This document shows positions 1-64,000 of a stretch of DNA of 64,000 nucleotides, piece after piece. The DNA comes from Solidesulfovibrio carbinolicus (lineage in GTDB: Bacteria > Desulfobacterota > Desulfovibrionia > Desulfovibrionales > Desulfovibrionaceae). The notes under the pieces were generated by a model, which worked only from the letters and a program-made list of their open reading frames with translations, had not been told where the DNA came from and did no database searches. The stretch covers positions 62,001 through 126,000 of the forward strand of contig NZ_CP026538.1 of NCBI RefSeq assembly GCF_004135975.1, written 5' to 3'. The translations under genes were made by a program, and so were the position numbers. The stretch's first letter is position 1. Every line of letters begins with the position of its first letter.

Positions 1-575
1 AAGGCGAGACGGGCGATAGCATCGGCGTCATGAGGCGCCGCGCGACGCAGGACTTGGGGTGGGAGCGATTGATTTGCCGCTGGCCATTCGGGTGCATCCC
101 CTTCGGACTTCTCCCTCGCCACAGGCAGATCAAGCGGGAGGAGCGCAACCATGGAAACTTCGCGCTCGCCGTCTTCCTTTACCGAAAAGAATACTTGGTC
201 GACGAGCCTGCGAATGAGATGTGTACCAAGGCCAGTCGTGTCGCCTTCGCCAAGACGGCTCGGGTCGTATTGGGGCAGCCGGCTTTCATCCAAAGGCAAT
301 CCTTTGGAACGCACCGTAAGACGCAGGCCGTGGCCTGTTTCGGACATGATGACGGTTAGTTCGTCGTTCTGACCGCCGTATCCGAAGGCTAGGGCATTCA
401 TGACTGCCTCATCCAGGGCCAGACTGATGTCCCGGACACGTTCCTTGCTGAATCCAAGGAGTGAAGCATACTCGCCAGCCGCAGCCACAGCCACTCCAAC
501 CCATCGTTCGCGAGCGGGCAGATGCAGGCATATGGGATCATGCAATCGCAAGGTTAACTCCGAGTATCGGTCCAA
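1..575 (-). CDS. Anti-sigma-type HATPase domain fused to start of a GNAT domain (partial, 3' end off window)
   Basis: An open minus-strand frame runs from about 575 off the left edge. The translation contains SLALDEAVMNALAFGY, which matches the N-box of RsbW/SpoIIAB-type ATPases, and later GLGTHLIRRLVDQV, which matches the G2 region (GLGL..IR.L.D). After about 150 residues it continues with LRRAAPHDADAIARLA, which resembles the opening strand and helix of a GNAT acetyltransferase. Fusions of an RsbW-like kinase with GNAT are known in proteobacterial partner-switching regulators. The frame is closed upstream by a TGA at 579-581, so the start must be internal. A TTG at 575 is the first candidate but has no clear ribosome binding site. 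The substrate and the cognate STAS protein are not visible. The family is fairly sure; the exact start and the GNAT assignment are less so. Confidence 0.65.
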   Translation of the reverse strand, partial: MDRYSELTLRLHDPICLHLPARERWVGVAVAAAGEYASLLGFSKERVRDISLALDEAVMNALAFGYGGQNDELTVIMSETGHGLRLTVRSKGLPLDESRLPQYDPSRLGEGDTTGLGTHLIRRLVDQVFFSVKEDGEREVSMVALLPLDLPVAREKSEGDAPEWPAANQSLPPQVLRRAAPHDADAIARLA

Positions 576-939
576 AACTCAGCATTTATGCTGATAGCCC
601 AACGACTGAAAAATACCTCGATCAGTCAAGGAGGTCCACACTTTAGCGGGGACGGAGCCGGGGGACAAAGGCCCCAGGACCAGGGGAACGGCTCAGGAAG
701 GGGGCGGTCAATGACAGCGACAGGGGGAGAGGATGGGGTTGGCCCAGGAAACCAAGCGGGACGGGTAAATTCACAGCCCCTATGCCTCAATAGGCCAGTT
801 CCTGCAGCACTTTCTCGGGCAGGGTCAGTCTTCGATGCCGCCTGTGGCATCAACCGCGCGTGCCGGATATCGTTTGTTCAACAGGATGTTGCCGAAACTT
901 TGATGCACAACAGGCAAGTGAAGAAATTGTCCACCTAGG
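576..939. other. Intergenic region, no convincing gene
   Basis: This stretch lies between the divergent HATPase gene and the EF-hand gene. Short frames exist on both strands, but none has a recognisable domain or ribosome binding site. It contains one copy of a dispersed repeat (about 735-830) and ends at a sigma-70-like promoter. Confidence 0.5.
735..830 (+). repeat. Dispersed intergenic repeat, copy A
   Basis: The stretch around 772-829, beginning CAGCCCCTATGCCT and ending TCTCGGGCAGGGTCAG, is closely matched by 5748-5805, beginning CAGCCCCTGTGCCT. Similarity continues weakly upstream. On the minus strand this copy reads LTLPEKVLQELAY and then a stop, so it may be the decayed 3' end of a gene. 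Shorter matches to the CCAGCCCC part occur near 1955-1990 and 5405-5440. Confidence 0.6.
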
Positions 940-967
940 TTGACGCAATCAAAATTAATCGTATTAT
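940..967 (+). promoter_or_regulatory. Sigma-70-type promoter of the EF-hand gene
   Basis: TTGACG at 940-945 and TATTAT at 962-967 are separated by 16 bases, upstream of the ATG at 994. A Shine-Dalgarno GGAGGA follows at 985-990. Match to consensus is good, but it is untested. Confidence 0.6.
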
Positions 968-993
968 GTAGGACAAACTTTTCCGGAGGAACT

Positions 994-1284
994 ATGAAGA
1001 AACTTGCCGTGTTAACTTTCCTCGGCGTACTTTCAATTGCAACCATGGCCTTTGCTGGCGACAAATATGATGGACACTTTGGAGATATCGACAATAACGG
1101 CGATAAAGTAGTCGTAAAAGAAGAGTTCGTTGAATTTTTCAAAGCGAACGGCGACCCCGCAGCCGCATTTGTCATCATTGACGTCGACAAATCTGGCGGA
1201 ATAGACCACGACGAATGGCATGCGTTCAAGAAAGCTCACGGCTACGGTCATAAGGATGAAAATCACTCTGACAAAAAGCAATAA
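994..1284 (+). CDS. Small secreted EF-hand protein
   Basis: A 96-residue protein with an N-terminal signal peptide: a KK pair, a hydrophobic stretch, and cleavage likely after AFA near residue 21. Two EF-hand-like loops follow: DIDNNGDKVVVKEEF near residues 29-43 and DVDKSGGIDHDEW near residues 63-75. Both have acidic ligands at loop positions 1, 3, 5 and 12. The tail is rich in His, Asp and Lys. The likely role is periplasmic or extracellular calcium binding; no partner is encoded next to it. The ATG at 994 is chosen over the upstream in-frame start at 940 because it has GGAGGA four bases ahead and begins the signal peptide. The gene is lower in GC than the core genes of the window. Confidence 0.8.
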   Translation: MKKLAVLTFLGVLSIATMAFAGDKYDGHFGDIDNNGDKVVVKEEFVEFFKANGDPAAAFVIIDVDKSGGIDHDEWHAFKKAHGYGHKDENHSDKKQ

Positions 1285-1367
1285 CCAAACCAGTGAGTTT
1301 CCTGGCTAGGGGCTGATTGCGGGGTATGTACAGGCCATAACCCCACAGCCTCGCGTTGGCGCTTAGG

Positions 1368-1446
1368 CAAAGAAAAAGGGGTTACCGATTTCACGGCAAC
1401 CCCTTGGCATGCTTCTTGGTGACGCCGGAGGCAATCGAATCCACAG
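1368..1446. repeat. Decayed copy of tRNA-Ala 3' end plus terminator (att-like)
   Basis: This stretch aligns without gaps to 6188-6266 with roughly nine mismatches. It copies the terminator hairpin (GGGGTTACCG ... CGGCAACCCC) and about 26 bases of the acceptor and T-arm of tRNA-Ala. The anticodon and 5' halves are absent, so it is not a functional tRNA. It lies in the same orientation as the intact tRNA, as expected of one end of a tRNA-integrated element. Confidence 0.7.
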
Positions 1447-1473
1447 AAGCAACGGTCAAGTCTATTGGAAGAC

Positions 1474-1899
1474 TTACTTTTGTCTTTTGGCTATCCCAAT
1501 AGCCACAACACTGTCAGAGGGCTTGGCATGGCGATATACACCTTCAAGCTTATCTTTGCCAACAATTCGCCAATCAACAAATCCATCTACGTCTACTGAG
1601 TACATAAATTTTCCATCGGAAGAGATCATCCCGATGATTTTTTCAGATCCGCGCTGCGATGTATATGTCCCTTTAACAAAACGGTCATCCTGACTGATGA
1701 TTTCAAGCTGCCCGTTCAGAACATTTTGACCAGGAGTCCAGTGCGTAATGCTTGACTCTTTATCGGAATTCAGCATCACGCCTCCTTTCGTCTCTACATC
1801 CCATTTCCCAACCAACGAAGGGATTTTGTCCTCGGCCAATGCAAACGACGAGGAGAGCAGCAAAGAAAGCACTGTGGCAACAAGAGCGGTACACTTCAT
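1474..1899 (-). CDS. Secreted protein of unknown function
   Basis: A 141-residue protein with a clear signal peptide (MKC then a long hydrophobic run ending SSSFALA, cleavage near residue 22). The mature part is predicted beta-rich: it has an opening GKWDVETKGG segment and repeated G-K-W/F-Y patterns such as GTYTSQRGSEKIIG and GKFMYSVDVDG. This resembles small lipocalin-like or META-like periplasmic folds, but no family can be named. The Shine-Dalgarno GGAGG is nine bases upstream of the ATG. It stands alone, downstream of the hybrid kinase and on the same strand, about 180 bases away. Base composition is lower in GC than the core. Confidence 0.65.
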   Translation of the reverse strand: MKCTALVATVLSLLLSSSFALAEDKIPSLVGKWDVETKGGVMLNSDKESSITHWTPGQNVLNGQLEIISQDDRFVKGTYTSQRGSEKIIGMISSDGKFMYSVDVDGFVDWRIVGKDKLEGVYRHAKPSDSVVAIGIAKRQK

Positions 1900-2084
1900 G
1901 TCTCGACCTCCAAGCGTTACATGTTTCGACCATAAATGAAAGAAAGTACCTCAACGGGACAGGGTAAAAAGCCCAGCCCCCGTGACTCACTCCGGCTGTC
2001 ATTCCGCTAGACCCTGTGTCACCGCTCGCTCATGAAGAAAGCGCCTCGCGCCCAAATCTCCGCATCAATTGGTCTGCCGATGCA

Positions 2085-5000
2085 TCATTGAACTTTTTTC
2101 TTCATGCCGAGAACCCGTTCAATCACTTCAATCAGCGCCAACCTATCCACAGGCTTCGAAATATATTCGTCCATTCCCGCTTCTAGAAATTTATCTCGAT
2201 CACCAGACATTGCATATGCAGTCATAGCAACGATTGGGATGCTTGACTTCGCTCCAAGATTGCTTGCCCCTCTGATTGCCTTTGTAGCTTCAACGCCGTC
2301 CATGACGGGCATTTGGACGTCCATGAGTATTAGGTTGAAGTCTTCTGCATTCAACCGCTTTAACGCTTCCTCACCATCCTTGGCGACAGTGACTGCGTAG
2401 CCGGATTTCTCGAGCATCCGTTTGCAGGTAAGCGAGCTTAACGAATCGTCCTCAGCAAGGAGTATGCGCGAAGGACTGTGTTCAGGGGAGTGGTGGTTAT
2501 TCACGGCATGCTCTACGGTTTTCTGCTCACCCACCTGTGGAACCTTGAACGGCAGTGAGAGATAGACGATCGTTCCCTCACCTAGTGAACTATCAATCGA
2601 CATGTTTCCACCCAGGAGCTTTACCAAGCGACGAACGATAGAAAGCCCAAGGCCAGCCCCTTGGAAGCGCCTAGTGTATGAGCCTTCAGCTTGAACAAAA
2701 GGCTCAAAAATTGACTTAAGACTTTCTTCTGAAATACCTATTCCCGTATCACTGACTGTGATCAAAACACGCACGAAAGAATCGCCCGGCTTTGACAACA
2801 ACGATGCATCGATCCGAACTGCACCCTTATCGGTAAATTTAATAGCGTTGCCGACAAGATTGAACAGGATTTGTCGAAGCCGAACCTCGTCCCCGATCAA
2901 GACCAGGGGCAGATCCTCATCGCGTCCAAACTCCAAGCAAAGACCTTTCTCCCGGGCCTCCATCTCAAAAAGGTCTCGGATAGAATCCCGCGTTTTCTTG
3001 ATGTTGAATTCTGTCTCAACTATTTCCATCCTACCTGCTTCGATCCTTGAGATGTCAAGAATATCCGAAAGCAATCGCGTCAGTCGTTTTGTGGACCTAA
3101 TCGCTCCCAAAAGATACTCTTTTTGCTCATCATTCGGCCCAGTAGACTCAAGCAACTGGAGCATCCCGAGCACTCCGTTTAGTGGAGTGCGTATTTCATG
3201 GCTCATGTTAGCAAGAAACTCGCTCTTGGCGTGGCTAGCTGTCTCGGCGGCATTCTTTGCCAACTGAAGAGCCTCTTCAGCCTGAAGACGCTCAAGCTCC
3301 CGGCCTGCTCGCACTCCAGCTAATTTCAAAATGGATTCAGCCAGACGAGTATCCTTCAAAGGGTGACGCCCTATGGCAGCAATAAGCCCGTTCGGTTGTC
3401 CAGCCGAATCCCACAAAGTAATGCCAACGTAACTCTCGGCTGCCATGTCCTGTAGAACCGGATCATCAGGAAAAAGACTGCGCACATCGCGGGGAAAACA
3501 GCATGCCTGTTTTTCAACCACATCCCCACAAGGAGTGTCTTTCAACGCGTAGGTGATATTGTCTTCAAAATGCCCATCGAAATATACAGCCAGAGTCCGT
3601 GCGTTAAGCCCATCACCTTCAAGCCGATCTATGCAGACGAAATCCATTTTCAGGTTTTCAGCCAAGTACTCCGCGAGATCTTCGAAGAAGTCTTTGCCAG
3701 AACGAGCGTTGCCATAGGTTGCCAGAAATGTCAGAGACTGCTCGATGGCTTTTCGTTCAGTAATATCGCGATTGCAGACCCTACGCCCCAGAAATACTCC
3801 GTCATTGCTGAATACAGGCTTACAACTGTGGCTGATCCAAACGACTTCGCCGGAGCGTTTGAGTATTCGGAAGTCCAATTCCAAATGATGGTGCTCAAAG
3901 TTGTCAAGCACCAGATCAAGGTGCTCTTCCCAGAGTTTCAAGTCATCTGGATGGACAATTTGGCGGTCATCCAGAGGGTTATCTCCCATGAACTCTTCTG
4001 GGGAGTATCCAGTAATGTCTTTGCACGAAGGCGAGACCCATTTGAGCTTCCCATCGGGGCCGCGCCAGTACTCCCAATCGTTTGCGTTGTCTGAAACAAT
4101 ACGGAGGTGCTCCTCACTCTTACGCAGCGCATCCTCAGCCTGCTTGATTTCCGTAAAATGTATTTCAGCTTTGGTGCCAATCTGGTTGATGTCCTTGGCC
4201 AGCTGGCTAATCTCATCGTTTCCGCCGACATTCCCTGTCCGTTCTGAGTACAGACCGGAGGCATAAGCATTGGCCACTTTGCCCAACACCTCGATGCGAC
4301 GGACAATTCCCACGGTCCCGGCATAATATGCGACCAGGAGGGACATAAGGCCAGCAGCAGCTAACAAAAGTAGGTTCTTGCGGAGTTCTCGCTTTGGTTC
4401 CGAAACGATTTCCTCCTCAAGGATGCTGACGCCAACATAGAAGTATGGGGCTTCACCGTCCACCCGGGACAGTTTTTGAACGGCATAGATCCTCCGGCGT
4501 CCGTCAGCACCGATATTCGTGAAGGGAACTCCCGGTGCTCGTGCAACTATGTCCTGCCATACGTTGGCCCGTATTGCTTCCCCTACAGGGTAAATATCAC
4601 TTTTAGGATTTGGGAAATGGCGGTTATAGAGTCGGATTCCATCTTCATCTGCCATGTAAATTGTCGAGTATGTGGGGAGATCAATGTCTTTGACAACATC
4701 ATCATACTGATCTAATCGAACACCAGCGTTGAGAATTCCTACCATTTTATTGGCAGCATCGTAGACAGGGAGTGCACACGTAAGCACATGGCGGCCAGTC
4801 GCAATGCTTTTTGTGTATCCTCCATAAGCAAAGTCGCGAGTGGCTAATGCACGCTTGAATGCGCGCTGATCAGCCAAATTCCTTCCTGGCACCCAGTCTT
4901 GCGTGGACGCCACGACTGCGCCCTGGAGGTTAGTCAAGATGATATTGTTATAAACGCTGCTCTTATTGGTGATACTTCTCAATATCTTTGTACTTGTTGG

Positions 5001-5258
5001 CCCATCCAATTCCTGCACGGACGCGAGCGCGGCAATGGCCTTGAGGTATTCATGGGTACTCGCACTCATAAGCACTTGGCGAGAAGCCAAGTTGCCAGCG
5101 ACATATTTGGCCTGGTTTAACGCCCGTTCAATAGCACGTTGCTCATTAGATAGTCCGCTATATAAGATGACAACCATATCCGGAATCAGGACAAGCAGCA
5201 CCAATGCGCCAAGCTTTTTGCGTATGCTGAATCTTGAATTTGCAAGCACGAATACCAC
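2085..5258 (-). CDS. Hybrid sensor histidine kinase (Cache-HAMP-PAS-GAF-HisKA-HATPase-REC)
   Basis: A 1057-residue membrane hybrid kinase. A first transmembrane helix (about 16-36) is followed by a large periplasmic double-Cache domain (about 40-290) and a second helix (about 296-318). A HAMP region and a PAS domain (ending [12 protein letters not shown]) come next, then a GAF domain (about 515-655). The H-box is [12 protein letters not shown], the N-box [10 protein letters not shown]1 DTGIGIS and G2 [11 protein letters not shown]-terminal receiver has the acidic pair EDD, phospho-acceptor in [10 protein letters not shown] and lysine in SKPVD. No output regulator is adjacent, so the phosphate target is unknown. 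Two GTG starts are possible, at 5258 and 5249; the second has AGGTGG at good spacing and is preferred. Codon use is markedly lower in GC than in the genes right of 6.4 kb, suggesting acquisition. Confidence 0.9.
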
Positions 5259-5714
5259 CTCATTGATATGAAAACACGCTCAAGAGTCTCCCGTGCCCTG
5301 CCCTTAGTAAAAGCACTCGCTTTATGGATTCAGATATCGAGCTCAACCAAGAAAGCTTCCCCACTTTTAAGAAAGTCCGAAGCTCCTGGGAGGCCCCAGC
5401 AGATTAACCGCCTGGGTAATTCCCCAGCTCCTGTGACTGTCTCCGACTGTCCCCGCGTCAAGCTTCGTGTTAGCATTCATCCAAGTAGAAAAGGGTAAGC
5501 AACCCTGGCCCTGCCAATCCCTTGTCCTCCTGACTACTCCCATCAGTGCACCATACATGTCCAAAAGTCCAAAGCAGTCTAGCTTCACCGCCTGGAAAGT
5601 TTGCTTTTGCAATGTCACCTTTGTCACCAGTCAACAAGTTGCATAAATTCATAAGCTTATCTGCAAATCGCCGGCGCATAGGATGACAGTTGGTCCAGTG
5701 GGCGACACGGGGCA

Positions 5715-5805
5715 GGACCAGGAAGACCAACCGGCCCCAGTAAAATCCCAGCCCCTGTGCCTTCATAGGCCAGTTGCTGCGGCACGTTCTCGGGCAGGGT
5801 CAGCC
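5715..5805 (+). repeat. Dispersed intergenic repeat, copy B
   Basis: Matches 741-830 closely over its last 55-60 bases (ATAGGCCAGTT.CTGC.GCAC.TTCTCGGGCAGGGTCAG). On the minus strand it reads LTLPENVPQQLAYEG without the stop codon present in copy A. Confidence 0.6.
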
Positions 5806-5827
5806 AAAGTTACCGCCAGCAGGAAAC

Positions 5828-5866
5828 GGGGCCAGAAAATTTTCAGAGGACGCACCCGAAAAGTCC
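5828..5866 (+). repeat. Short repeat shared with 33658-33695 (inverted)
   Basis: GGGCCAGAAAATTTTCAGAG followed by a CGCACCCGAAAAGTCC segment matches the reverse complement of 33658-33695 with a handful of differences. A related GAAAATTTTCAAGAGGTCG block lies near 6080-6100. Confidence 0.5.
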
Positions 5867-6189
5867 AAATGTCCATCCCGAGGGCAATGCCTGTGGGAAT
5901 ATTCCGCGAAAACAGCACGATGTCGTCATGCTGACGTGCCCCCGCGACGCGTAGGTGCGTTCTTGCCGCCGGGCACCGCGCCGATCATTTTCCGCCGCCA
6001 ACGCATCGGGAAAGTCCAAACGTCCAATTCGAGACAAGAAATTCCGGGGACTGCTGGAATTTTTTCCAGGTAACCTGTTGAAAATTTTCAAGAGGTCGTC
6101 CCCGGGGTGGGGAAGGAGATGAGTCAGCCGGCCAGGGCCTGGGCTGTCAGAGCCAACGGGAGCGTTGGCGGTGAGTTGGCACCGGGCCA

Positions 6190-6225
6190 AAGAAAAAGGG
6201 GTCACCGATTTCTCGGTAACCCCTT
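6190..6225 (-). terminator. Intrinsic terminator of tRNA-Ala
   Basis: Read on the minus strand, GGGGTTACCGA and TCGGTGACCCC form a stem with an 11-base arm and a short loop, followed by a T-rich run (TTTTTCTTT). It lies 12 bases past the tRNA 3' end. Confidence 0.85.
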
Positions 6226-6236
6226 GGCATTCTTCT

Positions 6237-6312
<76 letters not shown>

Positions 6313-6457
6313 GCAGCGAGGTCCGTTTCTACGCGGGTCCCGAAAAAAGTCAATCGAAAATTTCGGCCCGCGCCACTTTTTTTGACCGCCCTTTCCAACA
6401 AGCCCCGTTTCTCGTACATACCTCCTGGGCCGGCGACTGCCGACATGCCCCCAAGGA

Positions 6458-7468
6458 GTGCCCCTAACCGTGCTCGCATTGGCCAAACGTCTCCTGCTCA
6501 AAACACTCTGGGTCGCCGTCGTGTTCCTCGGCATCACCTGCGTGAGCTTCGCCGTCATTCACCTCGCCCCAGGTTCGCCCACCGACATGGAGACCACCCT
6601 CAACCCGCTCGCCACCGCCGAAACCCGCGCCCGGCTCCAGGCGCTCTACGGCCTCGACCGGCCGCTGCATGTCCAATACCTCGACTGGCTCGGCAAACTC
6701 GCCCGCCTCGACTTCGGCAACTCGCTCTCCGGCGACCGGCGTCCGGTCTGGGACCGCATCAAGGAACGCCTGCCGCTGACTATTTCCATGAACGTCGCCT
6801 CCCTGATCCTCACACTCGCCGTAGCCATCCCCATCGGCGTGGCCTCGGCCCGGCATCAGGGGGGCCTGTTCGACCGCGCCGCCACGGTCTTCGTCTTCAT
6901 CGGCTTCGCCATGCCCGGCTTCTGGCTGGCCTTGCTGCTAATGCTCTATTTCGGCATCCACCTCGGCTGGCTGCCCATCTCGGGCCTGACCTCCATGGAC
7001 TACGCCCGCCTGGGACCCTGGGACAAAATCGTGGATCTGGCCCGGCATCTGGCACTGCCCATTTTCATCTATACCTTCGGGTCGCTGGCCGGCATGTCGC
7101 GCTTCATGCGCTCGGCCATGCTCGAGGTGCTGCGCCAGGACTACATCCTGACGGCCCGGGCCAAGGGGCTGTCGGAATTCACCGTCATCTACAAGCACGC
7201 CCTGCGAAACGCCCTGCTGCCGGTCATCACCATCCTGGGCCTGTCCGTGCCCGGGCTTATCGGCGGCTCGGTCATCATCGAGTCCATCTTCGCCCTGCCG
7301 GGCCTGGGACAGCTCTTCTACCAGTCGGTCATGGCCCGGGATTATCCGCTCATTATGGGCAATCTGGTCCTGGGCGCGGTGCTAACCCTGGCCGGCAATT
7401 TGCTGGCCGACGCCGGCTACGCCCTGGCCGATCCGCGCATCCGCCTGGGAGGGAAAGGCGATGCTTAA
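6458..7468 (+). CDS. Peptide/nickel-type ABC transporter permease (DppB family)
   Basis: A 336-residue inner-membrane permease of the DppB/OppB family. It has an N-terminal transmembrane helix, an ordered periplasmic segment with the [15 protein letters not shown] motif near residue 65, then five more hydrophobic helices. The EAA-like loop ([19 protein letters not shown]) contacts the ATPase. The usual length of the family is 300-340. The first GTG at 6458 overlaps the Shine-Dalgarno AAGGAG; a GTG at 6470 lies eleven bases behind it and may be the real start. The next gene is its partner permease, overlapping by eight bases. No solute-binding protein or ATPase gene is adjacent, so the substrate cannot be fixed. 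Confidence 0.92.
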
Positions 7469-8303
7469 CTCGGCCCGGACCTTGCGGCGGCTTCTCCCGG
7501 CCAACGGCCTGCTGGCCGTGGGGCTTTGCATCGTCGGCGCGGTCTCCGTGGCCGCGCTGCTGGCCCCCTGGCTGGCCCCCTACGATCCCTTGGCCTTGGA
7601 CGTGGACGCCATCCTGCGGCCCCCCGGCGGCGCGCATCTGCTGGGCACCGACGCCCTTGGGCGCGACGTGTTGTCGCGCCTGCTCTACGGCGGCCGGGTG
7701 TCGCTGTGGGTGGGCTTCGTGGCCGTGGGCATCTCCGTGGCCATCGGCCTGTTTCTCGGCCTGTGCTCGGGCTATTTCGGCGGCCTGATTGACGAGGCCA
7801 TCATGCGCGGCGTGGACGTCATGCTGTGCTTTCCCTCGTTTTTCCTCATCCTGGCCGTTATCGCCTTTCTCTCGCCGTCGCTGACCAACATCATGATCGT
7901 CATTGGCCTGACCTCCTGGATGGGCGTCACCCGGCTGGTGCGGGCCGAGACCTTGGCCCTGCGGACGCGTGATTTCGTCCTGGCCGCCCGGGTGTCGGGC
8001 ATGGGCGCGCCGGGCATCCTTTTCTACCACATCCTGCCCAACGCCGCCGCGCCGGTGCTGGTTTCGGCCACGCTCGGCGTGGCCGGGGCCATCCTCACCG
8101 AATCGTCGTTGAGCTTTTTGGGCCTGGGCGTGCTGCCGCCGACCCCGAGCTGGGGCAACATGCTCATGGAAGGCAAGGAAGTGCTGGAAGTGGCCCCCTG
8201 GCTGTCCATTTTCCCGGGGCTGGCCATTCTGGTCACCGTGCTCGGCTACAACCTCATCGGCGAAAGCCTGCGCGACATCCTGGACCCGAGGCTGCGGCAA
8301 TAG
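7461..8303 (+). CDS. Peptide/nickel-type ABC transporter permease (DppC family)
   Basis: A 280-residue permease of the DppC/OppC family. An N-terminal helix is followed by the [19 protein letters not shown] signature (residues near 53-71) that marks this family. Five transmembrane helices and an EAA loop ([19 protein letters not shown]) follow. It forms the heterodimeric channel with the preceding DppB-type protein, with which it overlaps. The recN gene begins 12 bases downstream, so the pair is probably cotranscribed with a DNA-repair gene rather than with transporter ATPases. Confidence 0.93.
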
Positions 8304-8314
8304 GCCATACCACC

Positions 8315-9943
8315 ATGATCGAAGTCCTTCGCATCAAGAACCTGGCGCTCATCGACGACCTGGAGCTGGAATTCGGCCCGGGCCTCAACGTCCTGTCCGG
8401 CGAGACCGGAGCCGGCAAAAGCTTCATCATCTCGGCCGTCAATTTCCTCACCGGCGAGAAGATGCACACCGACCTCGTCCGGGCCGGCCGGGACAAGGCC
8501 GTGGTCGAGGCGCTGTTTGTCCTGGGCGACGAGGAACTGATCCTGCGCCGGGAACTTGTGGCCGAGACCGGCCGCAGCCGCGTCTACGTGGGCGACAGTC
8601 TGGCTTCCCGCGAGACCCTGGCCGCGCTTCGCCCCAAGCTGTTGCTCCACGTCTCCCAGCACGGCCAAGGGCGTCTGCTCCAGCCCGCCTTCCAGGCCGC
8701 CCTCCTCGACGGTTTCCTGCCCGATCCGGCGCTTTTGACCGAAAAGAACCGCTTGGCCCGGGAACTGGGCGAGGTGGCCGCCGCCATCCGCGATCTCGAC
8801 GCCAAGGCGGCCGGGCTGGAAGAAAAACGCCAGTTCCTGGAATTCCAGCACGCCGAGATCGCCAAGGTGAACCCCCTGCCCGGCGAGGAGGACGAGCTGG
8901 TGGCCCGCAAGGCCGCCCTGGCCGAATCGCGCAAGGCCGCCCAGGCTCTTGGCCGCGCCCTGGAGTGCATCGAACGCCAGCCGCCGGTTCTGGACGCCCT
9001 GGCCGACCTGCACCGAGAACTGCTCCACGCCGGGGAAATCCACGAGGAATTTTCTACCGACGCCGAGGCCGTGGCCGCTTTCCGCCACCACCTCAAGGAT
9101 CTGGCCGTGCGCCTGCGCCGCCGGCCGGCCAAGGCGGCCGAGGACGACGGCGAGGGCATCGAAAAACGCCTGTTCGAGCTGGCCACGCTGCGGCGAAAGC
9201 TCAAGCGCTCCCTGGCCGAGATCGTGGACCTGGGCCGCGACATCAAGGAAAACCTCGATTTTCTCGACGACTGCGGCCTGAAACGCAAGCAGCTGGCCCG
9301 GGACGAGGCCGCCGGCATGGCCGCCCTGGCCCAAGCCCTGGCCGCCCTGGGCGCGGCCCGGCGCGAGGCCGCCGCCCGGCTGTCCGCCGCCCTGGAAGAC
9401 ATCCTGCGCGGTTTGGGCTTCTCCAAGGACGTGCGGGTCATTTTCGATTTCACGCCGGTTGTCGCCTACACGCCTGTGGCCTGCGACGGCGAGGCGCTGA
9501 CTGAAGACCGGGCGCGCGTGCTGTGGCGGCCCAACCCCGGCCAGCCGCCCCAGCCGCTGGACAAGATCGCCTCGGGCGGCGAACTCTCGCGCTTCCTGCT
9601 GGCGCTGATGTCGCTTTCCGCCGAGCCGGGCGGACCCACGCTCATTTTTGACGAAATCGACGCCGGCATCGGCGGGCTGACGCTCACAAGCGTCGGCAGC
9701 CACATCAAAAAGCTGGCCGCCACTTCGCAGATTCTGCTCATCAGCCACTGGCCCCAGCTGGCCAGTCTGGCCGACCGGCATTTCCAGGTACAAAAATCCG
9801 TGGAGGACGGCCAGACCATCACCCGCTGCCTGCGCCTGGACGCCGACGGCGTGGCCGCCGAACTGGCCCGCATGGCCGGCGGCGGCGAAGCCGGCGTGGA
9901 AATGGCCCGGCGGCTTTTGGAAAACGGGGACACGCCGGCATGA
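8315..9943 (+). CDS. recN: DNA repair protein RecN
   Basis: A 542-residue SMC-like ATPase that acts in recombinational repair of double-strand breaks. The N-terminal half carries Walker A GETGAGKSF near residues 30-38. A long central region (about 150-360) is rich in Ala, Glu, Arg and Leu and predicted to be coiled coil. The C-terminal half has the ABC signature SGGELSRFLLAL and Walker B TLIFDEIDAGIGG. Length and motif order are as in the family (about 550 residues). The start follows dppC by 12 bases. It overlaps ftsE by four bases (ATGA), so translation is probably coupled. No LexA box was seen upstream. Confidence 0.96.
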   Translation: MIEVLRIKNLALIDDLELEFGPGLNVLSGETGAGKSFIISAVNFLTGEKMHTDLVRAGRDKAVVEALFVLGDEELILRRELVAETGRSRVYVGDSLASRETLAALRPKLLLHVSQHGQGRLLQPAFQAALLDGFLPDPALLTEKNRLARELGEVAAAIRDLDAKAAGLEEKRQFLEFQHAEIAKVNPLPGEEDELVARKAALAESRKAAQALGRALECIERQPPVLDALADLHRELLHAGEIHEEFSTDAEAVAAFRHHLKDLAVRLRRRPAKAAEDDGEGIEKRLFELATLRRKLKRSLAEIVDLGRDIKENLDFLDDCGLKRKQLARDEAAGMAALAQALAALGAARREAAARLSAALEDILRGLGFSKDVRVIFDFTPVVAYTPVACDGEALTEDRARVLWRPNPGQPPQPLDKIASGGELSRFLLALMSLSAEPGGPTLIFDEIDAGIGGLTLTSVGSHIKKLAATSQILLISHWPQLASLADRHFQVQKSVEDGQTITRCLRLDADGVAAELARMAGGGEAGVEMARRLLENGDTPA

Positions 9944-10635
9944 TCGAAGTTGCGGGGCTGCGCCACTGCTTTGGCCGGCGCGAGGTGTTGCGCGATCTGA
10001 CCTTTTCCCTGGATAAGGGCGGCTTTGCTTTTCTGACCGGCCCGTCCGGGGCGGGCAAGTCCACCTTGCTGCGCATCCTGCACGGCTCGCTGCCCTTGCA
10101 GGAAGGCCGGGCCGTGGCCGCCGGCCACGATCTGGCCGGGCTGCGCCCCTCCAAACTGCATCAGCTGCGCCGCGACGTGGCCATGGTGTTTCAGGATTTC
10201 AAGATCCTGCCCGAGCGCAGCGTGGCCGATAACGTGGCCCTGCCCCTGGTGGTGCGGGGAACGCCGGCCGGGCGCATCGAGCGCCGGGTGCGCTCGGCCC
10301 TGACCGCCCTGCGCCTGACGGAGCTGGCCAACCGGCCCTGCGCCGAGCTGGCCGGCGGCGAACAGCAGCGGGTGGCCATCGCCCGGGCCGTGGTGGCCGG
10401 CCCCCGGCTCATGCTGGCTGACGAACCCACCGGCAACCTCGACTGGGACCTGTCGCTTCGCCTGCTGGACATCCTGCGCCAGTTCAGCGCCCACGGCACG
10501 GCCATCCTCATGGCCACCCACAACCAGGCCCTGGTGGCCGCCGCCCCCGACGCCCGGATCATCCGCCTGGAGCGCGCCGCGCCTGACACCGGAACAGACG
10601 CCGCCCAGGCCGCCGCCCCGGAGGCAGCCTCATGA
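9940..10635 (+). CDS. ftsE: Cell division ATP-binding protein FtsE
   Basis: A 231-residue ABC ATPase with Walker [11 protein letters not shown]-loop in MVFQDFKIL, signature [14 protein letters not shown] and Walker [13 protein letters not shown]. With FtsX it forms a membrane complex that links the divisome to activation of cell-wall hydrolases. The family assignment rests on size, the FtsE-like N-terminus ([12 protein letters not shown]) and the FtsX-type permease directly downstream, overlapping by four bases. A lipoprotein-release type ATPase would look similar, but the partner here is FtsX-like. The C-terminal tail of about 20 residues is Ala-rich and probably disordered. Confidence 0.93.
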
Positions 10636-11504
10636 CGGCGCGCCTCATCCTCGCCGGCCTGGCCGATCTGTTTCGCCGGCCGTCCACGTCATTAAGCGTC
10701 ATCCTGGGCGTGTTCGCCACGGTGTTCTTGTGCGGCCTGCTCGCCCTGGCCCAGGTCGGCCTGGACGGGGCCTTGGCCAAGGGCCAAGGCGTGCTGCGCT
10801 TTCAGGTCTACTGGAAGCCGGGAGCCGACGCGGCGCTCACCGCCCGGCAGATGGACTGGATGCGCGCCCTGCCTGGGGTCATCGAAGCCAAGGCGTTTTC
10901 CCCCGAGGCGGCCATGGCCGTCATGCGCGGCAGCCTGGGCGGCGCGGCCGAACCGCTCCTGCCCGGGGCGGCCAACCCCCTGCCCTACACCTTGCTGCTG
11001 GGCTTTGCCCCGCCCGAGCACGACGACGCGTTCGCCAGGCAGACCCTGGAGCGCCTGACCGCCGTGGATGGCGTGGCCGAGGTGCGCTACAACCCGGCCG
11101 CCATCGACGCCGCCCGCTCCCTGGGGCTGCTCGGCGCCCAGGCCGTACTCCCGCTGGGGGCCATCCTGGCGCTGCTGGTCGGCCTTGTGGTCGGCAACAC
11201 CGTGCGCCTGACCCTGCTGCGCCGGCGCGAGGAATTCGAGATCATGCGTCTGGTCGGCGCGGCCGAGTCGGTCATCGCCCTGCCCCTGGTGGCCGGCGCG
11301 GCGGCCATGGGCTTTGTGGGCGCGGGGCTGGCCGCCACGGCCCTGGCCTTTCTCTGGTCGGCCGTGGCCGGCCAGCTGGCGGCCGCGCCCTTGTGGCTGT
11401 CCCTGGCCGCGCCGCCGGGCTGGTTGTGGGTTTCGCTTATTGCCGCGCCTACGGCCGTCTCCGCCCTGGCCGGCCTGGCCGCCGCCATGGAGTCGCGCCC
11501 GTGA
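10632..11504 (+). CDS. ftsX: Cell division protein FtsX
   Basis: A 290-residue membrane protein with the FtsX layout. A cytoplasmic N-terminus and first helix (about 20-45) lead to a periplasmic domain (about 50-165) that begins with [11 protein letters not shown], like the FtsX extracellular domain. Three further helices (about 175-195, 220-245, 265-285) complete it. It partners FtsE, whose gene overlaps it, and transmits ATPase cycles to periplasmic hydrolase regulators. The stop overlaps the GTG start of cbiK by four bases, an unusual operon neighbour. Confidence 0.92.
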
Positions 11505-12307
11505 CCGAACCGTGTGGCATCATCCTGGCCGCCCACGGCTCCCGGCATCCCGGGGCCATGGCCGCCTTGGACGCGTTCCGGGAGTCTGTTGCCGCCGCCC
11601 ATCCCGGAGCGGTGGTGGCCGTGGCCCGCACCGTGGGGCGCAAGCACGGCAACGCCGCCGCGTTCGGCGGAGCGAGGCAGGTCCTTGACGTGCTTGGCGA
11701 GCTGACCGCCGCCGGCTGCGCCCGGGTGGCGGTACAGTCGCTGCATGTGGTGCCGGGCGGGGAATACCACGAACTGTTGGCCGGCCTGGGCCGTTGGCTC
11801 GCCGACGACGCCGGCCGCACGTCGGTGTCGGTGGGCGCGCCGCTTCTGGCCGATCTGGCCGACGTGGACCAGGCGGCCGCCGCCATCGACGAGGCGCTCG
11901 CCGCCGGTCGCCAGCCCGGCGAGGCGGCCGTGCTCATGGGCCACGGCGCGCCGCCCCCCGGAGCCGGATTTTACGAAGCCCTGCGCGAACGCCTGACCCA
12001 GCGCGATCCGCTGCTCTTCTTCGGGGCCATGCCCCGGGAGAAAGGCGCGGCCAGCCTGGAGCTGGACACCATCGTCGCCGCCCTGGCCGCCAAAGGCGTG
12101 ACCAAGGCGCTGCTGCTGCCCTTTTTCACCGTGGCCGGAGCCCACGCCTGTTCCGATCTGGCCGGCGTGCAGCCCGATTCCTGGCGCGGCCGGCTGGAAG
12201 CGGCCGGCGTCACCTGCCGGGCGCGGCTGGCCGGATTGTTGGAGATCGAAGCCTTCGCCGCCATCTGGCGCGAGCATCTCGACCGGGCCATGGCCCGTTT
12301 ATCCTGA
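11501..12307 (+). CDS. cbiK: Sirohydrochlorin cobaltochelatase (CbiK family)
   Basis: A 268-residue chelatase that inserts cobalt (or iron) into sirohydrochlorin on the way to cobalamin or siroheme. The N-terminus ILAAHGSRHPG resembles CbiK/CbiX enzymes. His148 in LMGHGAPPPG and His215 in FFTVAGAHACSDLAG match the two metal-binding histidines of CbiK. Sulfate reducers of this group have cytoplasmic and periplasmic CbiK forms; no signal peptide is seen here, so this is the cytoplasmic type. The GTG at 11501 overlaps the ftsX stop (GTGA). A much longer in-frame extension upstream runs through ftsX and is not real. Confidence 0.9.
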   Translation: MTEPCGIILAAHGSRHPGAMAALDAFRESVAAAHPGAVVAVARTVGRKHGNAAAFGGARQVLDVLGELTAAGCARVAVQSLHVVPGGEYHELLAGLGRWLADDAGRTSVSVGAPLLADLADVDQAAAAIDEALAAGRQPGEAAVLMGHGAPPPGAGFYEALRERLTQRDPLLFFGAMPREKGAASLELDTIVAALAAKGVTKALLLPFFTVAGAHACSDLAGVQPDSWRGRLEAAGVTCRARLAGLLEIEAFAAIWREHLDRAMARLS

Positions 12308-12411
12308 CCGCGCGCGTGCAAGCCCCGCATTGACGCCGCCCGGGGCTTGTGAAAATATCGTTGGGCTTACGCGCCTGGGCGCGCGGCCAAAATTCGCCCC
12401 GAGGATGCCCC

Positions 12412-13353
12412 ATGAACTGGCCCCACAAGGATCTTCTCGACGTCTCGCAACTCTCCCGGGAAGACGTGGACGTGGTCATGCGCACCGCCGCCTCCTTCCG
12501 GGAAATAAACGCCCGACCCGTCAAGAAAGTGCCCACCCTCAAAGGCAAAAGCGTCGTGCTGTTTTTCGCCGAGCCCAGCACCCGCACCAAGACGTCCTTC
12601 GACATCGCCGGCAAACGCCTCTCGGCCGACACCTTCGGCCTGGCCAAGTCTGGCAGTTCCTTGCAAAAGGGCGAGACCCTCAAGGATACCGTGCTCACGC
12701 TCCAGGCCATGAACCCCGACGCCATCGTCATGCGCCACGCCAGCTCCGGCGCGGCCGATTTCGTGGCCCGGCGGGTGTCCTGCGCCGTCATCAACGCCGG
12801 CGACGGCTGGCACGCCCATCCTACCCAGGCCCTGCTTGATCTGTTCACTCTGCGCGAAGTCTGGGGCGACGATCTTGTCGGCAAGACCGTGACCATCCTT
12901 GGCGACGTGGCCCATTCCCGGGTCGCCCGGTCCAATATTCGCCTGCTCACCATGCTCGGCGTCACCGTGCGCCTGTGCGCCCCGCGCACCCTGCTCCCCA
13001 AGGACGCCCGGGCCCTGGGAGCCAAGGTCTTTCACGAGCTGGAACCGGCCCTGGAAAACGCCGACGCCGTTATGTGCCTGCGCCTGCAGCTCGAACGCCA
13101 GGAAGCCGGGCTTTTGCCCGATCTGCGCGAATACGCCCGCCGCTTTTGCCTGACCAAGGCGCGGCTGAAAAACGCCGCCCCGGACGTCAAGGTGCTCCAC
13201 CCCGGCCCCATCAACCGGGGCGTGGAAATCGCCTCGGACCTGGCCGACGCCGGCAATTCGCTTATCCTGGACCAGGTGGCCTCGGGCGTGGCCGTGCGCA
13301 TGGCGATTTTGTATCTCCACATCACCCGCAAGGAAAAAGGGGAAACCGCATGA
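12412..13353 (+). CDS. pyrB: Aspartate carbamoyltransferase catalytic subunit
   Basis: A 313-residue enzyme of the second step of pyrimidine synthesis, joining carbamoyl phosphate and aspartate. STRTKTSF at residues 56-63 is the carbamoyl-phosphate loop. The HPTQALLD segment, [12 protein letters not shown] and [11 protein letters not shown] are also family hallmarks. The ATG at 12412 is preceded by GAGGA at 12401-12405; frames extending upstream have no ribosome binding site. The stop overlaps the ATG of pyrC by four bases. No regulatory subunit gene (pyrI) is present, consistent with the bacterial PyrB-PyrC type of complex. Confidence 0.96.
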
Positions 13354-14645
13354 CGCCGCCGGATCTCGTCGTCGCCGACGCCGCCGTCCCCGGCCGCGAC
13401 GGCCGCTGGACCCTGGTCTGCGCCGCCGGGCAGGTGCTGGAACTTGTGCCCCACGACCCGGCCGCCCGCTTCCCCGAAGCCCGGGTCATCGAGGCCAAGG
13501 GGCAGCTGCTCCTGCCGGCCATGACCGACGCCCACACCCATCTGCGCGAACCCGGCCAGGAATGGAAGGAAGACATCGCCTCGGGCCTGGCCGCCGCCGC
13601 CGGAGGCGGATTTTCCAACATCCTGTGCATGGCCAACACCGATCCGGTCAACGACAACGAATCGGTCACGCGCCTCATGCTGCGCCGGGCCAGCGATGCC
13701 TGGCCCCACGGCCCGCGCCTGTTCCCGGTCGGCGCGCTCACCATGGGCCTTGCCGGCAAACAGCTCGCGCCCATGGAAGAGCTGCTGGCCGCCGGCTGCG
13801 TGGCCTTTTCCAATGACGGCGAACCCGTGGCCGACACCGAGCTTTTCCGCCACGCCCTGGAATACGCCGCCGACCTCGCCCCGGTCATCGACCACTGCGA
13901 GGACCCGTACATGGCCAAGGGGGCCGGGGCCAACGAAGGCGTCATGAGCGCCCGCCTGGGCCTTCGCGGCCAGCCCGACGTGGCCGAGGCCCTGCAGGTC
14001 GCCCGGGACATTCTTTTGGCCGAATACTTAAACGCACCGGTGCACCTGGCCCACGTCAGCTGCCGCCGGGCCGTGGAACTCATCGCCGACGCCAAGCGCC
14101 GGGGCGCGCCGGTCACGGCCGAAACCTGCCCGCACTACCTGACCATGACCGACGCGGCGCTTTTCGGCTACGACACCATGGCCAAGGTCAATCCGCCGCT
14201 TCGCACCGACGACGACCGCCTGGCGCTGATTCAGGCCCTGCGCGAAGGCGTCATCGACATCCTGGCCACCGACCACGCCCCCCACGCCGCCCACGAAAAG
14301 GAAACCCCCTTCGAGGACGCCAAAAACGGCATCACCGGCCTGGACACGGCCCTGGGCAGCCTGTGGGAACTGGTGCGGCTGGGACAGCTGACCGCCGAAG
14401 ATATCGCCCAGCGCTTCGCCTGGCGGCCGGCCGAAATCTTCAAGCTCCCCCACTGCCGCTTCGCCCCGGGCGATCCGGCCGATTTCTGCCTCTTCGACCC
14501 GGAACAATCCTGGGTCGTCACCCCCGAAACCCTGCGCTCCAAGGGCAAGAACACGCCGCTTCTGGGCCAGTCCCTCACCGGCCGCGTGACCCTGACCGCC
14601 GTGAACGGCCACGTGGTCTACGAACTCGCCCGCGCCGGAGCCTGA
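13350..14645 (+). CDS. pyrC: Dihydroorotase
   Basis: A 431-residue class I dihydroorotase that closes carbamoyl-aspartate to dihydroorotate. Metal ligands are visible in [10 protein letters not shown] (residues about 57-66), HLAHVS (about 231-236) and the catalytic Asp in ATDHAPH (about 307-313). Other conserved parts are MANTDP and the C-terminal PADFCLFDP of the composite beta domain. The start ATG overlaps the pyrB stop, giving translational coupling. The family and the pathway context agree fully. Confidence 0.96.
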
Positions 14646-14680
14646 GACACGCATCAATCGCCGCACCCGGAGGTCTTCCC

Positions 14681-16003
14681 ATGGCGCAACCCTTCAAGGA
14701 CGCCACCGCCATCTGCAAAACCATCATGCGAAACGGCTACGACGCCTACGTCATCAACGCCGTTTTGCAGGAAAAAGCCCTGGATGCCGCCGCGCCGGAA
14801 CTCGACGTGGCCACCGACGCCCCCCTGGCCGAAATCCAGAAGCTCTTCCCCCAGTCCGAAGCCTGCGCCGAGGACGGGGCCTTTGCCCGCCTCCAAAGCG
14901 GCGACACCACGCTCTACCTCTACCCGGCCGACACCGCCGACGCCTCCCACCCCGAGGAGTCCGTGGCCCGGCTCACCAGCCGGCTCATCGCCCGGCTGAC
15001 CGCCAAGGGGCTGCTGCCGCCCCATCAGGCCTGCCCCTACGTGCCGCATCAGGTCGAGGACCACGACGGCTTCGCCGACCTCTCCAGCGGCGAAGTGCGC
15101 TTAAACGGCATCCCCGACGAAGCCATCCGCCAGAATTACCTGCGAGCCGTGCGGGCGCTGCGGTTTTCCGCCAACTACAACATCCCGGTGGAACCCAACA
15201 CCTTTATGGCCATCCTGCGGGCCTCGCGCCGCATCATGGACTACGTGTCGGTCAAAGACATCATGGACGAATGGCGCAAGGTCGAGGCCGAAAACATGGC
15301 CGACTTCGTGGAGCGCCTCTACGACACCATGATCCTGCACTGGTTTTTGCCCGAAGTGGCGACGCTGGCGCGCATCAAGATCACCTCCGACGACGGCGTC
15401 GAATACACGCTCTTCGAACAAACCCTGGCCGTCATGCGCCACTACCCCGAGGAACTGCCCTACGACTGGTACGGCACCCTGGCCTGCCTGTTCCACGATG
15501 TGGGCAAGCTCCACACCGCCCAGTACGCCGGCGGCGACCTCCACTTCTACCAGCACCACCAGGTCGGGGCCAAGGTCACCCGCAAAATCCTCTCGCGGCT
15601 GGGCTTCCCGCCGGACGAGACCGACCTCGTGTGCAACCTCGTGCGCGGCCACATGCACTTCCACTTCATGCTCACCGACCGGGGCATCCGCCGCTTCCGC
15701 GCCCTGGACCAGTACCCGCGCCTGATCGAAATGGCCCGGGCCGACATCAAGTCCGTGGGCGGCACCTACAAGGAATTCAACCACAACATGAAAATGCTCG
15801 AGCGTACCGAAACGCCCGAGGAAATGCTCGAACCGCTGCTCAATGGCGCGCAGATCATGCAACTGCTCTCCCTCAAGCCCGGACCGGCCGTGGGACTCAT
15901 CCGCGACGCGCTGCTCAAGGCCCAGATCAGCGGCGACGTCGCCAGCCGCGAAGACGCCGAACGCTTCGTGCGCGCCTACTGGGACAAGCAAGGACTGCAT
16001 TAG
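14681..16003 (+). CDS. CCA-adding-enzyme-like HD protein with degenerate nucleotidyltransferase motif
   Basis: A 440-residue relative of tRNA nucleotidyltransferases. The stretch NGYDAYVINAV at 18-28 aligns with the usual YxVGGxVRD start, but the two glycines, the Arg and the Asp are gone. The metal-binding D-x-D becomes Glu40-Leu41-Asp42 (ELDVATDAPL). The head and neck parts are kept, including LRAVRALRFSA near 154-163. A C-terminal HD domain has FHDVGKLH at 271-278 and further His residues (YQHHQ near 290, RGHMHFHF). The likely activity is HD phosphohydrolase or RNA binding, with CCA synthesis lost; this is inference. It starts 35 bases after pyrC with GGAGG at 14670 and is followed by strong hairpins. 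Other members of the family keep about 410-450 residues. Confidence 0.75.
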   Translation: MAQPFKDATAICKTIMRNGYDAYVINAVLQEKALDAAAPELDVATDAPLAEIQKLFPQSEACAEDGAFARLQSGDTTLYLYPADTADASHPEESVARLTSRLIARLTAKGLLPPHQACPYVPHQVEDHDGFADLSSGEVRLNGIPDEAIRQNYLRAVRALRFSANYNIPVEPNTFMAILRASRRIMDYVSVKDIMDEWRKVEAENMADFVERLYDTMILHWFLPEVATLARIKITSDDGVEYTLFEQTLAVMRHYPEELPYDWYGTLACLFHDVGKLHTAQYAGGDLHFYQHHQVGAKVTRKILSRLGFPPDETDLVCNLVRGHMHFHFMLTDRGIRRFRALDQYPRLIEMARADIKSVGGTYKEFNHNMKMLERTETPEEMLEPLLNGAQIMQLLSLKPGPAVGLIRDALLKAQISGDVASREDAERFVRAYWDKQGLH

Positions 16004-16017
16004 CAGAGAGCGAAGAG

Positions 16018-16070
16018 AATCGGGGCGCTGCCCCGAGCCCCGCCGGGGGGCTAAGCCCCCCGGCCCCTTT
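16018..16070 (+). repeat. GC hairpin repeat at a gene end (copy 1)
   Basis: ATCGGGGC-GCTGCCCCGAG and the following CCGGGGGGC-TAA-GCCCCCCGG stem form nested hairpins just past the HD gene. The reverse complement of 16362-16427 has the same order of elements. Confidence 0.6.
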
Positions 16071-16073
16071 CCT

Positions 16074-16122
16074 GGGAGGGCGATTTTCCCGGCGGGAAGC
16101 CCGCCGGGAAAATCGCCCTCCC
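16074..16122. repeat. Perfect 23-base inverted repeat with three-base loop
   Basis: Arms 16074-16096 and 16100-16122 are exact complements around AAG. The arms begin GGGAGGGCGATTTTCCCGG. No T-run follows on either strand: A-residues follow on the plus strand. It is therefore not a standard intrinsic terminator. Confidence 0.85.
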
Positions 16123-16361
16123 AAAAAATGATTCCGAAGCCCGGCATATCTCTTCCCAGGATTGCCTTTCCGGCTTTTGCCTTTTAATGCGGCGCTTCGC
16201 CGCTGGCGCACCTTGGGGCCGGAATCGCTCCGGGGCGGCGCGGGCCGCGCAAGCGGCCACGCGTCGCCCCGGACGATTCCGGCCCCAACGACGGGCATCC
16301 GCAGCCGACCTCTGCCTCGCTTCGTCCGGCCGACCGTCCGCGCCCCCGTCCATCGACCCAT

Positions 16362-16427
16362 GACGGGGGTCCGGGGGCCTGAGGCCCCGGCGGGGCTTGG
16401 GGCGGAGCCCCGATCTTCCCTCTTCCG
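16362..16427 (-). repeat. GC hairpin repeat (copy 2, inverted)
   Basis: Contains CCGGGGGCCTGAGGCCCCGG and GGGGCTTGGGGCGGAGCCCC. It mirrors copy 1 at 16018-16070 and shares the GGTCCGGGGGCCT core with copies near 20500 and 43210. Confidence 0.6.
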
Positions 16428-16523
16428 GTCATCCCCCTAGCCACACCACACACGCAACCCATCAACCGTCAACCGCCGACACCAACCAACAACCACAACC
16501 CCGCAACCAGCAGACCAACCGCC

Positions 16524-17579
16524 ATGACCAATCTCATCGACCTGACGTTTCACGAACTGGAGTCCCTCATTGTCAGCCTGGGCGAGCCGCCGTACCGGGC
16601 CAGGCAGGTCTGGCAGTGGCTGTGGCAGAAGCGGTGCCGCGAGATCGCGGGGATGACGGACGTGTCCAAGGCGTTGCGCGCCCGGCTGGAGGAGGTGGCG
16701 GCAATTCGGTGGCCGGTGGTGGAAATGGTGCGGGAGAGCCGTGACGGCACGGTGAAGTTTTTGTTGGCGCTGGGGGACGGCGAGCGGGTGGAGTGCGTGT
16801 TGATCCCGGAGAAGGACCATTACACGGCCTGTTTGTCGACGCAGGTGGGTTGCGCCATGGGCTGCGGTTTTTGCGCCACCGGGATGTTGGGGTTTCGGCG
16901 CAACATGACGCCTGGGGAGATGCTGGGGCAGGTGTTGGTGGGCCGGCAGCATCTGGCGGACAAGGGCGTGGAGCTGGGGCTGCGCAATCTGGTGTTCATG
17001 GGCATGGGCGAGCCGCTGCTCAATTACGACAATTTGCTGCAGACCTTGGAGGCGCTCCATCATCCCCAGGGTTTGGATTTTTCGGGCCGGCGCATCACGG
17101 TGTCCACGGCTGGCGTGGCCCGGCATTTGTTGGATTTGGGGCGCACGGGCTTGTGTTCGCTGGCAATTTCGCTGCATGCGCCGACCCAGGCCCAGCGGGA
17201 GCGGATCATGCCCGGGGCGGCCAGGTTGGAATTGGACAAGCTCATGGATTTGCTGGCGCAGTATCCGCTCAAGCCTCGGGAGCGGCTGACGTTCGAGTAT
17301 TTGTTGCTGGCGGGGGTCAATGACGCCGACGCCGACGCCCGGGAGCTGGTGCGGCTGCTCTCGCGGGTGAAGGCCAAGGTGAATCTGATCGTGTTCAACG
17401 CCACGCCGGGGTTGCCGTATGCGCCGCCGGACGAAGCCAGGGTGTTGGCGTTTCAGGATATTTTGAAGAGCAAGGGGCTGACGGCGACGCTGCGCAAGAG
17501 CAAAGGCGCGGATATCGCGGCGGCCTGCGGGCAGTTGCGGGCGGAGTGCGACGGTGAGGGTGAGGGAAAGACAGGATAA
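16524..17579 (+). CDS. rlmN: Dual-specificity RNA methyltransferase RlmN
   Basis: A 351-residue radical SAM enzyme that methylates C2 of A2503 in 23S rRNA and of A37 in some tRNAs. The cluster-binding motif is Cys110-x3-Cys114-x2-Cys117 (GCAMGCGFCATG). Also visible are the N-terminal RNA-binding part (PYRARQVWQWLW), FMGMGEPLLNYDN, SLHAPTQAQRERIMP and the C-terminal region around ATLRKSKGADIAAACGQL, which carries the second catalytic Cys. The length is typical. It appears monocistronic, ending at a GC hairpin repeat. Confidence 0.96.
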   Translation: MTNLIDLTFHELESLIVSLGEPPYRARQVWQWLWQKRCREIAGMTDVSKALRARLEEVAAIRWPVVEMVRESRDGTVKFLLALGDGERVECVLIPEKDHYTACLSTQVGCAMGCGFCATGMLGFRRNMTPGEMLGQVLVGRQHLADKGVELGLRNLVFMGMGEPLLNYDNLLQTLEALHHPQGLDFSGRRITVSTAGVARHLLDLGRTGLCSLAISLHAPTQAQRERIMPGAARLELDKLMDLLAQYPLKPRERLTFEYLLLAGVNDADADARELVRLLSRVKAKVNLIVFNATPGLPYAPPDEARVLAFQDILKSKGLTATLRKSKGADIAAACGQLRAECDGEGEGKTG

Positions 17580-17630
17580 GAGGCCTCCGGCGGCCGGGGG
17601 GATGATCCCCCCGGACCCCTGCGATAGGGG
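17578..17630 (+). repeat. GC hairpin repeat (copy 3)
   Basis: GCCTCCGGCGGC followed by CCGGGGGGATGATCCCCCCGG and ACCCCTGC, immediately after the rlmN stop. Copies with the same core lie near 20500, 32155, 43205 and 57391. Confidence 0.7.
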
Positions 17631-17698
17631 AGTTGGGGGCGCATAAAATTCGGCCGGCGACGGAGCGCTTGTCACCCGGTTGACGTTTGGGTAAGCTA

Positions 17699-17723
17699 AC
17701 ACTCCTTTTTCGCGTAAAAAGCG
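17699..17723 (+). promoter_or_regulatory. Possible operator of the VapBC pair
   Basis: CTTTTTCGCGTAAAAAG is an inverted repeat with six-base arms around CGCGT, about 17 bases ahead of the antitoxin ATG. AbrB-type antitoxins bind such AT-armed palindromes in their own promoters. A TTGACG at 17680 could be the -35 box. Confidence 0.4.
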
Positions 17724-17739
17724 AACGGCGGGAGGCCCT

Positions 17740-18003
17740 ATGGAAACGACGCTGGACGAACAAGGGCGCGTGGTCATTCCCCAGGATGTGCTCAATGACT
17801 TGGGGCTTGCCCCCGGAGCGCGCCTGATCGTCGAAGAACGGGACTGCACCATTGTCATTCGCGGCGCTGACGGCGACAACGGGCTTGTCGAAGAAGATGG
17901 CGTACTGCTTTTTGGCGGCGAAACCATCGGTGCGGTAGATGATCTGGTTGAGCGGGTGCGAAGCGACCGCGTTCGGGACATCGCTGGTCTTTCAAAACGA
18001 TGA
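17740..18003 (+). CDS. vapB: AbrB/SpoVT-type antitoxin (VapB)
   Basis: An 87-residue protein with an N-terminal AbrB swapped-hairpin domain: LDEQGRVVIPQDVLNDLGL at residues 5-23, then PGARLIVEE. The remainder is acidic and probably forms the toxin-binding tail. The ATG overlaps nothing upstream, and its stop overlaps the toxin ATG by four bases. It should neutralise the PIN toxin and autoregulate the operon. Gene symbol by context and family. Confidence 0.85.
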   Translation: METTLDEQGRVVIPQDVLNDLGLAPGARLIVEERDCTIVIRGADGDNGLVEEDGVLLFGGETIGAVDDLVERVRSDRVRDIAGLSKR

Positions 18004-18431
18004 AGGCATTTTTCGACACCTCGGTGCTTGTCGCCGCCCTGGTGAAGAGCCATCCCATGCATCCCAGAGCGTTTCCCTGGTATTTGAAAAGCCGGCGGTC
18101 CGAATGCGAAATGGTTGTTGCGGCGCATGGCTTGGCTGAAACCTATGCTTGCCTGACAACGTACCCCTCACGTCCCAGAATTTCTCCCGTTGCGGCCATG
18201 ACGTTGCTTCGGGAAAGCATTGTCCGGGCGGGAACGGTTGTGTCCCTTGACGGACGCGATTATCTGGAAGCCCTGGACAGGGTTGCCGACAAGGGCCGGT
18301 GCGGCGGCAGCGTCTACGATGCCTTGCACGTGATTGCGGCCGAAAAAAGCGGAGTGGACCTCGTGCTTTCCTTCAATCGAAAGCATTTTGAACCGCTTTT
18401 GCGACCGGGCCAGACGTTTATCGAACCCTGA
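18000..18431 (+). CDS. vapC: PIN-domain ribonuclease toxin (VapC)
   Basis: A 143-residue PIN protein. The acidic catalytic set is visible: Asp6 in FFDTSVLVAA, Glu47 in LAETYACL, Asp107 in VYDALHVIAA and Asp120 before LVLSFNRKHF. These coordinate Mg2+ for cleavage of RNA, typically tRNA or rRNA in this family. Its start overlaps the antitoxin stop, the standard toxin-antitoxin layout. Nothing is truncated. Confidence 0.88.
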   Translation: MKAFFDTSVLVAALVKSHPMHPRAFPWYLKSRRSECEMVVAAHGLAETYACLTTYPSRPRISPVAAMTLLRESIVRAGTVVSLDGRDYLEALDRVADKGRCGGSVYDALHVIAAEKSGVDLVLSFNRKHFEPLLRPGQTFIEP

Positions 18432-18512
18432 CGCCCTTGAGGCGCCAGGATTGTTGGGCATTTCGGTTTTCCGCCGGCCAACCGGCACTCCATAGAGCGA
18501 AGGAATATTTCG

Positions 18513-18887
18513 ATGAAACGACCCGATTTCGCGAAGTGCGGCGGCCTTGTCCCCGCCATCGCCCAGGAAGCGTGCAGCGGCGAGGTGCTCATGCTCGCCT
18601 ACATGAACGAGGAAGCCTACGACAAAACCCTGGCCACCGGCGAAGTCCATTACTTCAGCCGCAGCCGCCAGAAAATCTGGCATAAGGGCGGCACCTCCGG
18701 CCATGTGCAAAAGGTCCATAGCGTGCGCCTCGACTGCGACGCCGACACCATCCTGGTGCTCGTCGAGCAGATCGGCGGCGCGGCCTGCCACGAAGGGTAC
18801 AAGTCCTGCTTCTTCACCGAAATCACCAGCGACGGCGAACGCACCTGTTCCCCGAAAGTCTTCGACCCCAAGGAGGTCTACAAATAA
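18513..18887 (+). CDS. hisI: Phosphoribosyl-AMP cyclohydrolase
   Basis: A 124-residue single-domain HisI of histidine synthesis, opening the purine ring of PR-AMP. Family motifs are [11 protein letters not shown], the G[16 protein letters not shown] segment, [11 protein letters not shown] with Asp metal ligands, and [14 protein letters not shown] with zinc-binding cysteines. The HisE phosphatase domain is absent, so HisE must be elsewhere. The stop and the hisG ATG share a base (TAATG). The start has a weak purine-rich site (GAAGGAAT) upstream. Confidence 0.95.
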
Positions 18888-19768
18888 TGGCCGGCGACAA
18901 CATGCTCAAACTCGGCATTCCCAAAGGCTCCCTCCAGGACGCCACCATCGCGCTTTTTGAAAAATCCGGCTGGAAGATCCGGATGCACCACCGCAACTAC
19001 TTCCCGGAGATCAACGATCCCGAGATCACCTGCTCCATGTGCCGCGCCCAGGAAATGTCGCGTTACGTCGAGTCCGGCACCCTGGACTGCGGCCTGACCG
19101 GCAAGGACTGGATTCTGGAAAACGAGTCCGACGTGGTGGTCGTGGCCGACCTTGTCTATTCCAAGGTGAGCAACCGCCCGGCCCGCTGGGTGCTGGCCGT
19201 GGCCGCCGATTCGCCCTACAAGCGCCCCGAGGATCTGGCCGGCAAGAAGATCGCCACCGAGCTGTGCAACTTCACCAAGCAGTATTTCTCCGGCGCGGGC
19301 ATCCCGGTGGAAGTGGAATTCTCCTGGGGCGCCACCGAAGCCAAGGTGGTCGAAGGCCTGGCCGACGCCATAGTGGAAGTGACCGAGACCGGCACCACGA
19401 TAAAAGCCCATGGGCTGCGCATCATCTCCGATCTGCTGTCCACCAACACCCAGCTCATTGCCAACAAGAAGGCCTGGGAAGACCCGTTCAAACGCCGCAA
19501 GATCGAGATCCTCAACATGATGCTGCAAGGCGCGCTGCGGGCCGAGGGCCTGGTCGGCCTCAAGATGAACGTGCCCGAGGAGAAGATGCCGGCCATCATG
19601 GCCCTTCTGCCCAGCCTCACCGCTCCCACCGTGGCCAATCTCTACAACAAGGATTGGCTGTCGGTGGAAATCGTGGTCACCGAAGGCATCGTGCGCGACC
19701 TGATCCCCAAGCTCCACGACCTGGGAGCCGAGGGCATCATCGAATACGCGCTCAATAAGGTCATCTAG
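18887..19768 (+). CDS. hisG: ATP phosphoribosyltransferase, long form
   Basis: A 293-residue first enzyme of histidine synthesis, joining ATP and PRPP. The opening [22 protein letters not shown] and the GLTGKDW motif (near residue 70) are typical. The PRPP-binding loop [14 protein letters not shown] is near 163-176. The C-terminal third (from about 215, with [23 protein letters not shown]) is the ACT-like regulatory domain of long HisG that binds histidine. The long form works without HisZ. It is translationally coupled to hisI. Confidence 0.96.
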
Positions 19769-19792
19769 CTTTCGAGCCAGAGCGATCAAGAA

Positions 19793-19824
19793 AAACGGCC
19801 GCGGGCGAAAGCTCGCGGCCGTTT
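19793..19824. terminator. Bidirectional terminator after hisG
   Basis: AAACGGCCGCGGGC and GCTCGCGGCCGTTT pair around a GAAA loop with one G-T pair. T/A-rich tracts lie on both sides. It separates the convergent hisG and the secreted-protein gene. Confidence 0.8.
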
Positions 19825-19879
19825 GGCGTTTGTGGCGTCCGCAGGGGGTCGCCATTTCCCCGCCCCCTGACGCAGCCCC

Positions 19880-20413
19880 TTATTTCCTCGGCAGATTGGG
19901 CAAAATCTCGTTGGCGGCGGCCACGATGCTGCGCCGCAGGCCGGGGTCGCTGTTGAGGAATTCGGCCACGGCCGTGGCCAGGGGTTCAGGGATGCCGGTG
20001 AGGTCACGGATGCCCAGGCGGGCGTCCACGGCCTTGCCGGCCGCGTCGATGCGCACCACCGGCGCGAGGTGGAAACGCACCGGCACCGGGTCGCCGCCGG
20101 AGACGAGATTGCAGCGCACTTCCTGGGGCGGCAGGGCCACGTCGCCCTTGGCGTGGAGCCGGGCTACGACTTCCGAGCGCTTGGCCGTGATGACGGCGGA
20201 GCAGGCCAGATCGGAGACGAAGCCGAAGGAATTGCTCTCCAGGCGCGAGCGCGTGGCCGGATCGAGGCGGAAACCGGTTTGGCAGGCGATCTGCTCGGCC
20301 TTGGGGTTGTCGAACACCTGGCGGCAGGCGTCGCCCTCAAGGACCACCCCGGCGCGCGACGGCGCGGGCAGAGCCAGACAGCACAGGATGACGACAAGGA
20401 CAGACAACTTCAT
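19880..20413 (-). CDS. Secreted protein of unknown function
   Basis: A 177-residue protein with a signal peptide (MKLSVLVVILCCLALPAPSRA, cleavage near residue 21). The mature part has three or four Cys residues (DACRQVF, IACQTGF, DLACSAV, VRCNLVS), likely disulfide-paired in the periplasm. No known domain was recognised. The ATG at 20413 is chosen because GGAGGA lies four bases upstream; an in-frame ATG at 20434 lacks this. It is a single gene between a terminator and a hairpin repeat. Confidence 0.7.
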   Translation of the reverse strand: MKLSVLVVILCCLALPAPSRAGVVLEGDACRQVFDNPKAEQIACQTGFRLDPATRSRLESNSFGFVSDLACSAVITAKRSEVVARLHAKGDVALPPQEVRCNLVSGGDPVPVRFHLAPVVRIDAAGKAVDARLGIRDLTGIPEPLATAVAEFLNSDPGLRRSIVAAANEILPNLPRK

Positions 20414-20497
20414 GGGTTCCTCCGGCAAGCGCATGGCGCTCCCCTACCGCTGCCGCCGCCGCAGAGCAAGGCCCGCCTCCCCTCCCTTTACCCATTT

Positions 20498-20536
20498 GGG
20501 GGGTCCGGGGGCCTCAGGCCCCCGGCCGCCGGAGGC
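20498..20536 (-). repeat. GC hairpin repeat (copy 4)
   Basis: Minus-strand reading GCCTCCGGCGGCCGGGGGCC then a mirror arm ending CCGGACCCC. It lies directly past the stop of the glycosyltransferase gene at 20541, in that gene's orientation. Confidence 0.7.
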
Positions 20537-20540
20537 ATCA

Positions 20541-21365
20541 TCACGTTTTTTTTGACAAAAACGCCATGTCCTCGGCCGCGCCGGCAAAATGCAGGAAGTG
20601 GGCGCGGGCAAGAGCCGCAGCGACGCAGCCGGCCTTGAGCCGGGCCAGGATGTCGGGCCGGTCGCGGCAGGCGGCCAGAAAGGCCGGGTCCATGAGAAAG
20701 GGGTAATGGTTGGCCAGGCTCGTGGCCCAGAGGGCGTTGAACCGGGGGTCAAGCCAGGCGACCGGGCCGTTTTGCAGCAGATGATAGGACAGAGGGCGCA
20801 TTTCGTAGAGCATGGACCGGCTGTCGGGCCGGCGGTCCTCGGCGTAGGCGGCGGCCATGGCCGGACCGTGGGCTTCGGGAGTAAGGACCATGACCCCGGT
20901 CTGAACCACGGTATCCGGGCCGTCCTCGAAGCCGTAGTGGCGGTAGAAGGCCTGGGGCGTGTCGTCGTCGGCCAGACTTGCCCCAATGGCCGCGAGACGG
21001 CGGCGCGTGGCGGCCTGGGCGGCGGCGTAGTCGGCCGGCGTGGGGCTGGCAAACTGCTCCACCGCCCCCAGGGTTCCGGGCGGCACGCCGTCAAAGACGT
21101 CTGGCGCGCCGGGAGCCACGGCGATGTCGGCGTCGAGCCACAGCACTTGATCGCAGGCCCGCAGCTTGGGGACGTCAAAAAGCAGGCATTTCTGCCAGGC
21201 CGGGCTGCGGGCGCGGCCGCGCGGCGAATCGTCGATGCGCTTGTCGAGAACGACCAGGGCCAGGCCGTGGGCCTTGGCGTAGGCTCGAACGCCTTGGGCG
21301 GCGTGGGCGGCGAAGCGCTTGCGGCAGGCTTCGCCCACGACCAGGGTGGCGATGGCGCGTTTCAT
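20541..21365 (-). CDS. GT-A-fold glycosyltransferase-like protein (GT8/GT34-like)
   Basis: A 274-residue soluble protein. Asp78-Ala79-Asp80 in QVLWLDADIAV is the DxD metal/nucleotide-sugar motif. The preceding SPAWQKCLLFDVPKL resembles the W-x-K helix of galactosyltransferase-like families. QTGVMVLTPEA and LWATSLANHYPF follow the usual acceptor-side pattern. No signal peptide or membrane helix is seen, so it acts in the cytoplasm. It lies 50 bases from the membrane glycosyltransferase gene on the same strand, and both probably serve the same surface glycan. The sugar and acceptor are unknown. Confidence 0.7.
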   Translation of the reverse strand: MKRAIATLVVGEACRKRFAAHAAQGVRAYAKAHGLALVVLDKRIDDSPRGRARSPAWQKCLLFDVPKLRACDQVLWLDADIAVAPGAPDVFDGVPPGTLGAVEQFASPTPADYAAAQAATRRRLAAIGASLADDDTPQAFYRHYGFEDGPDTVVQTGVMVLTPEAHGPAMAAAYAEDRRPDSRSMLYEMRPLSYHLLQNGPVAWLDPRFNALWATSLANHYPFLMDPAFLAACRDRPDILARLKAGCVAAALARAHFLHFAGAAEDMAFLSKKT

Positions 21366-21417
21366 GGCCGGCTCACGTAAGCCCTGGCAGCACGCTGGGG
21401 CTGGCTGGAAAAGGTTG

Positions 21418-23814
21418 TCAGCGAGCCCGAAAAAGGGCTTTGCCGTCCACGGTCCAGAGTTGGGCCTTGCCTTCCAGGTGAACCCGTATAGCGCCGTCGA
21501 GCTTTGGCAGCGGCAATTTGTATTGGGCGGCTGCCGGAGTCCAGCGGCTGTTGGAGTTGCCGCGCATGGTGAAAAATCCCACGGGCAAGCCGTCGGGCAT
21601 GATGAACTGGGCTGTCAGAAGCGAATCCTCGCCGGAAATACGGGGCAGGAATACGGCGTCGTTGTGGGGGGCCGTGTACCGAATATCGATGTCTCCAGCG
21701 GCCTGCCCGGGACGCAGGGAGCACATGGCCGCCCGGGGATCCTCCACGTCGTCGGGCCTGGCACACTGGATGACGTTTGCATCGTAGGCCAGGTGCTGTT
21801 CGATGCCGCTCGCGGCGGGGAATCGTTCGCTCTCGTAGTTCTCCAAAAGATAAGCGTTATAGGCGGCCGGACCGAGAATATTGTTCACCGTGGAGGCGTC
21901 CTTGGCGGCGATGACCGTGAAACCTTCCAGGCCGACCGTCCGCAAGCCCGATCCGGGCGAGGACGGCAGGCTGTCGTGGCACACCAGACGCAGACGCACG
22001 GTCATGGTGGTAAAAGGAGCATCATGCTCGAAGTGGATGATGGCCTGCCGTCTGGAGTCCATGCCGCCGGTGGCGAACACCTGGACGAACGGGGCGTCGT
22101 CGAAACGCACGTCCACCGCGACGACATTGCCCCAGCCGGCGCTGCGGTAGTCGAGGACGACGCCAAAGTGGGTGTTGCCGCCGGAATTGGTGAAGGCATA
22201 ATCGCAGACCGCTGGCGTGTCAGGCCGGGTGGCGATCATGGAAAAGCCTCTGGCCGAGGAGGCGAGACTGCAGTCGGCCAAAGCGGCGGCCTCGGCATAA
22301 AAGCGAGTATAGTCGAAGGCAAACGCTCGGAAAAAAGGTGTTGCCGCCATGTCCGTGGGGCCGGCCTTGGCCACGGCGCGGCGGAAAATGGTGACGGAAC
22401 GGAATTGTTCCTCGGCGTCAAAGGGACCGAAACGCTTGATGAAGCCCTCCTTGTTGCCGCCGACGTAGGTGTATTCCTTGCCGACGATGACGCTAGACAC
22501 CGGCGCGTCGGCCCCGGGAGCGTTGAGCCGGGCCGTTGGAGCGATGTAGCGATCAAGGTACCAGCCGGTGCATTTTTCCAGATAGTCACCCGTGAAATTA
22601 AGGACTTGGCCGGGCGTGGCCGTGTCGGCCAGACGCTGGGCGACGAGTTTGTAATTGTCACCGATGATGTCCACGTCGTAGCTGTCCACGGCATAGAACT
22701 TGTGGTGATAGCCGATCAGGACGGCCAGACCCAGGGCGACGGCGGCCAGGGCCGGGGCAGGGCGGCCGAACCGCGACAGCAGGGCTGTGGCGGAACAGGC
22801 CTGGGCCATAGCCAAGGGGAACATGAGAAAGGCGATATGGCGGCCCCAAAAATTGAGCGCGGTGTGGGTGACGACAAGTTGAACGTAGGGCACGGCCAGC
22901 AGAGCCAGGGTCAGGAAGAAAAACGGCTGATTGCCGCGCAGCAGCCACAGCCCATGCAGGGCCAGGGCGGCTAGGCTCAGACGAAGGGGAAGGTTGTTGA
23001 AGTAAAAGACATTGTCGAGAAGGGCGTTACAGTAAATTGACGTTATGCCGGCATAATCCATGCTTGCATTGAGATAGGCTTGGCTGACAGAGGATTTGGC
23101 GATGAACAGGGCGTAGAAACTGGCCACGAAAAGGCTGACCGCAAGGCCGAGCAGGACCGCCCGCCATACCGGGACGGCTCTGCGCGCGAGCAGGCCCAAC
23201 AGGCCCAGGCAGCCGACCACGGCGACGATGATGAAAAGCGAGGTGTAGACCAGGGAAAAGGATAACCCGAGGAGCAAGCCAAGCAGGGCGGTCAGGCCAG
23301 GGCGAAATTGGTCCTCACGGCTTAAGCGCAGATAGAGGAAAAAGATCAGAGCAAAAAGGGCTACCATGCAGGCGTAAGGGCGGACGGTGCGGATCAGAAA
23401 CAGAAACTGGGTGTTGACCATGAGCAAGACCAGGGCGGTCCGAGCCTGGGGTAGGGGCAGGACCAGCCTGGCGGCGGCATAACCGGCGATGCAGGTAACA
23501 AGGCCGCAAAAAACAGAAAAAAACCGTACGGTAAAGTCGTCTTTGCCGATAAACTCAAAAAGCTTTACTGTGAAATAAAAAAGAGGCGGATGCACTTCGA
23601 CGTAAGTCGACTGGTTGATGATAAATTCCAGGGAATGGGCAGCTGTCATGGGGACGAGAATCTCGTCCATCCACAGGGAGGGGACACCCAGGTTGTACAG
23701 AGCGACTGCGGCAAAAAAGCACAGGGCGATACAGGCTGAGCGGTCGCGGAACAGGGCTGTTAGGCCCACATCTTCAATTTCGGAAATGTGGGCTTTCGGG
23801 CGATGGGATATCAT
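21418..23814 (-). CDS. Multi-spanning membrane glycosyltransferase (GT39/ArnT-like)
   Basis: A 798-residue protein. The N-terminal 400-450 residues contain about ten to twelve hydrophobic helices. The first periplasmic loop has the acidic motif LWMDEILVP followed by HPPLFYFTVKLFEFIG, the hallmark of GT-C enzymes using a polyprenyl-phosphate sugar (PMT, ArnT). The C-terminal 350 residues are a soluble periplasmic beta-rich part with no family recognised. It has an RDRSA-type cytoplasmic N-terminus. The gene is the first of a minus-strand pair with the DxD glycosyltransferase and lies 48 bases downstream of the carbonic anhydrase. Donor and acceptor are unknown. Confidence 0.75.
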   Translation of the reverse strand: MISHRPKAHISEIEDVGLTALFRDRSACIALCFFAAVALYNLGVPSLWMDEILVPMTAAHSLEFIINQSTYVEVHPPLFYFTVKLFEFIGKDDFTVRFFSVFCGLVTCIAGYAAARLVLPLPQARTALVLLMVNTQFLFLIRTVRPYACMVALFALIFFLYLRLSREDQFRPGLTALLGLLLGLSFSLVYTSLFIIVAVVGCLGLLGLLARRAVPVWRAVLLGLAVSLFVASFYALFIAKSSVSQAYLNASMDYAGITSIYCNALLDNVFYFNNLPLRLSLAALALHGLWLLRGNQPFFFLTLALLAVPYVQLVVTHTALNFWGRHIAFLMFPLAMAQACSATALLSRFGRPAPALAAVALGLAVLIGYHHKFYAVDSYDVDIIGDNYKLVAQRLADTATPGQVLNFTGDYLEKCTGWYLDRYIAPTARLNAPGADAPVSSVIVGKEYTYVGGNKEGFIKRFGPFDAEEQFRSVTIFRRAVAKAGPTDMAATPFFRAFAFDYTRFYAEAAALADCSLASSARGFSMIATRPDTPAVCDYAFTNSGGNTHFGVVLDYRSAGWGNVVAVDVRFDDAPFVQVFATGGMDSRRQAIIHFEHDAPFTTMTVRLRLVCHDSLPSSPGSGLRTVGLEGFTVIAAKDASTVNNILGPAAYNAYLLENYESERFPAASGIEQHLAYDANVIQCARPDDVEDPRAAMCSLRPGQAAGDIDIRYTAPHNDAVFLPRISGEDSLLTAQFIMPDGLPVGFFTMRGNSNSRWTPAAAQYKLPLPKLDGAIRVHLEGKAQLWTVDGKALFRAR

Positions 23815-23862
23815 AAGGCTTTGCTTTCAACACGTTTTGCATAAAGTTGTGTGTCCGGCGAC

Positions 23863-24519
23863 TCATGGCGCGGGTTTGGTCTCGCAGCGCGCCACCAGGG
23901 GTTCGAAACTGCCGGTTTCAGGCAGGTAGCTTAAGAGTTCGCCGCGCTCCAGGTCGAAATACCAGCCATGCATATGCATTTCGCCGCGCATGACGCGTTC
24001 GAACACCCAGGGGAAGGTCAGCAGATTTTCCAGGGAAATAAGGACGGCGGCCTTTTCGCAGGCCTGCTGGCGCAGGTGGAAGTCCTTGTCGGCCAGCTTC
24101 TCGTTGACCTCGCGCAGGGCCGGTTCGGCGATCTTGACCCAAGGGGCGATGAATTCGCCAAGCTTTTCCTTCTGGGGGTGCATGAGCGCCTGGATGCCGC
24201 CGCAGCAGGAATGGCCCAGCACGATGACGTGCTCCACGCCAAGCACGCGCACGGCGTATTCCACGGCGGCGCTGACGCCGTGGTTGCCCGGAGTTTTTTC
24301 GTAGGGCGGCACGAGGTTGGCCACGTTTCGCACCACGAACATGTCGCCGGGTTCGCAGCCGGTGAGGATGGCCGGGTCCACGCGGGAGTCGGAGCAGGCG
24401 ATGACCAGGACCTTGGGGGTCTGGCCGCGCTTGAGGTCGGCAAAAAAGGTGCTGCCGTCGCAGAAATAGGTGCGCTGGAAGTTTTTAAATCCAGCCAGGA
24501 AGCGAGGAATGTCCTTCAT
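23863..24519 (-). CDS. can: Beta-class carbonic anhydrase
   Basis: A 218-residue enzyme interconverting CO2 and bicarbonate. The zinc ligands are all present: Cys42 with Asp44-Arg46 in ACSDSRVDP, His103 and Cys106 in LGHSCCGG. The FVVRNVANLVPP and HGVSAAVEYAVRVL segments are typical. No signal peptide is seen, so it is cytoplasmic. It probably supplies bicarbonate for carboxylations. It heads a run of minus-strand genes but is likely a separate unit. The symbol is by family (can/cynT). Confidence 0.93.
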   Translation of the reverse strand: MKDIPRFLAGFKNFQRTYFCDGSTFFADLKRGQTPKVLVIACSDSRVDPAILTGCEPGDMFVVRNVANLVPPYEKTPGNHGVSAAVEYAVRVLGVEHVIVLGHSCCGGIQALMHPQKEKLGEFIAPWVKIAEPALREVNEKLADKDFHLRQQACEKAAVLISLENLLTFPWVFERVMRGEMHMHGWYFDLERGELLSYLPETGSFEPLVARCETKPAP

Positions 24520-25047
24520 AGGGCAGGAACTCCGAGGGGGCCTTGGACAGGCGTGCCCACATGGTGAAAAACTGGCGGGAGGCGACTTCTTATCGAAGCG
24601 GTAACATCCCGATTCTCAACGACAAAGCGCACTCGGGAATCGTGCGGCAGGCCGGGGAATCGTCCGGTTCCTTTTCCGCCTGCGCTGTTGCTGCCTATCA
24701 TCGTCGCCGCCGGTCCGTCCAGCCGGGGCGCGGACACCGCGTATCCGAGACCATTTCTGCCATCAAATTTGTTGCCACCTTTTTTGTTGGGAGATTGACA
24801 GCGGCCCAGTTCCCCCTATGCGCTTGAAGCGCAACACCTCGGCCTGGAAGTGCAAGCGCCCCAGGAAGTCAAGGAGATCGGGGAAGATATCGGCAAGCGC
24901 ATCGAGCACTGGAAAGCCTGGCACAAACAGCAAGGGACGCCAGGCTAAAAACGCGCCCCGCCCCGCCCAAAGCGACGGCTTCGGATGGCCTCTTGCCCAT
25001 GTCCTGCACGATTGTTATAACGTCAGTGTCAACATGGAGGTGGCCCT
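24520..25047. other. Intergenic region containing an open gene fragment
   Basis: About 530 bases between the divergent carbonic anhydrase and the antitoxin. The first half shows no supportable gene on either strand. The second half holds a well-biased reading frame without a start (see 24799-24948), which suggests deletion of a larger gene. Confidence 0.5.
24799..24948 (+). pseudogene. 3' fragment of an unrecognised gene
   Basis: After a TGA at 24796-24798 this frame runs 49 codons to a TAA with strong third-position GC bias. It encodes a helical, charged C-terminus containing YALEAQHLGLEVQAP and EIGEDIGKRIEHWKAWHKQQ. There is no start codon with a ribosome binding site and no recognised family. 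It is probably the tail of a gene lost when the neighbouring toxin-antitoxin cassette arrived. Confidence 0.4.
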
Positions 25048-25275
25048 ATGCAGGCGCTCAAGATCAGAAAGGTGGGGAACTCCCTCGGGCTGGTGCTGCC
25101 GAAGGAAGCGGTGGCGCGGCTCAAGGTCGTGGAAGGCGATACCGTGTATCTGACGGATGCCGAAGACGGCTACCGGATAACGCCCATGGACGCGTCCTTT
25201 GCCGAGCAGATGGCGGCGGCGGAAGACATCATGCGCGAGGATCGGGACGTGTTGCGCGAGTTGTCCAACCGATGA
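25048..25275 (+). CDS. AbrB/MazE-type antitoxin of a Doc toxin
   Basis: A 75-residue protein. Residues 1-45 form an AbrB/MazE DNA-binding domain (LKIRKVGNSLGLVLPKEAVA then LKVVEGDTVYLT). Residues 50-75 (FAEQMAAAEDIMREDRDVLREL) are a helical tail of the Phd-like kind that can block the Fic active site. GGAGG precedes the ATG by six bases. The stop overlaps the toxin ATG by four bases (ATGA), the normal arrangement of a toxin-antitoxin operon. The combination of an AbrB head with a Doc toxin, rather than a YefM/Phd head, is notable. Confidence 0.85.
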   Translation: MQALKIRKVGNSLGLVLPKEAVARLKVVEGDTVYLTDAEDGYRITPMDASFAEQMAAAEDIMREDRDVLRELSNR

Positions 25276-25694
25276 CATGGCGATGGATTGCTGCCGCCGT
25301 GGTCCTGGCCGTCCACGACCAGCAGCTTGCCGAACATGGCGGCTCGGCCGGGGTCCGGGAAATGGGGTTGCTGGAAAGCGCCCTGGCCAGACCGGCGCAG
25401 CTCGCGGCCTACGGGGAGCCTGATGTTTTCGATCTGGCCGCAACCTACGCCCATGGCATCGCCAGGAATCATCCCTTCGTGGACGGCAACAAACGCACGG
25501 CCTATGTCGCGTGCATGCTCTTCCTGCGGCTTCATGGGGTTCGCATTGATGCCCCGGGACCGGAGCGCGTCATGGTGTTCGAGCAGCTCGGCAAGGGGTC
25601 GCTTGACCGGGATGCCCTGGCTGGATGGTTGCGGGCGCGAGGAAAAGAGTTTGCGGACCAGCCTCGTGAGGCGGTCTCGGCACCTTTTGGATGA
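25272..25694 (+). CDS. doc: Death-on-curing family toxin (Doc, Fic fold)
   Basis: A 140-residue Fic-fold protein. The Doc-type motif HPFVDGNKRTA lies at residues 67-77, with Lys74 in place of the Gly of AMP-transferring Fic enzymes. This marks Doc kinases that phosphorylate elongation factor EF-Tu. Upstream helices (LAVHDQQLAEHGG, MGLLESALARP) also match Doc. The ATG at 25272 overlaps the antitoxin stop. It is followed by tRNA-Ser on the other strand 25 bases downstream. Confidence 0.88.
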   Translation: MTWRWIAAAVVLAVHDQQLAEHGGSAGVREMGLLESALARPAQLAAYGEPDVFDLAATYAHGIARNHPFVDGNKRTAYVACMLFLRLHGVRIDAPGPERVMVFEQLGKGSLDRDALAGWLRARGKEFADQPREAVSAPFG

Positions 25695-25719
25695 AACTGG
25701 ACTGTGTTGGACACTGATT

Positions 25720-25809
25720 TGGCGGAGGGAGAGGGATTTGAACCCCCGGACGGGTTTCCCCGCCAATGGTTTTCAAGACCACCGCCTTAAACCGCTCGGC
25801 CATCCCTCC
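25720..25809 (-). tRNA. tRNA-Ser, anticodon TGA
   Basis: The minus strand gives a 90-nt class II tRNA. The acceptor GGAGGGA pairs with TCCCTCC. The anticodon loop CTTGAAA carries TGA. A long variable arm (TTGGCGGGGAAACCCGTCC) and T-loop GGTTCAAATCC are present, with discriminator G and encoded CCA. Confidence 0.96.
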
Positions 25810-25822
25810 GCAGACAGCCTCT

Positions 25823-26527
25823 TTAAAGCGCTTTGCCCGGACAGGCAATATCCATCTCATCGGCTTCGCAGCCCAGATGCCCCAGTTCCGTGAAAAGCGC
25901 CTCGGGCATCTCCAGAAAAGCCAGCCCCACCCCAGGCACCGTGCGCCGCAGCGCCCAGGCCTCGTGCCAGGCCACCCGGGTGCGCACCGGCACGTCGGTC
26001 ACATCCGGAAACACCACCCAGGCCTCCTGGCCGATCTCCCAGGACGCCGTGGTGAACAAAAAACAACCGAGATAGGAAACATTGATGGTGCAGGTCTTTT
26101 CGCCGCCGTCGCCGCCGTCCGGCGGCGCGCGCCACAACACGGCCGGCAGATTGGCCTCCACCCGCTCGCCGCGCCGCAGGCTGCGCGGCAGAAAATCGCG
26201 GCAGGCGGCCGTAAATACGGACAGCCCGTCCCGCGACGGCGGCCCGGCGTCGGCCCCCAGGGCATAGACCGTGTCCGTGGCCGGATCGTATTTGAGGCGC
26301 GCCGAGGGGTAGATCTCGGCCAGACGTTGCAGCACGCGCTTGTCGAAGTGCTTTTCCCGCACCAGCGTTGGCACGTCGAACAGCACGCCGTTATACCGGC
26401 GGCGGCGGGCCGCGCCAAGCAGCTCCTGGGGCGTCTGCGCCACGTCGCAGGCCGCGCCCAGGCGCGTCAGTTCGGCCACGATGCGATCCCGGGCCTGGCC
26501 CCGGCGGGCCACAAGCAGCATATGCAT
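25823..26527 (-). CDS. PilZ-domain protein with N-terminal receiver-like domain
   Basis: About 234 residues from the ATG at 26527. The N-terminal 90 residues (HMLLVARRGQARDRIVAEL then NGVLFDVPTLV) look like a degenerate response-receiver fold. The C-terminal half has the c-di-GMP-binding PilZ pattern: LRRGERVEANLPAVLW with the arginines, and NVSYLGCFLFT standing for the usual D/NxSxxG. It is probably a c-di-GMP effector in motility or surface attachment, which fits the adjacent cheV. An ATG at 26551 is in frame but has a poorly spaced ribosome binding site. It is close to cheV and on the same strand, so the two may share a transcript. Confidence 0.75.
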   Translation of the reverse strand: MHMLLVARRGQARDRIVAELTRLGAACDVAQTPQELLGAARRRRYNGVLFDVPTLVREKHFDKRVLQRLAEIYPSARLKYDPATDTVYALGADAGPPSRDGLSVFTAACRDFLPRSLRRGERVEANLPAVLWRAPPDGGDGGEKTCTINVSYLGCFLFTTASWEIGQEAWVVFPDVTDVPVRTRVAWHEAWALRRTVPGVGLAFLEMPEALFTELGHLGCEADEMDIACPGKAL

Positions 26528-26607
26528 GGATGGCGACCGTCCTTGAAACATCCTGTCCGGTCAAAACCAGGCGGGCCTTGCCGCTGCAGTCATCGCTCCC
26601 GGCAACG

Positions 26608-27570
26608 TTACCGGCTGGCTTCGATGAGCTTGCGGGCGCGCTCGGCCAGGGTGCCGACCTCGGGCTTGGTGACCTGGTCGTCGGCCCCCACCGAAAGCCC
26701 CTTGTGGTAGAGCTGGTCGTTAATCAGCGACGAAAAAAGCACCACCGGCAGCTGCTTGAGCATCGGGTCGTCCTTGATCTTCTTGCACAGGGTATGGCCG
26801 TCCATTGACGGCATTTCGATGTCGGTCACGACAAGATTGACGTTGTCGGTCAGCGGCTGGCCGCCCTTGGTCGCGGCCTCGCGCCATTGCGCCAGACGGT
26901 CCCAGGCGTTTTGGCCGTTGACGTCCTGGATGACCTCGAAGCCGTCCTTCTCCAGATAGGTGGCGATGAGCCGGCGGATGGAGTTGGAGTCGTCCACCAC
27001 CAACGTCTTGTAGGCCGAACGCTCCGGTTCGGGAATGGCCGCCTCCGCGCGCTGGCGATCCGTCTTCATGGCCAGGGCGGGGTTTAAGTCCCAGATGATC
27101 TGTTCCATGTCGAGGATAAGCACGATGTGGTCCGGGAACTTCACCACGCCGGTGAAATTGTTGGCCGCGAACTGGGCCACGTAGCCCGACGGGGGCTCCA
27201 CCTCGGACCAGCTCAGGCGGTGGATGCGGGTGACGCCCGAGACCATGAAGGCGTTTATGACCTTGTTGAATTCCGAGACGATGACCTTGGTGTTCTCGTC
27301 GCGAGCCATGGGCTTGCCCAGCCACATGGACAGGTCAATGAGCGGAATGACCCGGGAGCGCAGATTAAAGGTGCCAATCACGCACGGATGCGGCGTTTGC
27401 GGCATCCCCGTCACTTTGGGCAGCCGGATGATCTCCAGCACCTTGGCCACGTTGACGCCGTAATAGGCCCGGTACGGTTTGGCCCCGGGTTCGGTGGCCT
27501 CATCAATGTAAAACTCGATGATTTCGAGTTCATTGGTCCCCGCCTCAAGCAAAATATTGGTCTGCGCCAT
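26608..27570 (-). CDS. cheV: Chemotaxis coupling protein CheV (CheW-REC)
   Basis: A 320-residue protein. Residues about 15-165 are a CheW domain (YGVNVAKVLEIIRLP, GTFNLRSRVIPLIDLSMWLG). Residues about 187-315 are a receiver with acidic Asp193-Asp194, phospho-acceptor Asp250 in VVTDIEMPSMDG, a Ser/Ser pair in LFSSL and Lys in VTKPE. CheV couples receptors to CheA and adapts through phosphorylation. The nearest receptor in this window is the MCP at 54.6 kb. It lies upstream of the PilZ gene on the same strand. Confidence 0.95.
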   Translation of the reverse strand: MAQTNILLEAGTNELEIIEFYIDEATEPGAKPYRAYYGVNVAKVLEIIRLPKVTGMPQTPHPCVIGTFNLRSRVIPLIDLSMWLGKPMARDENTKVIVSEFNKVINAFMVSGVTRIHRLSWSEVEPPSGYVAQFAANNFTGVVKFPDHIVLILDMEQIIWDLNPALAMKTDRQRAEAAIPEPERSAYKTLVVDDSNSIRRLIATYLEKDGFEVIQDVNGQNAWDRLAQWREAATKGGQPLTDNVNLVVTDIEMPSMDGHTLCKKIKDDPMLKQLPVVLFSSLINDQLYHKGLSVGADDQVTKPEVGTLAERARKLIEASR

Positions 27571-27795
27571 GGCCGTCCTCGCCTGCCGTCAGCCCTGCAA
27601 GGCCTTCGTGGTTATTGCCGCCGCCCGTTTCCCAAGGCCGCCGGTTGCGGCAGGCCCCATGTAGTCCCTTAGCCGTTCGAGACAGCGGGCGCAAGCTTTT
27701 GCCGGCGCGGGAGCGCGCCTTTACAGGCACGCCCCGCCTGGACTACAAGTCGCCTGCGTCACCCAACGCCAAGCGATCATCCGGCGAGCAAACAT

Positions 27796-29031
27796 TTGAG
27801 CCTTCCCAAGACTGCCTACATCCTGCTTTGGTATCCCCTGCCCTCGGAAACGTTCATTTTCCGGGAGGTGGAAAACGCCAAGGCGGCCGGTATGCCCTTT
27901 TGCGTCCACGCCCTTTACGGCGAGGCCCGAAAGCATCTGTCCCCCCAGATGGCCGCCGTGGCCCCGACGGTCGCCCGCCTGGGCGCCCGGGCCATCCCGC
28001 GCATCCTGGCCGACATGGCCTGGTGGGCCGTGCGGCGACCCGTCGAAACGGCCTGCATCCTGGCCACCATCCCCTGGCGGCGCTGGAGCTGCCTGGAGGT
28101 GGCCGGCGAAAACGTCTTCGCCATGTGCGCCGGCTTTTCCCTGGCCCGCAAATTCCTGGCCGACGGCATCGAGCACATCCACGCCGGCTGGGCCAACGGC
28201 CCGGCCACGGCCGCCTGGGTGGCCTCGCGCCTGTCCGGCATCCCCTTTTCCTTTTCCGCCCGGGCCGGCGACATCTATCCGCCCGACGGGGCCCTGGCCG
28301 AAAAGATGCGCGCCGCCGCGGCCATCCACACCAACAACAAGGCCAACATCGCCCACTTGCACGCCACGGCCCCGGACGCCGCCGCCAAGATCCGCCAGAT
28401 CTACAACAGCCTGACGCTCACCGGCCGCGACGTCTCCCCGGTGCACCTGGAGCCGCCCTACCGGCTCCTGGCCGTGGGCCGTTTTTGCCGCACCAAGGGC
28501 TTTGACGTCCTCATCGACGCCTGCGCCCTGCTGGCCCGGCGGGGATTCCCTTTCCAGCTCACCCTGGTCGGGGCCGGCCTGCCCCTGCCCACGGCGCTCA
28601 TTCGCCGGCGCATCCGCATCCACGGCCTGCGCGCCCGGGTGTTTTTGCCGGGTTTCGTCAGCCACGACCGCATGAGCGAACTCTACGCCGCAACCGATGT
28701 CTTTATCATGCCAAGCGTGGTCCACCCCTCGGGCGACCGCGACGGCATCCCCAACGTCATCATGGAAGCCCTGGCCCACCGCATCCCCGTGGTGGCCACC
28801 GACGTCTGCGGCATCCCCGAGGTGGTGGAAGACGGCGTCACCGGCCGGCTGGTGGCCCAGCGCGACCCCGAAGCCATCGCCAACGCCGTCATGGCCCTGG
28901 CCGCTGACCGGCAGGCCGCCCTGGCCATGGCCGAGGAGGGCAAGAAACGCGTGGCCGCCATGTTCGATCCCGAGACCAACACCCGCGCCATCCTCGACTT
29001 TTTTGGGAGCCTCCCCCGGAGGCGCTTCTAG
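27796..29031 (+). CDS. GT4-family glycosyltransferase (WcaL/ExpC-like)
   Basis: A 411-residue GT-B glycosyltransferase. The N-terminal domain begins YILLWYPLPSETFIFREVENAK, characteristic of colanic-acid type WcaL relatives. The C-terminal nucleotide-sugar domain has RLLAVGRFCRTKGFDVLIDA, then GHDR-like FVSHDRMSELYAATDVFIMPS and the E-x7-E part GDRDGIPNVIMEALAHRIPVVATDVCGIPEVVEDG. The start is a TTG at 27796 with weak upstream purines. The next gene, asnB, follows without a gap. The three-gene set glycosyltransferase-asnB-MFS suggests synthesis and export of an amidated exopolysaccharide or glycolipid; this is inference. Confidence 0.88.
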   Translation: MSLPKTAYILLWYPLPSETFIFREVENAKAAGMPFCVHALYGEARKHLSPQMAAVAPTVARLGARAIPRILADMAWWAVRRPVETACILATIPWRRWSCLEVAGENVFAMCAGFSLARKFLADGIEHIHAGWANGPATAAWVASRLSGIPFSFSARAGDIYPPDGALAEKMRAAAAIHTNNKANIAHLHATAPDAAAKIRQIYNSLTLTGRDVSPVHLEPPYRLLAVGRFCRTKGFDVLIDACALLARRGFPFQLTLVGAGLPLPTALIRRRIRIHGLRARVFLPGFVSHDRMSELYAATDVFIMPSVVHPSGDRDGIPNVIMEALAHRIPVVATDVCGIPEVVEDGVTGRLVAQRDPEAIANAVMALAADRQAALAMAEEGKKRVAAMFDPETNTRAILDFFGSLPRRRF

Positions 29032-30942
29032 ATGTGCGGCATCGCCGGTTTCGTCTGGCCGGCGGGAGGAACCCCGCCCCCGGCCGAGGAGCGCCGGGCG
29101 CTGCTGTCCGCCATGACCGGGGCCATGGCCCATCGCGGCCCGGACGGCGAGGGCCTGCTCATCGACGGCCCGGCTGCCCTGGGCCATCGCCGGCTGTCCA
29201 TCATCGACCTGGCCGCCGGCTCCCAGCCCATGGAAGACCCCGATGGCCGGGCCGTGGTCACGTTTAACGGCGAGATCTACAACTACCGCGAGCTCAAGGC
29301 CCGCTACGCCATGCGCGGCTTTCGCTTCCGCACCAATTCCGACACCGAGGTCATCCTGGCCGCCTGGCTCCTGGACGGCCCGGCCGGCCTCGACGCCCTG
29401 GAAGGCATGTTCGCCTTTGCCCTGTGGGACCGCGACAGCCGTACGCTTTTTGCCGCCCGGGACCGCTTCGGCAAAAAGCCCCTGGCTTACACCATCCAAA
29501 ACGGCGTCTTCGCCTTCGCCTCCGAGCTGACCGCCCTGGCCAAGCTCCCTTTTTTGCGCCTGGAAACGCCCATCGGCGCGCTCATGCGCTTTGCCGCCTA
29601 CGAATACATCCCCACCCCGGAGACGATCTACAAGGACGTCTTCAAGCTGCGCCCGGGGCATTATCTGCTGTGGCGCGACGGACAGCTCACTACCGCCCCC
29701 TACTGGGACATGCCCCTGCCCGGCCCCGAGCCCAAGGAATCCGAAGAGGAACTCTGCGAAAAGCTGCGTCTGCTTCTGGCCCAATCCGTCAAGCGCCGGC
29801 TGGTGGCCGACGTGCCCTTGGGCGTCTTTCTCTCGGGCGGCGTCGATTCCTCGGCCGTGGCCGCCCTGACCGCCGGCATGGTCAGCCGGGTCAAGACGTT
29901 TAGCATCGGCTTCAGCGAAGCCTCCTACGACGAGTCGCGCTACGCCCGCATGGTGGCCGGCCGCTTCGCCACCGACCACCACGAGCGCATCCTTTCGGCC
30001 GACGCCTGCGGGTCACTATTGCCCGAGATCGTCTCGCGCTTCGACGAACCCATGGCCGACCCGTCCATCGTGCCGACCTATCTGCTGTCCCAGGTCACCC
30101 GGGAAAACGTCACCGTGGCCCTGGGCGGCGACGGTCCGGACGAGCTGTTCTACGGCTACGAATACTTCCCGGCCTTCCATCTGGCCGCCGGCTACGACCG
30201 CTTGCCGCCCTTTGTGCGCAAGCGCCTGATCGAGCCCTTGGCCAAAATGCTGCCCCACTCGTCGGGCTACATCAATCCGCGCTTTGTGGCCGACACCTTC
30301 CTGGCCGGAGCCACCGCGCCCCAGTGGCTGCGGGTGCAGACCTGGCTGTCGGCCTTCTCGGCCGAGTCCCAGGCCCATCTCTGGCGCGAGGCCAGGCCCG
30401 GGATGCTTGCTCCCGAGCGGCTTTTCGCCCCCACCAAGGAGCTTTTCGAGGGCTTCCCGGCCGACGATCCCCTGGCCCGGGTGGGTTACGTCTTTGCCCG
30501 GCAGTACATGCTCGACTATATCCTGGTGAAAGTGGACCGCTGCTCCATGATGCACTCCCTGGAAGCCCGGGCGCCGTTCCTGGACCGCGACCTCGCCGAA
30601 TTCGTTTGCCGCCTGCCCTCGCGCTACAAGCTGCGCGGAGCCAAGCGCAAATACCTGCTCAAGAAGGCCGTGGCCGACTTGCTCCCCAAGGACATCCTGG
30701 GCCGGGGCAAGCGCGGCTTTCTCATCCCCGTGGCCGACTGGCTGCGCGGCCAGTTGCGCCCGCAGGTGGACGAACTGCTCGGCCAGCGCCATCTGCGCGA
30801 CCAGGGCATCTTCAATCCGGTCGAAGTCGGACGGCTCGTCACCGAGCACGCCACCAAGGCCGCCGACCACCGCAAAAAGCTCTGGACGCTGCTGGTCCTG
30901 CAACTCTGGCTTGCCAAGCACAAGCCCACCATCATCCCGTGA
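29032..30942 (+). CDS. asnB: Asparagine synthase, glutamine-hydrolysing type
   Basis: A 636-residue class II amidotransferase. The mature catalytic Cys is residue 2 (MCGIAGFVW). The glutaminase domain has MAHRGPDGEG and RLSIIDLAAGSQPM. The synthetase domain has the PP-loop LSGGVDSSAVAAL, then SIGFSEASYDES and LGGDGPDELFYGYEYF. Such proteins make asparagine or, inside polysaccharide clusters, amidate sugar carboxylates. The operon context (glycosyltransferase directly upstream, transporter overlapping downstream) favours the second role, but this is not proven. The length agrees with the family's 600-650. Confidence 0.93.
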   Translation: MCGIAGFVWPAGGTPPPAEERRALLSAMTGAMAHRGPDGEGLLIDGPAALGHRRLSIIDLAAGSQPMEDPDGRAVVTFNGEIYNYRELKARYAMRGFRFRTNSDTEVILAAWLLDGPAGLDALEGMFAFALWDRDSRTLFAARDRFGKKPLAYTIQNGVFAFASELTALAKLPFLRLETPIGALMRFAAYEYIPTPETIYKDVFKLRPGHYLLWRDGQLTTAPYWDMPLPGPEPKESEEELCEKLRLLLAQSVKRRLVADVPLGVFLSGGVDSSAVAALTAGMVSRVKTFSIGFSEASYDESRYARMVAGRFATDHHERILSADACGSLLPEIVSRFDEPMADPSIVPTYLLSQVTRENVTVALGGDGPDELFYGYEYFPAFHLAAGYDRLPPFVRKRLIEPLAKMLPHSSGYINPRFVADTFLAGATAPQWLRVQTWLSAFSAESQAHLWREARPGMLAPERLFAPTKELFEGFPADDPLARVGYVFARQYMLDYILVKVDRCSMMHSLEARAPFLDRDLAEFVCRLPSRYKLRGAKRKYLLKKAVADLLPKDILGRGKRGFLIPVADWLRGQLRPQVDELLGQRHLRDQGIFNPVEVGRLVTEHATKAADHRKKLWTLLVLQLWLAKHKPTIIP

Positions 30943-32134
30943 AAGCACACCTCGATCCGGCCCGGCCGGAATACGGCCTGACCCGGTCCGCCCTGCGCGA
31001 ATCGGGCCGCCACGACATTCTGCTGTTTTTGCTCGTCTCCACCATCGCTTCCACGGCCGGCATCCAGGCCTGGCAGACGCTTATCAACAACTTCGCCGTG
31101 GAGTCCGCCCACCTTGGGGCCGACGCCGTGGGCTTTGTCCAGTCCATCCGCGAGGTGCCGGGCTTTCTCTCCATGCTCGTCATCTACGTGCTGCTGGTTT
31201 TAAGCGAACAGCGCGCCGCCTCCCTGTCCATCCTGATCCTGGGCGTGGGGCTGGCCGCCACCGGCTATTTCCCGAGCTTTTGGGGCCTGACCGCCACCAC
31301 GCTCATCATGTCCACGGGATTCCACTACTACGAGCCGCTCAACCAATCGCTGACGCTGCAGCATTTCAACACCTTCGAGGCCCCGGTGGTGCTCTCGCGC
31401 ATCCGGGCCGTGGGCGCGCTGGCCAACATCGCCGTGGGCATCCTCATCTATTTCATGGCCGACGCCATGGGCTACAAGGGCATGTTCGCCGTCATCGGCG
31501 CGCTGGTGGCCATGGTCGGCCTGTGGGGGCTCTGCAAAAAACCCTGCGAGACCGACGTCGCGCCCCAGAAAAAGAAGATGTACCTGCGGCGCAAGTACTG
31601 GCTGTATTACCTGCTCACCTTCCTGGAAGGCTCGCGCCGCCAGATATTCATCGTCTTCGCCGTCTATCTGCTGGTCAAGAAATTCGACTATTCCATCCAG
31701 TCCATCACCATCCTGTTCGTCATCAACAACGCCATCAACTACTTCTTAAATCCCATGATCGGCCGGGCCATCAACCGGTTCGGCGAGCGCCAGCTGCTGT
31801 CCATCGAATACGCCGGCATGATCGTGGTCTTCCTCGTCTACGCCTACACCAATTCCCACATCATCGCCGGCACGATGTTCGTGCTGGACTATCTGCTGTT
31901 TAATTTCAACGTGGGCGTGCGCACCTACTATCAGAAGATCGCCGCCCCGAGGACATGGCCTCGGGCATGGCCATGGGGTTCACCATCAATCACATCGCCG
32001 CCGTGGTGGTGCCGGTCCTGGGCGGCATCCTGTGGATGGTGGACTACAAGATTCCCTTTTTCATCGGCGTGGGGCTGGGCGTGGTGTCGCTGGTCTTCAC
32101 CCAGCTCATCCGCACCCCCGCCAAAACGGCCTAG
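30939..32134 (+). pseudogene. MFS transporter, frameshifted near its 3' end
   Basis: Starts at a GTG overlapping the asnB stop by four bases and encodes about ten transmembrane helices in one frame to about 31950. The pattern is of the major facilitator superfamily (helix pairs, RRKYWLYYLLTFLEGSRRQIF middle loop). After YYQKIAA the frame turns into Trp/Pro/Ser-rich nonsense. The neighbouring frame continues sensibly as EDMASGMAMGFTINHIAAVV, then two helices, ending KTA and a TAG at 32132-32134. One base is missing within the C-run near 31943-31948. Either the gene is broken or the sequence has an error; everything else is intact. Family otherwise sure; substrate unknown. Confidence 0.85.
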
Positions 32135-32154
32135 CGCCGTGTGAGTGAAATGCG

Positions 32155-32225
32155 TGCCTCCGGCGGCCAGGGCTTTGCCCTGGACCCACCGGGGGGATGA
32201 TCCCCCCGGACCCCCGCAACGGGGA
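32155..32225 (+). repeat. GC hairpin repeat (copy 5)
   Basis: GCCTCCGGCGGC, then CAGGGCTTTGCCCTGG and CCGGGGGGATGATCCCCCCGG stems, ending ACCCCCGC. It lies 20 bases past the MFS stop. Confidence 0.7.
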
Positions 32226-32338
32226 AAGGGGTAAGGGGGGACCGGCGGCTGGCGATGCTGCAAGTCCGGCTATTGTCTGTCTAAGGGGCGCGGCGGCGTA
32301 GCCTTTCCCCTTTGAAAGTTTTTGGGGAAGGAGGGGGT

Positions 32339-32384
32339 CTGGGGGAGGAAACCCCTTTATTCAAAAAGGGGTTTCCTCCCCCAG
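32339..32384. repeat. Perfect 20-base inverted repeat ahead of aguA
   Basis: Arms 32339-32358 (CTGGGGGAGGAAACCCCTTT) and 32365-32384 are exact complements around the loop ATTCAA. The hairpin ends 17 bases before the AAGGAG of the deiminase gene. It is too close to be only a terminator of the upstream operon. Confidence 0.8.
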
Positions 32385-32411
32385 ATTCTCTCGTTTTCCA
32401 AAGGAGCTCCC

Positions 32412-33449
32412 ATGACGACCATGTGGCCGGCCGAGTTCGAGGCGCATCGGGCGGTGTGGCTGGCCTGGCCGGGCAACGCGTCCGACTGGCCGGGCAAGTT
32501 TTCGCCCATTGCCTGGGTGTATGGCGAGATGATCCGCAAGCTGACCGGGGCTGGCGAGCGGGTGCGGCTGCTGGTGCGCGACGCCAAACAGCGCGCGGCG
32601 GCCGGGCGGGTGCTTGGGGCCGTTGGCGCGGATTTGACGCTTGTGGAGTGGTTCGAGCGCCCCATGGACCGGGGCTGGACCCGGGATTTCATGCCGTTTT
32701 TCGTGCGCCGGGGCGGGAAGATCGCGGCCGTGGACTTCGGGTTCACGGGCTGGGCCAAGTATCCGGACCATACCCTGGACGATCAGGTGGGGCCGTCAGT
32801 GTGCCGGGAGTTGGGGATGACGGTGATCCCGGCTTTGCACGACGGGCGCAGGGTGGTGCTGGAGGGCGGCGGCATGGACGGCAACGGCCGGGGTGACGTG
32901 CTGACCACCGAGGAGTGCCTGCTCGATCCGGCCGTGCAGGTCCGCAATCCGGGTTTTGGCCGGGCCGATTACGAGGCCGTGTTCCGGGAATATCTGGGCG
33001 CGAAAAACGTCATCTGGCTCGGCCAGGGCATTGCCGGCGACGACACCCACGGCCATGTGGACGACCTGTGCCGGTTCGTCACGCCCGACACCGTGGTCCT
33101 TTGCCGCGAGGACGACCCGGCCGACGCCAACTACGCCGCCTTAAACGAGAACCGGGAGCGGCTGCAGGGGCTGCGCCTGGCCGACGGCGGGGCGCTGACG
33201 GTGGTCGATCTGCCCATGCCCCGGCCGGTGGTGTTTAGGGGCCAGCGGTTGCCGGCCAGCTACGCCAATTTCCTCATTGCCGACCGAGTGGTGCTGGTCC
33301 CGACCTTCAACGACGCACGCGACCGGCTGGCGCTAGGCATCCTGGCCGAGCTGTTCCCGGGCCGGGAAGTGGTGGGCATATCCGCCGTGGACCTCGTCTG
33401 GGGTCTGGGGACCATCCACTGCCTGAGCCACGAGGAGCCGGCGGCCTAA
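32412..33449 (+). CDS. aguA: Agmatine deiminase / peptidyl-arginine-deiminase family
   Basis: A 345-residue guanidine-modifying enzyme that would turn agmatine into N-carbamoylputrescine. Catalytic parts: the WTRDFMPFF segment with Asp92, LEGGGMDGNG, His213 in DDTHGHVDD and the nucleophile Cys337 in GLGTIHCLSHEEP. Family members have about 340-370 residues. The ATG at 32412 follows AAGGAG by five bases; the longer upstream frame runs through the hairpin and is not real. No amidohydrolase (aguB) is next to it, so a peptidyl-arginine or other substrate cannot be excluded. Confidence 0.88.
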   Translation: MTTMWPAEFEAHRAVWLAWPGNASDWPGKFSPIAWVYGEMIRKLTGAGERVRLLVRDAKQRAAAGRVLGAVGADLTLVEWFERPMDRGWTRDFMPFFVRRGGKIAAVDFGFTGWAKYPDHTLDDQVGPSVCRELGMTVIPALHDGRRVVLEGGGMDGNGRGDVLTTEECLLDPAVQVRNPGFGRADYEAVFREYLGAKNVIWLGQGIAGDDTHGHVDDLCRFVTPDTVVLCREDDPADANYAALNENRERLQGLRLADGGALTVVDLPMPRPVVFRGQRLPASYANFLIADRVVLVPTFNDARDRLALGILAELFPGREVVGISAVDLVWGLGTIHCLSHEEPAA

Positions 33450-33746
33450 GGCCCGGGGCGCCGGGCTTCGACACCGGGGCCGGCGTTGCCGCACGCCGGT
33501 CCTTCCCGGTTGTGGTGTTCAAACGCGTGCGTGCACCACGAAGCAGAAATTGAGACGGCTGCATAGCCCTACTTTTCAGACCGCCTAAACAGGGGTGGAT
33601 TACCAAACTATTCACCGGTCGCTTGATTTTTTTTCAAGGGGTCGCCCCCACCCATTTTGGACTTTTCGGGTGCATCCCCTGAAATAATCTGGCCCTGCTT
33701 TTCGCCGGCGTGGATTGTTTGTAAACTGTAAAAGGGATTAGAAAAT
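33450..33746. other. Intergenic region at the border of an AT-rich island
   Basis: No gene is supported. A C/G-rich hairpin lies just after aguA (GGCCCGGGGCGCCGGGC). Toward 33640-33695 it carries a repeat shared inversely with 5828-5866. Base composition then drops sharply from about 33700. Confidence 0.5.
33658..33695 (-). repeat. Short repeat shared with 5828-5866 (inverted)
   Basis: Its minus-strand reading contains GGGCCAGATTATTTCAGGGG, then ATGCACCCGAAAAGTCC. This matches 5828-5866 with few differences. Confidence 0.5.
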
Positions 33747-36563
33747 TCAATCGATTAATTCTACCACCAAATTTCTAACTCTTAACCAAGCATAATCCAT
33801 GCTTCCTCCTTTAGGTATGCGGCTACACAGGTATATAGCCATAGAAGGACACGAATGTGTAATAGGAATTGTCAACTCAATGGGCTTCATGGCTTCAAGC
33901 GTCAGCCAATCGCTATGCCCAAGAGAAGAATCATGTTTATTCCTAAGTAAATATTTGTCTGGATCTTTAATGATGAATGGTGATACAAAAGCTATAAACT
34001 CTAAAGTTCCAGCCAAGGCATTCTCAGTGCAAACAGTCATTTTTATATTTACAGATCCAAATGTGCCTAGACCAGTAATTTCACAAATAGTAATAGATTC
34101 AAGTATAGGATGAATTAAGATATAATTTTGGTTTAGGTCTAAGTGAACAATGTCGAAATGAGATCTATGAGTGCTTTTGCTTACATCTTTAACTACGACA
34201 TATTCTTTTATAAAATCTGAAGAAATGTCATAGTTATCTAATCCTCCATGAGTATTGACCGTCTTAAAAATATCTTCAACAAAACTACGATCGATACCTG
34301 GATCAACATAGTTTTGAGCGTCGCAACAAGTCAGACGAAGAGTGTTGAAACGCATAACAGCATTGCGAAAGAGCTGAAGTTTTACAGATGGCGAAGGAGT
34401 GGTAAAGGTTCGCTCCCATACTAAGCGGGTTAAAATCTTGCCTAAAAATGGTCGTGCAGCATCAAGTAAAAATTTAGAGAGAAAAATGCTATATATAGTA
34501 TCGAAAACTACAAATATATCTAATATTTTTCTCGATCCATCCATCGTTATGCGCCCAGGACCAGAATCACGATGAATATACAATGGATAATTCACATATG
34601 AAAAAGTGGGTTGACTTAAAAATATTTTATAAAAAACTGGGTGGTCTTCATAATATAATCCAGCATCAAAACAAATATTTTGAAATAAGCTTGAATGATA
34701 GAGTTTATTCCAAGCACTTGGATAAAGAGAGGTGACGGTCTGTAAATTAATATCAATAACATCATCATGCCAAAACGGATACACGCAATCATCTTGTAGG
34801 AAAGATGTGCAGCTGAAAATATCTCCTTCGCGGTTTAAATTATTTACAGAACAAACGGCAAGTTTGGTTTTATTTTTTAAACAAGAAGTATGCATCAATC
34901 GCAACATATCTTTGTGAATGTAATCGTCACTATCAACAAAAGATATGTAAGTACCTGAAGCAATTTTTAACCCTTCGTTTCTGGCGACGGAGAGACCAGA
35001 ATTAGTAATACTTACACATTTAAATCGTGAATCCTTATCTAAAAAATTTTGAATTATTGACATGGAATTATCAATAGACCCATCGTTAACAACAATGACC
35101 TCAAAATTTTCAAATGTTTGATTGGCTATCGAATTGAGACATTCCTCTAAATAGCATTCGGCATTAAAAACGGGGACGATTACGGAGATTTCTGGCTTAT
35201 TTCTTGGAATGTTTATATCTAAATATTTATGAGGAGCCGATAGTTTATAGTCATAGTCAATGGATTCGAGGAGATCGATATAAGAGCGCGCAAAATTTTC
35301 CACTGTAAAAAATTTTTTATATAACTCCCGATTCTCTTTGCTAAGATGCTCTCGTTCATTTTTCGACATGGCTTTAATTTTCAAAATTATCGATTCAAAT
35401 TCTGAATTGGAATCACATAAAAATATTCCTGGAAAATTATTGGCAAAAAACTTATTTCCACCAGTGTTAGAAGTTACTACAATTGCACCAACAGATAAAG
35501 CTTCTAACAATATCAAATCAAAATATGTTTGAAGGTTTGGCAAAACAAAGACATCGGCTGCACTGATGAAATGGCCTGGATTGTCTGTCCAGCCAACCTC
35601 GACCCAACGGTCATGCTCCGGAGAAGCGATAGGGCCTTTTCGACCAAGTACATATATAAAAATATCATCATTTTTGTCTAACAGCTTGACACCAAAATCG
35701 ATAAGTCGGTCATAACCTTTTATTGAGTTATGTCTTCCGGCAAAGCAAATTATAAATTTATTGGCCGCACCCCACTGTTCATTCAACACATTGTAACTGT
35801 TCGATACGGTTAATTCTGGAACTCCTGTAAGCATAAAGCGAATGTCCTTATGCCGAAATATTTCCTTATAAGGCGACGAGGCATAATATGGCTCCAAAGA
35901 ATCAACACAAGGGAAAACAATCACGTCAGATACTCTGAATGCTAGCATATCAACTTCAAGGTGAGTAAAGTAATAACTTTCTGCCAAGTTCCTTGGTAGT
36001 CCTTCAGAATAAGCAATTTCTGAAGCTTCCTTGGCAGGCATTTCTGGGCAATGAGAAGTTAATACTATCTTAATAGTATGCCTTGCGCCATGACGAACCA
36101 AGGAATTATGAACTTTGACAGCATCAATGGAAGTGTGAACATGAATAATGTGGCGTCGCTGAGGCTCAATCATCTGCAGAAAACTCGGCGTTAAACACAT
36201 ATAGTCATGACGAGATAAAAATGTACACATTGACTCATATTTTTGCGAAGTTAGTGATTTATAGTTTTCAGAAAGGCTTTTTGCAGTTGTTTTAGACAAA
36301 AAAAAGTTGTTGGAAAATTTGTTTATCAGGTCATTATGACCACTACACGTGCAATCATTAGATCTTACAGCAAAATAAACCTTTTGACTTTGTTCGATTT
36401 TCTCCAATCCCATCTTTAAATTATACAAATAACCCGGAGGCCCCCCAGCTCGACCATCCAATATCCAATCAAAGTAGATAACGTATTTTGAATTTTGAGA
36501 ATTTAAGACACTCTCGACAGAGGGACCATTATTCAATGGCTTTTTTAACAACCTATCCGGCAC
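33747..36563 (-). CDS. Two-domain glycosyltransferase (GT4 followed by GT2)
   Basis: About 938 residues from a GTG at 36563 that has GGGAG eight bases ahead; a TTG at 36578 is the alternative. Residues about 25-435 form a GT-B (GT4) enzyme: DGRAGGPPGYLYN near the start, FAGRHNSIKGYDRLIDFGV, then SAADVFVLPNL and EALSVGAIVVTSNTGG. From about 460 a GT-A (GT2) enzyme begins PEISVIVPVFNAECYLEECL, with VVNDGSIDNSMS and SFVDSDDYIHKDML. The last 250 residues have no recognised domain. Such fusions build repeating surface polysaccharides. The gene is strongly AT-rich compared with its neighbours, so it was very likely acquired. Confidence 0.85.
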   Translation of the reverse strand: MPDRLLKKPLNNGPSVESVLNSQNSKYVIYFDWILDGRAGGPPGYLYNLKMGLEKIEQSQKVYFAVRSNDCTCSGHNDLINKFSNNFFLSKTTAKSLSENYKSLTSQKYESMCTFLSRHDYMCLTPSFLQMIEPQRRHIIHVHTSIDAVKVHNSLVRHGARHTIKIVLTSHCPEMPAKEASEIAYSEGLPRNLAESYYFTHLEVDMLAFRVSDVIVFPCVDSLEPYYASSPYKEIFRHKDIRFMLTGVPELTVSNSYNVLNEQWGAANKFIICFAGRHNSIKGYDRLIDFGVKLLDKNDDIFIYVLGRKGPIASPEHDRWVEVGWTDNPGHFISAADVFVLPNLQTYFDLILLEALSVGAIVVTSNTGGNKFFANNFPGIFLCDSNSEFESIILKIKAMSKNEREHLSKENRELYKKFFTVENFARSYIDLLESIDYDYKLSAPHKYLDINIPRNKPEISVIVPVFNAECYLEECLNSIANQTFENFEVIVVNDGSIDNSMSIIQNFLDKDSRFKCVSITNSGLSVARNEGLKIASGTYISFVDSDDYIHKDMLRLMHTSCLKNKTKLAVCSVNNLNREGDIFSCTSFLQDDCVYPFWHDDVIDINLQTVTSLYPSAWNKLYHSSLFQNICFDAGLYYEDHPVFYKIFLSQPTFSYVNYPLYIHRDSGPGRITMDGSRKILDIFVVFDTIYSIFLSKFLLDAARPFLGKILTRLVWERTFTTPSPSVKLQLFRNAVMRFNTLRLTCCDAQNYVDPGIDRSFVEDIFKTVNTHGGLDNYDISSDFIKEYVVVKDVSKSTHRSHFDIVHLDLNQNYILIHPILESITICEITGLGTFGSVNIKMTVCTENALAGTLEFIAFVSPFIIKDPDKYLLRNKHDSSLGHSDWLTLEAMKPIELTIPITHSCPSMAIYLCSRIPKGGSMDYAWLRVRNLVVELID

Positions 36564-36640
36564 AGGACTTACTCCCAACTGCTATATAGTTTGCATTAAA
36601 TATATTATCAGCTATTAACTATAATTTTGGAAAACGATGC

Positions 36641-37606
36641 CTAGACCAACTTAACGGGACAACGTTCCAAAAATCTTAAAAAAATATCATTAACGCCATT
36701 GTGAGCGTTAGTTGAAAAATAAATCAATTTGTTGTCTGGCAACCAAAATGGTCGATTGATTGAAAAATATTGCCGTGATAATTCTAAGCTTTCTTCATAA
36801 TGATCTTCAAAAATTGTAACCCGTTGCTCATATGTCAGATATCCGTAAGTCTTCGGTGTTTTCAAAAGCTTATCGATGCGAAAGGCTCTGTCAATATAGG
36901 TAAGTAAATTTTCTTCATTGTAAGATTGTGACTTATAGGCTTCTCGTAGAGCGTATGTCATTGGAACGCTGAGACTGGCATTTTCCCAAATTTTCAATTC
37001 AGCCAACAATGTCGTCCCAAAAATTTCAAAAGAAACATCTTGAATAAATGTAGCGGGAGTAAAATTCAAAACAGAAATGTCTACTGTGTTGGGTAAAATA
37101 CTTTTAATTCTATTAATTTGTTTTAGAAATGAGAAATTTTTCATTTTCCGTTTATAATAATCCCAGATATCTTCGCTCGTTCTTCCACGTTTGATGTCTT
37201 CTGCGTACATAGACTCAACCCATCGATCATGCCCTCTCACCAAAAATAATATTTTGATTCTTGATTCTGGAAATGCCTCAACTATCATCTTCAAACATTG
37301 AATATTCCTGGTTAAGCAAAAATCTTCACAAGATATTACACCGTAATCCTCTGATCTTTCCATCAGTTCAGACTTCAAGTTGTCGATGGTGCTTGAAGGG
37401 TTTTCATGCAATAAAGCAATTAGATCATGATGGGCAAACATCCATCCTTGAGTCAATCCTGTGCTAGGGTAGTAAAATTTAAAATTTGTATCAATTTCAC
37501 CTTGTGAAGCTTTCGTAAAAAAAACCTGAAGAGTCGAAGAACCCGTTTTATGAAAACCAGCATGTATTATCAAATTTTTAGGAGCTGTTGCCATCAAGCT
37601 AGACAT
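36641..37606 (-). CDS. Sulfotransferase-like protein
   Basis: A 321-residue protein. Near the N-terminus IIHAGFHKTGSSTLQVFF matches the 5'-phosphosulfate-binding loop of PAPS-dependent sulfotransferases. The middle VRGHDRWVESMYAEDIKRG matches the 3'-phosphate-binding region (R-x-x-x-x-x-x-S). It would place sulfate on a sugar of a surface glycan, in line with the adjacent double glycosyltransferase. The ATG at 37606 is preferred: AGAGGTGG lies four bases ahead. The gene is AT-rich and lies in the same island and orientation as the glycosyltransferase, about 60 bases away. Donor and acceptor specificity are unproven. Confidence 0.75.
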   Translation of the reverse strand: MSSLMATAPKNLIIHAGFHKTGSSTLQVFFTKASQGEIDTNFKFYYPSTGLTQGWMFAHHDLIALLHENPSSTIDNLKSELMERSEDYGVISCEDFCLTRNIQCLKMIVEAFPESRIKILFLVRGHDRWVESMYAEDIKRGRTSEDIWDYYKRKMKNFSFLKQINRIKSILPNTVDISVLNFTPATFIQDVSFEIFGTTLLAELKIWENASLSVPMTYALREAYKSQSYNEENLLTYIDRAFRIDKLLKTPKTYGYLTYEQRVTIFEDHYEESLELSRQYFSINRPFWLPDNKLIYFSTNAHNGVNDIFLRFLERCPVKLV

Positions 37607-37670
37607 CAAACCACCTCTAGGTAAAATATTAAAAAGCTTTAGCCGTTTTATATTAACAATATTAGAGCGT

Positions 37671-38125
37671 GTCGTGAACTGCTCAAAATGAGTGGCACGA
37701 TTTTCTGGAGCATGAGGCAGGCAAAAGCGATAAAATGGAGTCCTGCCACTGTCTCGGGGAGGCGTTCGTCATCGCGGCCAAGGTGCCTGAAGCGGGTAAA
37801 ACAAGCGAAATTTCGTTCGGCCACCCATTGGGCAAGAGAACAACGCCTCGCTAAGCCTCCGGAAGCTTGGCAAAGAAAACTCCATTCCGCCATCCGCCGC
37901 CAGGCCAGCAGGCTTTTCTCCAGTGTAGCCCTGATCGACAAAATCGTTTGGCCACACCCGCCCGAACGCTCCCGCCCGTACGATCCAGTGAAGCGGATTA
38001 AGCACCTCGCGCAGCGCATGTCTGCGCTGTCCAGCATCTTCAGGTAGCAAAAGAAGATAAGGGGCGATGAAATACCACACATCGTCACTGACGTCCGTCG
38101 GGTACGGCTTACGGGAGATTATCAC
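37671..38125 (-). pseudogene. Remnant of an IS5-family transposase
   Basis: The minus-strand frame starting at 38125 reads MIISRKPYPTDVSDDVWYF and IVRAGAFGRVWPNDF, the start of IS5-type DDE transposases. It then jumps directly to DFVDQGYTGEKPAGLAADGG, which normally lies near the end, so the middle is deleted. A second frame continues with WVAERNFACFTRFRHLGRDD and ERLPETVAGLHFIAFACLML, the usual C-terminus. The element is thus deleted and frameshifted, and inactive. A possible left terminal repeat is AGAGCGTGTCGTGAACTGCTC read in part at 37671-37690; no mate was found on the right. Confidence 0.85.
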
Positions 38126-38608
38126 CTCTCATTAAAAATACGCCCTTAGAACTCAAATAAAAGATACCATTAAAGACGCCAAAATGCAACAGCTGTTGAA
38201 GCTGTGTCCGAACAAAGACGGACTTATTCGGAATTAATCTACCGTTTGGGTGGCAGGAGGGAGCGTCCAATGGGATTCCCCTGCTGCTATTGGCGGCCAA
38301 TCTCGTCCCAGGAAGGTCGCCCATACGCCGAGTCGATGCGCGCCGTCGGAGAGTTCCAGTAAAGCCGGCGAGCAGACTTCTGTGTGAGATAAGACCAGCT
38401 CTGGTGCGCACCGCCTCAATGGTCTTGAGATCGAGTCCGGCCGTCTCAAGCAGATATTTGTCGAGTTCACCGCGCGAGGTATCTCGGACGGGCCAAGGTC
38501 GAGCGGGAGTTTCTCCTCAACGTCTCAACTCAGACCTGGCGGCCCTTTTTCATCGGACCCCTGTCCACCCCCTGGAGAATCCCCGGCGCATAGGCTACCT
38601 ACACGCCC
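38126..38608. other. Gene-poor region with an unrecognised coding scrap
   Basis: About 480 bases between the IS5 remnant and the potassium transporter. One minus-strand frame (about 38345-38480) reads DTSRGELDKYLLETAGLDL and TIEAVRTRAGLISHRSLLAG with plausible composition. It lacks a start, breaks up on both sides, and matches no family I know. It is likely debris from the same rearrangement that brought the AT-rich island. Confidence 0.4.
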
Positions 38609-39982
38609 ATGTGGCTGAAAAAGATCTTCACCCCGCTGGCCCTGCCCATCCATTTCTTTGCCGCGGCCATTTTCCTCGGGGCCGGGCTGTTGTGCCAGCC
38701 CATAAGCTGCGTCGGGGAGCCGGTCTCCTTTCTCGACGCGCTTTTCACCGCCACCTCCGCCGCCTGCGTCACCGGGCTGACTGTGGTGGACACCGGCACG
38801 GCCTACAGCCGCTTCGGCCAGACCGTCATCCTGGCCCTTATTCAGCTTGGCGGCCTGGGCATCATGACCTTTTCCACGCTCATCTTCTATCTCTGGCGAC
38901 GCCGGGTGTCCCTGGCCGACCACATCGCCGTGGGCCAGAGCCTGCTCCATGACGCCTCCTTTCACCTGGGCCGCTTCCTGGTGCGCATGGCGGCGGTCAC
39001 GGCTTTTATCGAGGCCGTGGGGGCCATTGCCCTCTATGCCTTCGATCCCGCGGGTTTTGGCCCCTTTTCCGCCGTGTTTCATTCCATCTCGGCCTTTTGC
39101 AACGCCGGCTTTGGGCTAAGGCCCGACAATCTCGTGGCTTATGCCGGTAATCCCGGGGTCAACTGCGTCATCATGTGGCTCATCGTCAGCGGCGGCCTGG
39201 GATTTGCCGTGCTCATCGAAGGCTACCGGGTGGTCAAGGACCGGCTCGTCATCCTGGTGACCGCCCCTGGCCGGCGACCCCTGGCCCTGTCCTGGCAGGC
39301 CCGCACCATCTTCGGCGTGTCGGCCTTTCTGATCTTTGCCGGCGCGGCCATGATCGCCTGCGGCGAGTTCCTGGGCGGCCGCTACGGCGAGTTGTCGCTC
39401 CTCGACAAGGCCATGGCCGCGCTGTTCCAGTCCGTCACCTGCCGCACGGCCGGATTTAATACCATCGACATCGGCCGCATGGCCGACGCCTCCCTGGTCA
39501 TCATGATTTTGCTCATGTTCATCGGCGGTTCGCCGGGCTCCTGCGCCGGCGGCATCAAGACCACCACCTTCCGGGTGCTGGTGGCCTTTGGCCGGGCCAA
39601 GATGTTTGGCCGCAAGCAGTCGGTGGTGGGGCGCTACGCCGTGGATGACGGCACCGTGGACCGGGCCGTGACCCTCACCATTTTCGCCCTGGTGCTGGTC
39701 CTGGCCTCGGTGCTGCTCATGTGCTTCACCGAGGGCGCGGTGGCGCCCCATGTGGAAGCTGGCGGCCGGTTTCTGGAAATCCTGTTCGAAGTGGTGTCGG
39801 CCTTCGGCACGGTGGGCCTGACCACGGGCATCACCGCCAGCCTGACGCCGGCCGGCAAGCTGGTCATCATCATGCTCATGTTCGTGGGCCGGCTGGGGCC
39901 GATTCTCTTCCTGTCGGTGCTCCAGGGTTTCGAGGAGCCCCGGCGCTACCGGTGGCCCGAACAGGGCATGATGATCGGATAA
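38609..39982 (+). CDS. ktrB: Potassium uptake membrane subunit (KtrB/TrkH family)
   Basis: A 457-residue channel-like protein. Four pore repeats each give a selectivity-filter loop with a central glycine: TATSAACVTGLTV, SAFCNAGFGL, SVTCRTAGFNTI and SAFGTVGLTTG. About eight transmembrane helices plus pore helices fit the M1-P-M2 fourfold design. With the cytosolic RCK protein encoded 47 bases downstream it should import potassium, driven by the membrane potential and possibly sodium. The start ATG (MWLKKIF) lacks a strong Shine-Dalgarno. The KtrB name is preferred over TrkH for its length and the single-RCK partner. Confidence 0.9.
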   Translation: MWLKKIFTPLALPIHFFAAAIFLGAGLLCQPISCVGEPVSFLDALFTATSAACVTGLTVVDTGTAYSRFGQTVILALIQLGGLGIMTFSTLIFYLWRRRVSLADHIAVGQSLLHDASFHLGRFLVRMAAVTAFIEAVGAIALYAFDPAGFGPFSAVFHSISAFCNAGFGLRPDNLVAYAGNPGVNCVIMWLIVSGGLGFAVLIEGYRVVKDRLVILVTAPGRRPLALSWQARTIFGVSAFLIFAGAAMIACGEFLGGRYGELSLLDKAMAALFQSVTCRTAGFNTIDIGRMADASLVIMILLMFIGGSPGSCAGGIKTTTFRVLVAFGRAKMFGRKQSVVGRYAVDDGTVDRAVTLTIFALVLVLASVLLMCFTEGAVAPHVEAGGRFLEILFEVVSAFGTVGLTTGITASLTPAGKLVIIMLMFVGRLGPILFLSVLQGFEEPRRYRWPEQGMMIG

Positions 39983-40029
39983 CGGTTTTTCCGGCCGGGC
40001 GCGGCGCGCCGGCCGGGTGGAGGGAGCGC

Positions 40030-40683
40030 ATGGCCGAGGAACGGATCTGCATCATCGGACTGGGCAAGTTCGGGTTTCATCTGGGCCGGTGCCTAGTGGA
40101 GCTGGGGCGCGAGGTGCTTGGCGTCGACGGCGACGAGGACAAGGTCAAAAACGCCCAGAACGTCTTTACCCAGGTCTACCAGCTCGACGCCCGGGATAAA
40201 AAAGCCCTGGAGCAGATCCACGTGGACGAGATGTCCCATGTGGTGGTGTCGGTTGGGCATTCCATGGAGGCGAGCATCCTTATTTCGCTCTACCTCAAGG
40301 AACTCGGCGTGCCCCAGGTGTGGGTCAAGGCCATTTCCACGGACCACGAAAAGCTGCTGCACAAAATCGGCGTGGACAACGTGTTTATTCCCGAGCGCTT
40401 TGCCGCCAAGAACATGGCCCATCAGCTCGCCAGCCCCGGGCTTATCGAGTATCTGCCCATGGACAAGGACGTGGCGCTCAAGGAGATCGGCATCGACGAC
40501 TGGGCCGGCCGGACCCTGCGCCAGCTTGATCTCACCAACAAGCATCAGGTCCAGGTCATCGCCCGCAAACGGGTCGGCGAGGACCATTATTCGTTTATCC
40601 CCCGGGCCGACGAGGAACTGCGCCAGGGCGACAAGCTCGTCATCGTTGGCCGCGAGGACCGCCTGACCCGGCTGCGTCCCTGA
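40030..40683 (+). CDS. ktrA: Potassium uptake regulatory subunit (KtrA, RCK protein)
   Basis: A 217-residue peripheral protein. The N-terminal RCK_N Rossmann domain opens ICIIGLGKFGFHLGRCLVELG (GxGxxG) with an acidic strand end (EVLGVDGDEDKV) that binds NAD(H) or ATP/ADP. The C-terminal RCK_C domain (about 135-215) includes LRQGDKLVIVGRED. It forms an octameric gating ring under KtrB. The gene follows ktrB on the same strand with GGAGGGAG just before the ATG. Confidence 0.92.
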   Translation: MAEERICIIGLGKFGFHLGRCLVELGREVLGVDGDEDKVKNAQNVFTQVYQLDARDKKALEQIHVDEMSHVVVSVGHSMEASILISLYLKELGVPQVWVKAISTDHEKLLHKIGVDNVFIPERFAAKNMAHQLASPGLIEYLPMDKDVALKEIGIDDWAGRTLRQLDLTNKHQVQVIARKRVGEDHYSFIPRADEELRQGDKLVIVGREDRLTRLRP

Positions 40684-40840
40684 AGGCCGGCCGGAGCGCC
40701 GGCTTGCCAAAGGTCGCGGCATTGTTTAAAGGCCGCCTCCCCCCGCAATAAACGCCGCCCCTGGCGGCACGGCATATCGCGGCGCGACGTTGGTCCATTC
40801 ACGGACCGGCGGCACACCGCGCCGGCATCCTGGAGGTCCC

Positions 40841-42037
40841 ATGCGTTTTGTCGACGAAGCCTGGATTGTGGTCCGCTCGGGCAAGGGCGGTCGCGGCGCG
40901 GTGTCGTTTCGCCGCGAGAAGTTCATTCCCCGGGGCGGCCCGGACGGCGGCGACGGCGGCGAGGGCGGCGACGTGGTGTTTCGGGCCAACCCGGACTTGC
41001 TGACCCTGTACGACCTGCGCCTGAGGCGCATTTACGAGGCCAAAAACGGCCAGGGCGGCATGGGCCGGCAGAAATGCGGCAAGGCCGCCGAGGACCTCTA
41101 TATCGACGTGCCCGTGGGCACCCAGCTCTTCGAGCTGCCGCCCCTGCCCGCGCCGGATTCCTTTGACGATGAACCCGAGGAGCCGGTCCAGACCTGGGTT
41201 CCCGAACAGGCCATGGACATCGCCGTGGACGACGACGAGGACGAGGCCCCGGCCATTGAGTCGGAAGCCCCGGATGACGAGCCCAAATTCCTGGTGGACA
41301 TGACCGAGCCCGGCCAGACTTTCATCGCCTGCCGGGGCGGACGCGGCGGCAAGGGCAACCTGCATTTCGCCTCCTCCACCATGCGCACGCCCCGGTTCGC
41401 CCAGCCCGGCGAACCCGGCGAGGAGCGGCGCATCAAGCTGGTGCTCAAGGTCCTGGCCGACGTCGGCATCATCGGCCTGCCCAACGCCGGCAAGTCCACC
41501 TTCATCGCCGCCGTGTCCCGGGCGCGGCCGAAGATCGCGCCCTATCCCTTCACCACGCTGACCCCCAACCTCGGGGTCATCGAGCACGACGACGCCTGCC
41601 GCCGGCTGGTTTTGGCCGACATTCCGGGACTTATCGAAGGCGCGCACCTGGGGCAGGGCCTGGGGCACCGGTTTTTGCGCCATGTCGAGCGCACCCGGGT
41701 GCTGTTGCACGTCGTTTCCGCCGAGGACGCCTCGGCCGAGGGCGTGTTCGAGGCGTTTGGCGTGGTGGACGAGGAGCTGCGCAAGTTCGACCCGGCCCTG
41801 GCCGAGCGGCCGCAGATCCGGGTGGTCAACAAGATCGATCTGCTCACCCCCGAGGAATTGGCCGAGCGTCAGGCAGCGGCCAAGGCGGCCGGCGAGAAGC
41901 TCTTTTTCATGTCGGCCCTGACCGGGGAAGGCGTGGAGGCGGTGGTCGAGGCGCTGTGGGAGGCCGCCGCCCCGGAAACGCCGGAAGCCGAGGAAGACGT
42001 CTGGCCCGACGCCTCGGGCGGCCCCGAAGAGATCTAG
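40841..42037 (+). CDS. obg: Obg family GTPase with acidic insertion
   Basis: A 398-residue ribosome-associated GTPase. The Gly-rich Obg domain begins MRFVDEAWIVVRSGKGGRGAV style and contains GGPDGGDGGEGGDV. The G domain has Walker A GLPNAGKST at 212-220, DIPGLIEGAHLGQGLG and NKIDLL. Between about residues 98 and 150 an extra stretch rich in Asp and Glu (such as DDDEDEAPAIESEAPDDEP) is inserted into the Obg domain, where other members have about ten residues. The usual upstream genes rplU and rpmA are missing. GGAGG precedes the ATG. The TAG stop lies in the CTAG that borders the IS1595 element. Confidence 0.93.
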   Translation: MRFVDEAWIVVRSGKGGRGAVSFRREKFIPRGGPDGGDGGEGGDVVFRANPDLLTLYDLRLRRIYEAKNGQGGMGRQKCGKAAEDLYIDVPVGTQLFELPPLPAPDSFDDEPEEPVQTWVPEQAMDIAVDDDEDEAPAIESEAPDDEPKFLVDMTEPGQTFIACRGGRGGKGNLHFASSTMRTPRFAQPGEPGEERRIKLVLKVLADVGIIGLPNAGKSTFIAAVSRARPKIAPYPFTTLTPNLGVIEHDDACRRLVLADIPGLIEGAHLGQGLGHRFLRHVERTRVLLHVVSAEDASAEGVFEAFGVVDEELRKFDPALAERPQIRVVNKIDLLTPEELAERQAAAKAAGEKLFFMSALTGEGVEAVVEALWEAAAPETPEAEEDVWPDASGGPEEI

Positions 42038-42110
42038 TGTCGCGTCCGCGAAAAGCGCATATGGTGTTTTGTCGTCAACGAGATAAAACCATTTATTTTT
42101 CTTAACGTGG

Positions 42111-43043
42111 CTATCCCCTCAACTCAGCATAGGTTATGGGGCCTGACCGTGAGCAGGCCAGCAGCAGGCGATCAAAAGCTTGGCCTGGCCAGAAACGACG
42201 ATTGAAACGATAGCAGAATTCGTCAAGATAACGTTGAAGATGTTTCTTCTGAACCCCGTGATATGTGCCCAGTATGAAAGCTTTTGCGTTGGATACTAGA
42301 ATGTTGACCCACTTCAAAACGTCATACCGAGGAGCGCCGTGCTTGGGGTAGACGATCTGCTTGTCATGGGTCAGTCCGATGTCCTTGACGACGTTGTAGG
42401 CTGGAAACCCATCGGAGCGAACCGTTTGACCAGGAGCAACATGCACCCCCAGGACAGACTTGATTGAGTCGCTTTCGACGTCTTCGACAACTTCCATTTT
42501 TGCGAAGGTGATGGCTTCGTCTTTCACGGCGGCCATGACGATTACGGGAACCTTGTCAGTACCTCGCCCGCGCTTGTCGCCACCTTTGCTAACTCCGCCT
42601 TTGAAAAAGGCATCATCGACCTGGATGAGTCCAGCCAATTGGTAACCGGCGTCGCGGGTTTCCATCGCTTTGCGAATCTTATGCAGCATGGTCCATGCAC
42701 ACTTGAGGCCGATATCGATCTTTCGCGACAGGGCCAGAGCCGAGAGGCCGCGTTTATCAGTGCTGACGAGGAAAATTGCCCAGAACCATTTGACCAGCGG
42801 TGTCCTGGTCCGGTGCATAATTGTTCCAGCAGTGAGCGACGTTTGATGCCTACACTCAACACATTGAAACAGCGTGCGATTTTCTATGCGATACGACTCT
42901 TGACAGCCACACTTTGGGCATCGAAAGCCTTCCGGCCAACGCAAGGTGAAGAGTCGCTCCCGGCAAGCCTCTTCCGTGGAGAACTGTTTCTGGAAAGAAA
43001 TGAGGTCCATCTGGCTGTAGGGCTTGGGCATAAAAACCTCCAC
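42111..43043 (-). CDS. IS1595-family transposase (ISXO2-like)
   Basis: A 310-residue transposase. The N-terminus has a zinc ribbon (CPKCGCQ then CVECRHQ), and the core holds the ISXO2-like DDE region. Its Asp residues lie in LIQVDDAFFKGG and in RSDGFPAYN. KHGAPRYDVLKWVNILVSNAKAFILGTYHGV carries the conserved N/H and G of the family, and FCYRFNRRFW closes the core. It is full length with no frameshift, so the element may still be mobile. The promoter side (43044-43141) contains a perfect AT-rich palindrome. Confidence 0.93.
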   Translation of the reverse strand: MEVFMPKPYSQMDLISFQKQFSTEEACRERLFTLRWPEGFRCPKCGCQESYRIENRTLFQCVECRHQTSLTAGTIMHRTRTPLVKWFWAIFLVSTDKRGLSALALSRKIDIGLKCAWTMLHKIRKAMETRDAGYQLAGLIQVDDAFFKGGVSKGGDKRGRGTDKVPVIVMAAVKDEAITFAKMEVVEDVESDSIKSVLGVHVAPGQTVRSDGFPAYNVVKDIGLTHDKQIVYPKHGAPRYDVLKWVNILVSNAKAFILGTYHGVQKKHLQRYLDEFCYRFNRRFWPGQAFDRLLLACSRSGPITYAELRG

Positions 43044-43105
43044 AATCAGCTGATTTCACACTAATTATGTCATAATTGCTGAGTGAAGGCAATAGCCACG
43101 TTTCT

Positions 43106-43131
43106 TAAAAAATACTATTGTATTTTTTAAG
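43106..43131. promoter_or_regulatory. Perfect AT-rich palindrome inside the IS1595 end
   Basis: TTAAAAAATAC and GTATTTTTTAA are exact complements around TATT, upstream of the transposase gene. Nearly the same pattern is found upstream of hydE at 49990-50009. Confidence 0.6.
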
Positions 43132-43163
43132 GGGCGCGACACTAGCCGTCTCCGATAAAGGCC

Positions 43164-43198
43164 AAGGCCCCGGCGTCGCATAGCGACGCCGGGGCCTT
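43164..43198. terminator. Terminator between obg and the rlmI-like gene
   Basis: AAGGCCCCGGCGTCGC and GCGACGCCGGGGCCTT pair exactly around ATA, with A on one side and T on the other. It served obg before the IS insertion and serves the convergent methyltransferase gene. Confidence 0.85.
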
Positions 43199-43204
43199 CC
43201 CATT

Positions 43205-43250
43205 TCGGGGGGTCTGGGGGCCTCGGCCCCCAGCCGCCGGAGGCCTCTTC
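43205..43250 (-). repeat. GC hairpin repeat (copy 6)
   Basis: Minus-strand reading GCCTCCGGCGGCTGGGGGCC then GAGGCCCCCAGACCCCCC, 20 bases past the end of the rlmI-like gene and in its orientation. Confidence 0.7.
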
Positions 43251-43269
43251 GCTCCTCTTCCCCCTCCTC

Positions 43270-44463
43270 CTACGGCCGCACCAGCCGCAGCAAAAACGAC
43301 TTCAAGTACTCTGTCTCGGCCATGGCCGGGTGGCCGGGGTGGTCCGGTCCTTGGCGGCCCTGGTCGAGGATCTGGGCCCGCAAGTTGCGGCCGGCGGCGG
43401 CGCGCAGGGCGGCCCGGCGCAGTTCGTAGGCGTCCACGTGCTGGGAGCAGGAGCAGGTCATGAGCAGGCCGCCGTCGGCCACCACGTCCATGGCCAGCCG
43501 GTTGAAGCGTTCGTAGGCCTTGAGTCCCGCTTCCAGGTCTTTTTTGCGTTTGACCAGGGCCGGCGGGTCCAGGCTGACGACGTCGAAGGTCCGGCCTTCG
43601 GCGTCGGCGGCTTCGAGATAATCGGCCGCGTCGGCCCGCACCACCGTCACCCGGTCGGCCACGCCGTTTCGGGCGGCGTTCTCGGCGGCCATGGAACAAG
43701 CCGTTTCCGACGAATCCAGGCAGACCACCTTGGCCGCGCCGGCCAGGGCGGCCCGCACGCCAAAGGCTCCGGCGTAGGCGAAAAGGTCGAGCACCGTGCG
43801 CCCGGCAACCAGCCGGCACAGTTTGGAGCGGTTCTCGCGCATGTCGTAGAACCAGCCGGTCTTCTGGCCGCCCAGGGCCGGCACGGCGAAGCGCGCCCCG
43901 TCCTCCTCGACGTCGAGGTGCTCGGGAGCCTCGCCGTGGGCGACTTCCACGGTCCGGGGCAGGCCTTCGAGATCGCGCGAGGCGCTGTCGTTGCGCCAGA
44001 TGACGGTCCGGGGCGAGAGTTCGGCCAGCAGCGCCTCCAGGATCAGGGCTTTGCGCGCGTCCATGCCGGCGGTGTTGCACTGGCCGACAACCACGTCGCC
44101 GAAGCGGTCCAGGACCAGCCCGGGCAGATGGTCGCCTTCGGAGAAAAGCAGCCGGTAATGGGGCGTGGGGTAGAGCCGCTGGCGCAGGGCCAGGGCTTCG
44201 CGCAGCCGGGCGCGGAAAAAGTCGGCGTCAAGGACGGCTTCCGGGTCGCGGTCGACGAGCCGGGCGCAGATGAGCGAGCCGGGGTTGACCGTGGCCACAC
44301 CCAGGGGCCGGCCGCGCGAGGCCGTCACGACGGCTTCCTCGCCCGGGGCGAAGGCGGTCAGCGGGGTTTTTTTCGTATCCACCTCGTTGCTGAACACCCA
44401 CAGGTGTCCGGCCCGCAGGCGGCGTTCCTCGTTGTTGCGCAGGGTAAGGGGCTTGCGTTGCAT
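43270..44463 (-). CDS. rlmI: Class I SAM-dependent rRNA methyltransferase (RlmI-like)
   Basis: A 397-residue protein. The N-terminal PUA domain (LTLRNNEERRLRAGHLWVFSNEVD) binds RNA. A linker domain leads to the methyltransferase, whose SAM motif is VLDLFAYAGAFGVRAAL. Catalytic loop VSLDPPALVKRKKD and the motif with the nucleophile CSCSQHV follow. This matches RlmI, which makes m5C1962 in 23S rRNA. The order and length are those of RlmI. It stands alone on the minus strand, divergent from the lipoprotein-kinase pair and 143 bases away. Confidence 0.9.
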   Translation of the reverse strand: MQRKPLTLRNNEERRLRAGHLWVFSNEVDTKKTPLTAFAPGEEAVVTASRGRPLGVATVNPGSLICARLVDRDPEAVLDADFFRARLREALALRQRLYPTPHYRLLFSEGDHLPGLVLDRFGDVVVGQCNTAGMDARKALILEALLAELSPRTVIWRNDSASRDLEGLPRTVEVAHGEAPEHLDVEEDGARFAVPALGGQKTGWFYDMRENRSKLCRLVAGRTVLDLFAYAGAFGVRAALAGAAKVVCLDSSETACSMAAENAARNGVADRVTVVRADAADYLEAADAEGRTFDVVSLDPPALVKRKKDLEAGLKAYERFNRLAMDVVADGGLLMTCSCSQHVDAYELRRAALRAAAGRNLRAQILDQGRQGPDHPGHPAMAETEYLKSFLLRLVRP

Positions 44464-44606
44464 GTCGCCAAAGTACGGAAGGGCGGCGGCCGTGGCAAGG
44501 CGTGTCGATGGCGTGGCACAAGGCCATTGCGGCAGCGGACCGGGTGTCGTAAAGATAATGCTCCTTTTTGCTTTGCCGGCCCTTGGCGGTCGGAGCGGGG
44601 TAGTCG

Positions 44607-45716
44607 ATGCGTCTTGTCGCCTGTTTGACCTTATGCTGCGCCCTGCTGGCCTGGGGCTGCGGCCGGGACGAACCCATCCTCATCGGCTACAGCGGACCCC
44701 TCACCGGCGGCCGGGCCGATCTCGGGGTGCAGGGCCGCAACGGCGCGACCCTGGCCGTGGAGGACGTAAACGCCCGGGGCGGCGTCGCCGGCCGGCCGCT
44801 TGCGCTTGTGGCCTGCGACGACGGGGCCACGCCGGAAAGCGCCGTGGAAGCCGATGCCCAGCTCATCAAGGCCGGGGTTGCGGCCATCGTGGGCCACATG
44901 ACCAGCGCCCAGACCCTGGCCGCCTTGCCCCAGGCCGCCGCCGCCGGCGTGGTCATGCTCTCGCCGACCACGACCGCTCCCGAACTTTCGGGAAAAACAG
45001 ATCTGTTTTTCCGCGTGCTGCCCGACAATCTGGCCACAGCCCAGACGTTGGCCCGCTACGCCGCGCGGCATGGGCGCGGACCGGCATGCCTCCTTGGCGA
45101 TACGGACAACCTCCCGTACGTCCAAAGCTTCCTGGACGCCTTCGACCAGGCCTACGCCGAGGCCGGCGGGCAGGTGGCCTGCCGCCGGATGTATTCCTCC
45201 CGAGAGGGCATCGACTGGGCGGCCCTGCTGGACGCCGCGACGCAAAACGGCGTCGGGGCCGTGGTGGCCGCCGCCTCGGCCAAGGATGTGGCCGCCCTGG
45301 CCAGGGCCATGGACGCGGCCGGCGCGCGGCTGCCCATCCTGTGCCCCGCCTGGCCCTACACCCGGGAGATATTGACCATGGGCGGGCGTAGCGTGGACGG
45401 CATTGTGTTCGCGGCCAGCTACACCGAGGACAACCCTCGGCCGCGGTTCCAGGACTTCATGCGCCGCTACCAGGAACGCTTCGGCTGGCCGGCCAACTTC
45501 GCCGCCGTGTCCGCCTACGAGGCCGTGGAGGTTCTTGCCGCCGCCCTGGGCCGCACTGGCGGCCGCACGGCGGGCTTGCCCGAGGCTTTGCTGGCCTTGG
45601 GCCAGCAGGAAGGCCTCATGGGGCCCTTCGCCTTTGACGCCTACGGCGACGTGCACCGCCAGACCTTTCTGGTCACCATCCGAGACGGGCGGTTTTCGGC
45701 CCTTGAGGGAGACTGA
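44607..45716 (+). CDS. Periplasmic-binding lipoprotein, branched-chain amino acid type
   Basis: A 369-residue Type I periplasmic-binding protein. The N-terminus has a signal peptide with a lipobox-like LLAWG-Cys18. The fold markers are ILIGYSGPLTGG, GVAGRPLALVACDDG and TTTAPELSGKTDLFFRVLPDN, as in LivJ and AmiC-type proteins. No permease or ATPase is encoded nearby. Instead, a membrane sensor kinase follows after only three bases. This suggests that the protein presents a small ligand to the kinase's periplasmic Cache domain instead of importing it. The ligand is unknown. Confidence 0.85.
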   Translation: MRLVACLTLCCALLAWGCGRDEPILIGYSGPLTGGRADLGVQGRNGATLAVEDVNARGGVAGRPLALVACDDGATPESAVEADAQLIKAGVAAIVGHMTSAQTLAALPQAAAAGVVMLSPTTTAPELSGKTDLFFRVLPDNLATAQTLARYAARHGRGPACLLGDTDNLPYVQSFLDAFDQAYAEAGGQVACRRMYSSREGIDWAALLDAATQNGVGAVVAAASAKDVAALARAMDAAGARLPILCPAWPYTREILTMGGRSVDGIVFAASYTEDNPRPRFQDFMRRYQERFGWPANFAAVSAYEAVEVLAAALGRTGGRTAGLPEALLALGQQEGLMGPFAFDAYGDVHRQTFLVTIRDGRFSALEGD

Positions 45717-45719
45717 ACC

Positions 45720-47708
45720 GTGCGGACTTCGCCTCTAAGCCGGGTCGTTGGCCGCAGCCTGTTTGTGCGGCTGGTCGCGCCGGGGCTGGCTTTGCTGGCG
45801 CTTCTGGCCACGGCCACGGCGGGTCTGCAATGGCGGGCCATGGAGCGCGACAATGTCCGGCTGGCCAGGACCCTGGCCGCCTTTGTCTCGGCCTATCTGG
45901 ACAACGCTTACGGCTCTCTTGAAGTTTTTGCCCGCCGCTTGCCGGACACCCAGGGCGCGGCCAGCGGCGAGGCCCTTGGGGAGTTGCTGCTTTTTTCGCC
46001 CTCCATGCGCCGGCTGCTCTGGATCGACGCCGCCGGGATGGTGGCCCAGACCGCCCCGGCGGGGCAGGCCGGGGCGGATTTCCCGCTCCAGTTCGACCGG
46101 CTGCGCGGCGAACGGCTCATGCTGTCGCGGCCGCTGCCCTCGCCCATGGACGGCCGGTTGTGCGTCTATCTCGGGGTGCGCGGTCCCAAGGGAACCATCT
46201 TGGCCGGCGAACTCGACCTGGGCGGGTTGGCCCAGCAGCTGCCGTCCATGGCCGGGATGCCGGACGCCCGGGTCATGGCCTGCGACGCCTACGGCAACCT
46301 CATCGTTCACCCGGAATCGCGGCTGGTGGCCGAACAGGCCAACATCGGCGATTCGCCGCTGTTCCTGGCGGCCAAGGCCGGGCAACGGCGGGTGGTCTAT
46401 GCCCAGGGCGGGCGGCTGTGGCTGGGCACGGCCGGGAAGGCGGAACCCGGTGATTGGCTGGTGCTGCTTGCCGTGCCGGTCTGGGAACTGGTGGCCCCGG
46501 CGTTGTATCCCACGGGACTGCTTTTCGTGTTCATGGCCGGGGCCTTCGTGTTGACGTACGGGCTTTTGCGCAAGGAGTTGCGGGAGCGGGTGGAGGAGCC
46601 TTTGGCCCGGTTCGCGGCCAGCCTGCCCAAAAGCGTCGACGGGACCGAGGGATCGGCCCCTTTTGCCGAACTTTCCGTCTTTGAAGGGGCCTTTGACGAG
46701 ATGGCCAAGGCGTTGGTCAAAAACGAGCGGCTTTTCCGGTCGTCCTTCGAGCAGGCGGCGGTGGGCATGGGCCATGCCGCGCCGGATGGGGCTTGGCTTC
46801 GGGTCAACGACCGGCTGTGCGGGCTGGCCGGGCGCGGCCGGGCGGAACTGCTGGCCGGCTCCCTGGACGGACTGGCCGACGGCGAGGACCGGGAGGCGCT
46901 ACGGGCGGGCATGGCCACGGCCCTGGCCGGCGGCGCGGCGACTTTTGCCCGGGAGGCGGCGTTGCTGCGGCCGAACCGGCAGGCCCTTCGCTGCGCCCTG
47001 ACCGTCAATCTGGTGCGCGACGAGGCCGGGGAACCGGAATATTTCCTGTGCGTGGGCGAGGACGTCACCGACCGCTGCCGGGCCGGCGAGGCCCTGCGCC
47101 AATCCTTGGAAGATAAGGAACTGCTGCTGCGGGAAGTGCACCACCGGGTGAAAAACAACCTGCAGGTCATTTCCAGCTTGTTTTTCCTGCAAGCCGAGGT
47201 CACGGACAATGCCGAGGCCCGGGAGGCGCTTCTGGAGAGCCGGGCCAGGGTGACTTCCATGGCCCTGGTCCACGAGGGGCTGTACCGTACCGGCGATTTC
47301 GGCCGCATTGAACTGTCCGACTACGTGTCGCGGCTGACGCATCAGCTGGAATCGTCCATCGGCGGCCGGGGCGGGGTGCGGTTTTTGCTGTGTCTGGAGC
47401 CGTCGCACCTGTCCATTGAGAAGGCCGCGCCGCTGGGGCTGTTGCTCAACGAACTGCTCACCAACGCCATCAAACACGCCTACGGCCCGGGCGAGGCCGG
47501 CGAGGTGCGGGTGTGTCTGTCCCGGACGCCGGAGGGCTTCCGGGTCATGGTGGCGGACGGCGGGCGGGGCTTGCCCGAAGGGTTTGCCGTGGAGGCCTGC
47601 CAGACGCTCGGGATGCAGCTCGTGATCAACCTGACCCGGCAGTTGCACGGCGCGCTTGTGGCCGAGAACCAGGGCGGCGCGACGTTTACCTTGACGTTTC
47701 CGGTGTAG
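45720..47708 (+). CDS. Sensor histidine kinase (Cache-PAS-HisKA_2), partner of binding protein
   Basis: A 662-residue membrane kinase. A helix at about 17-35 and another at about 262-282 frame a periplasmic Cache-like domain. A PAS domain follows (about 335-455, ending [14 protein letters not shown]). The kinase has a HisKA_2 phosphoacceptor region ([19 protein letters not shown]) and HATPase with [23 protein letters not shown] and the G2-like [14 protein letters not shown]. The target response regulator is not encoded here. The GTG at 45720 follows the binding-protein stop by three bases (GGGAGA upstream), so they are cotranslated. It ends only ten bases from the end of the convergent hydF. 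Confidence 0.88.
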
Positions 47709-47718
47709 GGGTGGGTGG

Positions 47719-48936
47719 CTACCGCATGACCGGCGCCAGCACCCGGTCCAGCACGCCCTGCACCTTGGAGATGGCCACGCCGTAGTTGGTTACCGGCACG
47801 CCCCGTCGCGTGCATTCGCGGATGCGCCGCAGCATCTCCATGCGTCCGAACATGCACGAGCCGCAATGCACCACCAGGGCGTAACGCTCCAGATCGTCCG
47901 GGAAGTCGTGCCCGGCGTGCATTTCAAAGGTCAGGTCGCGGCCGGTGTACTGGGAGATCCAGCGCGGAATCTTCACCCGGCCGATGTCGTCGGACTGGAC
48001 ATGATGGGAGCAGGCCTCGGCCATGAGCACCACGTCGCCGTCGCGCAGGTTGTCGATGGCCGCCGCCCCGGCGGCCAGGGTGGTCAAATCGCCCTTGTAG
48101 CGGGCAAAAAGCGTGGAAAAGGTGGTCAGCGGCACGTCATCGGGCACATCCCCCGACACCTTGAGGATCACCTGGGAGTCGGTGATGACCACGGCCGGCG
48201 GCTGGCGCAGGTTGGCCAGCGCCGCCTCCAGCTCCCGGTCCTTGACCGTGACGGCGATACCGTCGCCATCGAGGACCTCGCGCAGCACCTGCACCTGAGG
48301 CAGGATCAGCCGGCCCTTGGGCGCGGCCAGATCGATGGGCACAACACAGACCACCGTCTCGCCCGGGGCGAAGAGATCGCCGCACAAGACCGGCTCGCGC
48401 AGACTCTCAGCCGGGGCCAGGGCCATGATGGCCTCCTTGACGGCGGTGGCCCCGGTTCCGTCGGCGGCGCTGGCCCTAACCACCGCGATGCCCTGCTCGC
48501 GGCACCACTGCAGATCGGCCGGCGACGGCGCGGCCAGGTCGGTCTTGTTGAAAACCACCAGGAACGGAATCTCCAGCCGCCGCACGTCTTCGATAATTTT
48601 GCGCTCAGGGTCGCCCAGGCCTTCGGCCGCGTCCACCACCGCCACGGCGATGTCCGTGCGCCACAAGACCTTGCGCGTGGCCGCGATGCGCAGCGCCCCA
48701 AGCTCGCCCTCGTCGTCCAGCCCCGCCGTGTCGTAGAGCGTCACCGGCCCCAGCGGCAACAGCTCGTAGGGCTTGGCCACGGGATCGGTGGTGGTGCCGG
48801 CGAAATCGGACACGATGGCCACGTCCTGGCCGGTGACGGCGTTAATGAGCGACGACTTGCCGGCGTTTCTTCGCCCGACAAAGGTGATGACCAGACGCAC
48901 CCCGCGCGGGGCTTTTTCAGCGGCGGTTTCAGACAT
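47719..48936 (-). CDS. hydF: [FeFe]-hydrogenase maturation GTPase HydF
   Basis: A 405-residue scaffold protein that assembles and delivers the 2Fe subcluster of [FeFe] hydrogenase. The GTPase domain has Walker A GRRNAGKSS at 21-29, TTTDP at 49-52, DTAGLDDEG and NKTDL. The Fe-S cluster domain has Cys309-x-His311 (EACSHH) and His357-Cys358-x2-Cys361 (VHCGSC), exactly the family pattern. The ATG overlaps the hydE stop by eight bases, so it is coupled to hydE. HydG and the hydrogenase itself lie outside the window. Confidence 0.96.
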   Translation of the reverse strand: MSETAAEKAPRGVRLVITFVGRRNAGKSSLINAVTGQDVAIVSDFAGTTTDPVAKPYELLPLGPVTLYDTAGLDDEGELGALRIAATRKVLWRTDIAVAVVDAAEGLGDPERKIIEDVRRLEIPFLVVFNKTDLAAPSPADLQWCREQGIAVVRASAADGTGATAVKEAIMALAPAESLREPVLCGDLFAPGETVVCVVPIDLAAPKGRLILPQVQVLREVLDGDGIAVTVKDRELEAALANLRQPPAVVITDSQVILKVSGDVPDDVPLTTFSTLFARYKGDLTTLAAGAAAIDNLRDGDVVLMAEACSHHVQSDDIGRVKIPRWISQYTGRDLTFEMHAGHDFPDDLERYALVVHCGSCMFGRMEMLRRIRECTRRGVPVTNYGVAISKVQGVLDRVLAPVMR

Positions 48937-49924
48937 GGCGTCTCCTTTTGGAACCGCCCACGGCGGTGGAGGGCATCCTGCCCACCCGGCGGATGGCCTC
49001 CCGCGCCGCCTCGACCCGGGAGCGGGCGTCGGCGCGAAAGGCGTTCTTGCCGGGATAGATGGCGTAATCCGGGCTGACGGTTTCCGGGGTCAGCGAGGGC
49101 ATGACGACGTTGGCCCCAAGGGTCAGCCCCTGCTCCCGCGCGCCGTCGCGCAGGGCATTTAAGGCCGAGGTCGAGGGGATGTTGGCCAGGGGGGAAAGCA
49201 GGCGCAGCACGGCCATGGCCCGAAAGGCGGCGAGGATCGAACCGGCCGGGGCGTCGCCGTAGGGCGTGGCCGGATGGGGCACGAAAGGCCCCACGGCGAT
49301 CATGTCCAGGTCCAGTTCGGCCAGCCGGACCAGATCGTTGGCGAGAATCTCCGGCGTCATGCCGGGCAGGTCGGTGATGACGCCCGAGCCGACCTCGTAG
49401 CCGGCCCGGCGCAGGGTTTCCAGACGCGCCAGCCGGTCGGCCAGGGTCAGGCCCGGCCGGCTTTGGGCATACAGCGCTTCGTCGAAAGTCTCCACCTTGA
49501 GCAGATACCGGTCGGCCCCATGCTCGCGCCAGAACAGCAACTCGTCATCGGCCCGGTCGCCCAGGGACAAGGTGACGGCCACGTCGGCCCGGGCCTTGGC
49601 TTCGACCACGATGCGGGCGATGTCGTGGCGGGTGTAGTGGAAATCGTCGCCGGACTGGATGACGATGGTGCCGATGGACAGCTCCCGGGCCAGGCCGGCG
49701 CAGGCGATGACGTCCTCGACGGACAGGCGGTAGCGGTGCACGGCCGTGTTGGCGACGCGCAGGCCGCAGTAGCGGCAGTTGTTGCGGCAGTGGTTGGAAA
49801 ATTCCACCACCCCGCGCAGATAGACCTCGTCGCCGAAATTTTCCCTGGTCAGGGCGGCGGCGGCGGAAAAAAGTCCTGGATCGTCGGCCCCGGCCAGCAG
49901 CTTGGCGATTTCAGCCTGTTGCAT
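48929..49924 (-). CDS. hydE: [FeFe]-hydrogenase maturase HydE (radical SAM)
   Basis: A 331-residue radical SAM protein. Cys46-x3-Cys50-x2-Cys53 (HCRNNCRYCG) holds the 4Fe-4S cluster. The BATS-like C-terminal part (NIPSTSALNALRDGAREQGL, VVMPSLTPETV) matches HydE and BioB relatives. It acts after HydG in making the dithiolate ligand. Downstream hydF overlaps by eight bases. Two palindromes sharing AATACGxGxGTATT lie 15-85 bases upstream and probably control this pair. Confidence 0.95.
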   Translation of the reverse strand: MQQAEIAKLLAGADDPGLFSAAAALTRENFGDEVYLRGVVEFSNHCRNNCRYCGLRVANTAVHRYRLSVEDVIACAGLARELSIGTIVIQSGDDFHYTRHDIARIVVEAKARADVAVTLSLGDRADDELLFWREHGADRYLLKVETFDEALYAQSRPGLTLADRLARLETLRRAGYEVGSGVITDLPGMTPEILANDLVRLAELDLDMIAVGPFVPHPATPYGDAPAGSILAAFRAMAVLRLLSPLANIPSTSALNALRDGAREQGLTLGANVVMPSLTPETVSPDYAIYPGKNAFRADARSRVEAAREAIRRVGRMPSTAVGGSKRRRHV

Positions 49925-49938
49925 ACGGCGTCACTTCT

Positions 49939-49956
49939 ACAATACGCGCGTATTGT
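49939..49956. promoter_or_regulatory. Perfect 18-base palindrome upstream of hydE
   Basis: ACAATACGC and its exact complement GCGTATTGT are joined without spacer. It lies 15-32 bases before the hydE ATG and is probably an operator. Confidence 0.65.
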
Positions 49957-49989
49957 TGTAGGGGTGTGCCGCTAGGCCCGCATCCCCTG

Positions 49990-50009
49990 AAAAATACGAG
50001 AGTATTTTT
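49990..50009. promoter_or_regulatory. Second palindrome upstream of hydE
   Basis: AAAAATAC and GTATTTTT flank GAGA. It shares AATACG.G.GTATT with 49939-49956, 51 bases centre to centre, and resembles the palindrome at 43106-43131. Confidence 0.55.
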
Positions 50010-50075
50010 TAAGATAATTTCTTGTTGGAGCGAGTTGCCTGAGAAACGCCTTATTCGCTTTTCGTGGGTCCGTTG

Positions 50076-50672
50076 CTAGGCCAGCCGTCGCGAGGCCAGG
50101 CGGGCGGCCAGGCAGTCGCCGATCAGCCGGTAGGCCCCGACGTCGGCCGGGTCCAGGGATTCGGGCCGCGCTCCTTCCTCGGCCAGTTCCATAAGGCCCG
50201 CCACGTCGGCCGGGATCACCAGCCAATGCCCCAGCGGCGCGGGCGCCGGAGAATGAGCGTAGTGGCCGGCGATCACCACGTCGTCCAAAAGCAGGATCGG
50301 GGCCAGGGGCAGGGCGGTGGTCACGTAGAGCCGCACCGTGTGGGGATGACGCGAGGCCAGGGCGTCGAGGAAGGCGGCGGACACGGAAAATTCCCGCTGC
50401 ATGGCGGCGGCGGTCATGTCCTGGCGCAGGACCAGTCGGAATTCGTCCCAGTAGGGCGGCCGGGCCACGGGGTCCAGGGACACCACTTCCAGGCGCTCGA
50501 ACCCGGGCCGGCATAGCGCCGTCTCCAGGGCTTCGGCCATGGCCCGGTCCCGGGCGAAATTGGCATAGAGCGCGGCGTGGAAAAACAGCCGATCCGACCG
50601 GGCCACGCGCCCGGCCAGCCCGACCTCTTCCAGTCCCGTCGCCGCCCAGGGCTTTTCCCGTTCCATCTCCAC
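50076..50672 (-). CDS. Conserved-looking soluble protein of unknown function
   Basis: A 198-residue protein without signal peptide or membrane helices. It shows regular helix-strand alternation: FFHAALYANFARDRAMAEAL, RLEVVSLDPVARPPYWDEF and LYVTTALPLAPILLLDDVVIAGHY. The last segment looks like the conserved strand of a phospholipase-D-like or nuclease fold, but no HKD motif exists. No family was recognised. The ATG has a weak purine site (GGTGGAGATGG region). It lies upstream of hydE on the same strand, but two palindromes and 100 bases separate them. Confidence 0.6.
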   Translation of the reverse strand: MEMEREKPWAATGLEEVGLAGRVARSDRLFFHAALYANFARDRAMAEALETALCRPGFERLEVVSLDPVARPPYWDEFRLVLRQDMTAAAMQREFSVSAAFLDALASRHPHTVRLYVTTALPLAPILLLDDVVIAGHYAHSPAPAPLGHWLVIPADVAGLMELAEEGARPESLDPADVGAYRLIGDCLAARLASRRLA

Positions 50673-50862
50673 CTCTGCGAATCCATGCGGCGGCAGGCAA
50701 GCCCCTGCCGCAGAAGCAACCGTTTGGATTCAGGAAAAAAACGCCGGCTTCTCCCGGCTGCGGCACAAGGCCGGGGGGAAGGGCCGCGGATTTGCCGCGC
50801 CCTGGCTCTTCCTGGCAAACACCCAGGGAGAACGCAAGGCCGCTTCCGCCTGATGCCCTTGC

Positions 50863-51459
50863 TTACAGCGCCGGCAACGCGGCGATGGCCGCCTTGTCCA
50901 CGGACAGCGTGATGACGCCGTCCGCGTAGCCGGCCACCAGCCCGGCCGGGATGGCCACCTCGCGCGCGCCCCAGAGGTGTCCCTGGCGTAAGATGAGGTA
51001 GATGACGCGGCCGGTATGGGCTTCCAGGTGCACGCCGTCGAGCTTGCCGACCTTGCCGTCGGTGGCCTCGACGGCCTCGTGGCCGGCCAGGGCCACGGAA
51101 CCGGCCGGGGTGGCCGGACGTTCCACGGTCCAGCTCGACGGGGCCATGGGCAGCTTGCAATGCTCTTTTTCGGCCATGTGGAGGAAGTATTCGGGCGAAT
51201 AGTACTCGGTCAGCACGTATTCCCGCATGGCCGCGAACTTGGCCGGCGGGCAGGACAGGCGCACGCCGTCCGGGCCGGCGGCGGCGAGGTGCTTTTCGGA
51301 GACCAGGCGCAGGGTGTTGGGCAGGGCGTCTTCGCGCACCACGAGAAACGTGGCCCGGCCGTGGGCGGGATCGACCACGACGTTGGCCACGCGCCCGACC
51401 TTGGCGTCTTCGGCGAAAACCGGGGCGTTAAGGGACACGTCGAAGGCATGTTCGGACAT
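50863..51459 (-). CDS. PRC-barrel domain protein (two barrels)
   Basis: A 198-residue soluble protein with two PRC-barrel-like halves. Residues about 6-60 (NAPVFAEDAKVGRVANVVVD then TFLVVRED) and about 125-190 (GHEAVEATDGKVGKLDGVHLEAH, VIYLILRQGHLWGAREVAIP) repeat the same pattern of strand, G-K-V-G turn and DP/H loop. Such proteins often bind RNA or photosynthetic or stress components; the role here is unknown. GGAGAACTCC-type purines precede the ATG. It is divergent from the cardiolipin synthase gene. Confidence 0.78.
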   Translation of the reverse strand: MSEHAFDVSLNAPVFAEDAKVGRVANVVVDPAHGRATFLVVREDALPNTLRLVSEKHLAAAGPDGVRLSCPPAKFAAMREYVLTEYYSPEYFLHMAEKEHCKLPMAPSSWTVERPATPAGSVALAGHEAVEATDGKVGKLDGVHLEAHTGRVIYLILRQGHLWGAREVAIPAGLVAGYADGVITLSVDKAAIAALPAL

Positions 51460-51594
51460 GGAGTTCTCCGTTTGGGCTGTGGGGATGCCGGCCTTTCTTG
51501 CCGGGACTCTTGGCTGCGTATAGAAAGAGGCAAAGGCCGGTCAAGCCCGGGACGCGAGGACGTGTTCCCAAGGACCGCCGGCCGGGGAGGTCCG

Positions 51595-53007
51595 GTGCTG
51601 TTTCTCATCCTCTTAAGTTGCCACTTGATCGGCGCGGCGTCCGCCGCCCGGGCGCTTTTCACGGCCCGCTCGTCCCAGGGAGCCATGGCCTGGGTCATGG
51701 CCATGATCACCTTTCCGTATCTGGCCGTGCCGCTCTACTGGATTTTCGGACGCAACCGTTTTCAGGGCTATGTCGCCTCGCGCCGGACCGGCGACAAGGC
51801 CGTGGACGCCATGGCCCCCAAGCTCCACGCCGTGCAGGCCTTCCCCGATCCCCATGCCCCGGGTCTGCCCGGGCTGTTTCCGGTGCTGGAGCGCCTGGCC
51901 GAGCTGCCCTTTACCGCCGGCAACCACGTGAGACTCCTTATTGACGGCCAGGCCACCTTCGAGGCCATCTTCGCCGCCATCGAGGCGGCCGAACACTATG
52001 TCCTGGTGCAGTTTTTCATCATCCGCGACGACGACATCGGCCGAGAACTGCAAAAACGGCTCATTGCCAAGGCCCGGGCGGGGCTGGCCGTCTATCTCCT
52101 GTATGACGAGATCGGCAGCCATTCCTTAAGCGCCGCGTATCTGGACGAACTCAAAAACGCCGGCGTCCAGGCCTCGCCCTTTAACACCACCCTGGGCTGG
52201 CGCAACCGGCTCCAGCTCAATTTTCGCAACCACCGCAAGATCGTGGTCACCGACGGCGTGGCGGCCTTTGTCGGCGGCCACAACGTGGGGGATGAATACC
52301 TGGGCAAAAGCCCGCGCCTGGGCCACTGGCGCGACACCCACGTGCGCCTGGACGGCCCGGCTGTGGCCTTGGTGCAGCTGTCTTTCCTGGAGGACTGGTA
52401 CTGGGCCACGAGGCAGACCCCGGCCCTGCGCTGGGAGCTGGCCCCGGCTCCGGGCGGCGACATGCCGGTGCTGGTCTTGCCCACCGGTCCGGCCGACGAC
52501 ATCGAATCCTGCGACCTCTTTTTCTTTCAGGCCATTTCCGCCGCCCAAAAACGCCTGTGGATCGTCTCGCCCTATTTCGTGCCCGACCGTGAGATCATCT
52601 CGGCCCTGCAGCTGGCCGTGCTGCGCGGCGTGGACGTGCGGGTGATGCTGCCCCACAAGGCCGACCACCACATGGTTTACCTGGCCTCGTTTTCCTATCT
52701 GGCCGATCTCGAAACCCTGGGCGTCAAGTTCTACCGCTACCAGAACGGCTTTTTGCACCAGAAGGTCATCCTGGTGGACGACGTCATGGCCAGCGTGGGC
52801 ACGGCCAACTGCGACAACCGGTCGTTTCGCCTCAATTTCGAACTGACCCTGGCCGTAGCCCACAAGGGCTTCATCGCCGACGTGGAAGCCATGCTGCTGG
52901 AAGATTTCCAGCACTGCCTGCGGGCCACGGCCGACGACTACGTCGACCGCTCGGTGGTTTTCAAAACCGGCGTCATGGTCAGCCGCCTGTTCTCGCCCAT
53001 CCTGTGA
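51595..53007 (+). CDS. clsA: Cardiolipin synthase (phospholipase D family)
   Basis: A 470-residue membrane enzyme that joins two phosphatidylglycerols. Two N-terminal helices (about 1-20 and 30-50) precede the catalytic repeats. The two HKD motifs are NHRKIVVTDGVAAFVGG and HQKVILVDDVMASVGTANCD. The GHN after the first and NRSFRLNFE after the second are typical of Cls. The GTG at 51595 has GGAGG five bases upstream and gives the expected length; a longer upstream frame passes through the divergent gene and is rejected. It ends before a strong terminator. Confidence 0.94.
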   Translation: MLFLILLSCHLIGAASAARALFTARSSQGAMAWVMAMITFPYLAVPLYWIFGRNRFQGYVASRRTGDKAVDAMAPKLHAVQAFPDPHAPGLPGLFPVLERLAELPFTAGNHVRLLIDGQATFEAIFAAIEAAEHYVLVQFFIIRDDDIGRELQKRLIAKARAGLAVYLLYDEIGSHSLSAAYLDELKNAGVQASPFNTTLGWRNRLQLNFRNHRKIVVTDGVAAFVGGHNVGDEYLGKSPRLGHWRDTHVRLDGPAVALVQLSFLEDWYWATRQTPALRWELAPAPGGDMPVLVLPTGPADDIESCDLFFFQAISAAQKRLWIVSPYFVPDREIISALQLAVLRGVDVRVMLPHKADHHMVYLASFSYLADLETLGVKFYRYQNGFLHQKVILVDDVMASVGTANCDNRSFRLNFELTLAVAHKGFIADVEAMLLEDFQHCLRATADDYVDRSVVFKTGVMVSRLFSPIL

Positions 53008-53118
53008 CCGGCCGGGGCCGGCCCGCGCCCGGCTCTTTGGAAACAGCCTCGGCCGTCGCGGACAGGCCGTCAAAAGCCCTGTCCCGCCTCATGCAAGCTC
53101 GCCCACCGCGCACAATAC

Positions 53119-53147
53119 AAGCCGCCGGCTCCCGGAGCCGGCGGCTT
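53119..53147. terminator. Strong hairpin after the cardiolipin synthase gene
   Basis: AAGCCGCCGGCTCC and GGAGCCGGCGGCTT pair exactly around one C. It separates clsA from the Mor-like gene that converges on it. Confidence 0.75.
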
Positions 53148-53252
53148 GGGCGGGACCGTTCCCGCAGGCTTTCCCGCCTCTCCGGACGAGCCGGCCGGGT
53201 GGGCGGAAAGCAGGCAGCATCCCATGACGCCAGGGATTTCAGGAGGGCGAGG

Positions 53253-53546
53253 TCAGGACACCCCCCCTCCTGCCCGCAGGCAACGTTCGGGCGCGGGGGC
53301 CGGGTACAGGATGCGCCGCAAATGGCGGTCGGACAGTCCGTACTGGTCGCGCAGGGCGAAAAGGTCCGCGCCGTCGCGGTGCCGTCGCCGGATCTCGGCG
53401 TCACGCCGGCGTTTGCGGGACGCGGTCCCGTTGGGAATGTCCAGCCGACAACCGCCCCAGGCGGCGATCAGGGCGTCCAGGGCGGCCCGGGCCGCCTCGG
53501 CTCCCAGGCTTTGCGCCAATGTGGCCTCCAACTCGGCTTCACGCAT
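53253..53546 (-). CDS. Mor-type transcription activator-like protein
   Basis: About 97 residues from the ATG at 53546. The core reads WGGCRLDIPNG, then ALRDQYGLSDRHLRRIL, matching the Mor/C protein family of phage Mu: a GG-x-x-x-YIP strand followed by a helix-turn-helix. Mor activates phage middle promoters. No other phage genes follow, so it may be a domesticated regulator. An in-frame start at 53597 lies inside the operator region and is less likely. It is divergent from the CI-like repressor, with operators between them. Confidence 0.7.
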   Translation of the reverse strand: MREAELEATLAQSLGAEAARAALDALIAAWGGCRLDIPNGTASRKRRRDAEIRRRHRDGADLFALRDQYGLSDRHLRRILYPAPAPERCLRAGGGVS

Positions 53547-53601
53547 GCAACCGTCTCCATGGTCTTTGGGTGGAACTGCGACCTTGCCTGAAGTCAAAAT
53601 T

Positions 53602-53650
53602 ATTCCTATTAGGAATATTAGTCAAGAATAATATTCCAAAAAAGGAATGG
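53602..53650. promoter_or_regulatory. Operator cluster between Mor-like and CI-like genes
   Basis: ATTCCTATTAGGAAT (53602-53616) is a 15-base palindrome. GAATAATATTCC (53626-53637) and AAAGGAATGG (53641-53650) repeat the same GGAAT half-site. A further site GGAATATTATTCC lies at 54525-54537, downstream of the repressor gene. This is presumably where the CI-like protein binds. Confidence 0.7.
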
Positions 53651-53683
53651 ACATTGCCTCCCCGACTGGGGCACAATCCGGCC

Positions 53684-54505
53684 ATGATGCGCGACGCCTG
53701 TCCTGCCGCCGCCTCCCCGGAGTCCGGGTTTCGGACCGAGGAGGATCATTTTTTCTGGAAGGCGCTGGTGGAGCTGGCCGCCGCCCAGGAAGCCAGCCAG
53801 GGCGAGCTGGCCGCCTTCGCCGGGGCCAGTCAGGGCTACGTGAGCAAGATCCTGGCCGGCAAGCAGGCCCCCAAGCCGGCCCTGCGGCGGCGGCTGGCCG
53901 CCTTTTTCGGGTTGTCCTACGAAGATATGCTGGCCTTTGGACGCCAACGCCTGGACGCCGCTCCCTACCTGGCCGAGGAGGGGGTGAGCCGACGCTGCCA
54001 GGTGCGCGAGCCGGCCTACGGCGGGAGCGAGGCGGCGGGGCGCGGCGGCGAGACGCTGCGCGCCATGCTGCGTGACCTGCACGCCCGGGAGGACCGCCAG
54101 TCGGCCTACACCGAGGTGCCCCTGCGCGAGGCCACGGCCTCCATGGGCGGGGGGTCCACCGAAACCGGCGACCGCACCCTGAGCTATCTAAGCTTCCGCA
54201 CCGACTGGATCCGCTCCAAGGGCAACCCCGAGTACATGACCGTCATCCGGGCTTTTGGCGACAGCATGGAACCCACCATCGCCGACGGCTCGGTGGTGCT
54301 CATTGACGAGGGACGCCGCCAGTTCGTCAAAAACAAAGTCTACTACCTGCGCTACAACGGCCAGATGTACATCAAGCGCCTGGTAGACGCCGGGGGCCGC
54401 CTCGGCATCGCCTCGGACGCCGACGCCAACGTGCTGCTCGTGTCCGACGCCGACGACTTCGAGATCATCGGCCGTTGCGTCTGGACCGCCCGGGAATTGG
54501 ACTGA
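53684..54505 (+). CDS. CI-like repressor with S24 peptidase domain
   Basis: A 273-residue protein from the ATG at 53684 (another ATG follows directly). An N-terminal helix-turn-helix (ASQGELAAFAGASQGYVSKIL, near 37-57) is followed by a linker and a LexA/CI-type S24 domain. Its Ser is in AFGDSMEPTI and its Lys in YIKRLVDAGG. These residues allow self-cleavage triggered by RecA, as in SOS-controlled prophage repressors. It probably represses the Mor-like gene and itself through the GGAAT operators. No phage structural genes lie nearby. Confidence 0.88.
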   Translation: MMRDACPAAASPESGFRTEEDHFFWKALVELAAAQEASQGELAAFAGASQGYVSKILAGKQAPKPALRRRLAAFFGLSYEDMLAFGRQRLDAAPYLAEEGVSRRCQVREPAYGGSEAAGRGGETLRAMLRDLHAREDRQSAYTEVPLREATASMGGGSTETGDRTLSYLSFRTDWIRSKGNPEYMTVIRAFGDSMEPTIADGSVVLIDEGRRQFVKNKVYYLRYNGQMYIKRLVDAGGRLGIASDADANVLLVSDADDFEIIGRCVWTARELD

Positions 54506-54524
54506 TGCCTGGCCCGGCATTTTA

Positions 54525-54537
54525 GGAATATTATTCC
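54525..54537. promoter_or_regulatory. Isolated operator copy downstream of the repressor gene
   Basis: GGAATATTATTCC is palindromic and is almost the reverse complement of the site at 53626-53637. It lies 20 bases after the repressor stop and ahead of the terminator. Confidence 0.6.
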
Positions 54538-54544
54538 AAAAATA

Positions 54545-54568
54545 AAGGCCCCGCGGCGGCGGGGCCTT
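54545..54568. terminator. Bidirectional terminator between repressor and MCP
   Basis: AAGGCCCCGC and GCGGGGCCTT pair around a short GGCG loop, between convergent genes. Confidence 0.8.
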
Positions 54569-54599
54569 GTCGTTTCAAGGGAGGGCGAGGGCCACGACC

Positions 54600-56639
54600 C
54601 TAGCTGTTGCTGCGGAACGTGGCCACGAGCTGCTCCAGGGCTTCCACCTGCTGGCCCACGCTCGACACCACCCCGGCCGACTCGCGCATGCCCTGGGCGA
54701 TCTCCGAGGACAGGCGGCTGACCGCCTCCTCGGCCCGGCTGATCTCTTCGCTGGTGGCCGACTGCTCCTCGGCCGCCGTGGCGATGCCCTGGACCTGGGA
54801 GGACGTCTCGTCCACCAGGGCCACGATGCGGGCCAGGGCCGCCTCGGATTCGCTGGTCAGCTCCGTGGCGTGGGCCACGGCGGCGGTCGACTCGTCCACC
54901 TTGGCCATGCTGTCCCGGGCGCCGGCCTGGATGGCCCCGATGGACGCTCCCACTTCCTTGGTGGCGGTCATGGTCTTTTCGGCCAGCTTGCGCACCTCGT
55001 CGGCCACCACGGCGAAGCCCCGGCCGGCGTCTCCGGCCCTGGCCGCCTCGATGGCGGCGTTGAGCGCCAGCAGATTGGTCTGGTCGGCGATGTCGGAGAT
55101 GACGTTCATGATGGCCCCGATGGCTTGCGCCTTGGCCCCGAGTTCGTCCATGCCGGCCTTGACCTGGCGCGAGGCCGCGTCCACCCGGCCGATGGCGGCG
55201 ATGGACCGTTCCACCACGGCCCGGCCGTCCATGGCCTGAGACCGGGCGGCGTCGGCCTTGGTCGAGGCCTCGGCCGCGTTTTTGGCCACCTCGAGCACGG
55301 TGGCGTTCATTTCTTCCATGGCCGTGGCCGTCTCGGCCGTGCGCCGTTCCTGCTCCTCCACCGAAGCGGCCACGGCGGAAATCTCTCGGGAAAGCTCCGC
55401 CGCCACGCCGTCCAGGGCCTCCATGACGCCCTGGAGCTGGTCGGCGGCCAGAAGCAATCCCTGGGTCTTGGCTTCTTCCGCCTTGGCCTGGGCGGTCTTG
55501 ACGTCTTCCAGGGCTTTGGCCACCTGGGCGGCCTGGGCCTCGGCCTCCCGGCTCTTGGCTTGGGCCTCGGCCAGATTGGCCTTGATGCTGGCCCCCATGG
55601 AACTCAAGGCTTCGCCCAGGGTCTGCAGTTCGTCGCCGGACGTGATGGCGATGCGCCGGTCCCGATCGCCCTGGGCCACGGCGGCGGCGAAATCCACGCA
55701 CTGGCGCAGCTTGCCAAGCACGGTCACGCGCAAGAGCAGCAGGATGGCCGCCAGGATGGCCGCAGTGACAATGAGCGCGATAATGGCGTTTTGCCGGGTG
55801 GCCGCGTCGGCGTAGGCCCCGAATTCGGCCACCGGCGCTTCCACGGCCACGAACCAGCCGGTCCTGGCGTCCCGGGTTACGGCCACGAGATGCCGGCCCG
55901 AGGCGTCCTCGTATTCGAGCACGGCGCTGCCAGCCACGCCAAGGACCCGCTTGCCGGCCTCGGATCGGCCCAGGTCGTCCTTCATAAGTTGCTTCTTGTC
56001 CGGATGGGCCAGGGCCATGCCCTGGGCGTCCAGGATGAAGGCGTAGCCCGTCTCCCCGACCTTAAGCGACGTCAGGTCGGCGGTCAGCGACTCCAGGTCC
56101 ATGCCGGCGTTGACCAGGCCGACGAGCTTGCCGGCGGCGTCGCGGATGGGCTGGGCCAGGACCACGGCGGCCTTGCCCGTGGTGCGGCTGACCAGGGCCT
56201 TGGACACCACGTCGGTCTTGCCCGCGTTCATGACGGCGGCGAAGTAGTCGCGGTCGGCCACGTTGACCTTGCCCACGGCCGCCGGGTTGGTGGACGCCAG
56301 GCACAGGCCCGAGGCGTCGAAGACGTTGGCGTAGTCCACGCCGTCCAACCCCTTGACAAAGTTCGACAACACCTCGGAAGCCGCCTCGGCGCCCTGTCCC
56401 TGGGCGGCCCGGATCAAGGCCGGAGTCTTGGCGAAGCTCGACAACAGCTTGAGGTTGGCCGCCAGTCTGCCGGTCACATCCTTGGTCAGGGACTGGCCGA
56501 GCAGGGCCATGGCCTGGCCCTCGACCTGGGTGAAGGCTGTTTTGACGGCGCGATCATTGACCAGAACCAGAGCGGCCATGCCGATGACGACAATAAGAAG
56601 GGTGGGCGTAAAGAATTTGGCGCGAAGCGACAGGCGCAT
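54600..56639 (-). CDS. Methyl-accepting chemotaxis protein
   Basis: A 679-residue receptor. The first helix (about 10-28) and second helix (about 283-303) bracket a double-Cache periplasmic domain with the typical DRDYFAAVM and [10 protein letters not shown] segments. HAMP follows, then a long signalling coiled coil whose hairpin tip is [18 protein letters not shown] and [15 protein letters not shown]. Glutamate/alanine-rich methylation helices flank the tip. No C-terminal pentapeptide for CheR docking is seen. The ATG at 56639 is chosen for GGAGGG eleven bases ahead and the normal MCP N-terminus. The ligand is unknown. Confidence 0.93.
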
Positions 56640-56963
56640 GGCGTTCCCTCCTGCGGCAGGGGTTCGGGGCTGCGGGGAACGCAACAGCCCAGTCTTCCCT
56701 ATATGCCATGCCGACACAAAGATGTCCACGCTTCGCAAGCGTTGTTGCGATGCAAACGACCATGCCCGCACACAACAAAGCCCGGCGACCAGGCCGGGCT
56801 CTACAGGGTCAAATCGGCCCCATCGGCACTAGCGCGCCAGAGGAGCCGCCGACCTCACGGCTCCACGGCGACGTGGCGTTATGGTCCGGCAGCCACATCG
56901 CAACAGCCTGCCGTGCCATCTATCCTGTCTATACTATATAGCCTGTAGCATTTTTAGCGACAA
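56640..56963. other. Intergenic region between the MCP and arsenic operon
   Basis: About 320 bases without a supportable gene. It holds a hairpin terminator (56779-56800) for the arsenic operon and AT-rich sequence around 56930. The MCP promoter should lie between 56640 and 56778, but no clear consensus was found. Confidence 0.5.
56779..56800 (-). terminator. Terminator of the arsenic operon
   Basis: On the minus strand AGCCCGGC and GCCGGGCT pair around six bases, followed by TTGTTGTGTG. It lies about 160 bases past the arsC stop. Confidence 0.6.
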
Positions 56964-57389
56964 CTATTTGTCAAGGCTTTCCGGCAGCCCGGCCACGAAC
57001 TCCCGGATGGCGTCGCGCACCCGGCGGTAATGGCCAAGCGCCTCCTCCTCGCTGGCCGCGCCGGCGGCCAAGGCCGGGGGGTCCTCAAAACCGACATGGA
57101 CCTTTTTGACCGGCCCCGGAAAAAACGGGCACAGGTCATGGGCCGAACCGCACAACGTCACCACGTAGTCAAAGGCCACGTCGGGCAGCTCGGACACAAG
57201 CTTGGAGGACTGTCCCGAAATGTCCACCCCGGCCTCGGCCATGACGGCCACGGCCCGGGGATTCATGCCGTGTTTCTCCACTCCGGCCGAATAGGCGGCC
57301 AGCACGTCGCCGCGCAGCGCCCGGGCAAAGCCCTCGGCCATCTGGCTGCGACAGGAATTGCCGGTGCACAGGAAGAGGATATTTTTCAA
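56964..57389 (-). CDS. arsC: Thioredoxin-coupled arsenate reductase (LMW-PTP fold)
   Basis: A 141-residue enzyme reducing arsenate to arsenite. The P-loop C-x5-R is Cys8-TGNSC-Arg14. The relay cysteines Cys80 and Cys87 (VVTLCGSAHDLCPFF) have the same spacing as Cys82 and Cys89 of the thioredoxin-dependent staphylococcal enzyme. Arsenite can then leave through the Acr3 transporter encoded upstream. The last gene of a minus-strand operon. A GC hairpin repeat lies just before its start. Confidence 0.93.
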   Translation of the reverse strand: MKNILFLCTGNSCRSQMAEGFARALRGDVLAAYSAGVEKHGMNPRAVAVMAEAGVDISGQSSKLVSELPDVAFDYVVTLCGSAHDLCPFFPGPVKKVHVGFEDPPALAAGAASEEEALGHYRRVRDAIREFVAGLPESLDK

Positions 57390-57390
57390 A

Positions 57391-57435
57391 GATGCCTCCG
57401 GCGGCCGGGGGGATGATCCCCCCGGACCCCTGCAA
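57391..57435 (+). repeat. GC hairpin repeat (copy 7)
   Basis: GCCTCCGGCGGC, then CCGGGGGGATGATCCCCCCGG and ACCCCTGC, nearly identical to the copy after rlmN. It lies between the two arsC-type genes. Confidence 0.7.
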
Positions 57436-57503
57436 TGGGAAAAGGGTTTATAGGGTTGCTGGCGCAGCCGATGTTTCGGCCGGCGCGCGTGAAAGACGCT
57501 CGG

Positions 57504-57956
57504 CTAGGCCCGGTCGCCCAAGGGGCGGCCGGCCTCGTCGGCCAGCTCCCGGGCCAGGACGGCCATGCGCTCCTTGATGGCGTCGCGGATGCCCCGCACC
57601 GCCTCTAGGCGCTCTTCCTCGGTCCCGGTGACGGCGGCCGGGTCCGGGAAAGGCAGATGCAGCCGCCGGGCCACGCCCGGAAACACCGGGCACTGGCCTT
57701 CCAGGGACTCCTCGCACACGGTGATGACGGCGTCGTAAAGCTTGCCGTCGCGGAACAGATCAAAGACCTTGCGGGTCTTTTTGTCGGACAGGTCAAGGCC
57801 CTCTTCAGCCATGACGGCGACCACCAGCGGGTTGATCACCGTGGGGTCAAGGCCGGCGCTTTCCACAGTCACGCCGTCGCCGGCCATTTGCCGCAAAAAA
57901 GCCTCCGCCATCTGGCTGCGGGCGCTGTTGTGCACGCAGATGAAAAGCACACGCAT
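57504..57956 (-). CDS. Second arsenate-reductase-like LMW phosphatase
   Basis: A 150-residue protein with P-loop Cys7-VHNSA-Arg13 and relay cysteines Cys81 and Cys89 (TVCEESLEGQCPVFPG). The spacing between them is one residue longer than in classical ArsC. This variant (VHNSARS) is typical of arsenate reductases of archaea and sulfate reducers. The start ATG has GGAGG ahead (AAGGAGGATTTC). It lies between acr3 and arsC in the operon. Having two different reductases may widen the choice of electron donor. Confidence 0.88.
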   Translation of the reverse strand: MRVLFICVHNSARSQMAEAFLRQMAGDGVTVESAGLDPTVINPLVVAVMAEEGLDLSDKKTRKVFDLFRDGKLYDAVITVCEESLEGQCPVFPGVARRLHLPFPDPAAVTGTEEERLEAVRGIRDAIKERMAVLARELADEAGRPLGDRA

Positions 57957-58012
57957 GAAATCCTCCTTGTCAACCGAATGCCCCGGCATAGCCCGTCGCC
58001 GTGGCATTTCCG

Positions 58013-59116
58013 TTACGGACGCGGCGGGCACGCCACATGGCACACCCCGGCAGGCGTGGCCACGGCATGGGGAAACCAGCGCCGCCGCAGCCGCAGGGCC
58101 ACGCCGACCAGGGCGATAAGCGCCGGCACCTCCACCAGCGGCCCGATGACCGCCGCGAACGCCTGGCCCGAATCCAGCCCGAAAACCGCCACGGCCACGG
58201 CAATGGCCAGCTCGAAATTGTTGGAGGAGGCGGTGAACGACAAGGTGGCCGATTGCTCGTAGTTGGCCCCGGCCCGCCAGGACAGCCAGAACGAGGCCAG
58301 GAACATGGCCACGAAATACAGGCACAGCGGCACGGCCACCCGGACCACGTCCAGGGGCAGGGCCACAATGAACTCGCCCTTGAGCGAAAACATGACCAGA
58401 ATGGTGAACAGTAGGGCCACCAGCGTCATGGGCGCGATGCGCGGCACAAAGCGCGTCTCGTACCACTCCCGGCCTCGTAGCCGCAGCCCGGCGAACCGGG
58501 AAATCACCCCGGCGATGAAGGGGATGCCCAGGTAAATAAACACGCTCTCGGCGATCTGGCCCATGCCCACGGTCACCGCGCTCCCGGAAAGCCCCAGCAG
58601 CGGCGGCAGCACGCTCAGAAAAAACCAGGCATAGACCGAAAAAAACAGCACCTGGAACACGGCATTAAACGCCACCAGCCCGGCGCAATACTCCCGGTCG
58701 CCGCCAGCCAGATCGTTCCAGACGATGACCATGGCGATGCATCGGGCCAGGCCGATGAGGATCAGCCCGGCCATGTAGTCGGGCTTGTCAGGCAAAAAGA
58801 CCACGGCCAGCAGGAACATGAAGATCGGGCCAATGACCCAGTTCTGGGCCAGGGACAGACCCAGCACCCGGAAGTCCTTGAACACCCGCCCCATTTCCTC
58901 ATAGCGCACCCGGGCCAGGGGCGGGTACATCATCAAGATAAGGCCCAGGGCGATGGGGATGTTGGTGGTCCCGACCTGAAATAAGCCCACCACCTGGCGC
59001 ACCCCCGGGGCCAGCCAGCCCAGGCCCACGCCGAGGAACATGGCCAGAAAAATCCACAGCGTCAGATAGCGGTCCAGAAACGACAACCGACCGGCAATGG
59101 CGTTTTCCCGTTCCAT
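58013..59116 (-). CDS. acr3: Arsenite efflux transporter Acr3
   Basis: A 367-residue transporter with ten transmembrane helices. The family markers are [19 protein letters not shown] at the start and [22 protein letters not shown], which contains the essential Cys of helix IV, then [16 protein letters not shown] in helix IX. It extrudes arsenite (thiol-free form) with the proton motive force. The ATG at 59116 is preferred over longer starts because the N-terminus matches Acr3. The downstream gene is arsC-type. Confidence 0.94.
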
Positions 59117-59169
59117 GGCGTCCTCGCTTTTCCTGCTTATATGCTCTGCAATACTCCCGAGCGCAAGGC

Positions 59170-59880
59170 TCAAGGCCCCGCCAAAAGCGGCGAAAGCAGA
59201 AAATACAGGCCGGCCAAGCCCACCAGCGCCCCGGCCCCGCGCCGCAACAGGGCCAGGGAACGGCCCCGGCCGGCTCGTTCCAGCCAGCGGCCGGTCGCCC
59301 CGGCAAAGGAACCGGCCGCCAGGATGGGCAGGCAGTGCCCCAGGGCGAATAGGGCCGTCAGGGCCAGGCCCCAACCCACCTCGCCCGACAGCGTGACCAC
59401 GCCCAGCACCGGGGCCAAAAAGCCGAATGTGCAGGCCCCGGACAGGACGCCGTAGGCCAGGCCGAGCAGGAACGCCCCGGACAGGCCGCGCAGGCGCAGC
59501 CGGGCCAGCCCGCCGCCGCCGCTGCGGGCCGGCAGCAGCCCGAGCATGTCCAGGGACACGATGACCAGCAGCGCGCCGACCGCTGCCGGAAGCCAGCCGC
59601 CCACATCCCCGAGCATCCGCCCAAGGAGCGCGCAGGCCGCGCCCACGGCGGCGATGGAGCCAAAAAGCCCCAGAGAGAACAAGGCGGCGTAGCCCACGGC
59701 GGCCCGCCCCTCCACCAGCCGCCCCTGGCCGGCCACATAGCCCACGATAAGCGGAATGGAGGCCAGATGGCAGGGACTTAAAAGCACGCTGGCCAGGCCC
59801 CAGGCAAAAGCCCCCAGCCCGGCCAGGACATCCTGGCCGGCCATCCAGCCGTGGACCGCCAACAACGTCTGGTCCAGCAC
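59170..59880 (-). CDS. ccdA: CcdA/DsbD-type membrane thiol carrier
   Basis: A 236-residue protein with six transmembrane helices. The two redox cysteines are in [12 protein letters not shown] (first helix) and [12 protein letters not shown] (fourth helix), as in CcdA. It moves electrons from cytoplasmic thioredoxin to a periplasmic acceptor, which here is likely the thioredoxin-like protein encoded just upstream (gap ten bases). Its presence in the arsenic operon suggests an extracytoplasmic thiol step in metalloid resistance. Confidence 0.88.
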
Positions 59881-59889
59881 GCCGGCTCC

Positions 59890-60258
59890 CTACTCGGCCA
59901 GAAGACGGTCCAGGATGTCGGCCATGGGCTTTTCGTCGAGAAATCCCTCGTGGCGCGACACTTCCTTGCCCGTCTTGTCGTAGAAAATCTGGGTGGGGAT
60001 GACCCGTAGCCCGTACTTGCGCGGCTCGTCGCGGTTTTCCCAGACATCAATGAAGATGATGGCCGCCCGGCCTGCGTACCTGGCTTCCACCGAGGCCAGC
60101 ACGGGCTGCATCATCTTGCAGGGCACGCAGGCCTTGGCCCCGAGATCGACCATGGTGACCATGCCCGGGGCCGGCACGGCCGGGACTTCCCCGGACCGGG
60201 CCGGAACGGCCGGCCAAAGCGCCAGACCCAGCAGCAGGGCGGCCAGAGGGCGCCTCAC
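59890..60258 (-). CDS. Periplasmic thioredoxin-like protein
   Basis: A 122-residue protein with a signal peptide ([19 protein letters not shown], cleavage near residue 22). The thioredoxin motif is CVPC within [14 protein letters not shown], with the cis-proline in VIPTQIFYD. It probably receives electrons from the adjacent CcdA. The start overlaps the stop of the DGC-protein gene by four bases. Confidence 0.9.
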
Positions 60259-60641
60259 GGCCTCTCCCCGGCAAACAGGGCGGCGGCGGCCCGGGCGGCC
60301 TGGGCGACATGCTCGTCCGTGGCCGGGGTATGACCCTTCTCCAGGCCCAGGTCGGTCAGCCGCACATGGCCGAATCCGGTGAAGCCGGCCTGCTCCAGGG
60401 TCTTTTTGGCGCAGTCCAGCGGGCAGCCGTCAATGGCCGCGATGGCCGAGGCCGTCTCCACGGATTTGAGGATGCCGGGCACGCGCCCGCCAATACCGGC
60501 CAGGCAGAACATGGCCGCCGTGCCGTCGGCGGAAAGCCGGCGGGCGGCCAGGTCGGCCACGGCCCCGACGTCGGCTGCCCCGGAACAGGCAAACACGAAA
60601 CGCGGTTTTGCGCCGCAGGCGCAGGATGACGCAGGCTGCAT
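60255..60641 (-). CDS. DGC-domain putative zinc-binding protein
   Basis: A 128-residue soluble protein. The DGC motif lies in AIDGCPLDCAKKTLEQAG, with further cysteines near the start (SCACGAKPRFVFACSG) and in MFCLAG. DGC proteins (DUF1847/UPF-type) often accompany arsenic-resistance and thioredoxin-like genes and are thought to bind metal through cysteines; their exact role is not known. This is the first gene of the operon. AGGGGAG precedes the ATG. Confidence 0.82.
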   Translation of the reverse strand: MQPASSCACGAKPRFVFACSGAADVGAVADLAARRLSADGTAAMFCLAGIGGRVPGILKSVETASAIAAIDGCPLDCAKKTLEQAGFTGFGHVRLTDLGLEKGHTPATDEHVAQAARAAAALFAGERP

Positions 60642-60684
60642 GAGATCTCCCCTCTGGCGGCCATTGGCCGCTTAAGTTTGCTTT

Positions 60685-60719
60685 TTGGCAAAATAGCCAA
60701 CATGAGGAGTCGCGGTCAA
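60685..60719 (-). promoter_or_regulatory. Promoter and operator of the arsenic operon
   Basis: On the minus strand TTGACC (60714-60719) and TATTTT (60690-60695) are spaced by 18 bases. The palindrome TTGGC-TATTTT-GCCAA (60685-60700) sits over the -10 box, where a repressor would block RNA polymerase. Confidence 0.6.
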
Positions 60720-60919
60720 GTCTTCTCCGCTGTCCCTTTAGCCTTGGCGAGGTTCGGCCAGCTCCTCCCGCCAGGCACGCTGTCCATCGCGTCGCGTGTT
60801 CTTCTGTTCGCTGGCCTGCTGGCGGGCGTTTCCTTTTGTCCTGCCCGCCCAAAAATAGGGCGCATTTTCCAAGCGACCAGAATTACGCGGCATTTATGTA
60901 CCCGCGATGCCCGCTCTTG

Positions 60920-60992
60920 GGACAACTCGCCCCATGACAAGCAGGTGTCCCCTTTTTACCCAACACGGCCCGAAGCATGGGGCAACTTGTCC
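60920..60992. promoter_or_regulatory. Inverted pair of candidate activator sites
   Basis: GGACAACTCGCCCCATG (60920-60936) and CATGGGGCAACTTGTCC (60976-60992) are inverted copies with three mismatches in 17. They lie about 160-230 bases before the sigma-54 promoter, in the range of an upstream activator. Confidence 0.55.
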
Positions 60993-61147
60993 AGCTGTGG
61001 GCAACATGCTGTTTTTAATTGATTTCCGTCTGCTTCAGCGACACAGGGGCCAATGCGGGCGGGCGACATGGGACTTTCTGCGGCCAGACTGCCCCCGGGG
61101 TAAAAAGGTCTGACGTTTTAACTGCTTGAAATACATGGACGGCGAAG

Positions 61148-61166
61148 TTGGCCCGGGAATTGCTTT
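61148..61166 (+). promoter_or_regulatory. Sigma-54-type promoter of adh
   Basis: TTGGCCCGGGAATTGCTTT carries GG (61150-61151) and GC (61162-61163) separated by exactly ten bases, as in the -24/-12 consensus TGGCAC-N5-TTGC. The start of transcription would be near 61175, leaving an 80-base leader before the ATG. Confidence 0.75.
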
Positions 61167-61258
61167 AGAAGGGGCAACGTTTACGCATACGCCAAACGGA
61201 AATCAGGTTTGGGGTCCGTTCGCAAAACCATAACCTTAACCACAGTGAGGTTGGCACC

Positions 61259-62440
61259 ATGGCTGTTCGCGAGCAAGTTTACGGTTTCTTCATTCCCAGC
61301 GTGACCCTCATCGGCATCGGCGCTTCCAAACAGATCCCCGAAAAGATCAAGGCTCTGGGCGGATCGAAACCGCTGATCGTCACCGATAAGGGCGTGGTCA
61401 AGGTCGGCATCTGCAAGCAGATCACCGATCTCCTCGACGCCGCCGGGATGAAGTACCATGTGTACGACGAGACCATCCCCAACCCCACCGACGAAAACGT
61501 CCACAAGGGCGTGGAAGTCTACAAGAAGGAAGGCTGCGACAGCCTCATCACCCTGGGCGGCGGCTCCTCCCACGACTGCGGCAAGGGCATTGGCCTTTGC
61601 GTCTCCAACGGCGGCAAGATCCATGACTTCGAAGGCGTGGACAAATCCTCCAAGTCCTTCATGCCCTACCTGGCCGTCAACACCACGGCCGGCACCGCTT
61701 CGGAGATGACCCGCTTCTGCATCATCACCGACCTGTCCCGCCACGTGAAGATGGCCATCGTTGACTGGCGCGTCACCCCGCACATCGCCATCGACGACCC
61801 GGTCCTCATGGTCGGCATGCCCCCGGCGCTGACCGCCGCCACCGGCATGGACGCGCTCACCCACGCCGTGGAAGCCTACGTGTCCACCATCGCCAACCCG
61901 ATGACCGACGCCTGCGCCGTCGAAGCCTTCAAGCTGATCTTCAAGTACCTGCGCAAGGCCGTGGCCAACGGACAGGACATCGAAGCCCGCGAAGGCATGT
62001 GCTTTGCCCAGTACCTGGCCGGCATGGCGTTCAACAACGCCTCCCTGGGTCATGTCCACGCCATGGCCCACCAGCTGGGCGGCTTCTATGACCTGCCGCA
62101 CGGCGAATGCAACGCCATCCTGCTGCCCCACGTCGAGAAGTTCAACCTGATCGCCAAGGCCGAGAAGTTCGCCGCCATGGCCGAGATCATGGGCGAAAAC
62201 ACCGCCGGCCTGTCCACCCGCGACGCCGCCGAACTGGCGCTCAAGGCCATCCGTCAGCTGTCCGCCGACGTCGGCATCCCGGCCGGCCTCATCGAGCTTG
62301 GCAAGAAGTACGGCAAGGACGTCAAGGCCTCCGACATCCCGACCATGACCGGCAACGCCCAGAAGGACGCCTGCGGGTTCACCAACCCCCGCTGCCCGAC
62401 CGACAAGGACGTGACCGACATCTACACCGCCGCCCTGTAA
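61259..62440 (+). CDS. adh: Iron-containing alcohol dehydrogenase
   Basis: A 393-residue group III dehydrogenase. NAD is bound by LGGGSSHDCGKGIG near residues 98-111. The metal ligands (one Asp, three His) lie in MDALTHAVEAYV, LGHVHAMAHQLGG and LPHGECNAILLPH. It oxidises primary alcohols such as ethanol in sulfate reducers and reduces aldehydes in reverse. Codon use is very biased, a sign of high expression. It is preceded by a sigma-54-type promoter and closed by a terminator, and the hdr genes follow on the same strand. Metal content (iron or zinc) cannot be read from sequence alone. Confidence 0.94.
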   Translation: MAVREQVYGFFIPSVTLIGIGASKQIPEKIKALGGSKPLIVTDKGVVKVGICKQITDLLDAAGMKYHVYDETIPNPTDENVHKGVEVYKKEGCDSLITLGGGSSHDCGKGIGLCVSNGGKIHDFEGVDKSSKSFMPYLAVNTTAGTASEMTRFCIITDLSRHVKMAIVDWRVTPHIAIDDPVLMVGMPPALTAATGMDALTHAVEAYVSTIANPMTDACAVEAFKLIFKYLRKAVANGQDIEAREGMCFAQYLAGMAFNNASLGHVHAMAHQLGGFYDLPHGECNAILLPHVEKFNLIAKAEKFAAMAEIMGENTAGLSTRDAAELALKAIRQLSADVGIPAGLIELGKKYGKDVKASDIPTMTGNAQKDACGFTNPRCPTDKDVTDIYTAAL

Positions 62441-62464
62441 CAATCAGGAACGCGGGATGCGAAA

Positions 62465-62484
62465 GGGGGGCCTTCGGGCCCCCC
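62465..62484 (+). terminator. Terminator of adh
   Basis: GGGGGGCC and GGCCCCCC pair around TTCG, followed by TCTTG. It lies 24 bases after the adh stop. Confidence 0.75.
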
Positions 62485-62906
62485 TCTTGACGAGCGGCCC
62501 CGGGGATTTTCCCGGGCGGCACGTCACGCGGCAAACGATGATAACGGCAATCCGGCATGGCCCACGGCCGTGGCAGCGACCCGGCCATGCCTTCTTGCGG
62601 ACGCATTCTCAGGCCGAAAATGCGTCCGAACGGACCGAAAATGCGGCCCATGACGGCCGAAATTTTCCGACTTTGTACCAAAACGGCACAAGGTCACTAT
62701 GCCAAAAATCTGGAGCTTTGGCATAACCACGCGACTACAATCGGTTTTTTCCTCCAGGCTCGACGCCCGGTCCGGGGTGGCAAACACCTGACCGCCGTGC
62801 TATCCACCCCGGACTGCGGTCGTCGTGCCCGCCGGGGGGGTCTGGGCGTCTGGGCGCTCCGCTAGCGATAGTGTCGTCACCTTTCACGTCAACCGGATAG
62901 GATCGA
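62485..62906. other. Leader region of the hdr genes
   Basis: About 420 bases without a supportable gene. Short iterations of GGCCGAAAATGCGTCCGA-like sequence (around 62600-62665) and an inverted repeat (62698-62725) are present. A promoter for hdrC should lie here, but no clear consensus was found. Confidence 0.5.
62698..62725. promoter_or_regulatory. Inverted repeat ahead of hdrC
   Basis: TATGCCAAA (62698-62706) and TTTGGCATA (62717-62725) are exact complements ten bases apart. This is a likely dimer-binding operator or a leader hairpin, about 180 bases before the hdrC ATG. Confidence 0.55.
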
Positions 62907-63467
62907 ATGAACATCATCAATCTCACCCGCGATTATGACGAGGATTTCGTTCACAGGGTGGAGGAGGAGTCCGGTCAGAACGTCAGCCTGTGCTACCAGT
63001 GCGGGAACTGCACGGCCGGCTGTCCGTACACCTTTGCCTACGACATCCCCGTCAGCCAGATCATGCGCCTCGTCCAGGCCGGCCAGAAAAAGACCGTGCT
63101 TTCCAGCAAGTCCATCTGGCTGTGCGCCACCTGCGAATCCTGCACCACCCGCTGCCCCAACATGATCGACGTCGCCTGCGTCATGGACGTGCTGCGCCAC
63201 ATGGCCCGCCGCGAGGGCCTGGCCGCCGTGCCGCAGGTCAAGACGTTCTGGGACAGCTTCCTGGATTCCGTGCGCGCCCACGGCCGGGTTTTCGAACTCG
63301 GGCTGCTCATCAACTACGTCGCCAAGACCGGCCGGTTCTGGACCGACATGGACCTCGGCCCCAAGATCCTGCCCAAGGGCAAGCTCGGCTTCACGCCCCA
63401 CGACATTCAGGGCAAGGAGCACGTGGCCCGGATTTTCGAGCGTTTCGAGAGGGAGTCCAACTCATGA
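62907..63467 (+). CDS. hdrC: Heterodisulfide reductase subunit C-like protein
   Basis: A 186-residue iron-sulfur protein. Two 4Fe-4S motifs are complete: Cys29, 32, 35, 39 (CYQCGNCTAGCP) and Cys73, 76, 79, 83 (CATCESCTTRCP). It passes electrons to HdrB, whose gene overlaps by four bases. In Desulfovibrio, an HdrABC-FlxABCD complex encoded next to adh is linked to NADH oxidation during ethanol metabolism. The context here fits that system. The ATG begins a normal HdrC N-terminus; the Shine-Dalgarno is weak (GGATAGGATCG). Confidence 0.93.
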   Translation: MNIINLTRDYDEDFVHRVEEESGQNVSLCYQCGNCTAGCPYTFAYDIPVSQIMRLVQAGQKKTVLSSKSIWLCATCESCTTRCPNMIDVACVMDVLRHMARREGLAAVPQVKTFWDSFLDSVRAHGRVFELGLLINYVAKTGRFWTDMDLGPKILPKGKLGFTPHDIQGKEHVARIFERFERESNS

Positions 63468-64000
63468 GCGAAGCCATCGCCTACTACCCGGGCTGTTCGG
63501 GCCTGGGCACGTCCAAAGAGTACGACACCTCCACCCGGGCGGTGTGCGCCGCCCTGGGACTGTCCCTGGTGGACATCCCGGACTGGAGCTGTTGCGGCTC
63601 GTCTCCGGCCCACACCAAGGACCATGTGCTCTCCGCCGCCCTGGCCGCCCGCAACCTGCAGCTCGTGTCCGACATGGGGCTTAAGGCCGCGGCCACGCCC
63701 TGCCCGAGCTGCCTGACCAACCTGCGCACGGCCAACCACCGCTGCGAGGCCGCGCCCTTTAAGGCCAAGGTCGACAAGCTCCTGGACGACCCCTACGCCG
63801 GCGGCGTCAATGCCGTGTCCGTGCTCCAGGCCCTCACCGAGATGGTCGGGCTGGACGCCGTGAAATCGGCCGTCCGCACGCCGCTTAAAGGCCTCAAGGT
63901 GGCCTGCTACTACGGCTGCATCATGAACCGGCCGCCCGAGCTCATGGCCTTTGACGACTGCGAAAACCCCATGGCCATGGACAACATCCTGGCGGCCATG
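63464..64000 (+). CDS. hdrB: Heterodisulfide reductase subunit B-like protein (partial, 3' end off window)
   Basis: The first 179 residues of HdrB. The first CCG motif is complete: Cys11, Cys43-Cys44 (WSCCGSS) and Cys80-x2-Cys83 (PCPSC), with the CX31-39CCX35-36CXXC spacing of the family. A second motif starts with VACYYGCIMN near residue 146. These bind the non-cubane 4Fe-4S clusters that reduce disulfides. The ATG overlaps the hdrC stop (ATGA). HdrA and flx genes should follow outside the window. Confidence 0.93.
   Translation, partial: MSEAIAYYPGCSGLGTSKEYDTSTRAVCAALGLSLVDIPDWSCCGSSPAHTKDHVLSAALAARNLQLVSDMGLKAAATPCPSCLTNLRTANHRCEAAPFKAKVDKLLDDPYAGGVNAVSVLQALTEMVGLDAVKSAVRTPLKGLKVACYYGCIMNRPPELMAFDDCENPMAMDNILAAM

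Follow-up and report, generated by a model that had tools for sequence, protein, structure and literature searches.

Few RNA enzymes are as highly conserved as the tRNA nucleotidyltransferases. The best sequence and fold matches of the protein described here are the pdb entries 3wfo–3wfs, named 'Poly A polymerase' and 'tRNA processing enzyme', which we take to be the CC-adding enzyme AaS of Aquifex aeolicus. According to sections of PMC3925840, AaS adds C74 and C75 with an intact head, the body and tail of class II relatives recognise the tRNA, and the A-adding enzyme of A. aeolicus uses Asp31, Asp33 and Glu74. The division of labour between CC and A addition in bacteria is also treated in a part of PMC7014341. 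Some bacterial CCA-adding enzymes bear an HD domain, such as the HDIG domain of Mycobacterium tuberculosis Rv3907c (described in a section of PMC10673834). Searches of open-access papers found no description of a dead CCA-enzyme paralog in Desulfovibrio.

The window, a stretch of 64,000 nucleotides of the Solidesulfovibrio carbinolicus genome, contains an open reading frame for a protein of 440 residues (14681–16003, + strand, with ATG at 14681 and TAG ending at 16003). A GGAGG sequence at 14669–14673 lies ahead of the start. The original prediction described a full-length gene that follows pyrC, and this is correct: the frame is open throughout and begins 35 nt from the stop of pyrC (dihydroorotase, 13350–14645, + strand, named from the original prediction and our reading of the translation). 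Pfam, NCBIfam, solved-structure and model matches mark the frame as a pseudo-nucleotidyltransferase gene. The encoded protein is almost certainly a conserved paralog of class II CCA-adding enzymes that is dead as a nucleotidyltransferase.

By model and fold matches, the protein is built like a class II tRNA nucleotidyltransferase, with a head, a neck, an HD domain and a tail. In this report the domain borders are our own, with the head at approximately residues 1–125, the neck at 126–230, the HD domain or body at 231–365 and the tail at 366–440. The Pfam head domain PolyA_pol has no match in the protein even at an E-value of 1. The Pfam HD domain (PF01966) is matched with an E-value of 1e-7 (32.7 bits, cut-off 22), and the Pfam RNA-binding neck and tail domains give weak matches below their cut-offs (E-values of 0.073 and 0.067). 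The top NCBIfam model is that of the actinobacterial-type CCA enzyme (TIGR02692, residues 10–434, E-value 2.9e-35), but its score of 121.8 bits is below the curated cut-off of 438.8. The protein shares the domain order of the HD-bearing CCA enzymes (TIGR02692, Rv3907c) and can be aligned with them over nearly its whole length. It differs from them in the absence of the polymerase motifs and, within the genus of the window, in the replacement of the first HD ligand. The nearest solved sequence is 3wfo (E-value 3.5e-30), which matches best over the HD domain and tail. Both proteins carry a PLLNG..IM..KPG..VG tail, which in the window protein belongs to a motif of residues 384–420 (EPLLNGAQIM...KPGPAVG...AQISGDV; 15830–15940, + strand). 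In contrast to AaS, the head motifs of the window protein are lost and residues 12–30 are rebuilt.

Matches to other families are confined to parts of the chain. PHROG 2244 (tRNA nucleotidyltransferase), found in a check for phage origin, matches residues 128–405 and not the head (E-value 2.3e-19). GlnD-type uridylyltransferases consist of a nucleotidyltransferase domain, an HD domain and two ACT domains. A GlnD-like protein was rejected, as the HD part (residues 267–345) alone matches and Pfam detects no ACT domain at E-values up to 1. A defence protein was rejected as well; PADLOC gave only weak Cas3-HD matches (E-values 0.0036–0.0079).

For the polymerase site, 110 orthologs were read, of which 99 are distinct, and all motif counts refer to these 99. 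It had been predicted from the window alone that GGxVRD is replaced and that DxD is changed to E-L-D. The alignment agrees, with N26-A-V-L-Q-E31 at the GGxVRD place and E40-L41-D42 (14798–14806, + strand) at the catalytic DxD place. The losses extend to RRD, to the third carboxylate (T77) and to two residues of EDxxR, whose Glu and Asp are now Q151 and N152; R155 of this last motif is kept. No distinct ortholog has GG at 26–27 or Arg30, Asp31 is present in 6/99, and none of the 99 has an intact GGxVRD motif. DxD is found in 2/99 (D40 in 2, D42 in 86), the third carboxylate and RRD in none, and an acidic pair occupies positions 40 and 42 in 74/99. The Glu of EDxxR (151) is absent from all orthologs, the Asp position (152) holds Asp in 50 and Asn in 49, and the Arg position (155) holds Arg in 54, Leu in 43 and Lys in 2. 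These positions belong to a neck motif (residues 151–165, QNYLRAVRALRFSAN; 15131–15175, + strand) in which R161 and N165 are present in 99/99. Among nine canonical relatives, RRD and EDxxR are present in all, DxD in eight and ExD in one. The column of the third carboxylate is less certain because Glu is found there in only seven of the nine. Chance is excluded by the conservation of the loss, since GG is missing from every distinct ortholog. An active enzyme with a shifted motif was likewise ruled out, with GG, Arg30, RRD and the third acid each at 0/99.

At the former GGxVR place the orthologs share an order-specific N-terminal motif (residues 12–30, CKTIMRNGYDAYVINAVLQ; 14714–14770, + strand). 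Its pattern, C-K-x(3)-R-N-G...N-A-x-L-Q, is nearly invariant: R17 and G19 are present in 99/99, N18 in 98, K13 and L29 in 97, C12 in 95, and N26 and Q30 in 93. At 30 positions of the protein, at least 95% of the orthologs (weighted) have one residue that none of the nine canonical relatives has. These include N18, W198, F209, Y255, W263, G265, Q291, R347, N367, N369, K371 and R408. The PolyA_pol profile matches nine of the 86 members of the modelling alignment, which is the number of canonical rows, and the HD profile matches 80 of the 86.

An AlphaFold2 model from these 86 sequences has a mean pLDDT of 89 and a pTM of 0.72. The top solved fold matches are 3wfo–3wfs (Z 23.6, 4.4 Å, 269 residues in the range 124–436), followed by other class II enzymes. 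The superposition of the whole chain on solved enzymes is poor (in the best rows, Foldseek TM about 0.5 and r.m.s. deviations of 13–15 Å), which may reflect a domain movement or a changed arrangement. The nine canonical rows in this alignment were the reason for a second model of the head, built exclusively from 77 orthologs (pLDDT 73.6). The six top rows of this head are class II CCA enzymes at moderate Z (8.2 to 7.2). The further rows that we recognise are proteins of the nucleotidyltransferase fold. Among the 50 head rows are several NF45/NF90 (ILF2/ILF3) entries (Z 6.2–6.5). NF45 and NF90 are catalytically dead, serve as a dimerisation platform and are not known to carry HD or tail domains; they resemble the window protein in the fold of the head, but are eukaryotic and at most 12% identical to it. 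The HD part resembles the HD protein PhnZ (Z 12.6, 122 residues, 2.1 Å). This part alone is shared, however, and there is no evidence for oxygenase chemistry in the window protein. According to the models and the alignment, the predicted head keeps the nucleotidyltransferase fold and has lost the catalytic and NTP-binding motifs.

Of 199 genomes sampled from the order, which is Desulfovibrionales as judged by the named matches, 184 have the ortholog, and among the 180 near-complete ones it is found in 173. The weakest of these best matches has an E-value of 2.3e-105. The 46 named loci come from Solidesulfovibrio, Desulfovibrio, Pseudodesulfovibrio, Desulfomicrobium, Desulfonatronum, Desulfonatronospira, other Desulfovibrionales or broadly labelled MAGs. 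The gene has no match in G590, a near-complete genome from the genus of the window. Another genome (G139) carries two copies (L089 and C62:25215–26528), which share 54% and 52% identity with the window protein. In a sample of the phylum, 62 of 297 genomes match at an E-value of 1e-15, and 11 of these belong to the own family. The other 51 match with 24–35% identity (E-value 1.5e-39 at best), and the best nine of these 51 relatives, which were read, all carry GGxVRD. A profile of the ortholog head alone matches 27 of 395 phylum genomes, 17 of the own family (146–183 bits) and ten of other groups (20–39 bits). A dead head outside the class was rejected for the three strongest of these ten (G539, G533 and G399), which have GGAVRD, and for G253 and G479, which belong to the canonical set with GGxVRD; the remaining five (G283, G323, G363, G375 and G416) are weak matches of 20–21 bits. 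A search for the dead head in a class sample matched 269 of 297 genomes, including 223 of 242 near-complete ones, as counted by profile matches. One genome of this sample (G668) has an intact enzyme and, on another contig, a short piece of a possible ortholog.

Whole-gene dN/dS lies between 0.064 and 0.264 in 11 chosen pairs. In all 11 pairs the ratio of the head exceeds those of the other three parts (up to 0.46). For the HD part within the window's genus, five pairs give ratios of 0.10–0.22 and one close pair gives 0. Purifying selection maintains the neck, HD part and tail. In a tree built with 29 of the 99 orthologs, the 29 cluster together (100/100) on a branch of 1.85. The tree, which has several long rows and an unsettled bootstrap, singles out no intact group as the sister. 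The gene is evidently an old paralog that is nearly fixed in the order, and nucleotide polymerisation is not to be expected from its product.

The HD domain, which was predicted to be kept, is retained as a fold, but the first metal ligand of the window protein is Gln (Q247; codon at 15419–15421, + strand) in place of the His of the canonical relatives. This position is His in 83, Gln in 11 and Glu in 2 of the 99 orthologs. Gln or Glu is found in all 13 distinct orthologs that come from the window's genus or are at least 84% identical to the window protein (Q in 11, E in 2). The HD motif itself (H272-D273 of LFHDVGK; 15494–15499, + strand) has H272 in 92, D273 in 88 and K276 in all 99 orthologs. 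In the QHH sequence, H292, a usual HD ligand, and H293 (both at 15554–15559, + strand) are present in 94 and 96, and H293 is new to the ortholog family (0/9 canonical relatives). H324 (15650–15652, + strand) is present in 96/99, and D355, the last metal ligand (15743–15745, + strand), is Asp in 82/99. All six ligands are found in 63/99 orthologs, compared with 9/9 canonical relatives, and at least one is replaced in 36/99. In lineages other than the window's genus, H272-D273 (Leu-Asn in four) or D355 (mostly Asn) are replaced, and loci L101 and L103–L105 have most of the ligand set replaced. In weighted conservation among the 440 positions, H272 ranks 67th, H324 77th, H247 97th, H292 107th, D273 113th and D355 220th. 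Hence 66 positions outrank the best-conserved ligand, and many residues that are not part of the HD site are invariant. Given the replacements and these ranks, usual HD catalysis is an improbable reason for the retention of every ortholog, although the majority may possess it.

The original prediction assumed a true CCA enzyme elsewhere in the genome, and the search for a second cca-type gene revealed two further intact genes of the superfamily, whose exact activities (A, CC or CCA addition) are putative. The first (L001, C1:2416864 region) encodes a CBS-DHH-nucleotidyltransferase fusion of 927 residues, which matches the A-adding model over its length with 894 of 1440 bits and is thus below the cut-off. 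The second (L002) has a Cca part that starts with MKRYLVGGAVRD and reaches 218.5 of 451 bits with the E. coli-type Cca model, also below the cut-off. The genome has 52 tRNA matches. In 30 scanned loci, 29 distinct tRNA genes were found and CCA is encoded in all 29, which leaves work on tRNA ends at most a maintenance role; terminal addition in this genome would probably serve that purpose. All 34 order genomes tested, ten of them selected because they lack the ortholog, have a long open frame (597–1269 residues) with an almost complete PolyA_pol match. In several order genomes no PolyA_pol gene other than this long-frame gene was found. In seven ortholog-bearing genomes (G104, G119, G185, G186, G090, G139 and G013), the thresholds used gave one PolyA_pol match each and no E. 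coli-like Cca. With the query for E. coli-like Cca, 22 of 35 genomes give matches at an E-value of 1e-10; two of them, G001 and G062, do so weakly and contain another intact type. A strict exchange of the ortholog with Cca was not found with this query among the 35 genomes.

As the polymerising site is gone and the HD site is altered in many lineages, the protein is probably an RNA-binding or repair protein. We favour, at not quite an even chance, a mechanism in which the binding of RNA, presumably tRNA, is the conserved task and phosphohydrolysis takes place where the HD site is intact. The neck, body and tail would still grip the acceptor/T-arm half of tRNA or of a tRNA-like RNA, and the head would now serve as a binding or docking surface. 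An intact HD site, as in 63/99 orthologs, could remove 2',3'-cyclic or 3' phosphates from damaged RNA ends. Since several lineages, the window's genus included, have replaced HD ligands, binding would be the task conserved throughout, with phosphohydrolysis as a lineage-variable addition. The invariant neck and tail residues support such a binding role. The intact A-adding-type frame in 34/34 order genomes tested and the adjoining rlmN gene in 62/91 neighbourhoods count for it; the absence of rlmN in 29/91, the CCA encoded by all 29 tRNA genes read and the poor whole-chain superposition count against it. A more specific form is possible, yet rather doubtful: an order-specific RNA-binding pseudoenzyme of CCA-adding origin, in which R17-N18-G19 and the family-specific residues around the former HD site (QHH, W263, R347 and N367-x-N369-x-K371) provide a new site for a ligand or partner. 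It would act in tRNA quality control or, with rlmN adjoining, as an adaptor for RNA modification. Alternatively, Y255, W263, R347, N367, N369 and K371 could make up a new site for catalysis or for protein binding.

The original prediction proposed an HD phosphohydrolase acting on RNA ends or nucleotides. In this alternative the protein primarily hydrolyses phosphates at RNA 3' ends (2',3'-cyclic, 3' or 2') or on nucleotides and the dead head only positions the RNA. Most orthologs have the six HD ligands, and HD catalysis may therefore be the main function, with exceptions. The presence of H324, H292, H272 and K276 in 92 to 99 of the 99 orthologs and the purifying selection on the HD part, also within the window's genus, agree with this. 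Furthermore, the HD-bearing CCA enzyme of M. tuberculosis has an HD-dependent phosphatase activity that is absent in H298A, and Yakunin 2004 is cited for E. coli (both in sections of PMC10673834). The proposal is nevertheless weakened, because ligands are replaced in more than a third of the orthologs, the first His in 13/13 from the window's genus, while many non-HD residues are invariant. Ligands such as D355, D273, H247 and H272 rank low, and the canonical relatives, by contrast, keep all six. This alternative is therefore unlikely as the primary function, and of the original prediction it is the loss of the nucleotidyltransferase site that stands as real, old, order-wide and selected.

Pseudoenzymes are often paired with an active paralog, and the A-adding-type frame in every order genome tested would suit a subunit or regulator of that CBS-DHH-nucleotidyltransferase or of Cca that binds tRNA in trans. 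The frame is, however, also found where the ortholog was not (e.g. G102, G161, G169, G180 and G187), and in the S. carbinolicus genome the two genes lie a long way from this one, which makes this role quite improbable. It is very improbable that the protein is still a nucleotidyltransferase with an unusual active site around E40-x-D42. The acidic pair in 74/99 orthologs would fit such a site, but the third acid, GG, Arg30, RRD and Glu151 are all missing from every ortholog. The lost catalytic motifs could also indicate a pseudogene or a sequencing or assembly artefact in one genome. The chance of this is negligible: the losses are shared by 99/99 distinct orthologs with open frames, and a local pseudogene is ruled out by the order-wide orthologs and the purifying selection. 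A selected dead paralog with a new invariant motif in nearly the whole sulfate-reducer order points to an undescribed step of tRNA or RNA handling. The paralog also offers a clean test of the roles of neck, body, tail and HD domain without polymerisation. Annotation of the ortholog family as CCA or poly(A) enzymes by similarity would be wrong.

Of the distinct orthologs, 98 have a flank of 1 kb or more; pyrC is located no more than 400 nt upstream in 50 of these and further upstream in 7. The downstream neighbour in the window is rlmN (radical-SAM methyltransferase, 16524–17579, + strand; Pfam RlmN_N and Radical_SAM). It lies within 700 nt downstream in 62 of the 91 orthologs with at least 1.2 kb of flank, and was not found next door in the other 29. 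The counts for both genes are limited by flanks of only 1.5 kb at many loci. Of 21 wider neighbourhoods, 7 continue with hisI and hisG.

Between the pseudo-nucleotidyltransferase gene and rlmN, positions 16073–16123 form a perfect hairpin of 24 pairs with a loop of three bases, followed by an A-run on the + strand. The core of this hairpin occurs at a single place in the genome at up to 3 mismatches. The surrounding stretch (16030–16140) has a folding energy of −78.7 kcal/mol (z −7.95). Between rlmN and hisI (17740–18431), a PIN-domain protein is preceded by a short overlapping ORF. This short ORF has the look of an AbrB-type antitoxin, without a Pfam match, and the pair is a possible toxin-antitoxin system.
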